In this document: in pieces, positions 1-41,071 of the stretch
Layout of the letters: each line of letters opens with the position of its first letter
How positions within the stretch are numbered: position 1 is the first letter of the stretch
Assembly (NCBI GenBank): GCA_007119035.1
Contig: SKQL01000026.1
Span: 1-41,071 of the forward strand
Direction of reading: 5' to 3'
Length of the DNA: 41,071 bases
Origin: Nitriliruptorales bacterium
GTDB lineage: Bacteria > Actinomycetota > Nitriliruptoria > Euzebyales > Egibacteraceae
The notes under the pieces: generated by a model
What the model was told of the DNA's origin: nothing
Databases searched by the model: none
The model's input: only the letters and a program-made list of their open reading frames with translations
Translations under genes and position numbers: made by a program

Positions 1-101
1 AGCCCGCTCTGCTCGGTCTCGGCGGCGTCGGTCGAAGCCGCTCGCGCGTCGACCGCCCCGCCTCGCTCCTCCTGCGAACCGTCGCCTGCTGCCCTAGCCA
101 A
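1..101 (-). CDS. Possible 5' end of an unidentified gene running off the left edge
   Basis: Reading leftward from a TTG at 101-99, this strand is open to the window edge (33 codons). A GGAGA stretch lies about seven bases before the TTG. The predicted start is Ala/Gly/Glu-rich (MARAAGDGSQEERGG...), like a hydrophilic N-terminal tail, and no domain can be recognised. It would be divergent from the sigma factor gene. Because only about 100 bases are visible and GC-rich DNA is often open by chance, this is a weak call. Confidence 0.22.
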   Translation of the reverse strand, partial: MARAAGDGSQEERGGAVDARAASTDAAETEQSG

Positions 102-488
102 GTCGGTGTCTCCGTTCGTCCTGTGCCCGATGGTTCATGGGTCCCCACCGGCTATCCAACGCATATCTCGTACCCTGTTGCTCCGGCCTAGACACGGCGC
201 CACCGTCGCGCCATGCGGCCACGGGGGCAAAAAGAATCCCCACGATCCCCGCGCGCGTCGTACTCTATGCACGGCCCTACCATAGGGATTGAGCGTCACG
301 GAGAGCAGTACCGCGCGTTTCAGGACCGAAGGATACGAGGCGCATACGCCGACCCGGTCGGCAACGGCCCGCCGCCGCTTGCGCCAGCCATGATCCATGA
401 GCAGACGGGGCTTGGCGACACCCAAGCCCGGACTGAGGAGCGGGTGCGACGGTCGGGGTCGCATACTGCAAGGAGGGTGAACGCCATC
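102..488. other. Intergenic region upstream of the sigma factor gene
   Basis: About 390 bases without a gene I can support. The sigma factor frame stays open back to an ATG at 213, but the extra 92 residues show no sigma region and are rich in Arg/Pro/Gly, so I read them as untranslated. The stretch around 260-350 is less GC-rich than its surroundings and is where a promoter would be expected. I could not fix a convincing -35/-10 pair. Confidence 0.4.
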
Positions 489-1421
489 GTGGCACAGATC
501 GTCGAGGAGATGCCGCTGCACGATCACGTGCAGCTCTACCTCCGGGAGATGGCTCGCACAGCGCTGCTCACGGCCGAGGAGGAGGTCGACCTCGCCAAGC
601 GCTACGAGGCCGGCCTCGAGGCTGAGCGCCTGCTGTGCGAGGACAAGAAGCACCCACCGCCTCGCCGCCGGCAGCTCAACCGGGTGGACCGCGACGGCAA
701 GCGGGCGAAGGAGCGCTTGGTCCAGGCCAACCTCCGGCTGGTCGTGTCGGTGGCCAAGCGCTACCAGGGCCAGGGCCTCCCGCTTCTCGACCTGATCCAG
801 GAGGGGAACCTCGGCCTGCTGCGCGCCGTCGAGAAGTTCGACTACCGCCGCGGCTACAAGTTCTCGACCTACGCGACGTGGTGGATTCGCCAGGCCGTCG
901 GCCGTGGAGTGGCGGACAAGGGCAGGACGATCAGGCTGCCCGTGCACATGATGGAGCGCGTGCGCAGGGCGCTCTCCATGCAGCGTGATCTCGCGGAGTC
1001 CCTCGGACGCGAGCCCGCGCTCGAGGAGCTTGCCGAGGAGCTGGGGGAGGACCCGGAGACGGTCGAGGAGCTCCTCACCTACGCTCGCACGCCGACGTCG
1101 CTGGAGACACCGGTCGGGGAGGACGGCGACGCGGAGCTCGGCGACTTCATCGAGGACCGCAACGCCGACGATCCCCTCGAGGTGGCGGCCAAGGGACTTG
1201 CGAGACAGGAGCTGCTCGACGTGGTCGCGGGACTGCCCGAGCGGGAGCGCGTGATCCTGGAGCTGCGCTTCGGTCTCATCGATGGCGAGGCGCGGACGCT
1301 CGACGATGTCGGCCGGTACTTCGGGCTCACACGGGAGCGGATACGGCAGCTCGAGGCCCGAGCCCTGTCCAAGCTGCGCCACCCCTCGCGGGGACGGGCC
1401 CTATCGGACACCGCGGCCTGA
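489..1421 (+). CDS. RNA polymerase sigma-70 factor, principal (RpoD/SigA-like) type
   Basis: Directs RNA polymerase to -35/-10 promoters. The 310-residue product shows region 1.2 at about 12-42, region 2 at about 73-150 (NLRLVVSVAKRY, DLIQEGNLGLLRAVEKFD, YKFSTYATWWIRQAV), region 3 at about 155-215 and region 4 at about 248-300, ending in the helix-turn-helix GLTRERIRQLEARALSKLRH. The RHPSR ending and the complete region 2 match group 1/2 factors. It lacks the long acidic region 1.1 of a large primary sigma, so it may be a HrdB/SigB-like paralogue rather than the essential one. Start: the frame opens at ATG 213, but AGGAGG at 471-476 favours GTG 489; GTG 477 lies directly against the Shine-Dalgarno. 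No anti-sigma gene is next to it. Confidence 0.9.
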   Translation: MAQIVEEMPLHDHVQLYLREMARTALLTAEEEVDLAKRYEAGLEAERLLCEDKKHPPPRRRQLNRVDRDGKRAKERLVQANLRLVVSVAKRYQGQGLPLLDLIQEGNLGLLRAVEKFDYRRGYKFSTYATWWIRQAVGRGVADKGRTIRLPVHMMERVRRALSMQRDLAESLGREPALEELAEELGEDPETVEELLTYARTPTSLETPVGEDGDAELGDFIEDRNADDPLEVAAKGLARQELLDVVAGLPERERVILELRFGLIDGEARTLDDVGRYFGLTRERIRQLEARALSKLRHPSRGRALSDTAA

Positions 1422-1519
1422 CGCGCCCCTCGAGGCCACTGCGCTCAAGGTGGTGCAACTGGCACGCATGAATCGGCAGGAAGCGGGCACGCCGGTCTTC
1501 GTTGAGGCCCTGAAGACCG

Positions 1520-2281
1520 ATGGACCTGCCGATGGGACCGGATCTACCTCGCCGGCTGGGCGCCGAGTTGGTCGGCTCGCTGTTGTTGACGTTGTTCGGT
1601 GCGGGGGCGGTCGTTGCCGCGTTGCTGCACGAGGGTGAGGTCACCTACGCGGGCTTCGGCTTCGTGGGATTGTCGTTCGCGGTGGCGATCGCGATCGCGG
1701 TGTATGCCTTCGGGCCGGTGTCGGGAGCGCACATCAACCCCACCGTCACGCTCTCGTTGGCGCTCACCGGACGCTTCTCGTGGAAGGAGGCGGGGCCCTA
1801 CGTCGTCGCTCAACTCCTTGGAGGAGTGCTGGCGGCGCTGCTGATCCTCGGGTACGTGGGCGCTGAGGCCACCGAGCTCGGCGGAGTCGGGCTGACCGAG
1901 CTCGCGGACGGCGTCGGGTACGAGCAGGGGATCGTGGCCGAGATCGTGGGGACGTACATCCTCGTGCTCGCGATCATGGCCATGGCGATCGACCCTCGCG
2001 CGGACGCCTCTTGGGGCGGGTGGGTCATCGGCTTCTCCGTGGCCGCCGCCGTGCTCGTGGTCGGCCCGGTCAGCGGTGCCTCGCTGAATCTGCAGCGCAC
2101 CCTCGGTCCCTACGTCGCCAACACCCTCGCGGGAGGCGACACCCCTTGGGCGCAGCTCCCCATCTACCTCGTCGGGCCCGTGATCGGAGGCGTCCTCGCG
2201 GTTTTGAGCTACGACTGGCTCGCGAGCCCGCCCGAGCCGGAGGAGCCGCCGCCAGGCCAGTCGCCCGGCGGTGGGGAGTAG
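1520..2281 (+). CDS. MIP-family aquaporin / glycerol facilitator with altered NPA boxes
   Basis: A membrane channel for water or small neutral solutes, 253 residues with about six hydrophobic helices and the internal two-fold repeat of the MIP family. The first half-helix motif reads SGAHINPT (N73-P74-T75) and the second SGASLNLQR (N190-L191-Q192-R193). Both Asn residues and the selectivity-filter Arg (R193) are kept, but the usual NPA tripeptides have become NPT and NLQ. The C-terminal tail is Pro/Glu-rich. An alternative ATG lies four codons downstream at 1532. The gene sits alone, and a small hairpin directly follows its stop. The family is clear from length, helices and motifs; the substrate cannot be told. 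Confidence 0.88.
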   Translation: MDLPMGPDLPRRLGAELVGSLLLTLFGAGAVVAALLHEGEVTYAGFGFVGLSFAVAIAIAVYAFGPVSGAHINPTVTLSLALTGRFSWKEAGPYVVAQLLGGVLAALLILGYVGAEATELGGVGLTELADGVGYEQGIVAEIVGTYILVLAIMAMAIDPRADASWGGWVIGFSVAAAVLVVGPVSGASLNLQRTLGPYVANTLAGGDTPWAQLPIYLVGPVIGGVLAVLSYDWLASPPEPEEPPPGQSPGGGE

Positions 2282-2284
2282 ACG

Positions 2285-2299
2285 CCAGCGTCTCGCTGG
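2285..2299 (+). terminator. Small hairpin just after the aquaporin stop
   Basis: CCAGCG-TCT-CGCTGG forms a perfect six-base-pair stem with a three-base loop, starting four bases after the aquaporin stop codon. No U-run follows, as is common in GC-rich actinobacteria, so the terminator role is inferred from position only. Confidence 0.35.
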
Positions 2300-2367
2300 G
2301 CCACCGTCCATCGCCCCGCCCGAGTCGGTCTGCCTCAGGGACATCGCTGTGAGAGGATTGGAGCGCG

Positions 2368-3294
2368 ATGTGGACAGCGGACGAGATCCCTGATCAGCGC
2401 GGCCGTGTGGCCTTGGTGACCGGGGCCAATAGCGGCTTGGGCTTCGAGATCGCCCGACAGTTCGCCCGCAAGGGCGCCCGCGTGCTGCTCGCGGCTCGCG
2501 ACCCGGTCAAGGGCGAGCACGCCCGCCACGCGATCGCTGCGGAGCTTCCCTCGGCGGAGCTCGAGACCCGGGAGCTCGACCTCGCCTCACTCGAATCGGT
2601 GCGTGCGTGTGCGGAGGGGATCGTCGCCGACCACCGACGCATCGATCTCCTCGTGAACAACGCGGGCATCATGGCCGTCCCGGAGCGGGAGACCGAGGAC
2701 GGCTTCGAGCTCCAGCTCGGTGTGAACCACCTGGGGCACTTCGTGCTGACGGCGCGGCTCCTGCCGCTGCTCGTGGCCACGCCGAGCGCGCGCATCGTGT
2801 CCGTGACGAGCGTCGCGCGCTTCGTCGGCCCGTCCGTGAGCGCGGCCAACCCCCACCTGCGTGGACGCTACGAGGCATGGCTCGCCTACGGCCGGGCCAA
2901 GCGCGCGAATCTCCACTTCGGCACGGAGCTGCAGCGACGCCTGGAGGACGCGCGGGCAGGAGCGCAGAGCCTGGTGGCGCACCCCGGGCTCTCCGCCACC
3001 GGACTGCAGGAGAGAAGCGTCGTCAACTCGGGTGGCGGGTTGAGCCAACGGTTCTTCCACGCCGCCGCGCGCTGCACCGGCATGGCGCCGGAGAGGGCAG
3101 CCCTGCCCGTGTTGCGGGCGGCCACGGACCCCTCCGCCCGACCCGGCAGGCTCTACGGTCCCCGGTGGGGCACGGTCGGGGCACCCGTCGGCAAGCCGCT
3201 GCGCACGGGACCGCGGAGCCGCAGGGCCGCGCGGGTGCTGTGGAAGGTCTCCGAACGTGAGACACGGGAGAAGGTCGCGGTGGACGTGCTCTAA
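2368..3294 (+). CDS. Short-chain dehydrogenase/reductase, retinol-dehydrogenase-like
   Basis: An NAD(P)-dependent oxidoreductase of the classical SDR family, 308 residues. The cofactor loop is TGANSGLG (18-25), the NNAG motif is at 97-100, and the catalytic set is N120, S148, Y174 and K178 (YGRAK). The sequence after the active site (HPGLSATG) and the C-terminal extension of about 60 residues resemble the WW-oxidoreductase/retinol dehydrogenase branch often annotated in actinobacteria. Substrate unknown. A GGAG lies upstream of the ATG. The stop overlaps the stop of the opposite-strand gene by four bases (CTAA). Confidence 0.88.
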   Translation: MWTADEIPDQRGRVALVTGANSGLGFEIARQFARKGARVLLAARDPVKGEHARHAIAAELPSAELETRELDLASLESVRACAEGIVADHRRIDLLVNNAGIMAVPERETEDGFELQLGVNHLGHFVLTARLLPLLVATPSARIVSVTSVARFVGPSVSAANPHLRGRYEAWLAYGRAKRANLHFGTELQRRLEDARAGAQSLVAHPGLSATGLQERSVVNSGGGLSQRFFHAAARCTGMAPERAALPVLRAATDPSARPGRLYGPRWGTVGAPVGKPLRTGPRSRRAARVLWKVSERETREKVAVDVL

Positions 3295-4301
3295 TCGGCG
3301 AGCAGCCCACGCTCGACGGCTCGGGGCAGGCCCCAGCGCCCCAGGAGAGTCAACCGCCGATCCTCGTCGAGGGCTCCCAGGCACTCCAGCAGCCGGCTCA
3401 CGATGTCGAATCCCCGCAGGAGCGTGTGCTGCTCGTTCGAGGACAGGTCCTGGGTCTCGATCTCCGGGCTCTGGGTGACGAGCTCGAGCATGGCCACCGG
3501 ATCGGCGCTCGTGCCCGGTTCGGCCCGCAACAACTCGATCGTGAGCGCGGCCCAGTCGCCGGGCTCGAGCGCGGTCCAGGCGGCTTCCTCGTCGGCACTG
3601 ACGGGTAGGTCCTCGCTGGGGTTCACCACCCCGGACGCGGCCTCGACCCACAGGGTCTCGTCGTCGTCGGGGAGGTCGTCGGTGCCGAGATCGGCGGCGG
3701 ACAGCAGCGCCCCGTAGGGCCACCCCCGGTCGTCCGAGTGCTCCCGCAGGCGGTTGGCCACCGTCGCGAGCGCATCGCGGTCGACGTCTGCGCCGGGACG
3801 TTCGCCGAGCGCCTCGACCACTACCGCCCATGCCTCAGGGCCGCCCCATCCTGCGTCGTCGCCCTCGTCCTCGGCGAGTCGCCAATACTGGTCGGGAACG
3901 GTGCCCCAGCCGAAGACGGGGACCGGCGTGTCCGGCTCCTCCCCGTACTCCTCCGAGGGGTCCACCGCCAGCGCGTCCACGCTGCATGTGTGATGCCACG
4001 CCTCGTTGAGGTCGAACGTGTAGGTGAAGACCTCGCCCACACGCAGCCCGGCCTCGCCGAGGGTGACGTCGTCGCTGTCCTCGCTGCCCGGGTCGTCGCC
4101 GTTGGTGGCGAGGACGCGCCCGTCCACCACGAACTCATGGGACGGTGACAGGTCCCAGCGCGCGAAGGCCACGTCGATGCTCTCCGCCAGATCCGCGAAC
4201 GTGTGGTCCGCGTGCGCGAGCATTATGCGCCCCGGTGGGTCGTCGAGATCGGTGTCCGCGGTCCCGTTCAACAGGACACGGATCGTCAGCCAGTCGCTCA
4301 C
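3291..4301 (-). CDS. Plasmid pRiA4b ORF-3-like family protein
   Basis: 336 residues. The N-terminal part contains the hallmarks of the pRiA4b ORF-3-like family: HTFADLAESIDVAFARWD, a HEFVVDGR strand, then LGEAGLRVGEVFTYTFDLNEAWHHT. The rest is acidic and ends in a helical segment (LLECLGALDEDRRLTLLGRWG). The function of the family is unknown; it turns up on plasmids and in mobile contexts, but nothing here looks mobile. The frame extends upstream to a TTG at 4367, but no Shine-Dalgarno precedes it. GTG 4301 places the first predicted strand (LTIRVLLNG) close to the N-terminus, so I prefer it. Divergent from the Nudix gene, convergent with the SDR gene. Confidence 0.75.
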   Translation of the reverse strand: MSDWLTIRVLLNGTADTDLDDPPGRIMLAHADHTFADLAESIDVAFARWDLSPSHEFVVDGRVLATNGDDPGSEDSDDVTLGEAGLRVGEVFTYTFDLNEAWHHTCSVDALAVDPSEEYGEEPDTPVPVFGWGTVPDQYWRLAEDEGDDAGWGGPEAWAVVVEALGERPGADVDRDALATVANRLREHSDDRGWPYGALLSAADLGTDDLPDDDETLWVEAASGVVNPSEDLPVSADEEAAWTALEPGDWAALTIELLRAEPGTSADPVAMLELVTQSPEIETQDLSSNEQHTLLRGFDIVSRLLECLGALDEDRRLTLLGRWGLPRAVERGLLAD

Positions 4302-4430
4302 CCTCTGGTCCCATCTCGTCGCACGATCGGACGGCGAACCGTACCGCCAGGCCCCGAACCGTGCCAATGGGGTTCATCGCACGGCGAAGAGCCGTTATCG
4401 TCAATCAGGAGCGAGCGAGAGGGGGCCCTG

Positions 4431-4892
4431 ATGGGAATGACGATACGTGCCGCTGGTGCGGTGCTGTGGCGTGAGCACGACGGCAGGGACGAGGTCGGCC
4501 TCGTGCACCGCCCCAAGTACGACGACTGGTCGCTGCCCAAGGGCAAGCTCGACGACGGCGAGACCGACCTCGAGGCCGCGGTGCGCGAAGTCACCGAGGA
4601 GACCGGTCATGACGTGGAGGTCGGCCCGGGGCTCGGGGAGATCCGCTACTGCATCGACCGGGACGGCGTCCTCGTGGAGAAGACGGTGTGCTACTGGGCG
4701 ATGCGTGCCACCGACGGCGCGTTTCACGGTGGCCGGGAGGTGGACGAGCTCCGCTGGTGCGCGCCCGATGACGCCCTGGCGGCGGTCACGTACGAGCAGG
4801 ACCGCGAGGTCCTGCGCCGGTTCCTCGAGCGGCAGGGCGATAGCGGGACGCCCGCTGGGCCTGCCGCATTGGCGTGGCATCCTGGCAGCTGA
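4431..4892 (+). CDS. Nudix hydrolase (MutT-like)
   Basis: Hydrolyses a nucleoside diphosphate linked to another group, X. The 153-residue protein has a complete Nudix box: G38, E44, R52-E53, E56-E57 and G59 fit the GX5EX7REUXEEXGU pattern. It starts IRAAGAVLWR and carries the SLPKGKLDDGET turn seen in the MutT1/Ap4A-hydrolase branch of actinobacteria, but lacks the C-terminal histidine-phosphatase domain of mycobacterial MutT1. Substrate (8-oxo-dGTP, diadenosine polyphosphate or other) cannot be decided. The frame is open further upstream to 4203, but the homology begins at ATG 4431. Confidence 0.88.
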   Translation: MGMTIRAAGAVLWREHDGRDEVGLVHRPKYDDWSLPKGKLDDGETDLEAAVREVTEETGHDVEVGPGLGEIRYCIDRDGVLVEKTVCYWAMRATDGAFHGGREVDELRWCAPDDALAAVTYEQDREVLRRFLERQGDSGTPAGPAALAWHPGS

Positions 4893-4919
4893 AGTCCCTA
4901 TCGCCTCCGAGGTCGTTCG

Positions 4920-5990
4920 ATGCGGGTACCACTGCTGCTGCGCGCAGGCTTCGTCACGCTCGCCGCATCCGTCCTCGTGCCCGTGCTCGCGATGCCGGCC
5001 GCGGCCCACGGTCGGGGCAGTGACGCCACCAACTGGGACAGCCGTGTGACGGAAACGCCCGGTATACCGGGCGTTTCGTGGGAGGTCCACGGCGGCGACG
5101 AGCTTCTCGAGCTGGTGAGCGTCGAGCAGGAGGTGACGGTCCTCGGCTACTCGGGCGAGCCGTATGTCCGGGTGGGGCCGACAGGGGTGCACGAGAACAC
5201 GAGCTCGCCGGCGACCTACCTCAACGAGGACCGCTACCGCACCGATCTCCCTCCCGGGGCCAGCGCGGATCCCGACGCGGACCCCTCCTGGGAGCGGGTC
5301 TCGGACGGCCCGTCGTACGCGTGGCACGACCACCGCGTCCACATGATGTCGACCGCGCTTCCGCGAGAGGTCGAGGCCGACCCGGGCACATCACGGTTGG
5401 TCCAGGAGTGGTCGGTGCCCGTCGTGCCCTCGGAAGGCTCCGAGACGGTGGTGCGCGGGGAGCTGCACTGGGTGCCGGGGCCGTCGCCGTGGCCCTGGCT
5501 GGCGCTCGGCATCGTCGCCGTCCTGCCGGCCCTGCTCGGCGTGGTCAGGCGCGATTCGTCAGCCGAGGCCCTCGCCCGTCCCGCGGCCGTCGTGCTCGGG
5601 TCCGTAGCCCTGCTCAACCTCAGCCATGTCATCGATGACATCGCCGCCATGCCGCTGCCGCTCTCCACGATCGTGCTGTCGGTCTCCCAGACCCTGCTCT
5701 TCCTACTGATAGGCGCGCTGGGAGCGGTGAAGGCGTGGCATGGTGGAGACGGCGCCTTCACGGCACTGGCGGTGGGCTCGGCGGCCGTCCTCGTCGGGCA
5801 GGGCGTCCTGTATCTGTCCGTGCTTTCCGCCTCGCAGCTCACCACGGTCTTCCCCCATGGGGTGGGGCGCTTCATCGTCGCGGCCAGCATGGCCCAGGCC
5901 CTCACCGTCGGCCCTGTCGCCGTCCTGGGTACCCGACGGATGGTCCCCGATGAGGAGGCCGCCGACATCGCCCATGCCGCGAGTGCGTGA
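4920..5990 (+). CDS. Exported polytopic membrane protein of unknown function
   Basis: 356 residues with a signal peptide (MRVPLLLRAG... ending in MPAAAHG, cleavage near residue 29). An extracellular domain of about 155 residues follows, with the phrases LLELVSVEQEVTVLGYSGEPYVRV, STSSPATYLN-like NTSSPATYLNEDRY and SYAWHDHRVHMM. Five hydrophobic helices follow between about 190 and 340. The His/Trp/Asp-rich WHDHRVH segment could bind a metal, but that is a guess. I have seen similar layouts in actinobacteria without an assigned role. The stop is directly adjacent to that of the convergent LiaF-like gene. A perfect 26-bp palindrome lies within codons 45-53. Confidence 0.7.
   Translation: MRVPLLLRAGFVTLAASVLVPVLAMPAAAHGRGSDATNWDSRVTETPGIPGVSWEVHGGDELLELVSVEQEVTVLGYSGEPYVRVGPTGVHENTSSPATYLNEDRYRTDLPPGASADPDADPSWERVSDGPSYAWHDHRVHMMSTALPREVEADPGTSRLVQEWSVPVVPSEGSETVVRGELHWVPGPSPWPWLALGIVAVLPALLGVVRRDSSAEALARPAAVVLGSVALLNLSHVIDDIAAMPLPLSTIVLSVSQTLLFLLIGALGAVKAWHGGDGAFTALAVGSAAVLVGQGVLYLSVLSASQLTTVFPHGVGRFIVAASMAQALTVGPVAVLGTRRMVPDEEAADIAHAASA
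5052..5077. repeat. Perfect 26-bp palindrome inside a coding sequence
   Basis: The arm GAAACGCCCGGTA is followed immediately by its exact reverse complement, with no spacer. It encodes ETPGIPGVS, just after the signal peptide region of the membrane protein, and uses an ATA isoleucine codon, which is rare in this DNA. It could form a strong hairpin in mRNA or bind a dimeric protein. Confidence 0.85.
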
Positions 5991-6869
5991 TCAGCGACGG
6001 ACGACGGACACCGAGCCGATCCCTGTCTCGATCGTCACATCGAGGCGCTCCTCGGCATCGTCCCACCCGCTGGTGGTGTACACGTCGCCGTCGCGGCGGA
6101 ATACCCCGTCCACGGAGGTGGTGCCGACACTCGTGTCGACCGCCACCCGGGCGGGGATGTCCTCGGGGATGTGGACGACCACCTCTCCGACCCCGCCGTC
6201 GATGCGTACCCGGGGGCGCCCGTGGCGGGGCAGGTACGCGACGGTGCGCCCCACACCCACGTCGATGCGCGCCTCCTCGATGAGGAGGTCACGCAGGTCG
6301 AGCTGCGCCTCGCCCACGCCGCTCGAGACCCGGACGTGCAGGGGCGCCTCATCGGTGAGGCGGAGGTCCCACGGCGCCACCCGGTTGGGGTTGACCCCCA
6401 GCCGGAACCACCGTCCCTCGGCCGCTACGCGAACCTGGGCGGCACCCTCCTGCTCCGCGCTGTCCGCCACGAGCCGCTGACCACGGGACAGCCCGACCGT
6501 TCCGGTCACCACCTCGTCCTCTGCCGCGCCGGAGGCGACGGCGAGGCGACCCGCCCCGACCTCGAGGTCGATGTCCGCGCGCTCCATGTTCTCGGGTTGG
6601 GGGACCTGCACCTCCGCGCTGCGGCCCCGGGCGGGTAGCTCTCGCTGGTCGATGGTCACGCCTCCGACGATCAGGGCGACGAGCACGATCCCCGTCAGGC
6701 TCGCCCGGGCCATCCGGGCCTCGCCGGGGAGGAGGAGGCCCAGCCCCAACGCGATCATCCCCACAGGCCACAGGGTGAGCATGCCGAGCCAGACCCCGCT
6801 GCTCACGATGTCGAGATTGGTGAGCAGGAGCAGAATCCCGGCCGCGATGAGTACGAGCGCGCCGATCAT
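5991..6869 (-). CDS. LiaF-like membrane protein with beta-helical C-terminal domain
   Basis: 292 residues. Three hydrophobic segments occupy about residues 1-75, in the style of LiaI/LiaF transmembrane regions (GALVLIAAGILLLLTNL, TLWPVGMIALGLGLLL). The remaining 215 residues are a repetitive beta-rich domain with recurring Gly/Val/Asp strands (DLEVGAGRLAVASG, RVSSGVGEAQLDL, RIDGGVGEVVVHIPEDIPARVAVDTSVGTTSVDG). This matches the toast-rack/LiaF C-terminal fold. Family members such as LiaF of Bacillus regulate envelope-stress sensor kinases, but no kinase or response regulator is adjacent here, so a regulatory role is only a possibility. Confidence 0.72.
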   Translation of the reverse strand: MIGALVLIAAGILLLLTNLDIVSSGVWLGMLTLWPVGMIALGLGLLLPGEARMARASLTGIVLVALIVGGVTIDQRELPARGRSAEVQVPQPENMERADIDLEVGAGRLAVASGAAEDEVVTGTVGLSRGQRLVADSAEQEGAAQVRVAAEGRWFRLGVNPNRVAPWDLRLTDEAPLHVRVSSGVGEAQLDLRDLLIEEARIDVGVGRTVAYLPRHGRPRVRIDGGVGEVVVHIPEDIPARVAVDTSVGTTSVDGVFRRDGDVYTTSGWDDAEERLDVTIETGIGSVSVVRR

Positions 6870-6905
6870 AGATGCACCATAGCGGCAGGAGGGGCGATAC
6901 CGCCC

Positions 6906-7319
6906 TCACCGATCCAAGTCGGGCGTCGAACGGGGATCGCTGCGCAGGGGATGCTCAGCGGGCACCTCCACCAGAACGAGCTCGAGCCCGTCGGGATCGG
7001 CGATGGAAGCCTCGATCAGCCCCCACGGCTTGAGCTCGGGTGTGCTCGCCGCGGTGGCCCCCCGCGCCATCACCTGTCCGAAGGCCTCGCGCGCATCGGC
7101 CACCCGCAACCACAGGCGCATGCCCGTAGGCGGAGGGCCGGGATTGTCCGACTCGGTGAGCTCGAGCTCCGCGCCACCCAGGAAGAACACCACGCCACGG
7201 TGACCGGGGCTGCCGAATTCGCGTGACCGGACGAGCCCGAGCACGTCCTCGTAGAAGGCCAGCGTGGATGGGAAGTCGGCGGGCTGCAGGAGCAGCCGGG
7301 AGCTGAGGACGTGGACCAC
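6906..7319 (-). CDS. VOC-superfamily protein (glyoxalase/bleomycin-resistance fold)
   Basis: A 137-residue single-domain VOC protein. LLLQPADFPSTLAFYEDVLGL opens the first beta-alpha-beta module, GVVFFLGGAELELTE its last strands, and ASIADPDGLELVLVEVP closes the second module. Members are metal-dependent dioxygenases, isomerases or drug-binding proteins; nothing decides between these. Start choice: GTG 7319 follows the upstream acetyltransferase stop by 11 bases and has GGAG at a good distance. The longer version would overlap that gene by 49 bases. The two are probably one transcript. Confidence 0.8.
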   Translation of the reverse strand: MVHVLSSRLLLQPADFPSTLAFYEDVLGLVRSREFGSPGHRGVVFFLGGAELELTESDNPGPPPTGMRLWLRVADAREAFGQVMARGATAASTPELKPWGLIEASIADPDGLELVLVEVPAEHPLRSDPRSTPDLDR

Positions 7320-7330
7320 GCTCTTCTCCG

Positions 7331-7846
7331 CTACACGATGTCGGATTTCAGCAGGTCCATCAGCAGGCAGTCCTGCCACTCACCCACCGCGTTTCGCTCG
7401 TACTGGCGCATGACCCCGACATCGCGGAAGCCGACGCGGCGGTACGTGCGGATCGCCTTCTCGTTATCCGCTGCCGGATCGATCGCCAGTCGATGATGAC
7501 CACGGTCGTGGATCAGGTGCCGGACGAGTGTCCGGACGGCGTCCGTCCCGAGCCCCTTACCGTGCCAGTCGGGATGGAGGAAGACATCGATCGAGGCATG
7601 GCGATAGTCGGGCGCGGGCTCCTCCACGTACTGGATCGATCCCACGACCGCGTCGTCGGCAGCCCTGATCGTGAACACCGTGGTGTCCTGGGACTTGAAC
7701 AGGTCCCGTTGGACGCGCTCCGCGTCGTAATGGGGCCACCAGCGGGAGACCTCCGGCTCCGCGAGAATCGTCGCCAACTCATCGACGTCCTCGTGACGCA
7801 CCGGGCGGAGCGTCACCTGGGTTCCGTGAAGGACTGGGATCGTCAT
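7331..7846 (-). CDS. GNAT acetyltransferase, aminoglycoside 6'-N-acetyltransferase-like
   Basis: A 171-residue GNAT enzyme that transfers acetyl from acetyl-CoA. The order LRPVRHEDVDELATIL, VSRWWPHYD, VVGSIQYVEEPAPDYRHASIDVFL, GKGLGTDAVRTLVRHL (acetyl-CoA loop), HHRLAIDPAADNEKAIRTYRRVGF and GEWQDCLLMDLL matches the AAC(6')-I-like subgroup. Whether it acts on aminoglycosides cannot be told. Start ATG 7846 has a strong GGAGGGAG Shine-Dalgarno; the open frame upstream to 7909 is not needed. First gene of the pair with the VOC protein, divergent from the HAD gene. Confidence 0.82.
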   Translation of the reverse strand: MTIPVLHGTQVTLRPVRHEDVDELATILAEPEVSRWWPHYDAERVQRDLFKSQDTTVFTIRAADDAVVGSIQYVEEPAPDYRHASIDVFLHPDWHGKGLGTDAVRTLVRHLIHDRGHHRLAIDPAADNEKAIRTYRRVGFRDVGVMRQYERNAVGEWQDCLLMDLLKSDIV

Positions 7847-7911
7847 ATCTCCCTCCGTACCCTTCCATGGTGCCAGAGACCGACTGAGTCTGGGCATGGA
7901 AGGGTGCACAT

Positions 7912-8547
7912 ATGTTGGACTGCGTCTTCTTCGACCTCATGGACACCGTACTCATCGACCCGTACGAGGAAGCGCTCGTGGCGGCCACGGGACTCGGCGT
8001 CGCGGAACTGCACGAGCTACGGGACCCGACGGCATGGGCGGATTTCGAGCTCGCGAGGATCGACGAACCTGAGTTCGCGCGGCGCTTCTTCGCGGACGGG
8101 TCCCCGTTCGACAGTGTGACCTTCAACCGTGTACGGCGTGCAGGATACCGGTGGGTGCCCGGCATGCGGGAGATTGTGGAGGAGCTCGAGGGCCGGGTCC
8201 AACGCCACGTGGCGAGCAACTACCCCGAGTGGATAGACGAGGTCCGATCGCAGTTCACCCTCCACGAGCATTTCGAGGGAATATGGGCGAGCGTCCACCT
8301 CGGCGCCCGCAAGCCCGACCCTGCCTTCTACCGCCGGCTCGCGGAGTGTGCGGACGTCGAGCCGCGCCGGTGCCTCTTCGTCGACGACCGGCCACGCAAC
8401 TGCGAGGGCGCGGTCTCTGCCGGGATGCGCAGCCACGTCTTCACGGGAGCCGCCGCCCTGCGGGAGCGCCTGCTCGCGGAGGGGGCCCTGAGCGATGCCT
8501 CGGAGGGTGGCGAGCCCGGTTCCCGGGAGCGTGGGAAAAGCGCTTAG
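7912..8547 (+). CDS. HAD-superfamily hydrolase with unusual motif I
   Basis: 211 residues with the HAD core: motif I VFFDLMDTVL (7-14), motif II VASNYPEW, motif III GARKPDPAFY and motif IV LFVDDRPRN. The nucleophile D8 is present, but the usual second aspartate of DxDxT is replaced by Met (D8-L9-M10-D11-T12), so the general acid/base is shifted or missing. Similar DLMDT/DVMDT versions are known among HAD-like proteins with no assigned substrate. The last 30 residues are polar and poorly conserved in character. A TAGACT box overlaps its stop and may belong to leuB. Confidence 0.8.
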   Translation: MLDCVFFDLMDTVLIDPYEEALVAATGLGVAELHELRDPTAWADFELARIDEPEFARRFFADGSPFDSVTFNRVRRAGYRWVPGMREIVEELEGRVQRHVASNYPEWIDEVRSQFTLHEHFEGIWASVHLGARKPDPAFYRRLAECADVEPRRCLFVDDRPRNCEGAVSAGMRSHVFTGAAALRERLLAEGALSDASEGGEPGSRERGKSA

Positions 8548-8577
8548 ACTGCCAGGAACAGCGACGAGGAGGGCTAC

Positions 8578-9651
8578 GTGCGGGAGCATCGGATCGCAGT
8601 CATCGGCGGCGACGGCGTGGGGCCCGAAGTCACCCGCCAGGGGCTCAAGGCGATGCGTGCGGCGGGGGAGCGGTTCGGCTTCTCCGTGACGGCCGATGAC
8701 TACGACCTCGGCGGCGAGCGCTACCTGAGGAGCGGGGAGGTTCTCCCGGACGCGGTCGAGGCCGAGCTCGTGCAGCACGATGCGATCCTCGTGGGCGCGG
8801 TCGGCATGCCCGGTGTGCCGCCGGGGGTCCTTGAGAGGGGGCTGTTGCTGCGACTCCGCTTCGGCCTCGATCTCTACGTCAACTTGAGGCCGGTGAAGCT
8901 GTTGCCGGGCGTCCCCACGCCGATCGCCGGCCTCGACCCCGCGGACTGCGACCTCGTCGTAGTCCGGGAGAACACCGAGGGGCCATATGTCGGCGCGGGC
9001 GGCTATGTCCACAAAGGCACCCCCGCGGAGGTCGCTACGCAGGAGTCGATCAACACCCGTCACGGTGTCGAGCGGTGCGTGCGGTACGCCTTCGCTCAGG
9101 CGGAGGCGCGCAAGGGGCGTCTGACGCTCGCGCACAAGACCAACGTGCTCAACTACGCGGGCGAGCTCTGGCAGCGGGTGACCGACGAGGTCGCCACCGA
9201 GTATCCCGGGGTCAGCGTCGACTACCATCACGTCGACGCGATGTGCCTGTACCTCGTCAACGAGCCGAGCCGCTATGACGTCGTCGTGACCGACAACCTC
9301 TTCGGCGACATCGTCACCGACCTCGGTGCGGCCATCCAGGGTGGGCTCGGCCTCGCCGCGAGCGCGAACCTGAATCCGGAAGGGACGGGCCCCGGGTTGT
9401 TCGAGCCCGTCCACGGGTCCGCGCCCGACATCGCGGGCAAGGGCTGGGCGAACCCCGCGGCGGCGGTGCTGTCCGCTGCGATGTGCCTCGCGGAGCTCGG
9501 GGAGGGCCCTGCCTCCCAGGAACTCGAGGGCGCGGTGGCGACAGTCCTGCCCGATCTGGGTGCCATGGGCGGGCCGGACATGGGATACTCGACAGAAGAG
9601 CTCGGGGAACGGATCGCCGACCTGGTGGGCGCGGGCCCATCACCCCGTTAG
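8578..9651 (+). CDS. leuB: 3-isopropylmalate dehydrogenase
   Basis: Oxidises and decarboxylates (2R,3S)-3-isopropylmalate with NAD+ in leucine synthesis; cytosolic. The 357-residue protein has [13 protein letters not shown] at the N-terminus, the substrate loop [34 protein letters not shown], the metal-binding region [20 protein letters not shown] and the cofactor site [20 protein letters not shown]. The HGSAPDI plus N-P pattern and the [18 protein letters not shown] loop fit IPMDH of the actinobacterial type better than isocitrate dehydrogenase. Tartrate or homoisocitrate relatives are a lesser possibility. GTG start with GAGGAGG six bases upstream. Followed by ilvE after 48 bases. Confidence 0.9.
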
Positions 9652-9699
9652 ACCGGAGGCCGCACCCGGGGTGCGCTGGCCGCCTGAGGAGGAACCGAG

Positions 9700-10623
9700 A
9701 TGCCGATTCAGTCCGTGGACGAGATCTGGATGAACGGGGAGTTCGTCCCCTGGGACGAAGCCACTGTCCACGTGCTCACTCCTACGCTCCACTACGGCTG
9801 GGGCGTCTTCGAAGGCATCCGGGCGTACGCGACCGAGGACGGGCCGGCGGTCTTCCAGCACCGGGCGCATATGGAGCGCCTGCACCGCTCGGCGCAGATC
9901 CTGCAGATGGACATCCCGTACACGGTCGACGAGTTGCTCGAGAGCTCCGGGGAGCTGTTGCGCCGATCCGACCTCGAGTCGGCCTACATCCGTCCGCTCG
10001 TCTATCTCGCCTACGGGGAGATGGGCCTGAACCCCCTGCCGAACGAGGTCCGGGTGGCGATCGCCGCATGGGCATGGGGCACCTACCTGGGTGACGAGGG
10101 GCTCCAGAACGGTGTGACGGCCAAGACCTCCTCGTGGGTCCGGATCGGCGCGAACATGATCCCCACCGGCACGAAGGCCTGCGGGGTGTACATCAACTCC
10201 TCTCTCGCCAAGGTCGAGGTGCTGAAGGCCGGCTACGACGAGGCCATCCTGCTCAATGAGCAGGGTGAGGTCGCGGAGGGCTCGGGGGAGAATGTCTTCC
10301 TGGTGAAGGACGGCGTCCTGATGACGCCCCCGTTGTCCGCCGGGGTGCTCCGAGGCATCACCCGTGACGCGATCATCGATTTCGCAGGCGACCTCGGCAT
10401 CCCCTTCGTGGAGACACGGCTCCTGCGCCAGGACATCTATGTGGCCGACGAGGCCTTCTACACCGGCACGGCCGCGGAGGTCGTGCCGATCCGCTCCGCC
10501 GACGATCGCGAGATCGGGGCGCCCGGGCCGATCACGAAGCAGCTGCAGGACCTGTTCTTCGCGGTCGTGAAGGGCAAGGAGCCGAGGTACGCCCACATGC
10601 TCGACTACGTCACCCGGTCCTGA
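9700..10623 (+). CDS. ilvE: Branched-chain amino acid aminotransferase
   Basis: PLP enzyme exchanging the amino group between Val/Ile/Leu and glutamate. The 307-residue fold-type IV protein has HYGWGVFEGIRAY (31-43), the Schiff-base lysine K159 in TGTKACG, and the glutamate/phosphate-site segment EVAEGSGENVF (190-200). ADEAFYTGTAAEVVPI near the C-terminus is typical of IlvE. ATG start with GAGGAGG upstream. Lies behind leuB, probably co-transcribed. Convergent with the next gene over a shared hairpin. Confidence 0.93.
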   Translation: MPIQSVDEIWMNGEFVPWDEATVHVLTPTLHYGWGVFEGIRAYATEDGPAVFQHRAHMERLHRSAQILQMDIPYTVDELLESSGELLRRSDLESAYIRPLVYLAYGEMGLNPLPNEVRVAIAAWAWGTYLGDEGLQNGVTAKTSSWVRIGANMIPTGTKACGVYINSSLAKVEVLKAGYDEAILLNEQGEVAEGSGENVFLVKDGVLMTPPLSAGVLRGITRDAIIDFAGDLGIPFVETRLLRQDIYVADEAFYTGTAAEVVPIRSADDREIGAPGPITKQLQDLFFAVVKGKEPRYAHMLDYVTRS

Positions 10624-10666
10624 GCCCGCTCTAGCACGGCTCGGAGACGAGCCGGACAGCGGGCTC
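10622..10666. terminator. Nested stem-loop, likely bidirectional terminator
   Basis: An outer nine-base-pair stem (GAGCCCGCT, 10622-10630, with AGCGGGCTC, 10658-10666) encloses an inner seven-base-pair stem (CGGCTCG with CGAGCCG) closed by a GAGA tetraloop. It spans the stop codons of ilvE and of the opposite-strand gene. There is no U-run. Position and strength argue for termination in both directions. Confidence 0.58.
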
Positions 10667-11149
10667 GAGGTCGAGTGCGGCCTGCCGAGGCACACCGAGC
10701 GTGCGGACGCGGAACGCGAGTTGGGTGAAGGTCGTCGCGCCGGCGGTCGATCGGGACTCGCACGAGGGCAGTCTGCCCTGCAGCCTCACCGTCCGCTCCT
10801 CGCCACGTCCGAGACGGAACGGGGGCGCACCGTCCACGACCGCGTCAGGGGTGAAGCCGACGAGGTCCAAGGGCGCGAGCGGCAGCTCGGTGACCTGCAC
10901 GGGGAGGCTGCCCGAGTTGCGGACGGTGACGCCGAACGTCACCTCGGTGGTATCGGTGTTCACCACCGTGCACGCCCGGCCGTCGGTGGTCTCGTCGATG
11001 CGGCCGGTGACGCTGCCCTCCGGGCAGTCGGTGGGGGCGGCAGCCTCGAGAGTGTTGGTGGTCGTGGTCGCCAGGAGCAGCCCGGCGCCGAGGAGCAACA
11101 CCACGAGGGAGACGGCCACGAGCGCCGACGCGGGGGACTTTCGTCGCAT
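10631..11149 (-). CDS. Membrane-anchored extracellular protein of unknown function
   Basis: 172 residues. A single hydrophobic segment at about 8-30 (ALVAVSLVVLLLGAGLLLATTTT) follows a basic MRRKS start and acts as anchor or signal. The outside part is a beta-sandwich-like domain built around FGVTVRNSGSLPVQVTELPL, with Cys residues at about 42, 59, 149 and 172 that could form disulfides. No catalytic motif is visible. ATG 11149 has GGAGGAG directly upstream; the longer open frame to 11569 would run through the upstream leader and is not used. Located between ilvE and cimA on the opposite strand, with no evident link to amino acid synthesis. Confidence 0.68.
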   Translation of the reverse strand: MRRKSPASALVAVSLVVLLLGAGLLLATTTTNTLEAAAPTDCPEGSVTGRIDETTDGRACTVVNTDTTEVTFGVTVRNSGSLPVQVTELPLAPLDLVGFTPDAVVDGAPPFRLGRGEERTVRLQGRLPSCESRSTAGATTFTQLAFRVRTLGVPRQAALDLEPAVRLVSEPC

Positions 11150-11210
11150 GACTCCTCCGGGGTCTCGGGAGGTGGGATCGACCCGCGGGCACCTTAGCGC
11201 CTCGGACAGC

Positions 11211-11240
11211 TTGTGTGGGCGGGGGGTGAGACGGCAGACT
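11211..11240 (+). promoter_or_regulatory. Possible promoter for the cimA leader transcript
   Basis: TTGTGT (11211-11216), an 18-base spacer and CAGACT (11235-11240). Transcription would start at about 11247, within a few bases of the ATG of the candidate leader peptide, so that message may be leaderless. The -10 box matches the consensus at only three positions. Confidence 0.28.
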
Positions 11241-11248
11241 GTGGCGTG

Positions 11249-11341
11249 ATGCTCACTGCCGCCGCTGCCGCCGTCACCTTCGAGGAGGTGCTCGACGGCG
11301 TGCCCACGTCCGTGCTCATCATTATCGGACCGCGCCCGTAG
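11249..11341 (+). CDS. Candidate leader peptide upstream of cimA (30 aa)
   Basis: A short frame with Ala-rich beginning (MLTAAAAAVTF) that ends SVLIIIGPRP before TAG. Three consecutive isoleucine codons (ATC ATT ATC) near the end, with Val and Leu just before, are what a ribosome-mediated attenuator for isoleucine synthesis would use. CimA, encoded 94 bases downstream, opens the citramalate route to isoleucine. Actinobacterial ilv leaders have a similar layout of branched-chain codons followed by a Pro/Arg tail. I could not find a clean terminator/antiterminator pair in 11342-11435, so the call rests on codon content and position. Confidence 0.3.
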   Translation: MLTAAAAAVTFEEVLDGVPTSVLIIIGPRP

Positions 11342-11435
11342 ACCGGTGCTCGGTGCCGGCCTGCGGGGGTGGGCGGCGCTGAGGACCACCACCATCCCGG
11401 GTCGACACCACACCACTAGGTGAAGGTGTAAGGAC

Positions 11436-13064
11436 ATGGCTGATTCGGCCGAGGATCTCCGGGTGGACCTGTACGACACGACCCTGCGGGATGGCACCCA
11501 GCGCGAGGGCATCGCGTTGAGCGTCGACGACAAGCTGCGGGTGGCACGCATGATCGACGGGCTGGGCATCGGCTACGTCGAAGGGGGCTGGCCGGGGGCG
11601 AACCCCAAGGACACGGAGTTCTTCCGACGCGCGGCCTCGGGAGAGCTGAGACTCGAGCGCTCCACGCTCGCCGCATTCGGCATGACGCGGCGCCCCGGCA
11701 GGGTCGCATCCACGGATCCCGCCCTCGCCGCCCTCCTCGAGGCCGACACCGAGGTGGTGTGCCTCGTCGGGAAGTCGTGGGGCCTGCACGTGACGGAGAT
11801 CCTCGGCGCGAGCAAGGACGAGGGCGTCGCGATGGTCGCCGACTCGGTGCGTTTCCTGCGCGCCGAGGGACGGCGGGTCCTGTTCGACGCGGAGCACTTC
11901 TTCGATGGCCACGCGGAGGATCCCGCCTATGCGCTGGACATCGTCACCGCGGCTGCGGGCGCAGGGGCGGAGTGTGTGGTCCTCTGCGACACCAACGGCG
12001 GCCTCCTGCCCGACCGCGTGGAGGCAGTGACGCGGCAGGTCGCCGACCGGCTCGCCTCGGATCAGGGGAGCGGGGCGAACGAGGCCGCCACCCAGCTCGG
12101 TGTGCACGTGCACAACGACACGGAGTGCGCGGTGGCCAACTCGCTCGTCGCGCTCCGGGCGGGGGCGACGCACGTGCAGGGCACGATCAACGGCATCGGG
12201 GAACGCTGCGGGAACGCGAATCTGTGCTCGATCATCCCGAACCTCAAGCTGAAGATGGGCATCGACGTGATCGGCGACGGGGAGCTGCGGCAGCTGAGTC
12301 GCACCGCCCATCAGGTCGCGGAGACGATGAACCTCGTGCCCGACCCCCATGCCGCGTACGTGGGCCACGCGGCGTTCGCGCACAAGGCCGGGCTCCACGT
12401 GTCCGCCCTCGCCAAGCGCGCGGACACGTACCAGCATGTCGAGCCCGGCAAGGTGGGCAACAGCCTGCGACTGCTGATGTCCGAGCTGGCGGGTCGCTCC
12501 ACGATCGTGCTGAAGGGCGAGCGGTTGGGCTTGGACCTCGGCAGCGATACGGAGCTGACGGGTCGGATCCTCGAACGGGTCAAGGACCTCGAGCACATCG
12601 GCTACTCCTTCGAGGCGGCGGACGCGTCGTTCGAGCTGCTCGTGCGCGACGAGGCCGGCGAGGGGCAGGAGGTGTTCCGCCTCGAGAGCTTCCGTGCGAT
12701 CGTCGAGCGGCGAGAGGACGGGGGCAACGTCGCGGAGGCCACGGTCAAGGTTTGGGTCGGAGGCGAGCGCCTGATCGGCACGGGTGAGGGAAACGGTCCC
12801 GTCGACGCGCTCGACGCGGCCTTCCGCGTCGCGGTGGGGGGCCGGTACCCGGAGCTCGAGAAGGTTCACCTCGCCGACTACAAGGTGCGCATCGTCGACC
12901 CGCAGGCTGGCACGGGAGCGACCACGAGGGTGCTCATCTCGTCCTCCGACGGCGACCGCGAGTGGCAGACCGTGGGTGTCTCGGAGAACGTGATCGATGC
13001 GTCGTGGAAGGCGATGGCCGATGCGTACGCGTACGGCCTATCCGGTAAGCGGGCACGAGCGTGA
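11436..13064 (+). CDS. cimA: (R)-citramalate synthase
   Basis: Condenses pyruvate with acetyl-CoA to citramalate, the threonine-independent entry to isoleucine. The 542-residue protein has the HMGL-like catalytic domain: VDLYDTTLRDGTQREG with R18-D19, VLCDTNGG, the metal site HVHNDTECAVAN and GTINGIGERCGNANL. This is followed by HKAGLHVSAL and a C-terminal LeuA-type regulatory (dimer) domain at about 400-525. The start YDTTLRDGTQ and the loop KSWGLHVTEIL are typical of CimA (TIGR00977 type) rather than isopropylmalate synthase. The C-terminal domain suggests feedback inhibition, by isoleucine in known members. AAGG lies before the ATG; the stop overlaps the next GTG. Confidence 0.92.
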   Translation: MADSAEDLRVDLYDTTLRDGTQREGIALSVDDKLRVARMIDGLGIGYVEGGWPGANPKDTEFFRRAASGELRLERSTLAAFGMTRRPGRVASTDPALAALLEADTEVVCLVGKSWGLHVTEILGASKDEGVAMVADSVRFLRAEGRRVLFDAEHFFDGHAEDPAYALDIVTAAAGAGAECVVLCDTNGGLLPDRVEAVTRQVADRLASDQGSGANEAATQLGVHVHNDTECAVANSLVALRAGATHVQGTINGIGERCGNANLCSIIPNLKLKMGIDVIGDGELRQLSRTAHQVAETMNLVPDPHAAYVGHAAFAHKAGLHVSALAKRADTYQHVEPGKVGNSLRLLMSELAGRSTIVLKGERLGLDLGSDTELTGRILERVKDLEHIGYSFEAADASFELLVRDEAGEGQEVFRLESFRAIVERREDGGNVAEATVKVWVGGERLIGTGEGNGPVDALDAAFRVAVGGRYPELEKVHLADYKVRIVDPQAGTGATTRVLISSSDGDREWQTVGVSENVIDASWKAMADAYAYGLSGKRARA

Positions 13065-13624
13065 CCGCCACCGCGCTGCCTGATCCTCCCTTGCGCGCCG
13101 ACGGGATCGGGCTGCGCCCGCTCGACTGGCGTGACATCGATCCGCTCGTCGAGGCGTGCAACGACCCCGTGATCGCCGAGTACATCCCCGTTCCGTCGCC
13201 CTACACCAAGGATGACGCGCGGGCGTATGCCGCCATCACCGCCCGGGGGTTCGAGTCGGGTGACAACCTTCAGTTCGCGGTGGTCGACGAGGACGGGAGA
13301 CTGCTCGGGTCCTGTGGGCTCAACCACGCGAGCGAGGGCAGGCAGACCATCGAGATCGGCTACTGGGTGGCGCCGTGGGCTCGGCGCCGGGGTGTGGCCA
13401 CCGCCGCCGTGAGGTTGCTGGCGGGATGGGCCCTCGGCGCCCTCGGCTTCGAGCGCGTCGAACTGTATGCCGCGGTGGACAACGTGGCGTCACGCCGCGT
13501 CGCGGTCAAGGCCGGCTTCACCGAGGAGGGCTACCTCCGCGCTCGGGAGCGAACGCGCGGCGGACAGCGGCGCGACATGCTCGTCTACAGCCTCCTCGCC
13601 GACGAGGTGCCGGTGCGAGCGTGA
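13061..13624 (+). CDS. GNAT acetyltransferase, RimJ/RimL-like
   Basis: 187 residues. LRPLDWRDIDPLVEACND opens the fold, IEIGYWVAPWARRRGVATAAVRLLAGWAL carries the acetyl-CoA pyrophosphate loop, and FERVELYAAVDNVASRRVAVKAGFTEEGYLRAR is the C-terminal signature of the RimJ/RimL N-terminal-acetylase group. The target could be a ribosomal protein, a peptide or a small amine. GTG start overlaps the cimA stop (GTGA), so the two are translationally coupled, though a functional link is not evident. Confidence 0.84.
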   Translation: MTATALPDPPLRADGIGLRPLDWRDIDPLVEACNDPVIAEYIPVPSPYTKDDARAYAAITARGFESGDNLQFAVVDEDGRLLGSCGLNHASEGRQTIEIGYWVAPWARRRGVATAAVRLLAGWALGALGFERVELYAAVDNVASRRVAVKAGFTEEGYLRARERTRGGQRRDMLVYSLLADEVPVRA

Positions 13625-13847
13625 CCTCGCAGCAGGGCCGCGTCCGCGGCGCCTGGCTCGTCCTCGCGGGGGCGGGGCGGCCTCGTCGTCGACCTCTCGG
13701 GGTGGGCCTCGCCCTGCTCGCGGTCCTGCTTCGGAGGGCTCGTCGTCGTGGGCACGGCACCACGCGTGGCTTGATCCGGGTGGGGGCTGGTAGCCTCGCG
13801 TCCCCCCGGCCACCGTCCCCGTCGCCCGTATCACCAAGGAGCGCTCC
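13625..13847. other. Gene-free gap before the FAH-family gene
   Basis: 223 bases, extremely GC-rich. One frame is open from a GTG at 13621 (overlapping the acetyltransferase stop), but it reads Arg/Gly/Pro-rich sequence and runs into the next gene in the wrong frame, so I do not call it. An AAGGAG at 13835-13840 serves the downstream start. Confidence 0.4.
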
Positions 13848-14612
13848 GTGCGTATCGCCCGCGTTGCACGACCTGACGGCCCCGCCTTCGGCGCGATCAC
13901 ACAGGGCCACGTGGCACTCCTCGAGGGCCATCCCTTCGGTGAGCTTCGGGCGACCGACCAGGCTGCGCCCCTCGATGACGTGCGACTCCTCGCACCGGTG
14001 ATTCCCTCGAAGATCTTGTGCGTGGGACGTAATTACGCGGACCACGCCCAGGAGATGGGCAACTCGGTGCCGGAGGAGCCCCTGATCTTCTCCAAGCCCG
14101 CAACCAGTGTCATAGGGCCGGGCGATGCGGTCTTGCTCCCCTCGTTGTCGGGGAACGTCCACCACGAGGCCGAGCTGGCGGTTGTCATCGGCCGCCTCAC
14201 GCGCCGGGTCAGCGTGGAGGAGGCGAGCGAGGCGATCCTCGGCTACACGTGCGCCGATGACGTGACCGCTCGCGACCTGCAGCGCCGTGACGGCCAGTGG
14301 ACACGAGCCAAGGGATTCGACACCTTCTGTCCGCTGGGCCCATGGATCGATACCGACATCGAGCCCGCGGACGGCTTGGATGTCAGCTGCCGGGTGAACG
14401 GTGAGACCCGTCAGGCCGGCAACACGCGCGACCTCTTCTTCGACGTGCCCACCATCATCGCCTACTGCGCCGCATTCACCACCCTGCTGCCGGGCGACGT
14501 GATCCTCACCGGGACGCCCGCGGGTGTGGGGCCCCTCGTCGACGGCGACGAGGTCGAGGTCGCGGTCGAGGGCCTCGGAGTGCTCGAGCACACCGCGGTG
14601 AGCGAGGAGTAG
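13848..14612 (+). CDS. Fumarylacetoacetate hydrolase (FAH) family enzyme
   Basis: 254 residues with the FAH fold: KILCVGRNYADHAQEMG, PLIFSKPATSVIGPGDAV, the metal-binding stretch VHHEAELAVVIG, GYTCADDVTARDLQRRDGQWTRAKGFDTFCPLGPWI and the closing LLPGDVILTGTPAGVGPLVDGD. Members are Mg/Mn-dependent hydrolases, hydratases, isomerases or decarboxylases such as acylpyruvase, 2-hydroxyhepta-2,4-diene-1,7-dioate isomerase and oxaloacetate decarboxylase. The short N-terminal domain fits the FAHD1/acylpyruvase-like actinobacterial group that often lies beside gltX. GTG start with AAGGAG seven bases upstream. Confidence 0.86.
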   Translation: MRIARVARPDGPAFGAITQGHVALLEGHPFGELRATDQAAPLDDVRLLAPVIPSKILCVGRNYADHAQEMGNSVPEEPLIFSKPATSVIGPGDAVLLPSLSGNVHHEAELAVVIGRLTRRVSVEEASEAILGYTCADDVTARDLQRRDGQWTRAKGFDTFCPLGPWIDTDIEPADGLDVSCRVNGETRQAGNTRDLFFDVPTIIAYCAAFTTLLPGDVILTGTPAGVGPLVDGDEVEVAVEGLGVLEHTAVSEE

Positions 14613-14693
14613 CGCAGAAGCATCGCCGCCGCTCCGTCGCGGTAACCTGACGGCCACGTCCCGTGTGCCGCCGCCTTCGCACAGGAGCCCCAC

Positions 14694-16214
14694 ATGTCAA
14701 CACCCCGTGTCCGCTTCGCACCCGCGCCCAGTGGGTCGTTGCACGTCGGGAACGCGCGAACGGCCCTCTACAACTGGCTGCACGCGCGCGGGAACGGCGG
14801 GACGTTCGTGTTGCGGGTCGAGGACACCGATGCGGAGCGAGCGACGCCGGAGGGCTATGAGGCCACGCTCGCGGCGCTTCGCTTCCTCGGGCTCGAGTGG
14901 GACGAGGGCCCGGAGGTCGGCGGCCCGTACGGGCCCTACCGCCAGAGCAAGCGCCAATCGCTGCACGAAGCGGTCGCCACCGCGCTGCTGGAAGCCGGAT
15001 ACGCCTACGAGGCGTTCGAGACCAGGGAGGAGCTGGAGGCCGAGCGCGAAGCCGCGCAGGCGCAGGGCCGCCCGCCCGGATACCAGGGTGGCCACCGCGA
15101 TCTCACCGACGCCCAGCGGGAGTCGTTTCGCGCGGAGGGGCGAGAGGCGGTGGTGCGACTTCGCACCCCCGACGAGGGCGAGCTCGTCTTCACCGACGTC
15201 ATCCGGGGGGAGGTGACGTTCGCGTGGAAGGACGTCCCGGACTTCGTCATCCTCCGGGCGGACGGCTCTCCGACGTACCCACTGGCCGCGGGGGTGGACG
15301 ACCTGGCCATGGGCATCACCTTCATCGCACGGGGCGAGGACCTGCTGTCGACCACCCCTCGGCAGATACTCCTCGCCGACCATGTGCTGGACGAGGGGTT
15401 GCTGGATCGGGTGCTCGAGGCGGAGGGCTACGCCCCGCGCCCCGACGTCGAGCGACCGCGCTACGCCCACCTTCCCCTCCTCGTGGGGGAGGACCGCAAG
15501 CCCTTGTCGAAGCGCCATGGTGCGGTGGCGGTGGCCGAGTTCCGGCGCCAGGGGTTCCTGCCCGATGTCCTGGCCAACTTCCTCGCCCTGTGCGGCTGGA
15601 GCTACGACGACCGCACGGAGCGCTTCACCGTGCCCGATCTGATCGCGAAGTTCTCCTTCGACCGGGTGGGCAGCAACCCCGCCTTCTTCGACGTGGACAA
15701 GCTGCGGGCCCTCAACGGGGACCGCATCAAGGAGCTCGACCCCGCGGAGCTCGCCGACGACCTGGAGCCGTACTTCGTGGAGGAGGGACTGCTCGATCAG
15801 CCGCCGAGTGCCGCACAGCGGCAACTCCTTCACGACCTCGCACCCCTCCTCCAGGAGCGCATCCAGACACTGGCGGAGGCGGCGCCCCTCGTGGATTGGT
15901 GCTTCGCCGATGAGGTCGCCTACGAGGACAAGGCCGTCGACAAGCACTTGCGCAAGGGCCGGGCCGACGAGGTGCTCGACGCCGCCGATGCGGTCTTCAC
16001 AGAGCTCGACGACTGGGACGCGGAGTCGATCATGGCCGTTCTCGACGAGGTGAGCGAGCGGCTCGGGATCGGACGTGGCAAGACGTTCCAACCCGTGAGG
16101 GTGGCGGTCGCGGGCAAGGCCGTGAGCCCTCCGCTGCCGGAGACGCTCGCTGTGCTCGACCGGGGGCTCGTGCTCGACCGGATCCGGTCCGCCAAGCAAC
16201 TACTCGGCGCCTGA
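14694..16214 (+). CDS. gltX: Glutamyl-tRNA synthetase
   Basis: Class I synthetase that joins glutamate to tRNA-Glu; 506 residues. The HIGH box is HVGN (17-20) within APAPSGSLHVGNART, and the KMSKS loop is KPLSKRHG (269-276). RVEDTD and YRQSKR are family signatures, and an all-helical anticodon-binding domain follows from about 350. An insertion of roughly 18 residues (about 232-250) lies ahead of PRYAHLPLLVGEDRK. Actinobacterial GltX normally also misacylates tRNA-Gln for GatCAB. The tRNA-Gln gene 45 bases downstream fits that, but discrimination cannot be read from the sequence. Confidence 0.95.
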   Translation: MSTPRVRFAPAPSGSLHVGNARTALYNWLHARGNGGTFVLRVEDTDAERATPEGYEATLAALRFLGLEWDEGPEVGGPYGPYRQSKRQSLHEAVATALLEAGYAYEAFETREELEAEREAAQAQGRPPGYQGGHRDLTDAQRESFRAEGREAVVRLRTPDEGELVFTDVIRGEVTFAWKDVPDFVILRADGSPTYPLAAGVDDLAMGITFIARGEDLLSTTPRQILLADHVLDEGLLDRVLEAEGYAPRPDVERPRYAHLPLLVGEDRKPLSKRHGAVAVAEFRRQGFLPDVLANFLALCGWSYDDRTERFTVPDLIAKFSFDRVGSNPAFFDVDKLRALNGDRIKELDPAELADDLEPYFVEEGLLDQPPSAAQRQLLHDLAPLLQERIQTLAEAAPLVDWCFADEVAYEDKAVDKHLRKGRADEVLDAADAVFTELDDWDAESIMAVLDEVSERLGIGRGKTFQPVRVAVAGKAVSPPLPETLAVLDRGLVLDRIRSAKQLLGA

Positions 16215-16217
16215 CGT

Positions 16218-16246
16218 TTGCCGGTTCGAAGGCGCCTCGCTATTCT
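16218..16246 (+). promoter_or_regulatory. Probable promoter of tRNA-Gln
   Basis: TTGCCG (16218-16223), exactly 17 bases, then TATTCT (16241-16246). A start at about 16253 would put the transcript seven bases ahead of the mature tRNA 5' end. Each box matches the sigma-70 consensus at four of six positions. Confidence 0.5.
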
Positions 16247-16259
16247 CGGTATCTGCCCT

Positions 16260-16331
16260 TCGGGGGTGGTGTAATTGGCAACACGTCTGGTTCTGGTCCA
16301 GTTGTTGGGGGTTCGAGTCCTCCCCCCCGAG
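16260..16331 (+). tRNA. tRNA-Gln (anticodon CTG)
   Basis: Cloverleaf: acceptor TCGGGGG pairs with CCCCCGA, a U1-A72 pair usual for tRNA-Gln. The anticodon loop TTCTGGT places CTG at 34-36. The T-arm is GGGGG-TTCGAGT-CCTCC with one G-U pair. The variable loop has four bases, the discriminator is G, and no CCA is encoded. The first anticodon-stem pair (27-43) is a U-U mismatch, leaving four pairs. It lies behind gltX, the enzyme expected to charge it indirectly. Confidence 0.93.
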
Positions 16332-16401
16332 CGAAGCGAAATCGATCCTCACCGGCAAGCGTTGTCGTCGCCGCGTGGACGTTCATGACGAGTAGGGCCA
16401 C

Positions 16402-17604
16402 GTGAGCGTGCAACCGGAGGGGGGATCGAACCGCCCCGTTCTCACCACGGCGGTCGTGACGGGCGCGTTGGTCGTGTCCGTCATGCCGCCGTTCCTCGCG
16501 GGCGCGTCTGGGGTGTTCCTGCGCGCTGACCTCGGATTCGACGAGGCCGGGCTCGGTATGGCCATCTCCGCGTTCTTCGGGGCCTTCGCGCTCACCGCGG
16601 TGTTCGGCAGCAGGTTGTCCGAGCGTCTGGGTGCGGGTCGTGCGCTGACCCTGTCCGCCTGTGGGAGTGCCAGCGTTCTCCTCGCCATCGCGGCGCTGGC
16701 GAGCAACCTGACCCATCTGGTCCTGCTGCTCGCGCTGGGCGGTGTCCTCAACGGCGTGGCCGAGCCCGCGACCAACCTCGCCATGGCGAGGGCGTTCGCG
16801 GAGCGCCAAGGATTCATGTTCGGGGTGAAGCAGTCAGCGCCGCCTTTCGTGACGTTGCTCGCGGGTGCTTCCGTGCCGCTCATCGCCCTCACGGTGGGGT
16901 GGCGCTGGGCGTTCGTGGGAGGTGCGATGCTCGCCCTCCTGGTCGGCATCCTGATGCCGTCGGGCCTGGCGCCTCCCCGACCCCGGAGCCGCACGGGCCG
17001 GATCCGCGAGGGAGATGCGGCGACCGCTCCGCTGGTGGCGATGGCGGTCGGCGCGGGCGCGGGTACCGCGGCGGCCGTCTCGCTCGGCTCGTTCCTGGTG
17101 GAGTCCGCTGTCGCGGGCGGCATCGACGTCAGCATGGCCGGTTGGCTGCTGGCGGTCGCAAGCGTGGCCGGGATCGGGGCGCGTCTGCTGGTCGGGTGGT
17201 TGGCGGACCGGCGACAGGGCATCGCCCTCTACGTCGTTGCGCTCATGTTGTTTGCCGGCGCGGGAGGCTACGCCATGATGGCCACAGGAAGCACCGCGCT
17301 GCTGCCCCTGGGGACCTTGATCGCGTACGCCTGCGGTTGGGGGTGGGTGGGCCTGCTCATGTACGCCATCGCCCGCCTCAACCCGAACGCACCCGGAGCA
17401 GCGACTGGGATCGTCCTCGCGGGCGCGGCCGTGGGGGCGGCAGTGGGCCCCTTCGCGTTCGGGTACGTCGTGTCCCTCGGCTCTTTCGGCGCGGCTTGGG
17501 CCATGGCCGCGACCTCCGCCCTGCTCTCGTCAGTGCTCGTGGTGGGAGCGAGGATGTGGTTGGTACGGGACCGGGACCGGAGGGCCTACGCCGCGGGGGC
17601 CTGA
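16402..17604 (+). CDS. MFS transporter
   Basis: 400 residues with about twelve hydrophobic helices in two halves separated by a basic loop near 190-205 (RPRSRTGRIREGD). The start of the first half has the layout AGLGMAISAFFGAFALTAVFGSRLSERLGAGRAL, the usual loop 2-3 motif of the major facilitator superfamily (G-x-L-x-[ED]-R-x-G-x-G-R). FMFGVKQSAPPFVTLLAG resembles the helix 5 region of NarK/OFA-like and drug:H+ antiporter members. Substrate unknown. GTG start follows the tRNA-Gln gene; convergent with tRNA-Glu. Confidence 0.85.
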   Translation: MSVQPEGGSNRPVLTTAVVTGALVVSVMPPFLAGASGVFLRADLGFDEAGLGMAISAFFGAFALTAVFGSRLSERLGAGRALTLSACGSASVLLAIAALASNLTHLVLLLALGGVLNGVAEPATNLAMARAFAERQGFMFGVKQSAPPFVTLLAGASVPLIALTVGWRWAFVGGAMLALLVGILMPSGLAPPRPRSRTGRIREGDAATAPLVAMAVGAGAGTAAAVSLGSFLVESAVAGGIDVSMAGWLLAVASVAGIGARLLVGWLADRRQGIALYVVALMLFAGAGGYAMMATGSTALLPLGTLIAYACGWGWVGLLMYAIARLNPNAPGAATGIVLAGAAVGAAVGPFAFGYVVSLGSFGAAWAMAATSALLSSVLVVGARMWLVRDRDRRAYAAGA

Positions 17605-17622
17605 GGCCCTCCGTCGCATCAC

Positions 17623-17644
17623 CCGCGTGAAGCTGCGAACGCGG
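17623..17644. terminator. Hairpin between convergent MFS and tRNA-Glu genes
   Basis: CCGCGT (17623-17628) pairs perfectly with ACGCGG (17639-17644) around a ten-base loop. It lies 19 bases after the MFS stop and ten bases beyond the 3' end of tRNA-Glu on the other strand. No U-run on either side. Confidence 0.38.
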
Positions 17645-17653
17645 CGTATGTCG

Positions 17654-17726
17654 CACCCCCGACGGGATTCGAACCCGTGTCGCCGCCGTGAGAGGGCGGT
17701 ATCCTAGGCCGCTAGACGACGGGGGC
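17654..17726 (-). tRNA. tRNA-Glu (anticodon CTC)
   Basis: Acceptor GCCCCCG pairs with CGGGGGT, ending in a G1-U72 wobble. The anticodon arm is CCGCC-CTCTCAC-GGCGG with CTC at 34-36, and the T-loop is TTCGAAT within ACGGG...CCCGT. Discriminator G, no CCA encoded. It reads toward the gltX/tRNA-Gln group, so the synthetase and its two cognate tRNAs lie within 3 kb. Confidence 0.94.
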
Positions 17727-17820
17727 AGGTGGCCGATCAGGCCGTCGTGGCGCACGTGGACAAAACGAACGCGCAGAGCTGAGGATAGCGAGGCCTCCGG
17801 GGCGTCGCAAACGCAGTCGC

Positions 17821-19344
17821 TCAAGGCCGGCGGCGGCTGCGCGGTAGCCACGGACGGCGCCGTTGCATCAGCGCGCGCACGGTTGCGTCCTGCTCGGTCG
17901 CCAGGCCCACGTGCTTGTCCTTCGGCGTATCGATGCGCTGGGACTCGTAGATCCCCCGGTGGGCCGAGAAGACGTAGCTGACCACACAGCCCACCGCGAG
18001 GTAGACGAAGGCCTCGGAGCCGAACAACTCGACGCCCATGACCGTGCAGGCGAGCGGGGTGTTCGTGGCGCCGGCGAAGACCGCGACGAGACCGACCGCG
18101 GCGAGCAGCTCCGGGGGCACGCCGAGCGGCGTGGCGAGGGCCGCACCCAGCGTCGCCCCGATGACGAACAGCGGCGTCACCTCGCCCCCCTGGAATCCCG
18201 CGCCCACGGTCAGCGTGGTGAACACGATCTTGAGGAGGAACGCTCCCGCGATCACGTCGCCCTCGTAGGAGCGCTCGATCAACGGCAGGGAGAGCCCGAG
18301 GTAGTCCGTGGTTCCCACCAGCAGGGTGAGGGCGATGACGATCAGGCCGCCGACCAGCGGTCGTGCTGGCGACCAGCGGATCGCGATGCGGTACATGCGC
18401 CGGAACCCGTACAGCATCTCGCTGAACAAGATGCTCGCGAGTGCGAAGGCGAGGCCGGCCAGCGCGACCAGGCCGATGAGGGCCGGGTCCAGAGGAATGC
18501 CCTCGAGGGCGACGGTCGGCGTAGGGGCATGCGGCAGCCCGGTCACGACGAAGATCGCGTCGGCCACGCGGTCGCCGACGATCGCGGCGGTGAGCGCGGG
18601 CACGAGCGCCTCGTAGCGCATCCGGCCGACGGACTGCACTTCCAGGGCGAACACGGTCCCCGCGAGGGGGACTCCGAAGACCGAGCCGAAGCCGCCCGCT
18701 ATGGAGGCGATCAGCAGGATCCGCCGGTCCTCCGGCCCGAGACGCAAGGCGCGGGAGAACGTGTCGCCCAGGCTGCTCGCCATCTGTATGCCAGTGCCCT
18801 CACGGCCGGCCGAGCCGCCGAAGAGGTGGGTTACCACGGTTCCGACCAGGACGAAGGGCGCCATCCTCAATGGCACGCCCTCCCGTGGAGTTGGCGCACG
18901 GAGGTGGTCCGCGAGGCCGTGGACCTCGTCGAGGATGAGGTTGTTGCCCTCCGCAGCGCGCCCACCGCGGTAGTGGTAGGCGAGCCCGATGGCCACGCCG
19001 GCCAGCGGCAGGAGGCCCAGCAGCCAGATATTGGCCTCCCGGGTCTCCGTCGCGAGCGCCAGGAGGACGAGGAAGGTCGCCGAGGCGACGCCCGCGAGGA
19101 TACCCACCGCGCCGCCGAGGACCGACCACTTCACGAGATGGTTGAGGAGCACGACCTGCTCCCTGCCCTCTACGCGGAGGAGCCCCCGCACGTAGCCGTA
19201 CGCCCAGGCAGGCAGGGCACGCCAGCCACGACCGGGGTCCCCCGCAGAGCCGGGGACCTCCCCCTCGAGGGGATGGTCACACCAGACACAGCGGCCTGGA
19301 GGGGTGGGTTGCTCGCACTCGGGGCAATCCAATTGGAGGGACAA
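17821..19344 (-). CDS. CLC anion transporter with fluoride (CLC-F) signatures and N-terminal zinc ribbon
   Basis: 507 residues. The CLC core carries GNNLI (133-137) in place of the GSGIP chloride motif, GGSAGREGTGIQM with gating glutamate E182, and GFQGGEVTP with E388. This combination is the pattern of fluoride/proton antiporters (CLC-F/EriC-F), where the Asn of GNN and the Glu of GGEVTP are functionally important; fluoride export is therefore likely. Before the first helix is a short CxxC-x8-CxxC ribbon (C7, C10, C19, C22), unusual for this family. Start is TTG 19344, and no ATG or GTG lies in frame close by. I saw no fluoride riboswitch upstream. Downstream of amiS on the same strand, with 67 bases between. 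Confidence 0.82.
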   Translation of the reverse strand: MSLQLDCPECEQPTPPGRCVWCDHPLEGEVPGSAGDPGRGWRALPAWAYGYVRGLLRVEGREQVVLLNHLVKWSVLGGAVGILAGVASATFLVLLALATETREANIWLLGLLPLAGVAIGLAYHYRGGRAAEGNNLILDEVHGLADHLRAPTPREGVPLRMAPFVLVGTVVTHLFGGSAGREGTGIQMASSLGDTFSRALRLGPEDRRILLIASIAGGFGSVFGVPLAGTVFALEVQSVGRMRYEALVPALTAAIVGDRVADAIFVVTGLPHAPTPTVALEGIPLDPALIGLVALAGLAFALASILFSEMLYGFRRMYRIAIRWSPARPLVGGLIVIALTLLVGTTDYLGLSLPLIERSYEGDVIAGAFLLKIVFTTLTVGAGFQGGEVTPLFVIGATLGAALATPLGVPPELLAAVGLVAVFAGATNTPLACTVMGVELFGSEAFVYLAVGCVVSYVFSAHRGIYESQRIDTPKDKHVGLATEQDATVRALMQRRRPWLPRSRRRP

Positions 19345-19411
19345 TCCAATGGTCCGATGGGGCCGCCGTTCGCACGGGCCTGTCCGACCCTTGCCACAGC
19401 CTACACCGCGA

Positions 19412-19915
19412 TCAGATGTAGCCGTTGAGGACGAGGAAGCCGGGGAGCCAAGCGGTGACGATCCCCAATGCCGTCGTCACGTAGGCGGCGAGGGTCCCGA
19501 TGGGCTTCTTGAGGGCGAGCAACAGGAAGTAGAGGAACCACAACACGGCCCACGCCGCCCAGTTGAGCCCGAGCCAGGTCTCGAAGACCGTTTCCGCGCC
19601 CTCGAGCGTGATGATCGATACGGGGACAGCGGTGATCGCCACGAACAGGCAGTACCAGCCGAGCCCCGAGCCCTCGGCCTTGGCGAACTGGTTGTAGGCC
19701 ACCCACAGGTAGGTGAACGCGAAGAGGAGGACGTAGGCGGCGAGTTGGATCGAGGCGAGGTCTTCCTGTGCCACCGCGAACACCGCGACCATCAGGCCGA
19801 CGAGACCCGTGAAGACGTTGAGGATGGCGATCTCGCGGTCCTCGATCTTTCCGAGGAGCCAGATGCCGTTCACGAACAGGACCGCCCCGACGTACAGGAG
19901 AACTAGACCGAGCAC
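19412..19915 (-). CDS. amiS: AmiS/UreI-family amide or urea channel
   Basis: A 167-residue inner-membrane protein with six predicted helices. MLGLVLLYVGAVLFVNGIWLLG, LNVFTGLVGLMVAV, FAFTYLWVAYNQFAKAEGSGLGWYCLFVAI and WFLYFLLLALKK follow the AmiS/UreI pattern, including the conserved LFVNG and FTYLW elements. Family members are proton-gated urea channels or short-chain amide channels. Beside a formamidase/acetamidase gene it most likely admits the amide substrate. GTG start with GGAGG upstream. Separated from fmdA by 82 bases holding a strong hairpin. Confidence 0.9.
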   Translation of the reverse strand: MLGLVLLYVGAVLFVNGIWLLGKIEDREIAILNVFTGLVGLMVAVFAVAQEDLASIQLAAYVLLFAFTYLWVAYNQFAKAEGSGLGWYCLFVAITAVPVSIITLEGAETVFETWLGLNWAAWAVLWFLYFLLLALKKPIGTLAAYVTTALGIVTAWLPGFLVLNGYI

Positions 19916-19954
19916 TGTGCACCACCTCCACCGAGCGTCGCCCCCACGGGGAAT

Positions 19955-19986
19955 GGGGTGGGAGCCGCATCTTGGCCTCCCACCCC
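19955..19986 (-). other. Strong intercistronic hairpin between fmdA and amiS
   Basis: A perfect ten-base-pair stem (arm GGGGTGGGAG on this strand and its complement) with a 12-base loop, lying between the formamidase stop and the amiS start. There is no U-run, so it could be a leaky terminator or an mRNA-processing or stability element that lowers channel expression relative to the enzyme. Confidence 0.6.
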
Positions 19987-19997
19987 CGCCGCGAGCC

Positions 19998-21251
19998 TCA
20001 CGAGGTCACTGCGACCTGGCCGCGGTTCCTGTGTTCGGGCCCGTCCGCATTGGGTCGGACATCGGTGTCGAAGATCTCCGTGGGGATGTACAACGAGCAG
20101 CAGGCGTTCGGGAGGTCCACCACGGCACTGACCCTGCCTTCGATCGGTGCGGTGCCGATGATGAAGTATGCCTGCTCGCCCGTGTAGCCGAACTTCTTGA
20201 GGTACTCGATGGCGTTCAGGCAGGCACGTCGATACGCGAGCGTCGCGTCCATGTACTCCTGCCTGTTCGTCTCGTGCTCGACGGATACGCCGCAGAACGC
20301 GATGAACTCCGAGTAGCGCGGCTCGACGTTGCCGGGCATGAAGATCGGGTTGGTCGTGACGCCATACTTCTCCATGCCCCCCTTGATGAGGTCGACGCCG
20401 AAGTCGATGTAGCCGCCCATCTCAATGGCCCCGCAGAAGGTGATCTCCCCATCCCCCTGGCTGAAGTGGAGGTCGCCCCCGGAGAACTTCGCCCCCGGCA
20501 CATGCACCGGGTACAGGACGCGTGCCCCCCTGGTGAAGTTCTTGATGTCGTGGTTGCCGCCGTTCTCCCTGGCGGGGATGGTCCGGGCCCCTTCCCGGGC
20601 GACCTTGTTGAAGTCGGCGGAGCCAGCCTCGAGCGTCCCCGCGAGGGCCTCGTTCTCGTCGGGCGGCAGCGCGAAAGGAGGAACGCGGTCGGGCTCTCGC
20701 GAGATCAGTTCGCGCTCGCGCTCGTTCCAGCTGTCGAGCAGCTGTTGTGAGGGAGCGGTACCGAAGAGGCCGGGGTGGGTGACGCCTGTGTACCGCACGC
20801 CCGGGATGTGACGGGACGAGGCCTGCTGTCCACGGAAGTCCCAAATGGCCTTGTAGGCGTCAGGGAAGACGTCGGTCAGGAATCCTCCGCCGTTGACCTT
20901 GGAGAAGATCCCGGTGTATCCCCACCCTTGTCCTGGCAGGTTGCCTACCGACTGCGGTATCGGACCCAGATCGAGGATGTCGATGACGAGCAGGTCCCCT
21001 GGCTCCGCGCCGCGGACGCCGATGGGGCCGCTCAGCACATGGCAGCGCAGCAACGCCATGTCCCGGATGTCGTTCGCCGAGTCGTCGTTGACGACCTGGC
21101 CGTCGGTCCAGTCGAGGCACTCGACCCGGAACTCGTCGCCGGGGGAGACCTCGGAGGCGATCGGGATGTCAGGATGCCAGCGGTTGTGGCCTGGGACGTC
21201 TTGGTCGAACATCGAGCGTGAGTAGTCGATCTGGAACGCTACGTCTGGCAT
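19998..21251 (-). CDS. fmdA: Formamidase/acetamidase (FmdA/AmdA family)
   Basis: Hydrolyses formamide or another short amide to ammonia and the acid. The 417-residue sequence covers the full FmdA_AmdA family: HNRWHPDIPIASEVSPGDEF, DWTDGQVVNDDSANDIRD, HVLSGPIGVRGAEPGDLLVIDI, GRTIPARENGGNHDIKN-like RTIPARENGGNHDIKN, VPGAKFSGGDLHFSQGDGEI and FCGAIEMGGYIDFGVDL. The N-terminal part matches formamidase of Methylophilus type, which forms homotrimers. The ATG has AGAGGAG seven bases upstream. It lies 30 bases behind fmdB and ahead of amiS, and is likely induced by its substrate through the AmiC-like and MarR proteins encoded nearby. Confidence 0.92.
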   Translation of the reverse strand: MPDVAFQIDYSRSMFDQDVPGHNRWHPDIPIASEVSPGDEFRVECLDWTDGQVVNDDSANDIRDMALLRCHVLSGPIGVRGAEPGDLLVIDILDLGPIPQSVGNLPGQGWGYTGIFSKVNGGGFLTDVFPDAYKAIWDFRGQQASSRHIPGVRYTGVTHPGLFGTAPSQQLLDSWNERERELISREPDRVPPFALPPDENEALAGTLEAGSADFNKVAREGARTIPARENGGNHDIKNFTRGARVLYPVHVPGAKFSGGDLHFSQGDGEITFCGAIEMGGYIDFGVDLIKGGMEKYGVTTNPIFMPGNVEPRYSEFIAFCGVSVEHETNRQEYMDATLAYRRACLNAIEYLKKFGYTGEQAYFIIGTAPIEGRVSAVVDLPNACCSLYIPTEIFDTDVRPNADGPEHRNRGQVAVTS

Positions 21252-21281
21252 ATCCGTACTCCTCTGTGCGGCTATCTCGCT

Positions 21282-21566
21282 TCACCACGTCGGCAGCCCT
21301 CTCGGCTTGGGATCCCCCTTTCGTGCTGCGGTAGGTCGCTGCGGCCTTGGGACCTCGTTCACCACGTCCGGTTGCTCGCTGGACCTCTCCGCGCGGGTGA
21401 GGGCGTCCGCGAGCGGGCGGGGGGTCCGGTTCACGTGGGGCGCGGAGTAGGAGCGACGCGCCTCGGCTCCGCACTGGACACAGGTGTCCGACGTCGCGGC
21501 GGTTCCCATCCTTCGGGTCAGCTCGAAGATCCCGCATCGTGGGCAGCGGTACCGATAGACAGCCAC
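21282..21566 (-). CDS. fmdB: FmdB-family zinc ribbon protein
   Basis: 94 residues. The N-terminal ribbon AVYRYRCPRCGIFELTRRMGTAATSDTCVQCG has C8/C11 and C29/C32, the CxxC...CxxC pattern of FmdB, and a polar, Pro/Arg-rich tail follows. In Methylophilus FmdB was proposed as a regulator of formamidase; its exact role is unsettled. GTG 21566 is preferred because GAGGGGAA precedes it and the family begins at this point, although the frame is open to 21686. First gene after the promoter at 21659-21686. Confidence 0.85.
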   Translation of the reverse strand: MAVYRYRCPRCGIFELTRRMGTAATSDTCVQCGAEARRSYSAPHVNRTPRPLADALTRAERSSEQPDVVNEVPRPQRPTAARKGDPKPRGLPTW

Positions 21567-21643
21567 TTCCCCTCGCCTCCTGACGCGCAAGCTCCGCGAG
21601 TAAGGGCCTCGCCTCGTCGCGACTTGTCGTCGTCGACGGGCTA

Positions 21644-21678
21644 TATCTCTGTTACGGAATAGTACTGAAATGGAGATA
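21644..21678. promoter_or_regulatory. 35-nt dyad over the -10 region, candidate operator
   Basis: TATCTC (21644-21649) and GAGATA (21673-21678) are perfect inverted arms. Further matching pairs inside (TT/AA at 21652-21653 and 21669-21670, plus isolated pairs) share the same centre at 21661, within the -10 box. A dimeric repressor such as the MarR protein encoded 1.3 kb away would block RNA polymerase here. The binding protein is inferred. Confidence 0.5.
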
Positions 21679-21686
21679 ACTGTCAA
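21659..21686 (-). promoter_or_regulatory. Sigma-70 promoter of fmdB-fmdA-amiS
   Basis: On the minus strand TTGACA (21686-21681, perfect -35) is followed after 16 bases by TACTAT (21664-21659, four of six -10 matches). The surrounding 70 bases are markedly AT-richer than the rest of the window. Transcription would start near 21652, leaving about 85 bases of leader before fmdB. It lies between the stop of the AmiC-like gene and fmdB. Confidence 0.68.
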
Positions 21687-21716
21687 GGGGGTATGAGGGT
21701 CTCGACGGGAGGGACG

Positions 21717-22841
21717 TCAGAGCCTGGTGACGACGTCGAACATGGTCCCGTCGGCACGGGCGAGGTGTATGTCCTGGACGAGGTGGTGGTTCCTGAGGTG
21801 GACGGACCCGCGGGGCCCGTCGTAGCCCACGGTCGCGTCGGTGTGGAGCAGGTCGGCCACACGAAGGGAGCTCACCTTGCGGGTCAGTGCGGCGAGTAGC
21901 CGCAGTGCCTCGTAGCAAGACTCGCCCATGCTGTTGAGCGGAGGCGCGTCCGCACCGAATCGGGCCGCGTACCGACCGACGAGGTCGAGGGCGCTCGGGG
22001 TGGTGAGCGCCTCGAAGTACGCCGCTGCGGAATAGAGATCCCGCGTGGCCTCGAACCCACTCGCGAGCAGCATGTTCTCGTCCATAAGCGGGCTGAGGCG
22101 GATCATGCTCCGGTCGAGCCCGGCTGCGGCGTACGCACGATTGAAGTGGACCGCGTCCTGCCCGACGAGCAGCATCAGCACACCGTCGGCTCGGCTGCGA
22201 GCGAGCCGGTGCAGGACCGCTCCGAAATTCTCCTGCCCGAGTGGAACGTACATCTCATCGACGATCTCCGTGCCGAGGCGCCGCGTCAGCGCATGGACAG
22301 CGGCCATCGACCCTCGTGGCCAGAGGTAGTCGTCCCCCACGACAGCCCATCGTCGGATGCCCAGCTCGCGGGCGAGCCACCCCATCGTCGGCACGATCTG
22401 ACGGTCGGGGGTCTCACCTGTCAGGAAGACGCCCTCTGTTCGCTCGCCACCCTCGTACAGGGCGCTGTACACGTAGGGCAGCTGTCCCTGCAGATGGGCT
22501 GCCACGGCCCTGCGGACGTGCGAGAGATGCCAGCCAGCGACCACGTCGATGGCCTCCCAGCGCACGAGCCGGTCGACGCGGTCCACGACGTCCTCGGGGT
22601 GGCCGGCTCCGTCGATCGGCACGAGATGGACCTCACGCCCGAGCAGCCCGCCCTCCGCGTTGATCTCCTCCGCGGCGAGCACGCCGCACGCCAGGCACGA
22701 TGACCCGAACATCCCCGCAGAGCCGTGCATCGGGATCAGAAGGCCCACGTTGATGGCCGCTCGCACACGTGTGCGGCTGGTCGGAGGTGCGCGGGACAGG
22801 GCCTCCGAGCGGTACACTGAGTTCCCGGTCAGATTCCACAT
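21717..22841 (-). CDS. AmiC-like ligand-binding protein (periplasmic-binding-protein fold, no signal peptide)
   Basis: 374 residues with the type I periplasmic binding fold of the UrtA/AmiC/LivJ group: INVGLLIPMHGSAGMFG, CGVLAAEEINAEGGLLGREVHLVPIDGAG, VDVVAGWHLSHVRRAVAAHL, RRWAVVGDDYLWPRGS and GRYAARFGADAPPLNSMGESCYEALRLL. The N-terminus (MWNLTGNSVYRSEALSRAPP) is polar, with no signal peptide or lipobox, so the protein should stay in the cytoplasm as a sensor, as AmiC of Pseudomonas and mycobacteria does, rather than feed an ABC transporter; no ABC genes are present. ATG 22841 lacks a good Shine-Dalgarno, and a start up to 30 codons later is possible. Divergent from marR. Confidence 0.82.
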   Translation of the reverse strand: MWNLTGNSVYRSEALSRAPPTSRTRVRAAINVGLLIPMHGSAGMFGSSCLACGVLAAEEINAEGGLLGREVHLVPIDGAGHPEDVVDRVDRLVRWEAIDVVAGWHLSHVRRAVAAHLQGQLPYVYSALYEGGERTEGVFLTGETPDRQIVPTMGWLARELGIRRWAVVGDDYLWPRGSMAAVHALTRRLGTEIVDEMYVPLGQENFGAVLHRLARSRADGVLMLLVGQDAVHFNRAYAAAGLDRSMIRLSPLMDENMLLASGFEATRDLYSAAAYFEALTTPSALDLVGRYAARFGADAPPLNSMGESCYEALRLLAALTRKVSSLRVADLLHTDATVGYDGPRGSVHLRNHHLVQDIHLARADGTMFDVVTRL

Positions 22842-22911
22842 TGCCGGATGATCCCACCGACGGCCGACCCTGAACTCGTTGTCTGGTTCGGATACTTGGG
22901 GACCTGCACGC

Positions 22912-23406
22912 ATGATCGTCACCGATGCCACGAACGTCTTGCGTATCTTAGGAGACGTGGACCGCTTCCTGGTGAGATTCTTGGATCCCGTGTTGCACGA
23001 CATGGGACTCGCGCGCGAGCATTGGCAGGTCCTCCGCCTCCTCGACGGTGGGCGGGGCCACCCGATGGGTGAGATAGCCCGGTCACTGCAACTTCCCAGT
23101 GCGACCGCCACCCGACTAGTGGACCTTCTCGTCACCAACATGTTCGCCTATCGCCGCAGCGATCCGCTCGACAGGCGGCGGGTGCTGGTTCAACTCTCCG
23201 ACACGGGCAGCGAGCGGCTGCGTCGGATCGAGGAGGCGCTGCGGGGGAGCACCTCGGCGGGGCTGACCGGGTTGAGTGCCGACGAGCGGAAGCGGCTGGT
23301 GGAGCTTTTCGACAGGTTCCTCGAGGCAAGCGCGTCCGGGGACGAGCAAGCAAGCAAAGTGTCCATTCGGAGTCAGGCGCCGACGTCTAGCGGAGCCCGC
23401 GACTAA
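22912..23406 (+). CDS. MarR-family transcriptional regulator
   Basis: A 164-residue winged-helix regulator. LREHWQVLRLLDGG-like LAREHWQVLRLLDGGRGHPMGEIARSLQLPSATATRLVDLLVTNMFAYRRSDPLDRRRVLVQLSDTG gives helix 3, the recognition helix and the wing with the D-x-R-DRR signature. Helices at both ends form the dimer interface. Divergent from the AmiC-like gene across 70 bases, in the same neighbourhood as an amidase and AmiS. In Mycobacterium smegmatis a MarR-type protein represses the acetamidase operon, and the same role is likely here. ATG 22912 has GGGGA ten bases upstream; a TTG at 22879 is the alternative. Confidence 0.85.
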   Translation: MIVTDATNVLRILGDVDRFLVRFLDPVLHDMGLAREHWQVLRLLDGGRGHPMGEIARSLQLPSATATRLVDLLVTNMFAYRRSDPLDRRRVLVQLSDTGSERLRRIEEALRGSTSAGLTGLSADERKRLVELFDRFLEASASGDEQASKVSIRSQAPTSSGARD

Positions 23407-23422
23407 CTGGTGGCCTCGCGGG
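23396..23422. terminator. Bidirectional hairpin at the marR convergent junction
   Basis: CCCGCGA (23396-23402) pairs perfectly with TCGCGGG (23416-23422). The 13-base loop contains the overlapping CTAA in which marR and the opposite-strand gene both stop, so it can serve both transcripts. Confidence 0.5.
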
Positions 23423-23819
23423 ACAGGAGGCTCGAGCGGACGGGCCTGGCGAGCAGCAGTGCGAGGCCGATACCCCCTACGAGGATGCCGGCGATGCTGC
23501 CGACGCCGCGGAAGGGGACGGCGGCGGAGGTGAGAGTCAGGGCGAAGACGACGAGTCCGAGCGCCCAGGCCCATGGACGTCGTCGAGCGAGGCCCACCAG
23601 AGCGACGAGGTAGAGGATCGCGCCGACCGTGAAGCCGGCAGCGGCCGGCGGGATCGCCGCGCCACCGCCCGGACCGAGGGCGCTGAAGAGGGGTATCTGC
23701 ACGCCCGCATGGGCGATGGCCATGAGGACGGAGCCGATCAACCCCACGGCGGCGACGACGACCACCGCTCGTAGTGCTCGACTGCTGGTCCGACCGCCGT
23801 GAGCGTCCATGCCCGCCAT
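23403..23819 (-). CDS. Small integral membrane protein of unknown function
   Basis: 138 residues. A short polar start (MAGMDAHGGRTSSRALR) is followed by four hydrophobic segments at about 17-37, 58-77, 84-100 and 106-124. RRRPWAWALG between helices 2 and 3 is a common feature of DUF-type four-helix proteins. No catalytic residues stand out. AGGAG precedes the ATG. It lies ten bases behind the cold-shock-like gene and is probably the last gene of the cofC transcript. The stop overlaps that of marR by four bases. Confidence 0.62.
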   Translation of the reverse strand: MAGMDAHGGRTSSRALRAVVVVAAVGLIGSVLMAIAHAGVQIPLFSALGPGGGAAIPPAAAGFTVGAILYLVALVGLARRRPWAWALGLVVFALTLTSAAVPFRGVGSIAGILVGGIGLALLLARPVRSSLLSREATS

Positions 23820-23829
23820 CGTAGGGCTC

Positions 23830-24036
23830 CTAGAAGCTGACGAGATCGAGTCTCGTGATCCGCTTCGTGTCGTCCGCGCCCTCGATCTCGAGACGCAGGC
23901 GTTGCCCCAGTCGCAACTCGCGGAGCCCGGAGGCGAGGAATGTCGACGCCTCGATGGGCAGTTCCTCCTGCGAGTCCAGCAGGAGCGTCCCCGTGGCGGT
24001 GTCGGGGTCGAAGCTCTTCACGGTGCCCTGCGCCAT
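23830..24036 (-). CDS. Divergent cold-shock-domain-like protein
   Basis: 68 residues. MAQGTVKSFDPDTATGTLLLDSQEELPIEASTFL... aligns with the beta-barrel of CspA (MAQGTVKWFN...GFGFI...), and LRLGQRLRLEIEGADDTKRITRLDL matches its last strands. The Trp and the aromatic RNP1/RNP2 residues that stack on RNA are replaced (KSFDPD, GTLLLD), so nucleic-acid binding is probably weak or different. GAGGAGG precedes the ATG. It lies 16 bases behind cofC. Confidence 0.7.
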   Translation of the reverse strand: MAQGTVKSFDPDTATGTLLLDSQEELPIEASTFLASGLRELRLGQRLRLEIEGADDTKRITRLDLVSF

Positions 24037-24052
24037 GTGCGCTGCCTCCTCG

Positions 24053-24685
24053 TCACGTGTGCGTTCGGGAGGATAGTACGCGCAGGAGCTCGCTCACCGC
24101 CGCGTCGGAGCGACCAGCGTCGGCCAGCTGGCGGGGCGTGTCGACATCGAGTGCGAAGCCCCGTCGGCGCAGCTCGACGCAGGGCAGGCCGTGCTCGGCC
24201 GCCAATGCCCGATGCAGTGCCGCCGATCCGGGCCCGTAGGCGGTCGGCATGGCGCCTCCGGGACGGCGCAACAGGCCCGCGGTGCCTCCGTCCTCGGTGG
24301 GTGCGAGCACGATACCGGCCTCGTCGCCACCGGCAGCCGCCATCGCGTCGACGTCGGCGGGGGTCAGCAGGGGGAGATCTGCCGCGATCACCACGGTGGC
24401 GGGCGCGTCGCGGGTCATGACATCGGCGTGGGCGAGCGCGCGCGCGAGCCCACGACGGGGCTCGAGGGCCACGTCCACTGGGAGGCCACGGGCGACCGCA
24501 GCCGATCGCTCGTCTCCCGCGATCACGAGCACCCGGGTCACCGAGAGCGCGGCCAGGCAGACCTTGACCACACGCTGGAACATCCACGTCGCCAGCTCCT
24601 GGCGCGCGTGTGCGTCGAGCTCCAGGGAGAGGCGTCCCTTGGCGGTCTCGAGGGCCTTGAGCGGCACGATGGCGGTCAGGTCCAT
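24053..24685 (-). CDS. cofC: 2-phospho-L-lactate (or phosphoenolpyruvate) guanylyltransferase
   Basis: Activates phospholactate or PEP with GTP to make the side-chain precursor of coenzyme F420; cytosolic. The 210-residue nucleotidyltransferase fold shows DLTAIVPLKALETAKGRLS (the P-K-x-L-x-x-A-K-x-R-L motif), VLVIAGDE, VVIAADLPLLTPADV with the metal-binding D, GIVLAPTEDGGTAGLLRRPG and FALDVDTPRQLADA. Start: ATG 24685 fits the family; ATG 24697 is in frame four codons earlier, and neither has a Shine-Dalgarno. No other F420 gene lies in the window. Divergent from ddl. Confidence 0.86.
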   Translation of the reverse strand: MDLTAIVPLKALETAKGRLSLELDAHARQELATWMFQRVVKVCLAALSVTRVLVIAGDERSAAVARGLPVDVALEPRRGLARALAHADVMTRDAPATVVIAADLPLLTPADVDAMAAAGGDEAGIVLAPTEDGGTAGLLRRPGGAMPTAYGPGSAALHRALAAEHGLPCVELRRRGFALDVDTPRQLADAGRSDAAVSELLRVLSSRTHT

Positions 24686-24754
24686 GAGCGGACACATTAG
24701 CGGAGGACGTAGCGTCTACACTCCCGCGGCCAGGCCCCTTGGGACGGAGGACGG

Positions 24755-25861
24755 ATGTCGGGGAGTTCACCACTGCGGGTGCTGGTGCTATTCGGTGGGC
24801 GCTCCGCGGAGCACGAGATCTCCTGCCTGTCCGCGCGCAACGTGGTCGACGCGCTCGATCCCGACCGCTACCGCGTGACGACCGTGGGCATCACGAGAGA
24901 TGGTCGCTGGACCCTCTCGGAGGTGCCCGAGCCGAAGCCGGGGACGCTGCCTCGGGTCTCGGATGACGCGGACAGCGTCATGCTCGCGGGCACGCCCAAG
25001 GGGCCGCGCCTGCTGCGTCTCCCCGAGGATGGCCCCGCGGCCGAGATCGGGCCCGTGGACGTGTGCTTTCCCGTGCTGCACGGCCCGTATGGCGAGGACG
25101 GGACGGTCCAGGGCCTGCTCGCCTCGATGGGGGTGCCGTACGTGGGCGCTGATGTGGGCTCGAGCGCGGTCGGGATGGACAAGGTGCGGATGAAGCGACT
25201 GTTCGGCGTCAGCGGCCTTCCCCAGACCGCCTATGAGACCATCGACCGGGTCGATTTCGAGCGTGATCCCGGGCGGGCCCTCGATACGGTAGAGGCAGCC
25301 CTGCCATACCCGATCTTCAGCAAGCCCGCCCGTCAGGGGTCATCGATCGGGATCTCCCGTTGCGGGGACAGGGGCAGCCTCGCCGCCGGGATCACCGAGG
25401 CGCTCGAGCACGACCGGGTGGTGGTGCTCGAGCGCGGGTTGACGGCAGCCCGGGAGCTCGAGTGCGGGGTGCTCGGCAACGTCGACGTGGAGGTGACACC
25501 ACCCGGTGAGGTGATCACCGCCCATGACTTCTACGACTTCGAGGGCAAGTACCTGGACGATGCGGTGACCCTGATGTGCCCTGCTGAGGTCGACGATGCG
25601 GTGAGACGCCGGTGCAGCGGCTATGCGCGCCAGGCGTACGAAGCCATCGGTGCCCGCGGGATGGCTCGCGTGGACTTCTTCTATGTCGAGGACACCGGGG
25701 AGGTGCTCGTGAACGAGATCAACACGATCCCGGGCTTCACCGAGGGGTCGATGTTCCCGCGCGCCTGGGCGGCCGAGGGGCTGGACAACGGCCGGCTGGT
25801 CGACCGATTGCTCGAGTTGGCGCTGGCGGCGGCCGAAACCGATGCCCGCTTCGCGCCTTAG
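24755..25861 (+). CDS. ddl: D-alanine--D-alanine ligase
   Basis: ATP-dependent ligase making the D-Ala-D-Ala dipeptide of peptidoglycan. The 368-residue ATP-grasp protein begins LRVLVLFGGRSAEHEISCLSA. VCFPVLHGPYGEDGTVQGLL, the GADVGSSAVGMDK loop, FSKPARQGSSIGISR, ELECGVLGN and VDFFYVEDTGEVLVNEINTIPGFTEGSMFPR complete the family set. ATG with GGAGGA upstream. Mycobacterial-type length. Convergent with the RAM-domain gene. Confidence 0.95.
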   Translation: MSGSSPLRVLVLFGGRSAEHEISCLSARNVVDALDPDRYRVTTVGITRDGRWTLSEVPEPKPGTLPRVSDDADSVMLAGTPKGPRLLRLPEDGPAAEIGPVDVCFPVLHGPYGEDGTVQGLLASMGVPYVGADVGSSAVGMDKVRMKRLFGVSGLPQTAYETIDRVDFERDPGRALDTVEAALPYPIFSKPARQGSSIGISRCGDRGSLAAGITEALEHDRVVVLERGLTAARELECGVLGNVDVEVTPPGEVITAHDFYDFEGKYLDDAVTLMCPAEVDDAVRRRCSGYARQAYEAIGARGMARVDFFYVEDTGEVLVNEINTIPGFTEGSMFPRAWAAEGLDNGRLVDRLLELALAAAETDARFAP

Positions 25862-25865
25862 GCGC
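25853..25865. terminator. Short hairpin at the ddl stop
   Basis: GCGCC-TTA-GGCGC, a perfect five-base-pair stem around the ddl stop codon, 15 bases before the stop of the convergent RAM-domain gene. Short, so a weak call. Confidence 0.3.
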
Positions 25866-25880
25866 CCGGAGGGTCGCCGC

Positions 25881-26114
25881 TCAAAGGTGGACGACGGGGC
25901 AGGTCAGCGTCCGGTCGATGCCGTCGACCGCCTGGATCTTCGCGACGACGAACCTCCCCAGCTCATCGACATCCTGAGCGCTCGCGCGGACGATGACGTC
26001 GTAGGGGCCGGTCACGTCCTCCGCCGACTCGACTCCCTCGATCTCGGCCACCCTCCCGGCGACGTCGGCCGCCTTGCCGACCTCGGTGAGCACGAGGATG
26101 TAGGCAGTTACCAT
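25881..26114 (-). CDS. Stand-alone Lrp/AsnC ligand-binding (RAM) domain
   Basis: 77 residues forming one alpha/beta RAM (ACT-like) domain: TAYILVLTEVGKAADVAGRVAEIEGVESAEDVTGPYDVIVRASAQDVDELGRFV, ending in TLTCPVV. There is no DNA-binding domain. Such single-domain proteins oligomerise and may bind amino acids or partner with full Lrp regulators. ATG with GAGGGAGAG upstream. Divergent from the phosphoribosyltransferase gene across 74 bases. Confidence 0.86.
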   Translation of the reverse strand: MVTAYILVLTEVGKAADVAGRVAEIEGVESAEDVTGPYDVIVRASAQDVDELGRFVVAKIQAVDGIDRTLTCPVVHL

Positions 26115-26188
26115 TGGCTCTCCCTCTTCCAGTCGTCCGCGGATGCATAGTAGTCGGGTCACCGAGTCGGAGAGCGAGGGGCCAGGCC

Positions 26189-26836
26189 ATGATCTTCGCG
26201 GACCGCAGGGAGGCGGGACGCTCGCTCGCGTCCGCACTGGCCTCCGAGCCGTTCGTGCGCGATGCCGCACGCGTCGTCGTCCTCGCCATACCGCGAGGTG
26301 GGATACCCGTGGGCGCGGAGGTCGCGAGGGCGTTGGGCGCTCCCCTCGATGTAGCGATCGCGAGGGAGCTACGCGCCCCCCACGATCCCGACATCCCCTT
26401 CGGCGTGGTCGGCGCGGACGATTACGTCGAGGTCGATGAGGACACCGTCGAGCGCCTGGGTCTCTCGGAGGCCGAGGTGGCGGCCGAGGTGGACCGCCGC
26501 ACGGCTGCGGTAAAGCGGCGCCTCGCCCTGTACCGGGAGGCGCTCGAGGAGCCGTCCCTGGAGGATGCGGTGGCGATCGTGGTCGATGACGGCGTCGCCT
26601 CAGGCGGGACCGCCCGGCGAGCGTGCGAGCTGGCCTGGCGAGAGGGTGCCGCCCACGTCGTGCTCGCCGCACCCCTTGCCGCCCTCGACGCGGAGGAGGC
26701 GCTCGCCGACGTCACCGATCGTGTCGTCGTGCTGACGTATCCCGACGAGTTCCTCAGCGTGGGCCAGGCATACCTTGATTTCCCCCGACTGTCGGACGAG
26801 GAGCTGCTTGAGCTGCTGCGCGCCATCGTTCGATGA
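26189..26836 (+). CDS. Phosphoribosyltransferase-family protein
   Basis: A 215-residue type I PRTase-fold protein. It begins MIFADRREAGRSLASAL. VVVLAIPRGGIPVGAEVARALGAPLDVAIARELRAP is typical of a group annotated as predicted phosphoribosyltransferases and often found in stress-response loci. The PRPP loop reads AIVVDDGVASGGTARRA, close to the consensus DDG-x-A-T-G. A PPYVDRR-like helical hairpin is seen in the middle (ERLGLSEAEVAAEVDRRTAAVKRRL). The reaction is unknown. ATG 26189 has GAGGGG upstream; earlier in-frame codons are ignored. Confidence 0.83.
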   Translation: MIFADRREAGRSLASALASEPFVRDAARVVVLAIPRGGIPVGAEVARALGAPLDVAIARELRAPHDPDIPFGVVGADDYVEVDEDTVERLGLSEAEVAAEVDRRTAAVKRRLALYREALEEPSLEDAVAIVVDDGVASGGTARRACELAWREGAAHVVLAAPLAALDAEEALADVTDRVVVLTYPDEFLSVGQAYLDFPRLSDEELLELLRAIVR

Positions 26837-26848
26837 TCGTGGCCCGCA

Positions 26849-27058
26849 TCACATGGCCGAGTCGACCTCGAAGGTCAGCCGGACCTGGGTGCGGTACTCG
26901 GTGATGTCGTTGTCGACGATGACCGCACTGGTGCCAAGCACCTCGAGGCGCTGGATCTTGCGCAGCGTCTTCGAGGCCTCGCGCAGGGCCTCGTGAGCGG
27001 CCTCGCGCCATCCCGAGTCCGATACGCCTTCTAGTTCGATCGAGTTGAGAACCGCCAC
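26849..27058 (-). CDS. Dodecin
   Basis: 69 residues, the usual dodecin size: AVLNSIELEGVSDSGWREAAHEALREASKTLRKIQRLEVLGTSAVIVDNDITEYRTQVRLTFEVD. The beta-alpha-beta-beta fold, the Trp (here in SGWREAA) that stacks on flavin, and the ending Y-R-T-x-V-x-x-x-F-E-V are family hallmarks. Dodecins form hollow twelve-mers that store or buffer flavin. GTG 27058 has AAGGGAG upstream. Convergent with the phosphoribosyltransferase gene and divergent from thiL. Confidence 0.9.
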   Translation of the reverse strand: MAVLNSIELEGVSDSGWREAAHEALREASKTLRKIQRLEVLGTSAVIVDNDITEYRTQVRLTFEVDSAM

Positions 27059-27178
27059 CGTGCACTCCCTTTTCGTGCGAGCTGCCACCCGCACCAGTGC
27101 GACGGTCGGGTGACCCCGGGTGTGCGGTGCATACTAACTTGCCGGGCCGGCGCTTCGCCCGGTTGCGATACTGGCGCC

Positions 27179-28171
27179 ATGCACGGAGAGTTCGCACTCC
27201 TCGACCAACTGTCCCGCCACCTGTCGCCGGCTGGGCCTACCCTGCCCGTCGGCTACGGCGACGATGCCGCCATCCTCGACCTGCAGGGCAGACACGCGGT
27301 CGTGAGCGTCGATGCGCTCGTGGAGGGCACGCACTGGACCTCGGCCCTGTCCACGCCCGCCGACGTGGGATGGAAGGCGGTCTCGGTCGGGCTCAGTGAC
27401 CTCGCGGCCATGGGTGCGAGCCCCGTCGCGGCGGTCATCGCCCTGCACCTGCCGCCGCACGTACGGTCCACCGAGGTCGACGAGCTCTACGGGGGATTGG
27501 CGGAGGCTGCGGCAACGTACGGCCTCGCCCTTGTCGGCGGGGACACGGTGGCGAGCGCCGAGTACGCGATCTCGGTGACGGTCATGGGCGCGGTCGAGCC
27601 TGGTCGGGGGGTGTTGCGCAGCGGGGCGCGGGCAGGCGACGCGCTGGTGTGCATCGGCTCGCTCGGGCGGGCGTCGGCGGGTCTTGCCGCGGCCACGGCG
27701 ACCGGTCCCGACGGCTCCGACCCGCTCCTCCTCGCCGCGCACCGCCGACCACGGCCGCTGCTGCGCGCCGGAGGGGTCCTTGCCGAGGGCGGCGCACGGG
27801 CGATGATCGACGTCTCGGACGGCCTCGGCGCCGACCTCGGGCACATCTGCAGGGCCTCGGGGGTGGATGCGGTAGTGCAGGCGGAGCGGCTCCCCATCTG
27901 CGACCGCGTTCGTGCGGTGGCAGACCGACTCCACGTCGACCCCATCGAGTTCGCCTGCGGGGGTGAGGATCTCGCACTGATCGCCGCGATGCCCGCAGAG
28001 GACGCCGAGCGGACGGCGGCCCTCGCGGGCCGGGAGGAGGGGGCCCCGGCCGCGGTCATCGGCAGGGTGGAGGCGCCGTCGCGTGACGGCGGCACCGTGA
28101 CGCTCGAGGGGAAGGGCGAGAGCGAGGATCTCACGGGACGCGGGTACGAGCACCTGAAAGGGCCACAGTGA
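27179..28171 (+). CDS. thiL: Thiamine-monophosphate kinase
   Basis: Phosphorylates thiamine monophosphate to the active diphosphate. 330 residues. [10 protein letters not shown] near residue 25, [12 protein letters not shown] (TDMLVEGVHF in most), [22 protein letters not shown] and [15 protein letters not shown] make the complete ThiL motif series with its Mg-binding aspartates. ATG 27179 has no Shine-Dalgarno. GATACT ends seven bases before it, which would start the transcript at the ATG, so the message may be leaderless. The stop overlaps thiD's GTG. Confidence 0.93.
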
Positions 28172-28971
28172 ACGAAGTCACTCGGACGTTGACCGTCGCG
28201 GGATCCGATTCGGGCGGTGGCGCGGGAATCCAGGCCGACCTCAAGACGTTCGCCGCCTTCGGCACGTACGGGATGAGCGTGCTGACCGCCTTGACCGCGC
28301 AGAACACACTCGGCGTCCACGGGGTGCACCATGTGCCCGCGTCTTTCGTGCGGGCGCAGTTCGACGCCGTCGTGGGCGATATCGGCGTCGATGCGGTCAA
28401 GACAGGGATGCTGGGGAGCGCCGAGGCTGCTGCCGCCGTCGTGGAGGCCGTCGTCGACCACCGCATCGGCAACCTCGTCGTCGACCCGGTCTGCGCCTCC
28501 AAGCACGGCGATCTCCTCATCGAGCCCGAGGCAGTGGATGTGCTCCGTGAGCAGCTGCTGCCCCGCGCGGCGGTGGTCACCCCGAACACCGGGGAGGTGG
28601 CGGTGTTGACGGGGGTGGATGTGAAGGGTGTGGACGACATGGTCACGGCCGCGCGGGCGGTGAAGTCGCTCGGGCCCCGGTGGGTGGTCATCAAAGGTGG
28701 CCATCTCCCTGACAACACCGATGCGGTGGATCTGCTCCATGACGGGCGTGAGGAGCGCTGGATATCGGCGGAGCGCCTCGACACCCATGACACCCACGGC
28801 ACGGGATGCACCTTCGCCGCCGGCATCGCGGCGGGGCTGGGTGGCGGTCTCGACACGGAGTCGGCGGTGCGCGCGGCCAAGGAGTACGTCACGGGGGCGA
28901 TCCGCCACGGGCTCCGGATCGGCGGGGGAATCGGGCCCGTCGACCACCAGTGGCGTGGACGTCGCGCGTGA
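28168..28971 (+). CDS. thiD: Hydroxymethylpyrimidine/phosphomethylpyrimidine kinase
   Basis: Phosphorylates HMP and HMP-P in thiamine synthesis. The 267-residue ribokinase-fold protein has [27 protein letters not shown] at the N-terminus, [39 protein letters not shown] and the anion-hole/catalytic [26 protein letters not shown] start in a GTGA overlap with thiL. Two adjacent thiamine kinases form a clear functional pair. Confidence 0.94.
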
Positions 28972-29020
28972 GCGTGGCCGCACGGGCGAACACGACCATC
29001 GCGGGGAGGAGGCTCGAGCA

Positions 29021-29704
29021 GTGCGCCCACTGGCGTTGATCAGTCGCTGGCACCGTCTGACCGAGCAGTTGGGCGCGGTGGCGGGCAGCACCCAGGGACT
29101 CCTCGACACGCTGCTCGCGCACTACACCGAGCCGCATCGCCACTATCACACCGAGGCTCACATCGAGGACGTGCTGGCAGGCATCGACTGGCTCCGCTCG
29201 GCGGGGGAGCCCGTGCGTGAGCCCGCCGAGGTGGAGTTGGCCGCTTGGTTCCACGACGCCATCTACGAGCCCGGGGCCGCCGACAACGAGTCCCGCAGCG
29301 CCCAACTCGCCGTGGAGGCCCTGGGCGAGAGCGGCATCGCGCCCCAGCGCCTGACGCGGGTGAGCGAGCTCGTGCTCGCGACGGAGCATCACGTGCCGGA
29401 CGGCCCGGATGCGGCCCTCCTCGTCGATGCGGACCTGGCGGTGCTTGGCCGCGACCTGGACGCCTACGTCGTCTATGCCCGGGCGATCCGAGCCGAGTAC
29501 GGGCACGTCGCGGACGATGGGTACCGGCAAGGTCGCGCGGCGGTGCTCCAGACCCTGCTCGACCGCCCGCTGCTGTACCACACGCGCGCCATGAGCGTGT
29601 CAAGGACCCACCGTGCACAGGAGAACATGCGAGCCGAGCTGCGGATGCTCCGTGCTACGCCCGGCGAGCCGCTCGACGTAGTCCTGCAGCGCGTAGGCGC
29701 ATGA
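29021..29704 (+). CDS. HD-superfamily metal-dependent phosphohydrolase
   Basis: 227 residues. [13 protein letters not shown] followed by [23 protein letters not shown] gives the HD core (H...HD), with [25 protein letters not shown] supplying the later His and Asp. [11 protein letters not shown] closes the domain. This matches a group of predicted HD phosphohydrolases found near N-methyl-D-aspartate receptor NMDAR2C-like annotations, with no known substrate. GTG 29021 has GAGGAGG eight bases upstream, 49 bases after thiD. The tail overlaps the convergent DUF4031 gene by 50 bases. Confidence 0.84.
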
Positions 29705-29969
29705 CGAGCTCGCGGGAGGAGACCGACTCCGCACCGAGCTCCAGCGCACGCTCCCGCACCGTCGCGGGGACATCGTAATGATCGCCCTGGAAGGAGCGGC
29801 GTGCGAGCCCGAGGGCACCGGCGAAGCGGTGCAACTCGTCGAGGCTCTCGTCGCTTGCGAGGTGCGCCCACAGCTGCGCGACCCGGGGATCGTTCGCGCT
29901 CCTGGGAGAAGGGATGTCCGGTGCATGCCCCCGCCACCGCCAGATCGCGGGGTCGACGAGGACGGTCAC
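29655..29969 (-). CDS. DUF4031 domain-containing protein
   Basis: 104 residues: [82 protein letters not shown]. The VDP-x-x-W, SDxSxDELHxFA and F-x-GDHYDVP motifs are those of DUF4031, a small actinobacterial and proteobacterial family without a known function. GTG start lies 16 bases after the rpmB stop, so the two share a transcript. The 3' end overlaps the HD gene on the other strand. Confidence 0.85.
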   Translation of the reverse strand: MTVLVDPAIWRWRGHAPDIPSPRSANDPRVAQLWAHLASDESLDELHRFAGALGLARRSFQGDHYDVPATVRERALELGAESVSSRELVMRLRAAGLRRAARRA

Positions 29970-29985
29970 GGATGGATCAGGTGAA

Positions 29986-30189
29986 TCAGGCGCTGCGCTG
30001 TGGTGGCTTCTGGATCTTTCCCGCCTTGATGCAGGAGGTGCACACCGAGGCCCGCCGCGTCTGCCCTTGGTCCTGGATCCGGATCCGCTGCACGTTGGGC
30101 TTCCACGGCCGCTTCGTGCGCCGGTGCGAGAAGCTGACCTGGTAGTTGAACGTCGGCCTCTTGTCGCAGATCTCACAGACGGCAGGCAT
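29986..30189 (-). CDS. rpmB: 50S ribosomal protein L28
   Basis: A 67-residue large-subunit protein. MPAVCEICDKRPTFNYQVSFSHRRTKRPWKPNVQRIRIQ is the standard L28 sequence. C5/C8 and C50/C53 form the zinc-binding set of the C+ form; organisms often carry a second, zinc-free copy elsewhere. GAGGA lies upstream of the ATG. It reads away from recG; in many actinobacteria L28 lies on the same strand and is followed by Asp23 and DAK-domain genes, which are absent here. Confidence 0.94.
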   Translation of the reverse strand: MPAVCEICDKRPTFNYQVSFSHRRTKRPWKPNVQRIRIQDQGQTRRASVCTSCIKAGKIQKPPQRSA

Positions 30190-30326
30190 GACAGCAATCC
30201 TCGTTCGCGCGGGAATGGGTAGGCGCCATCGCGCCAGGACGTTCCTTAGCGTAGCGAATAGGCGCACAGGACGCCACATGGTGGCCGGCATACGGTGGCT
30301 ACAGGTCCTAGACTCCGCCTCGAGCT

Positions 30327-32459
30327 ATGGGATCCCCGACCTTCCTCGACGGTGATGTGAGGGCGCTTGCTGGTGTCGCCGGGCAGGCGGCGGACGCATT
30401 GGCCCGCCTGGGGATAACCACCGTCCGCGACCTTCTCGAGCACTACCCCCATCAGGGCCGCTACCGGGACGTCGGAGCGTTCGTGCCTGCGGGAGTCGCC
30501 CCCGTGGGGGAGGCGGTGACACTGGTCGGGCACATTCGCGGCTGGAACGTCATCCGCCCCCGCGGCAAGCGGCTCACCATCGCCAAGGCACGCTTCGCCG
30601 ACGACGACGGGACGATGGTCGAGGTAGCCTTCTTCAATCAGCCGTGGCGACCGGGGAGACATCCTGCGGGAAGTCGCGTGGCGGTCAGCGGGACGCTCGA
30701 GCAGTTCCGCGACAGGCTGCAGCTGAGCAACCCGCGCCTCACCGAGGTCGAAGGGGCACATGGCGACGGGCACGCTGATCTGCTCGAGGACGTCGACCGC
30801 GTCGTGCCCACCTACCCCGCGACCGAGAGATTGCCGAGCGCGAGGATCGGCGCCCTGATCGCGGGGGTGCTCCAGGACCTTCCGTCGCTCGTCGACCACC
30901 TCCCCGCGGAGCTTCGGGAGCGCCATGGGCTCGTGGATCTCGATACCGCGCTGCGCCGCATCCACCGCCCGGCCGACCTCGACGACGTGGAGCCCGCCCG
31001 GCAGCGGCTCGTGTACGACGAGTTGCTGTGCCTGCAGATCGGCCTGCAGCAGCGCCGTCAGCGACTGGAGAGTGAGGCCGCCGGCTTGCTTCATCCGAGC
31101 GCGGCGGCCGGCTTGGCCACGCGCTTCCTCGCCTCCTTGCCCTTCGAGCCCACCGCGGCGCAGCAGGATGCGGTCGCGGGGATCGCGGGGGACCTGGAGA
31201 GCGCGAAGCCCATGCACCGCCTCCTGCAGGGCGACGTCGGCTCGGGCAAGACCCTGGTCGCTGCCTGGGCCATGCTGACCGCGCTCGACAACGGCCGGCA
31301 GGCGGTGCTGATGGCGCCCACTGAGGTCCTCTCCGAGCAGCACCACCGCACGTTCCAGCGCCTGTTCGCTCCGATGGGCGTGAACGTGCTCGACGGCCCC
31401 CGGGTGGAGCTGCTGACCGGCAGCATGCCGACCAACCGGCGACGTGGAGTGCTCGCGGAGCTCGCCGCCGGTGACATCGGGCTGCTGATCGGGACGCACG
31501 CGGTCCTCGAGGAGGTCGTGCGCTTCTCGAACCTCGGTGTCGTCGTCGTCGACGAGCAGCACCGATTCGGCGTCGAGCATCGCGCCCGCCTGCGCGACAA
31601 GCGTTACGACGGGAATGCCCCGGACGTGCTCGTCATGACCGCGACCCCCATCCCCCGCTCGCTCGCGCTCACCGTCTACGGCGATCTCGACGTGACCGTC
31701 CTCGACGAGCTCCCGCCCGGACGCCAGGAGATCGCAACCCGCGTCATCGAGTCGGGCTCGCGCCGCCGGGAGCGCTTGTACGAGTTCGTACGCGAGCGGG
31801 TCGCGCTGGGAGAGCGCGCGTACGTCGTCTGCCCGCTCGTCGAGGACTCCGAGGCGTTGCAGGCCAAGAGCGCGGAGTCGATGCACGCGCACCTGTCGAC
31901 AGAGGTCTTCCCCGATCTGAGCATCGGCCTGGTACACGGACGCCTCCCCGCGCAGGACAAGGACGCGGCGATGGAGGCCTTCAGGGCGGGCGAGGTGCAG
32001 GTGCTGGTGGCCACCACCGTCATCGAGGTGGGCGTGGACGTCCCCGAAGCCACCATCATGATCATCGAGGACGCGGAGCGATTCGGGATGAGCCAGCTCC
32101 ACCAGCTGCGGGGACGCGTGGGTCGCGGCTCCGCACGCTCGTACTGCGTCCTGTTCACCGGCGACCCGGACGACAATGCACGCCTGGAGGCCCTCGCCTC
32201 GACGACCGACGGCTTCAAACTGGCGGAGGTCGATCTCGAGGTGCGCGGTGAGGGCAGCCTGTTCGACACGAGGCAGTCCGGCCTGCCCGATCTCCGGCTC
32301 GCGAGCCTCGTTCGCGACGCCGCAGTGGTGAGCGCCACGCGAGACGACGCACGCCGACTGGTGGCCCGGGACCCCGAGCTCGAGAGCCATCCGCTTCTCC
32401 GCGGGGAAGTGGCACGTCGTTACGGTGAGGAGCGCCTCGAGGCGCTCAGGACGGGATGA
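30327..32459 (+). CDS. recG: ATP-dependent DNA helicase RecG
   Basis: Branch-migrating helicase that remodels stalled forks and Holliday junctions. The 710-residue protein has an N-terminal wedge domain with an OB fold at about 60-140 (VTLVGHIRGW), Walker A GDVGSGKT (302-309), DEQH box (409-412), motif III TATPIPRSLALTVYGDLD, motif V VLVATTVIEVGVDVPEATIM, motif VI QLHQLRGRVGRG and the RecG-specific C-terminal TRQSG element. Length is typical. No strong Shine-Dalgarno precedes ATG 30327. First gene of the recG-rsmD-coaD run. Confidence 0.95.
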   Translation: MGSPTFLDGDVRALAGVAGQAADALARLGITTVRDLLEHYPHQGRYRDVGAFVPAGVAPVGEAVTLVGHIRGWNVIRPRGKRLTIAKARFADDDGTMVEVAFFNQPWRPGRHPAGSRVAVSGTLEQFRDRLQLSNPRLTEVEGAHGDGHADLLEDVDRVVPTYPATERLPSARIGALIAGVLQDLPSLVDHLPAELRERHGLVDLDTALRRIHRPADLDDVEPARQRLVYDELLCLQIGLQQRRQRLESEAAGLLHPSAAAGLATRFLASLPFEPTAAQQDAVAGIAGDLESAKPMHRLLQGDVGSGKTLVAAWAMLTALDNGRQAVLMAPTEVLSEQHHRTFQRLFAPMGVNVLDGPRVELLTGSMPTNRRRGVLAELAAGDIGLLIGTHAVLEEVVRFSNLGVVVVDEQHRFGVEHRARLRDKRYDGNAPDVLVMTATPIPRSLALTVYGDLDVTVLDELPPGRQEIATRVIESGSRRRERLYEFVRERVALGERAYVVCPLVEDSEALQAKSAESMHAHLSTEVFPDLSIGLVHGRLPAQDKDAAMEAFRAGEVQVLVATTVIEVGVDVPEATIMIIEDAERFGMSQLHQLRGRVGRGSARSYCVLFTGDPDDNARLEALASTTDGFKLAEVDLEVRGEGSLFDTRQSGLPDLRLASLVRDAAVVSATRDDARRLVARDPELESHPLLRGEVARRYGEERLEALRTG

Positions 32460-32477
32460 GATGGCATCGGCACGAGC

Positions 32478-33038
32478 ATGCGCGTGATCGCGGGCCTCGT
32501 CGGTGGCAGGCGCCTGCTCGCGCCGGAGGGGCAGCACACGCGTCCCACGTCGGATCGCGTGAAGGAGGCGCTGTTCAGCGCCCTCGAGCCATATCTCGAG
32601 GGCGCGCGCGTGCTCGACCTCTACGCGGGGTCGGGGGCCCTCGGCATCGAGGCCCTGTCCCGGGGGGCGGTGGGTGCGGTCTTCGTCGAGCGGGACCGCC
32701 GCGCGGCCGAGCTGATCCGACGCAATCTCGAGGCGGTGGGCCTGTCCGGCGGTGTGCGACGGGTGACCTCCGTGGAGCAGTACTGCCGCGCCCCCGTCGA
32801 CGGGCCGTTCGACATCGTGCTCGCCGACCCGCCGTACGACATGGCGGGATCGCAGATCCTTGCGTGCCTCGACGACCTCGCGACCGCCGGTGGGATGTCG
32901 GCGACCGCCCGGGTGGTGGTCGAGCGTCGCCGCTCGCGCGAGGCCCTACCGTCCGGGGGCGGCGTGGCATGGGAGCGGACGCGCACGTACGGTGACACGA
33001 CCCTGATCATGGGGAAGGCCAAGGAGACACGATCGTGA
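32478..33038 (+). CDS. rsmD: 16S rRNA m2G966 methyltransferase
   Basis: SAM-dependent enzyme methylating G966 of 16S rRNA in the 30S subunit. 186 residues: MRVIAGLVGGRRLLAPEG, TRPTSDRVKEALFSAL, the SAM-binding VLDLYAGSGALGIEALSRGA, and the catalytic DPPY in VLADPPYD. All are RsmD hallmarks. Lies 18 bases after recG; the stop overlaps the coaD start. Confidence 0.93.
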   Translation: MRVIAGLVGGRRLLAPEGQHTRPTSDRVKEALFSALEPYLEGARVLDLYAGSGALGIEALSRGAVGAVFVERDRRAAELIRRNLEAVGLSGGVRRVTSVEQYCRAPVDGPFDIVLADPPYDMAGSQILACLDDLATAGGMSATARVVVERRRSREALPSGGGVAWERTRTYGDTTLIMGKAKETRS

Positions 33039-33505
33039 CAGTCGCAGTCTGCCCGGGGAGCTTCGACCCGGTGACCAACGGGCATCTCGACGTGATCGAG
33101 CGGGCCGCATCACGATTCGACACGGTCATCCTCGCGTGCACCCAGAACATCGGGAAGAAGGGGATGCTTGACCTCGACGAGCGGATCGGCCTGCTCGAGG
33201 CCTGCACCTCCCACCTGTCCAATGTCGAGATCGCGTCCTTCGACGGCCTGCTGGTGGATTTCTGCCGTGCGCGGGGCGTAGGTGTCATCATCAAGGGGCT
33301 CCGCGCGGTCAGCGACTTCGAGTACGAGTTGCAGATGGCCCAGATGAACGGTCGACTGGGCGATGTGGAAACGCTCTTTCTCACCACCAGCCCCGTATAT
33401 TCCTTCCTGTCCTCCTCCCTCGTGAAGGAGGTTGCCCGCTTTGGCGGCGACGTTTCGGACTTCGTGCCCGAGGTCGTTGCCGACCGCCTCGCCCGAACGC
33501 AATAA
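33035..33505 (+). CDS. coaD: Phosphopantetheine adenylyltransferase
   Basis: Transfers AMP from ATP to 4'-phosphopantetheine, the penultimate step of coenzyme A synthesis. 156 residues with VCPGSFDPVTNGHLDVIERA (the T-x-G-H motif), FDGLLVDFCRARGVGVIIKGLRAVSDFEYELQMAQMN and the second nucleotide motif YSFLSSSLVKEVARFGGDVSDFVP. GTG start in a GTGA overlap with rsmD, the standard neighbour. Confidence 0.95.
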   Translation: MTVAVCPGSFDPVTNGHLDVIERAASRFDTVILACTQNIGKKGMLDLDERIGLLEACTSHLSNVEIASFDGLLVDFCRARGVGVIIKGLRAVSDFEYELQMAQMNGRLGDVETLFLTTSPVYSFLSSSLVKEVARFGGDVSDFVPEVVADRLARTQ

Positions 33506-33516
33506 AGGATCGCCAA

Positions 33517-34044
33517 GTGGATGTGGAGGGGTATCTCGACGAGCTCGATCGCCTCGTGCGCGGCGCTCGTCCCGTGCCGCTGTCTGCCTCCGTCATGGTG
33601 GGCAAGCACGAGCTCGAACAGGTCATCGCGGGTCTGCGCGCCCGGTTGCCCGAGGAGCTGCGCCAGTCCCGCTGGGTGCTCAAGGAGCGCGACGAGGTCA
33701 TCGGGCAGGCGCAGCGTGAGGCGGACAACCTCCTCGACGACGCGCGCAAGGAGGCAGAGCGCGCGGTGAGCGAGACCGAGATCGTCCATCAAGCGCAACG
33801 GGAGGCGGAGGACATCATCTCGGAGGCGCGGGAGCAGGCCAAGGTGCTGCGGCTCGAAGCCGAGGACTACGTGGACGCGAAGCTCGCTAACTTCGAGATC
33901 GCACTGCAGAAGATCCTGCAGAGCGTCGAGAAGGGCCGGGATCAGCTTCGTGGGCGCATGGCGAGTGACGAGCTCGCGGAGCAGGACTCCGAGGAGCTCG
34001 CCGAGCCCGCGAAGGCCGAGGTGTACGACCACGAGTCCGGCTGA
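33517..34044 (+). CDS. Coiled-coil protein between coaD and yceD
   Basis: 175 residues. The N-terminal stretch (VEGYLDELDRLVRGARPVPLSASVMVGKHELEQVIAGLRARLPEELRQSRWVL) is conserved in actinobacteria at this locus (Rv2927c-like). A coiled coil follows at about 60-145 with F0-b/DivIVA-like heptads (ERDEVIGQAQREADNLLDDARKEAERAV), and the tail is acidic. The role is unknown; similarity to DivIVA-type helices suggests a cell envelope or division link, which is inference. GTG start with AAAGGA upstream. Confidence 0.8.
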   Translation: MDVEGYLDELDRLVRGARPVPLSASVMVGKHELEQVIAGLRARLPEELRQSRWVLKERDEVIGQAQREADNLLDDARKEAERAVSETEIVHQAQREAEDIISEAREQAKVLRLEAEDYVDAKLANFEIALQKILQSVEKGRDQLRGRMASDELAEQDSEELAEPAKAEVYDHESG

Positions 34045-34090
34045 GCGCCCTCCGGCGGGCTGGTGCGGTGGATGCTATCCTTCAGATGTG

Positions 34091-34132
34091 CCCGCTCGCG
34101 GGCTGTTTGACGTGTCATCCGCGAGTTCGCGG
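34091..34132 (+). promoter_or_regulatory. Two hairpins in the leader of yceD-rpmF-rnc
   Basis: CCCGC-TC-GCGGG (34091-34102), followed by CTGTTTGA, and CCGCGA-GT-TCGCGG (34119-34132) lie one after the other in the 119-base gap before yceD. A TATCCT at 34076-34081 could be the -10 box of the transcript that carries them. They could form a 5' leader for the ribosomal protein operon. Confidence 0.38.
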
Positions 34133-34163
34133 CCTGACCCCGCGCCGAGCCAGGAGCCCTGTT

Positions 34164-34721
34164 GTGCTCATGAGTTTTCTGCTCAGCGACTACATCCTCC
34201 CCGTGTCAGACCTGATGGAGCGCCCCGGAGCGTCTCGTGAGGTCGACCTCGCCCTGCCCGTGCCACGCGACTTCGAGCTCCCCCTCGCCTCCATCGAGGA
34301 CCCGGTGCGCCTCGACGGCGTGGTGGAGAGCGTGGTTGACGGGCTGCTCGTGCGGGGCCAGCTCGAGAGCCTCCTGGGCCTTGGCTGTGCGCGTTGCCTG
34401 CGCCCCCTCCAGCGGGAGGTCGATGTGTCCGTGGTCGAGCTCTTCCTCGATCCCGCGAAGGTCGACCCGAGCGACGAGATCGAGGGCGGCTACGAGCTGA
34501 TGGAAGGCGTGTTGTCCCTCGAGACGCTGCTGCGGGATGCCCTTTCGGCCACGATCCCTTACCGTCCGTTGTGCATGGACGAGTGCCGCGGGCTCTGCGT
34601 CGAGTGCGGCGCCAACCTGAACGAGACCCAGTGCGCGTGCGCGGAGACGGTCACGGACCCGCGCTGGGAGGCGCTCCGCGGGCTGCGCCTGCCCGACGAC
34701 GGTGTCCCGGACCAGAACTGA
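34164..34721 (+). CDS. YceD/DUF177-family protein
   Basis: 185 residues. [64 protein letters not shown] is the DUF177 core with its Cxx[38 protein letters not shown] gives the C-terminal cysteine cluster typical of this family. YceD is encoded with L32 in most bacteria and is linked to 23S rRNA maturation or ribosome assembly. GTG 34164 has CAGGAG seven bases upstream; the in-frame ATG two codons later is the alternative. The longer frame from 34068 would cover the leader hairpins and is rejected. Confidence 0.88.
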
Positions 34722-34760
34722 AGACGTATCCCGTGTTGATAGCGAGAAGGAGTACCTGAC

Positions 34761-34943
34761 GTGGCGGTTCCGAAGCGAAAGACCTCAAGGGCACGCACCC
34801 GACACCGCAAGTCCCAGTGGCTGCGTCGCACGCGTCCCACGGTGGCGCATTGCCCCACTTGTGGGCAGGCGACCCGACCCCACACCGTGTGCGCAGCGTG
34901 CGGAGTCTACGCGGGTCGCCAGGTCCTGCCTGCGGAGGATTGA
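34761..34943 (+). CDS. rpmF: 50S ribosomal protein L32
   Basis: A 60-residue large-subunit protein: [20 protein letters not shown] is the invariant L32 start, and C31/C34 with C44/C47 form its zinc ribbon. GTG start with GAAGGAG nine bases upstream. Lies between yceD and rnc, the usual order. Confidence 0.95.
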
Positions 34944-34953
34944 TACCGCGACG

Positions 34954-35658
34954 TTGAGGACCACAGACATCGAGAACGCGCTCGGGCTCACGTTCATCGA
35001 CCGTGGCCTTCTCGATCTGGCGCTCACTCACCGCAGCTGGGCGTTCGAGGCTGGTGGCCTCCCCACCAACGAGCGCCTCGAGTTCCTGGGCGACGCAGTC
35101 CTCGGCCTGGTCATCACCGACCAGGTCTACAAGTCGCTGCCCGACGACCCCGAGGGCCGGCTCGCGAAGCTCAGGGCGGCGATCGTCAACACGGGCAGTC
35201 TCGCGGAGGTGGCGAGGCACCTCCGGGTGGGCGGGCAGGTCAAGCTCGGAAGGGGCGAGGAGCAGTCCGGAGGGCGGGACAAGGACTCCATACTCGCGGA
35301 CACGCTCGAGGCACTGATCGGCGCGGTGTACCTCGACCAGGGCATCGAGGCCGCGAGTGAGGTCGTCCATCGCCTCTTCGACCAGTTGGTGGGGGAGCTG
35401 GCGGCCCGGGGGGACGCGCTCGATTTCAAGACGGCCCTCCAGGAGCTGGCCGCCGCGGAGCACTCCACGCTCCCCGTCTACGAGTTGAGCGAAGAGGGCC
35501 CCGATCACGCCAAGCGGTTCACGGCCCGGGCGATGATCGAAGGCGAGGAGCTCGGGCATGGCAGGGGCCGGAGCAAGAAGGAGGCCGAGCAACAGGCTGC
35601 GCAGCAGGCGCTGGGGGCCCTGGCGGCCAGGACGAGCGCGTCGAAGGAGTCGGCGTGA
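34954..35658 (+). CDS. rnc: Ribonuclease III
   Basis: Cleaves double-stranded RNA in rRNA and mRNA processing. 234 residues: the signature [15 protein letters not shown] (E40-D47), a second acidic pair D116 and E119 in [13 protein letters not shown], and a C-terminal dsRNA-binding domain from about 160 ([40 protein letters not shown]). Start is uncertain: the frame has no ATG or GTG near the homology start, and TTG 34954 fits best, ten bases after the rpmF stop. A GGAGG inside the rpmF end lies 16 bases upstream, farther than ideal. The stop overlaps the next gene's GTG. Confidence 0.92.
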
Positions 35659-36491
35659 CCTACCTGCCCGAGGCCGAGCTGATCCGCAAGGGCCTCGAGA
35701 AGGAGGTCGTGGGCAAGCGGTTCAAGTCCGTCACCGTCAGGTCGCCGGGCACGGTCCAGCGTCATCGCAACCGCCCCGACTTCGCCAAGGTGCTCGAGGG
35801 CCGCAAGATCATCGCGGTCACCCGCCGCGGGACCCGTATCGTCCTCGATCTCGACGACGGCTCATCCCTGGTGATGATGCTGGGTGCCGAGGGGGTGCTC
35901 TCCCGGGAGACCGCCAACGCAACGGCGGGAGCGCAGACCCAGGTGGTGCTCACGTTCACCACCGGTGGATCGCTCCACCTCGCGGACCCCATCCAGGGCG
36001 CGGAGCTGTTCGTCGCCGCCACCGAGGGGCTCGACGACATCCCCGAGCTGTCGCCCGGGGGCATCGACCCCCTGGCGGCCACGTTCACCTGGCAGGCCTT
36101 CGGGCACTACCTCACCGGACGCAAGCAGCCGCTCAAGGTGCTGCTGCAGGATGAGACCTTCGTCCTGGGGCTCGGTGAGCTCTACACCGACGAGATCCTC
36201 TGGGTGGCGGGGCTCGCGGGCGACCGGCTGTCGCTCAGCTTATCGAGCCAGGAGATCAGGCGGCTCTACCGCGCCCTCTTCGAGGTCCTGTACGAGGCGA
36301 TGAAGCAGGGCGGGACCTCTGAGGACGGGGAGGGTGGCTACGCGGATCTCGAGGGCGAGCTCGGGGAGTACGGCAAGCAGTTGAGCGTGCACGGCCGGGC
36401 TGGCCTGCCGTGCCCCCGCTGCCGGCGCCCGATCACCCTGGACAAGGTCGAGGGCCTGCCGATCTACTACTGCGACTCGTGCCAGACCTGA
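35655..36491 (+). CDS. MutM/Fpg-fold protein lacking the glycosylase catalytic residues
   Basis: 278 residues aligning over the whole length with Fpg/Nei DNA glycosylases: the N-terminal beta-sandwich, the helix-two-turns-helix [16 protein letters not shown], and a zinc finger (CPRC...CDSC near the C-terminus). Yet the residues that define catalysis are changed. The N-terminal P-E of PELPEVE is T2-Y3 (TYLPEAE), the beta-turn lysine (Lys57 of E. coli Fpg) is T60, the DNA-binding Asn of GIGNIYADE is Glu, and the zinc-finger Arg (Arg258) is Leu. GTG 35655, in a GTGA overlap with rnc, is the only start, so the N-terminus is not misread. Base excision by the classical Schiff-base route is therefore unlikely. 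It may bind DNA or act as a non-catalytic paralogue. Confidence 0.82.
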
Positions 36492-36499
36492 CGACGGGG

Positions 36500-37579
36500 G
36501 TGGGTGGCACAGGCGGGCATGGCGGCCTGCTCCACGCCTGGCGTCCGCTGCGCCTCACCCCCGTCCTTGTGGAGAAGCCTTGGGGCGGGCGCCGTCTCGA
36601 GCGGCTCTCGCGGACCCTCCCGCCGGGCGCGGCCGTCGGGGAGAGCTGGGAGGTCGCTGACCTCGATTCCACGTCCACCTCGGTGACCGACTCCGCGACC
36701 CGCGTAGCGTCAGGGCCACATGCGGGAGCGACCCTGCACGATCTCATCGTCCGGGATCCTGGCGCGATGCTGGGGGACGGATGGTCCGACGTGGCGCGGT
36801 TCCCCCTGTTGGTCAAGCTCCTCGATGCTCGTGAGGCCCTCTCCGTCCAGGTGCACCCTCCCCAGGGCTACGTGGCCGATCACCCGGGCTCCCATGTGAA
36901 GACGGAGACGTGGGTGGTGCTCGACGCGGACCCCGGTGCCGAGCTTCTCATCGGCCTCGTCGACGGGGTGACGCCCGACATGCTCGCCGACGTCGCAGGC
37001 ACCCCCGGCATGCTCCATCTCCTGCGTCGGGTGCCGGCCGTTCCCGGAACGGTGTTCCATCTCCCCGCGGGTCTGCTCCACGCCCTGGGCGAGGGCATGC
37101 TCGTCGCAGAGGTGCAGACACCGAGCGACACGACGTTCCGGCTCTACGACTGGTCCGCCGAGTACGCCCGCCCGCCGCGCACCCTGCATCTCCGCGAGGG
37201 CCTCGAGTGCGTCCGGATCGCGTGGGAGCACAATGTGGCGCCCCCTCCCTCGCCCGCTGTGGACGCCACGCTCCTGGTGGATGCCCCGCAATACCGGCTG
37301 CTCCGCCACCCGCTCGCAGAGGGATCGCGGTTGCGCTATCCGGCCGGCCGTGCCCGCGTGCTCCAGGTCGTGGAAGGGCGCCTGGGCGGCGAGGACCTCG
37401 ACGGGGCATTGGGCCCCGTCGACGCGGTGGTCCTACCCGCCGCGTGGTCGGGGACGCTTCACGCGGTGGGGCACGCGACGGTGCTCGAGGCGGTCCCACA
37501 ACGGCCCGCTACCCCGAACGTGCCAGCCACACGTCGAGACCCACGCCTAAAGTCACCGCGAGAAGCACCAACACGGTGA
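36500..37579 (+). CDS. manA: Mannose-6-phosphate isomerase, class I
   Basis: Interconverts mannose-6-phosphate and fructose-6-phosphate, feeding GDP-mannose and envelope glycans. 359 residues of the cupin-type enzyme: LTPVLVEKPWGGRRL, LPLLVKLLDAREALSVQVHP with H119, KTETWVVL with E136, and VFHLPAGLLHALGEGM with H194 as zinc ligands. The sequence is closer to the shorter Bacillus/Thermotoga type than to E. coli ManA. GTG 36500 lies eight bases after the previous stop; no strong Shine-Dalgarno. The 3' end overlaps the convergent DnaJ-domain gene by 71 bases. Confidence 0.86.
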   Translation: MGGTGGHGGLLHAWRPLRLTPVLVEKPWGGRRLERLSRTLPPGAAVGESWEVADLDSTSTSVTDSATRVASGPHAGATLHDLIVRDPGAMLGDGWSDVARFPLLVKLLDAREALSVQVHPPQGYVADHPGSHVKTETWVVLDADPGAELLIGLVDGVTPDMLADVAGTPGMLHLLRRVPAVPGTVFHLPAGLLHALGEGMLVAEVQTPSDTTFRLYDWSAEYARPPRTLHLREGLECVRIAWEHNVAPPPSPAVDATLLVDAPQYRLLRHPLAEGSRLRYPAGRARVLQVVEGRLGGEDLDGALGPVDAVVLPAAWSGTLHAVGHATVLEAVPQRPATPNVPATRRDPRLKSPREAPTR

Positions 37580-38201
37580 CGAGGGCCAGGGGCCGGGGAG
37601 GGGCCGGCAGCCCGGCCATCCTCCGGTGCAGGCGACGTCCCTTGGCCGATCCCATGACCCACCCCGCTAGCAGGCCGACCGCCGGAGTGGCCGCGCCCGT
37701 CGTCTCGAGCGCGAACCGAGCCGCGCCGAGCGCGAGGACCACGCCGAGGAACGCTCCGAGGACGGAGTAGCCGAGCCATAGCACACGGGCGAAGGCCAGC
37801 CTTCCCGCGTGGCGCACGGTCAGATGGGCGCGGATCGCGGCCCGCTCCACGGCTCGCCGGTTGCGAGCCCACCAGCGTCCCGCCCACCGGCCCGCGCCGT
37901 CGAGCAGGGACTGCCAGCGCCGGGCGAGCTCGGTGTCCGCGGCCTCGACCGTGGCCCGGCGACGGTGCGCCGCGCGGACAAGGTCATAATCGCGACGGCT
38001 CCGGGGATCGCGCACAAGGCCGTAGGAGACGTTGATCCGCTGGACCCGCTCGTTGGCCTGGGGACGCTGCTCGGGCGGCTGGAGGTCGGGATGGTGGCGT
38101 CGGACCAGCCGGCGGTGAGCGGCCTTCAGTTCGGCCTGGGAGGCGTCGGGGCTCACGCCCAGAACCTCGTAGGCGTCGATCAGGTCTTGCCCTGCACCCA
38201 C
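37509..38201 (-). CDS. DnaJ-domain membrane protein
   Basis: 230 residues. An N-terminal J domain (DAYEVLGVSPDASQAELKAAHRRLVRRHHPDL, with H37-P38-D39, then INVSYGLVRDPRSRRDYD) should stimulate a DnaK ATPase. A basic linker of about 60 residues leads to hydrophobic segments at about 135-185 and 205-225, so the J domain is probably held at the inner face of the membrane. No zinc finger or client-binding domain. GTG start overlaps the upstream hydrolase by 22 bases, pointing to one transcript. Confidence 0.8.
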   Translation of the reverse strand: MGAGQDLIDAYEVLGVSPDASQAELKAAHRRLVRRHHPDLQPPEQRPQANERVQRINVSYGLVRDPRSRRDYDLVRAAHRRRATVEAADTELARRWQSLLDGAGRWAGRWWARNRRAVERAAIRAHLTVRHAGRLAFARVLWLGYSVLGAFLGVVLALGAARFALETTGAATPAVGLLAGWVMGSAKGRRLHRRMAGLPAPPRPLALVTVLVLLAVTLGVGLDVWLARSG

Positions 38202-39181
38202 GTGAATGCCTTCTCGAGGGCGGGCAGGAATATCTCGGGATGGGCGACGATGCCGTCATGGTCGAGGGGGAGCTCCTGGAGGGAGGCGCCGAGGATCCGT
38301 CCTGCGAGGGCACGTTGGCGGGCCGGGGGGACGAGCACGTCCTGGGTCGTCACGAGCACCGCCGTCGGCACGTCGATGGTGCCCACCCAACCTCGCGCGT
38401 CGAAGCGGCCCATCTCCCGCAGGGCCTCCGCGATGTCCTCCGCACTGCCACGGTTGAACTCGCCCGCCATCCACGGGAGGCGGTCGATCACCTCCCTGGG
38501 CGTCTCGGGGGTGATCATCCGGCTGATGCGAATCGGGAGGCGCCCCTCCGCCTGCGCGAGCAGCAAGCGCTCGACCACGTGACGCGGGGCGAGTCGGAGG
38601 ATGATCTGCAGAGCGCCTGTGCCCCTCCATACCCAGCGCTCTCTGGCCGAGACGTTGTAGACGTCGGTCGTGGCGCAGAGGACGAGCCCCTGGACCACGT
38701 CGGGATGACGCTGCCACAGCAGCTGGGCTACCTGCCCGCCCATGGAGTAGCCGATGGCGATGGCGGGTGTCGCATCGAGCTGGCGCAGCAGGGCCGCGAC
38801 GTCGTCGGCCACGTCCGTGAGCCGGAACGGCCGCGACGGGCGAGACCCGCGACCGTGACCGCGGTTGTCGGGGGCGATGACCCGGGCATGGGGGGCGAGC
38901 GCCTCGAACGTCCGGAACCAGTGAAGGTCTCCGGGGAACATCCAACCATGGACGAGCACGACGGTCGGTGCGTCCGGATAGGGGGGGCCGAGCTCGCGCA
39001 CGAAGATCTCACCGCGCTCGGGGACATAGACGACACGGCCCGGGGGGAGCGGTGGGGGCATCTCAGAGGAGATCTCCCGTACCGAGTCGGGTCGAGATCT
39101 TCCTGCGATCACCAGCCACCCCGCGAACATGCTCGTGACGAGGACGAGCAGCATGCGCAGGAGCTTGCGGAGCAAGGGCAT
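38180..39181 (-). CDS. Alpha/beta hydrolase with N-terminal membrane anchor
   Basis: 333 residues. A hydrophobic anchor at about 5-27 (RKLLRMLLVLVTSMFAGWLVIAG) precedes an alpha/beta-hydrolase domain: VVLVHGWMFPGDLHW (oxyanion region HGW), APDNRGHGRGSRP, nucleophile elbow GYSMGG with S146, VPTAVLVTTQDVLVPP (Asp) and LDHDGIVAHPEIF (His). Esterase, lipase or dehalogenase-like activity is possible, with no substrate clue. ATG 39181 has GGAGGC eight bases upstream; the longer frame to 39268 lacks one. Confidence 0.85.
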   Translation of the reverse strand: MPLLRKLLRMLLVLVTSMFAGWLVIAGRSRPDSVREISSEMPPPLPPGRVVYVPERGEIFVRELGPPYPDAPTVVLVHGWMFPGDLHWFRTFEALAPHARVIAPDNRGHGRGSRPSRPFRLTDVADDVAALLRQLDATPAIAIGYSMGGQVAQLLWQRHPDVVQGLVLCATTDVYNVSARERWVWRGTGALQIILRLAPRHVVERLLLAQAEGRLPIRISRMITPETPREVIDRLPWMAGEFNRGSAEDIAEALREMGRFDARGWVGTIDVPTAVLVTTQDVLVPPARQRALAGRILGASLQELPLDHDGIVAHPEIFLPALEKAFTWVQGKT

Positions 39182-39519
39182 TCGACTGCCTCCGGGTTGG
39201 TGCGGGGTTCCACGAGCAGCGGCCCCAGTGTGCCTGCCCCGGCGCAGGAGGTGCCCGCCCGCTGTCATGTGCCCCCTGCGACTGCGCCAGGCTTGCGCGT
39301 CATTCTGGCGGGAGGGTATAGTGCATTAGTGAAGACGGCAGCCGTCGCCGCCTGCGGCAATACTGCACGGCGTCGGCTCGTCATCCGTCCGTCAGCCTAC
39401 GCGCTGCTGTAGCGTTGATGTGTTGGGTTTCGTGTCGAAGCTGACAGGCTTGCGGCATGTGGACGGAGGCGCCGATCAACCATCAGACGATCAGCCACAC
39501 AATGCAGGAGGACCCCCGC
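39182..39519. other. Gap between the hydrolase and the small coiled-coil gene
   Basis: About 340 bases. It holds a convincing rightward promoter (39293-39322), a 27-codon frame starting with GTG at the expected transcription start, and several small hairpins (for example GACGG-CAG-CCGTC near 39335). Nothing else is supported. Confidence 0.5.
39293..39322 (+). promoter_or_regulatory. Promoter toward the coiled-coil gene and smc
   Basis: TTGCGC (39293-39298), an 18-base spacer and TATAGT (39317-39322, five of six matches to TATAAT). The start would fall near 39329, which is the G of a GTG opening a 27-codon frame. Downstream translated genes begin at 39520 and 39751, implying a leader of about 190 bases for the first. 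Confidence 0.55.
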
Positions 39520-39714
39520 ATGAAGGCCCTCGTAGGCTCCTGGGACAACAGGCCGTACCAACTGCTCGCGGAGATCACCGCGTTGCGGACGCGCGTGCGT
39601 GAGTTGGAGGACGCGTTGGAGCGGGAGACGAGCGAGAACGAGCGCCTGCGGGACGAGTTGGCAGCGGTCGCTGCGGAGAGCGCGCAGCGGGAGGTCGCGC
39701 TCACCCGCGGGTAG
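39520..39714 (+). CDS. Small coiled-coil protein upstream of smc
   Basis: 64 residues: MKALVGSWDNRPYQLLAEITALRTRVRELEDALERE... then a continuous acidic/basic heptad region to the end. It resembles the short coiled-coil start of DivIVA/Wag31-like or SlyX-like proteins but lacks a recognisable domain. ATG 39520 has AGGAGG eight bases upstream, so earlier in-frame ATGs (39457, 39502) are not used. Lies 36 bases before smc, so co-transcription is likely. Confidence 0.7.
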   Translation: MKALVGSWDNRPYQLLAEITALRTRVRELEDALERETSENERLRDELAAVAAESAQREVALTRG

Positions 39715-39750
39715 TCCTGCAGGGCAGCCGCTCACTCTCGAAGGGTCTTC

Positions 39751-41071
39751 GTGTACCTGAGGGGACTCACCCTGAGGGGTTTCAAGTCGTTCGCGGACAA
39801 GACGCGACTCGACTTCGAGCCGGGAGTCACCGTCGTGGTAGGGCCCAACGGCTCCGGCAAGAGCAACATCGTCGATGCCCTGACGTGGGCCCTTGGCAGC
39901 CATAGCGCCAAGTCCATGCGTGGCGGTGCGATGAGCGACGTCATCTTCGCGGGGTCCCCAAGCCGTTCCGCGCTCGGGCGGGCGTCCGTGGAGCTCACGA
40001 TCGACAACACCTCGGGGAGCCTCCCGATCGACTACGCGGAGGTCACCGTCAGCCGGTCTATGTTCCGGTCCGGGGAGACCGACTACGCCATCAATGGCGA
40101 ATCGTGCCGGATGCTCGACGTCGCCGAGCTGCTCAGTGACTCGGGCCTCGGGCGGGAGAACCACACGATCGTGGGCCAGGGCCAGATCGACGCGGTGCTG
40201 GGGGCCAAGCCGGAGGAGCGGCGCGCGCTGATCGAGGAGGCCGCCGGGATCCTCAAGCACCGTAGGCGCAAGGAGCGGTCTCTTCGCAAGCTGGCCCAGA
40301 CCGAGGCGCACCTCGAACGTCTCGGTGACGTCCTGCGCGAGGTGCGACGCAGCCTCAAGCCGCTCGAGCGGCAAGCGGAGGCGGCCGCCAAGCACGCGGA
40401 CCTCACGGCCGAGCTGCGGGCCGTGCGCGTCACGCGTGCGCTGCGGGAGCTCTACACCCTCACGCGTCAGCTCGAGGAGGAGGACACGGGTCGGCGAGAG
40501 GCCGGTGACCGCATCACCGCCCTGGAGGCCGCCCTGGAGGAGGCCCGCTCCCGTGAGGGCGAGATCGACGCGGCCATCGCCCGGTTGGCCCCGGAGGCGG
40601 AGGCCGCGGGCCTCACCCACTTTCGACTGGCCAACCTCGTCGAGCGCTACGACGGGCTGAGGGCCCGTCTCGAGGAGCGTCGTCGCGGGCTGTCCGAGGC
40701 GGTCGAGGAGCCGATCGCCGGTTGGGACCCCGAGCAGCTGCGGGACGAGGCCGCAGACGAGCGGATACGCCTGTCATCGATGGAGGCCGGGGTGTCAGGT
40801 GCGCAGGCGGAGCTCGCCGCTCGGGAGCAGGAGCGTGCGAGCGCGGAGCAGGCACGCCGCGCCCATGAGCAGGCTGCTGCCGCGGAGTCCCGCAGGCGCG
40901 CCCAGGAGCGCGAGCGGCGACTGCGCTGGGAGGGGGAGGTCGCTGCGCTGCGCAGTGCGCTCGCGCAGGCCGCCAGCGAGGAAGGTCGCCTCGCCGGGCA
41001 GCTCTCCTCGCTCCGGGCCCGCCACGAGGGGCTGGTGGCTGACGTCGAGAGCGTGCAGGCGGAGATCCAGC
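39751..41071 (+). CDS. smc: Chromosome segregation ATPase SMC, N-terminal part (runs off the right edge)
   Basis: Condensin subunit that organises and segregates the chromosome. The first 440 codons are present. They begin VYLRGLTLRGFKSFADKTRLDFEPGVTVVVGPNGSGKSN with Walker A GPNGSGKS, followed by VDALTWALG, SDVIFAG, the Q-loop region IVGQGQIDAVLGAKPEERRALIEEAAGILKHRRRKERS, and then the first coiled-coil arm. The hinge, second arm and Walker B lie beyond the window. GTG 39751 has AAGGG six bases upstream. In most actinobacteria smc directly follows mutM; here four genes intervene. Confidence 0.94.
   Translation, partial: MYLRGLTLRGFKSFADKTRLDFEPGVTVVVGPNGSGKSNIVDALTWALGSHSAKSMRGGAMSDVIFAGSPSRSALGRASVELTIDNTSGSLPIDYAEVTVSRSMFRSGETDYAINGESCRMLDVAELLSDSGLGRENHTIVGQGQIDAVLGAKPEERRALIEEAAGILKHRRRKERSLRKLAQTEAHLERLGDVLREVRRSLKPLERQAEAAAKHADLTAELRAVRVTRALRELYTLTRQLEEEDTGRREAGDRITALEAALEEARSREGEIDAAIARLAPEAEAAGLTHFRLANLVERYDGLRARLEERRRGLSEAVEEPIAGWDPEQLRDEAADERIRLSSMEAGVSGAQAELAAREQERASAEQARRAHEQAAAAESRRRAQERERRLRWEGEVAALRSALAQAASEEGRLAGQLSSLRARHEGLVADVESVQAEIQ

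Follow-up and report, generated by a model that had tools for sequence, protein, structure and literature searches.

Gene content and layout of the amide-use locus

Does a locus in which an AmiC-like protein, a MarR protein and an FmdB zinc ribbon accompany a formamidase represent a new kind of amide-use island, or is it a system already known in another arrangement? The stretch of DNA analyzed here (the window; 41,071 nucleotides, contig SKQL01000026.1) comes from a Nitriliruptorales bacterium whose assembly is 69% complete in 140 contigs. We found that its locus is an amide-use gene set and a further member of a known system. The five genes that an earlier note had named (amiS, a formamidase/acetamidase gene, fmdB, an amiC-like gene and a divergent marR) were borne out by Pfam and NCBIfam matches, and the amide-utilization role and the parallel to the Mycobacterium smegmatis acetamidase locus proposed there hold by gene identities and synteny.

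Four of the five genes lie on the minus strand in the order amiC-fmdB-fmdA-amiS; the fifth, marR, is divergent from them on the plus strand. The marR gene (positions 22912 to 23406) matches MarR_2 at 35.6 bits (cut-off, 27; E value, 1.1e-8). The amiC-like gene (21717 to 22817) begins with GTG and encodes a Peripla_BP_6 protein (1.1e-76). By comparison with the two closest relatives (L100 and L101), the ATG at 22912 is a likelier start for marR than the TTG at 22879, and the GTG at 22817 a likelier start for the amiC-like gene than the ATG at 22841. The fmdB gene (21282 to 21566), also with a GTG start, scores above the cut-offs of both TIGR02605 (38.2 bits; cut-off, 31.3) and Zn_ribbon_8 (38.6 bits; cut-off, 34.4), which places its product in the CxxC...CxxC zinc-ribbon FmdB family; a longer fmdB reading frame (to 21686) falls slightly below the Pfam cut-off. 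The fmdA gene (19998 to 21251) is a formamidase by the NF045496 equivalog model (644.8 bits; cut-off, 500) and so supplies the FmdA_AmdA-family amidase of an M. smegmatis-type acetamidase operon; its product matches the solved formamidase 2wkn at 2.2e-154. Finally, amiS (19412 to 19915) encodes an AmiS/UreI-family amide/urea channel (PF02293; 191.4 bits; 1.5e-56).

The 94-bp region between marR and amiC (22818 to 22911) is presumed, from its position, to hold the operator and promoters. A putative sigma-70-like promoter (TTGACA-16-TACTAT; 21659 to 21686, minus strand), predicted solely from its match to the consensus, lies 5' of fmdB. One such site was found there, compared with 0.4 ± 0.6 in shuffled sequences, and a TTGAC box is likewise present after amiC in L101.

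The locus in close relatives and in mycobacteria

Among the 65 other genomes of the class that were searched, two (G014 and G041) keep a close AmiC together with marR, fmdB and fmdA; therefore, the window locus is more than a chance assembly of genes. Identity to the proteins of these two genomes is 61 to 63% for the AmiC-like protein and 85 to 86% for the fmdA product, and the amiS product is 78% identical in G014. The window MarR is 50 to 51% identical to its counterparts in L100 and L101. Gene order in G041 is that of the window, with marR divergent and then amiC-fmdB-fmdA, where the contig stops. In G014, amiC is divergent from marR, and a major facilitator superfamily (MFS) gene lies between marR and the fmdB-fmdA-amiS genes that follow.

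The same kinds of genes recur in six mycobacterial loci (L139 and L158 to L162) in the order amiC | marR-fmdB-amiS-fmdA. Two of the genomes with these loci, G413 and G145, have the whole 3.9-kb amide locus in common at 88%. Against 7bvc_A, which we take to be an M. smegmatis chain, the EmbA proteins of the two genomes score 2337 and 2321 bits; against the next chain, they score 1656 and 1646 bits. Because EmbA is by far nearest 7bvc_A in both genomes yet identical to it in neither, G413 and G145 seem to come from sister species of M. smegmatis. The M. smegmatis locus itself was not among 118 and then 396 genomes of the G066 group, nor among 198 relatives of G413, which yielded sister genomes only; in the plasmid collection, no place covered 80% of the 3.9-kb mycobacterial query.

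Passages of published work describe the acetamidase promoter system as comprising amiC, amiA, amiD and amiS (PMC11005228) and as being used with amiE (PMC5861769). A passage of a third report names AmiC and AmiD as positive regulators and AmiA as a negative one (PMC12719403). Judged by synteny, the five mycobacterial genes match the published amiC, amiA, amiD, amiS and amiE one for one. FmdB is therefore the likely counterpart of AmiD, and the MarR protein that of AmiA, both by synteny in the sister genomes, the M. smegmatis sequence itself being unread. The window proteins are 35% (FmdB) and 37% (MarR) identical to the mycobacterial ones.

Thus, the window has the components of an M. smegmatis-type operon: a periplasmic-binding-protein (PBP)-type AmiC, a MarR-type AmiA and a zinc-ribbon AmiD (these two assigned by synteny with G413 and G145), AmiS and an FmdA-family enzyme. 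It does not have the order amiC | amiA-amiD-amiS-amiE; the window reads marR | amiC-fmdB-fmdA-amiS, so that marR alone is divergent here, whereas amiC alone is divergent in the mycobacterial loci. Since relatives carry these genes in other orders, we assign the window locus to the M. smegmatis kind by content and not by order. A further difference is a CLC-F gene after amiS in the window.

These results bear on the two claims of novelty that had been made for the locus. FmdB had been seen as an addition to the M. smegmatis layout, but the six mycobacterial loci already have a zinc ribbon in the AmiD position. The role of FmdB with a MarR/AmiC pair had been taken as undescribed; the same five-gene set has already been characterized in another actinobacterium, with AmiD equated to FmdB by synteny only, and on that ground the claim of novelty fails. 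In the gene-neighborhood search suggested for fmdB with amiC and marR, the three genes recur together in the six mycobacterial loci, in G014 and in G041. We found no account of FmdB together with an AmiC/MarR pair in the open-licence literature.

The AmiC-like protein and its MarR partner

Solved AmiC of Pseudomonas aeruginosa (1pea) matches the window AmiC-like protein at 1.5e-25. With its type I periplasmic-binding fold, no export signal, and an amidase and a DNA/RNA-binding partner adjacent, the window protein belongs to the AmiC sensor family. Its N-terminus peaks at 0.65 on the Kyte-Doolittle scale. Two UrtA proteins peak at 1.86 and 1.97, and the values for four AmiC-like proteins from other records, 0.59 to 1.39, come from a stretch that runs into the core. 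The protein thus looks leaderless, which fits the cytosolic location that the earlier note had given it.

AmiC positions 83, 85, 104, 150 and 152 presumably line the amide pocket. Across 68 aligned AmiC proteins (those of 67 loci plus the window protein), residues equivalent to Tyr104 and Tyr150 are kept in all and one equivalent to Ser85 in 67, the remaining row having a gap. Histidine replaces Tyr83 of P. aeruginosa AmiC in 66 of the 68, and tryptophan replaces Tyr152 in every one. The window sensor differs from P. aeruginosa AmiC at positions 83 and 152. The P. aeruginosa amiEBCRS system also has a cytosolic amide sensor of the periplasmic-binding fold beside its amidase; however, the partner there is the ANTAR antiterminator AmiR and the enzyme is the nitrilase-type AmiE, whereas the window has MarR and an FmdA-family enzyme. 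None of the nine window proteins scanned has an ANTAR domain, so the locus is not of the AmiC/AmiR antitermination type.

How constant is the pairing with MarR? Scanning the genome collection turned up another 65 AmiC loci, every record being titled as actinobacterial; together with L006 and L007, these are the 67 loci over which the pair was counted. In 65 of them, AmiC has a MarR-type gene no more than 2 kb away (L079 and L093 are without one). That gene is divergent from AmiC in 56, downstream on the opposite strand in 7 and on the same strand in 2, and only 7 MarR matches in the same loci lie farther away. Counts of the other neighbors are lower bounds, as many contigs end nearby and L006 spans only 4 kb: FmdA is within 6 kb of AmiC in at least 19 of the 67 loci, AmiS is present without FmdA in at least 13, and FmdA, FmdB and AmiS are all within 6 kb in at least 10. 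Other neighbors of the pair include a nitrilase-type amidase, an Amidase-family enzyme and an AAA protein, the last presumably AmiB-like. As read from these neighborhoods, AmiC and MarR form an old regulatory module whose amidase partners vary.

Pairing of a PBP-type sensor with an interchangeable DNA-binding protein is an established arrangement, of which the window pair is an instance. On plasmid pNit of Rhodococcus rhodochrous, one AmiC-like gene is beside an aliphatic amidase gene and a MarR gene, and another is beside an ArsR/SmtB gene and a nitrile hydratase gene. We take NhhC/NhhD and NhlC/NhlD of R. rhodochrous J1 to be such AmiC-like/DNA-binding pairs. The regulators of Rhodococcus nitrile hydratase and amidase genes resemble those of the window in setting an AmiC-like protein beside a MarR or ArsR/SmtB protein, but on pNit the enzymes are others and no zinc-ribbon protein is listed in the two stretches. 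The open-licence literature gave nothing of use on the R. rhodochrous regulators or on AmiC with MarR in Rhodococcus. The two-layer regulation that had been proposed for the window was right about its two proteins, both of which are present; the AmiC-like protein and MarR are better read as a single circuit in which the sensor acts with the repressor.

We looked in 52 divergent marR-amiC regions for inverted repeats whose arms were 5 bases long. The best palindrome, TTTCT-N3-AGAAA, occurs in 6 of the 52, against maxima of 1 to 2 in shuffled sequences, and is present at the six mycobacterial loci, which are closely related. It is absent from the window, and no operator common to the window and other loci emerged from the 52 regions. 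Since no conserved palindrome turned up in the window, we claim no operator there.

FmdB travels with FmdA

We counted zinc ribbons around 63 FmdA genes, namely, those scoring above 400 bits in the longer loci (L001 to L034, the short match loci L104 to L136, and L006, L007, L170, L171, L173 and L177 being left out), using an FmdB profile built from AmiC-linked loci. For 60 of the 63, an FmdB match is no more than 3 kb away, and for 54 of these it is also on the same strand. Named plasmids outside the mycobacterial group supplied five formamidase stretches, of which three (Paracoccus, Methylobacterium and Paraburkholderia) have a zinc ribbon next or next but one to fmdA; none is listed in the formamidase flanks of the Rubrobacter and Halobaculum plasmids. 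FmdB travels with FmdA and not with a particular regulator. In M. smegmatis, according to a passage of PMC4617892, the formamidase MSMEG_4367 and the FmdB-family protein of the next locus number, MSMEG_4368, both go up in nitrogen limitation.

The window FmdB is a protein of about 94 amino acids with a single zinc ribbon, ending in LPTW. Most FmdA-linked FmdB proteins have an end of this type: LP plus two residues in 55 of 60, LPR plus one residue in 52 and LPRP in 44, with L042, L046, L099, L100 and the second copy of L179 as the exceptions to the LP type. Of 19 FmdB-family matches in seven genomes, tails were read for 12 (7 were missed). Six of these tails are Ser-rich or Ser-Gly-Asp-rich and belong to copies lying away from the FmdA genes found; the other six are FmdA linked and Pro/Arg-rich, a near/far sorting that in G014 was made without a genome-wide FmdA search. 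Their conserved C-terminus (LPRP/LPRW) marks the FmdA-linked FmdB proteins as a subfamily.

In the proteobacterial loci L192 and L194, the FmdA-linked ribbon carries an RPWMISH tail instead, and that of L191 has neither tail. The window FmdB is not one of the RPWMISH proteins (NF053663); it scores 48.6 bits against a cut-off of 120, and only residues 1 to 72 match. The fmdA-fmdB clusters of Methylophilus and Pseudomonas, which include urtABCDE, share with the window an FmdA with an adjoining FmdB zinc ribbon. They differ from it in the RPWMISH tail, in having an ABC transporter instead of AmiS (L192 and L194) and in that no AmiC/MarR pair is listed beside fmdA.

A CLC-F-like gene follows amiS

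A further gene, clc (17821 to 19344), lies 3' of amiS on the same strand after a 67-bp gap. It encodes a CLC-F-type anion transporter with an N-terminal CxxC pair. Among solved chains, the nearest to its product is the CLC-F protein 6d0j (1.2e-52), and the next kind of CLC, 3nd0, follows at 1.2e-7. The filter sequences EGNNLI and GREGT are present, and we take GNNLI/GREG(T,V) to be the CLC-F filter motif. By nearest structure and filter motif, the protein falls among the CLC-F fluoride/proton antiporters.

A clc gene that is 65% identical also follows amiS in L100 (G014, a second genus), with place and strand unchanged. No other locus of the set has clc after amiS, although the G041 contig stops short of that place. 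The tRNA gene flanking clc is for Glu in the window and for Pro in L100, which weakens the case that the linkage reflects descent from a single chromosomal site. No fluoride riboswitch that would account for clc was found in the window or L100 at the gathering score, nor up to an E value of 1 in window positions 17000 to 24000; a CLC-F gene does not necessarily carry such a riboswitch. The arrangement in the two genomes suggests that clc may be a sixth operon gene, co-transcribed in this lineage. The locus thus points to a CLC-F-like antiporter gene within an amidase operon.

Proposed circuit and alternatives

Gene content, orthology, synteny and the MarR/AmiC and FmdB/FmdA linkages were observed directly, and we consider it very probable that the window holds a formamide/acetamide operon that is induced by amides and belongs to the M. 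smegmatis acetamidase type, the five kinds of genes being reordered. AmiS would admit small amides, which FmdA would hydrolyze to ammonium and acid. MarR would act as repressor both at the fmdB promoter and in the region from which amiC and marR diverge, and the cytosolic AmiC-like protein would bind amide and relieve this repression, most likely by contact with MarR, as modeled on AmiC acting on AmiR in Pseudomonas. FmdB, the zinc-ribbon partner in the AmiD position, would assist FmdA, and the CLC-F-like antiporter is probably co-transcribed with the amide operon in the lineage. We infer repression, AmiC-MarR contact, the ligand and the role of FmdB from M. smegmatis phenotypes and the AmiC/AmiR precedent.

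Could the window instead hold a new hybrid, an M. smegmatis-like AmiC/MarR circuit to which FmdB was added from a Methylophilus formamidase system? That proteobacterial FmdB sits with FmdA and no adjacent AmiC/MarR (L191, L192 and L194) indicates that the modules are separable. Even so, this origin is highly improbable, because all six mycobacterial loci of the order amiC | marR...fmdA already have the ribbon in the AmiD position and the 60-of-63 linkage argues that FmdB came with FmdA. We give hardly any credence to the idea that the AmiC-like protein serves a urea/amide ABC transporter as its binding protein and is not a sensor. Its best NCBIfam matches are UrtA models, and solved urea-binding proteins outscore AmiC against it; however, those matches (163.8 and 128.1 bits) are far under the cut-offs (492.75 and 494.8), the N-terminus has no signal-peptide-like stretch, no permease or ATPase genes, and no urtBCDE, lie between marR and clc, and the pairing with MarR is conserved in 65 of 67 loci. 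A UrtA-type transporter subunit was therefore rejected.

For the FmdB step alone, a role as transcriptional activator of the operon is a serious if lesser possibility. Both AmiD (PMC12719403) and, with respect to formamidase, fmdB (PMC13209695) are termed positive regulators in passages of those reports. Yet FmdB accompanies FmdA regardless of the regulator, is a small protein with one zinc ribbon and no helix-turn-helix domain in a Pfam scan, and carries a clade-specific conserved C-terminal end (LPRP/W or RPWMISH) that would suit a protein partner. A bolder combination, that FmdB/AmiD of the FmdA-linked subfamily is a dedicated FmdA partner docking on the enzyme through its conserved extreme C-terminus and not a transcription factor while the CLC-F-like antiporter exports a product or toxic anion, seems unlikely as a whole. 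If it were true, the positive-regulator phenotype of AmiD would reflect enzyme maturation, and the exported anion would be formate, or fluoride from fluorinated amides.

The comparison unites mycobacterial AmiD, the "regulatory" FmdB zinc ribbon and the AmiC/MarR pairing seen in amide and nitrile operons of actinobacteria. As a result, the function of AmiD/FmdB becomes directly testable in M. smegmatis, where the acetamidase promoter serves as an expression tool. The FmdB tail and the CLC-F gene are more interesting leads than the addition of FmdB with which the locus had been credited.

The marR-amiC intergenic regions of all six mycobacterial loci with the order amiC, then marR-fmdB-amiS-fmdA (L139 and L158 to L162), contain a perfect palindrome, TTTCT-N3-AGAAA, which is a candidate operator for AmiA/MarR. 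We also observed TCTG-N2-CAGA about 8 bases beyond this palindrome in three of the six.

Nitrile hydratase genes on the Rhodococcus rhodochrous plasmid pNit (L183:6963-11432) are preceded by genes for an AmiC-like protein and a regulator of the ArsR/SmtB family. Therefore, the AmiC-like sensor changes its DNA-binding partner between loci. In a Blastococcus sp. MAG (L049), a single AmiC/MarR pair is flanked by two FmdB/FmdA cassettes. The window's own assembly carries a second FmdB-AmiS-FmdA cassette (L102:2292-4833, contig C126), the FmdA of which is 64% identical to the window's; this cassette has neither AmiC nor MarR nearby and adjoins radical SAM, GCS2, and AstE/AspA-family genes.

The extreme C-termini of FmdA-linked zinc ribbons are conserved and differ from those of Ser-rich paralogues. 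They end in LPRP or LPRW in actinobacteria, whereas RPWMISH is found in two proteobacterial loci (L192 and L194).

Immediately after amiS in the window lies a CLC-F-type antiporter gene (17821-19344, minus strand) encoding an N-terminal CxxC pair. A relative of the same class (L100) has a 65% identical gene in the same position and strand, although the adjoining tRNA gene differs.

Some actinobacterial amidase/AmiC/MarR neighborhoods also include one or two tubulin-like proteins, as judged by Tubulin Pfam matches (L038, L040, L045, L052, L059, L061, L064, L090, L097, and L180:9954-13534). Such proteins are annotated as "tubulin-like" on pNit, and a protein of approximately 100 amino acids often lies between paired members.

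Follow-up and report, generated by a model that had tools for sequence, protein, structure and literature searches.

In NEIL3, the N-terminal proline of the Fpg/Nei enzymes is replaceable and a valine is used in its stead, and in NEIL1 the zinc hairpin can be zincless; both proteins are active enzymes in which the rest of the catalytic and DNA-contact residues are kept. In this study, we analyzed a MutM/Fpg homolog encoded in the window, the whole stretch of 41,071 nucleotides under analysis from a Nitriliruptorales bacterium, which resembles NEIL3 in its altered N-terminal residue, but unlike NEIL3 and NEIL1 has not kept the remaining catalytic and DNA-contact residues. It shares with characterized MutM/Fpg (EC 3.2.2.23; TIGR00577, NF002211; B. 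stearothermophilus MutM 1R2Y, E. coli Fpg 1K82) the fold (TM 0.91), H2TH region and zinc hairpin, and its locus is orthologous to the rnc-mutM-smc locus that houses canonical relatives, but it has no catalytic or DNA-contact residue save Glu5, is acidic and scores under the family cut-offs. In Mycobacterium tuberculosis, the catalytic residues of Mtb-Fpg1 (Rv2924c) are conserved (PMC2734929), and its gene, as those of other rnc-adjacent actinobacterial MutM proteins, adjoins rnc like the window gene. Mtb-Fpg2 (Rv0944), an Fpg-family protein which like the window protein is without the N-terminal catalytic residues, is truncated in M. tuberculosis and has full-length orthologs in M. smegmatis and M. 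avium (PMC2734929); the window protein, in contrast to Mtb-Fpg2, is full-length and class-wide. A literature search found no paper on a non-catalytic bacterial Fpg, on MutM together with RNase III or on a pseudoenzyme MutM, and class-wide conserved non-catalytic members of the Fpg/Nei superfamily appear to be undescribed in the literature searched. The window protein is a MutM pseudoenzyme of a kind that is widespread and has evolved repeatedly, and it is found class-wide in Nitriliruptoria.

The pseudo-MutM gene (35655..36491, + strand, as are all features below) starts with GTG and encodes a non-catalytic MutM/Fpg-fold protein of 278 residues, identified from PF01149 and PF06831, an AlphaFold (AF2) model, Foldseek and its orthologs. 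Its start overlaps by 4 bp (GTGA) the stop of rnc, which encodes RNase III directly upstream (34954..35658; PF14622, PF00636 and PF00035) and has an inferred TTG start codon in the window. The first-pass annotation had described the Fpg fold, H2TH region and four-cysteine zinc finger as kept, and this was borne out. PF01149 (E = 2.6e-19, 70.4 bits versus a Pfam cut-off of 25.5) and the H2TH family PF06831 (E = 8.9e-18, 64.5 versus 34.7 bits) both scored above their curated cut-offs, and the C-terminal zinc hairpin cysteines C253, C256, C273 and C276, which are lost in some orthologs, are all present. The AF2 model, made with an alignment of 77 relatives, had a mean pLDDT of 94.8, and its best PDB matches in Foldseek were MutM structures, the top one being 1r2y (TM 0.91, 2.0 Å, 34% identity). 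PF06827 matched weakly (13.6 bits versus a cut-off of 21.3), and the protein falls under the NCBIfam Fpg equivalog cut-offs of both TIGR00577 (180.4 versus 203.3 bits) and NF002211 (181.5 versus 212). The source draft genome (1.9 Mb, 69% complete) does hold the second canonical mutM whose presence had been suggested as a check, an Fpg on another contig (G000:C51) with PELPEVE, the lysine, GMTG, GNIY and the arginine and a score of 244 bits on TIGR00577, as well as a Nei2-like protein (G000:C24).

Alignment of the window protein to E. coli Fpg, whose numbering is used for reference positions, and to the canonical Fpg of its own genome showed that the four active-site replacements named in the first-pass annotation are correct. 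Catalytic Pro1-Glu2 is T2-Y3 (35658..35663), Lys56 is T60 (35832..35834; T, R, I, V, H or N across the clade), the H2TH Asn168 is E175 (36177..36179) and Arg258 is L268, within the zinc hairpin (36411..36482). Further losses, absent from that annotation, are H70 to M75, M73 to A78, H89 to Q94, R108 to I113 and F110 to G115. The Met73/Arg108/Phe110 wedge of Fpg is thus represented by Ala78, Ile113 and Gly115, with His70 and Met73 (HLGMSG) lost in the M75-E79 region (35877..35891) and I113-Q114-G115 standing in the place of Arg108 and Phe110 (DPRRFG; 35991..35999), and the 8-oxoG-capping loop is replaced by an acidic stretch (residues 218–243; 36306..36383) that is partly of low confidence in the AF2 model. 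Only Glu5 (E6 in the window protein) is kept, as it is in nearly all relatives.

These positions are not only substituted but also variable. The mean entropy of 13 catalytic and groove columns was 2.30 bits in the window protein's clade versus 0.08 in catalytic rnc-linked proteins, the groove columns exceeded random columns of the same protein in variability (P = 1.5e-4), and the corresponding test on the other non-catalytic lineages gave P = 0.0014. The median pI was 5.4 for non-catalytic and 9.4 for catalytic rnc-linked proteins, a shift in net charge from about +10 to about −10. Such variability of the groove and the acidity of the protein make it unlikely that DNA or lesions are bound. The suggestion that the protein had been selected for lesion recognition or DNA binding was not supported: nothing is left of the phosphate pincers, the wedge triad or the 8-oxoG loop, their positions are hypervariable, and the charge has flipped. 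On these three grounds, binding of DNA or lesions in the manner of Fpg was rejected.

Of 66 genomes from the class Nitriliruptoria, 63 have an ortholog, among them every one of the 33 that are at least 90% complete and little contaminated; the three genomes without one are 59%, 78% and 89% complete. Scanning genome contigs gave matches with an alignment and none with a single sequence, and we infer that the ortholog group, labeled Euzebyales, Nitriliruptorales and Nitriliruptoraceae, corresponds to the class Nitriliruptoria. Position 1 is Thr, Ser, Leu or Met in every class member read except one (L053), which keeps the proline and has lost the remaining catalytic residues, and none of the class members read has a working combination of residues at positions 56, 168 and 258. 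The catalytic set was lost in 59 of the 59 non-catalytic sequences in the data set, and no close relative has the intact active site that would have spoken for an error in the window. The class orthologs are about 40–66% identical, and dN/dS in close pairs was 0.10–0.33 for non-catalytic proteins versus 0.02–0.18 for catalytic relatives. The earlier proposal of a scaffold selected for a non-glycosylase job, rather than decay or sequencing error, thus agrees with the class-wide orthologs and the purifying selection on an intact scaffold, and we are highly confident that the window protein is non-catalytic and under selection.

The order of the ortholog locus is rsmD-coaD-(divIVA)-yceD-rpmF-rnc-mutMx-(0–3 genes)-smc, of which the portion from rpmF to smc is common to the catalytic and non-catalytic states, and the 4-bp overlap of rnc and mutMx occurs in several lineages. 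In the window, yceD (23S rRNA accumulation protein; 34068..34721; PF02620) and rpmF (ribosomal protein L32; 34761..34943; similarity across loci) precede rnc; downstream, the locus is anchored by the conserved smc, of which the window contains the 5' part (39751..41070) before the gene runs out of it. The window protein belongs to the rnc-linked MutM group both by this syntenic rpmF-rnc-mutM-smc locus and by grouping with the rnc-linked MutM proteins of sister classes. At the same rnc-smc locus, sister classes, including most Acidimicrobiia read, have catalytic orthologs with intact P/K/N/R. In a gene tree built with the catalytic columns removed, the window protein fell inside a non-catalytic clade with support of 100/99, and further non-catalytic groups comprised family f6 with L139, L150 and L153, L038 and a Microthrix-type group of Acidimicrobiales. 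In none of 200 bootstrap trees did the non-catalytic proteins all group together. A single ancient loss was not rejected by an AU test on the gene tree alone (p = 0.064), but was rejected (delta lnL 313, AU p = 2.3e-73) by a host-proxy tree of neighboring genes (RNase III, SMC N-terminus, CoaD and YceD), which requires eight state changes, three of them forced by supported branches. On this tree, catalysis at rnc-linked MutM has been lost independently at least three times.

Several other Fpg-family proteins are partly altered. In the Acidimicrobiaceae, the rnc-linked MutM of L162 (mutM 2153–2992) has K56N, R108N and F110A, keeps P1, N168 and R258, is nested among catalytic relatives and, from its sequence, seems to be in the course of losing catalysis; that of its sister L156 carries R108K and M73L in a genome with a second canonical Fpg. 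A MELPEVE clade (L112, L115, L120, L122, L128, L131, L134, L138, L036, L041 and L045) is otherwise canonical rnc-linked MutM, with K56, N168, R258 and the wedge intact, but misses Pro1, in whose place the initiator Met would stand; this clade may use a different nucleophile at the N-terminus, or it may be an intermediate toward loss. In L056 and L058, Fpg-family proteins from other members of the phylum, the H2TH Asn168 is Ser (GIGSIY), and P1, K56 and R258 are kept.

Among 61 genomes whose rnc-linked copy is non-catalytic, 59 had a second Fpg over the TIGR00577 cut-off elsewhere, versus 1 of about 32 with a catalytic one. The corresponding Fisher p is 4e-21 among genomes that are related by descent; on the host tree there are only three supported independent pairs for state and second Fpg, and these were concordant in nearly all pairings. 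Two genomes, G022 (2.1 Mb, 96% complete) and G049 (78%), had no canonical Fpg match by TIGR00577 and kept the non-catalytic copy. G022 (L046, L195) is of the same order as the window genome and lies on a long branch.

That the replacements are an artefact of sequencing, assembly or gene calling in a canonical MutM has a negligible probability: the window genome is a 69%-complete draft, but replacements of the same kind occur in dozens of independent assemblies, including the single-contig genomes G014 and G039. Sequencing error and decay were both rejected on the class-wide orthologs, dN/dS and single-contig genomes. Slow decay, in which a MutM made redundant by a second one drifts toward loss and its scaffold lingers through short time or its operon, would accord with the second canonical copy that accompanies catalytic loss and with a dN/dS somewhat higher than that of catalytic relatives (0.10–0.33 versus 0.02–0.18). 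It is nevertheless very improbable, being contradicted by class-wide purifying selection, by an ortholog in 33 of 33 near-complete class genomes at about 40–66% identity, by invariant residues and clade support of 100/99, and by the copy kept in G022, where there is no canonical Fpg match. Slightly less improbable, but still a poor explanation, is an active glycosylase or lyase whose site has been rebuilt around another nucleophile, in the way that NEIL3 employs a valine, possibly for an unusual substrate. The retained E5 (E6), the variation of the N-terminal residue among active family members and the MELPEVE sister proteins, which do without Pro1 and keep all else, are compatible with it; however, no new conserved set has come in at position 1, K56, N168, R258, the wedge triad or the lesion loop, all of which vary strongly instead.

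What has been conserved includes a polar face of helix alphaF (residues 198–217; 36246..36305) and the zinc-knuckle arginines. R202, R203, R206 and E210 are identical in the 44 + 15 non-catalytic and 57 catalytic rnc-linked sequences, in which Q199, K217, D138, W146, R255 and R257 are nearly invariant, and the alphaF residues have near-zero entropy in the non-catalytic proteins, as opposed to the hypervariable groove columns. D138, W146, Q199, R202, R206, E210, K217 and R257 of this signature are all present in the window protein, whereas most signature residues occur only rarely among 36 canonical Fpgs encoded at other loci, as well as in the rnc-linked L055 and L061 of other lineages, which, unlike the window protein, miss most of the alphaF signature. 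On a helical wheel, Q199, R202, R203, R206, E210 and K217 fall on one side of alphaF, opposite a hydrophobic side, and, judged only by helix periodicity, this polar face would be exposed. R255 and R257, invariant in the hairpin, persist even in L046–L048, L052, L147, L158, L161, L168 and L169, non-catalytic proteins that have lost zinc-finger cysteines, a loss that apparently occurred in several lineages. R255 corresponds to R247 of LlFpg, a second-shell zinc residue in stacking contact with a Trp and bonded to the cysteines that hold the zinc (PMC4176347), and part of the signature is therefore probably structural. The RR..R...E pattern (R202/R203/R206/E210) is also present in the alphaF helix in an alignment of Thermus MutM.

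Because the protein was kept in relatives whose catalytic center was lost on several independent occasions, pseudo-MutM very probably has a second, non-repair job. The best explanation, in our assessment, is that an ortholog of the MutM glycosylase encoded beside rnc in related actinomycetotal classes was stripped of base excision, AP lyase and lesion grasping, and would have been kept since it already had a second, non-glycosylase role. A second MutM may have taken over 8-oxoG repair, leaving the groove free to drift and the other surface fixed. The retained function would be to bind, via the alphaF/zinc-hairpin side, what is most likely a protein, and we lean modestly toward this moonlighting reading with a surface shared with the catalytic relatives. 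That the rnc-smc MutM of several actinomycetotal classes is generally a moonlighting protein whose second function is retained more strictly than DNA repair is a tentative proposal, which we would put at somewhat under an even chance. In this proposal, the alphaF/zinc-hairpin face would act together with RNase III, SMC or components of ribosome maturation, and catalytic orthologs would carry the function too. More speculatively, the partner may be a product of the same conserved cluster, RNase III first and then SMC. The partnership with RNase III that the first-pass annotation had put forward is possible, given the fixed synteny and the 4-bp overlap in several lineages. RNase III is placed first solely on account of its adjacency, the overlapping genes and the link of the cluster to ribosome maturation (yceD, rpmF), and is a doubtful candidate; SMC or another partner may fit as well. 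The rnc/smc synteny is common to canonical MutM, and thus does not necessarily imply a functional link.

A nucleic-acid role, in which RNA (pre-rRNA or other double-stranded RNA with RNase III) or DNA is bound via a new basic patch of R202, R203, R206, K217, R255 and R257, is the less likely alternative to protein binding. Invariant basic residues amid an otherwise acidic protein, and RNase III, YceD and L32 as neighbors, would suit it, but it must be set against a clade net charge of about −10, the loss of the known Fpg phosphate contacts, the equal invariance of E210 and Q199 and the lack of an RNA-binding domain in the window protein in Pfam. A dominant-negative or regulatory decoy that binds lesions without cutting and so modulates canonical MutM is highly unlikely: canonical MutM does co-occur, but the DNA-contact and wedge residues are lost, the protein is acidic and the copy is kept in G022, which has no canonical match.

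Repeated catalytic loss at a fixed locus together with a second canonical MutM constitutes a natural experiment, in which whatever stays constant points to a function that had been hidden in a textbook repair enzyme and names the residues for testing. Under the moonlighting proposal, repeated enzyme loss would expose a second function of rnc-linked MutM. For annotation, 8-oxoG repair should not be assumed from a 'DNA-formamidopyrimidine glycosylase' label in these lineages.

An Rfam scan of the pseudo-MutM neighborhood gave no matches. Between pseudo-MutM and smc (36500–39268), the window has a gene for a type I phosphomannose isomerase-like protein and, on the opposite strand, DnaJ-domain and alpha/beta hydrolase genes; smc is nearer to mutMx in most relatives. 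L038 (minus strand) and L193 (G077, G091) have tandem Fpg-family genes in the arrangement rnc-PELPELDVLAENL-type copy-non-catalytic MutM-smc.
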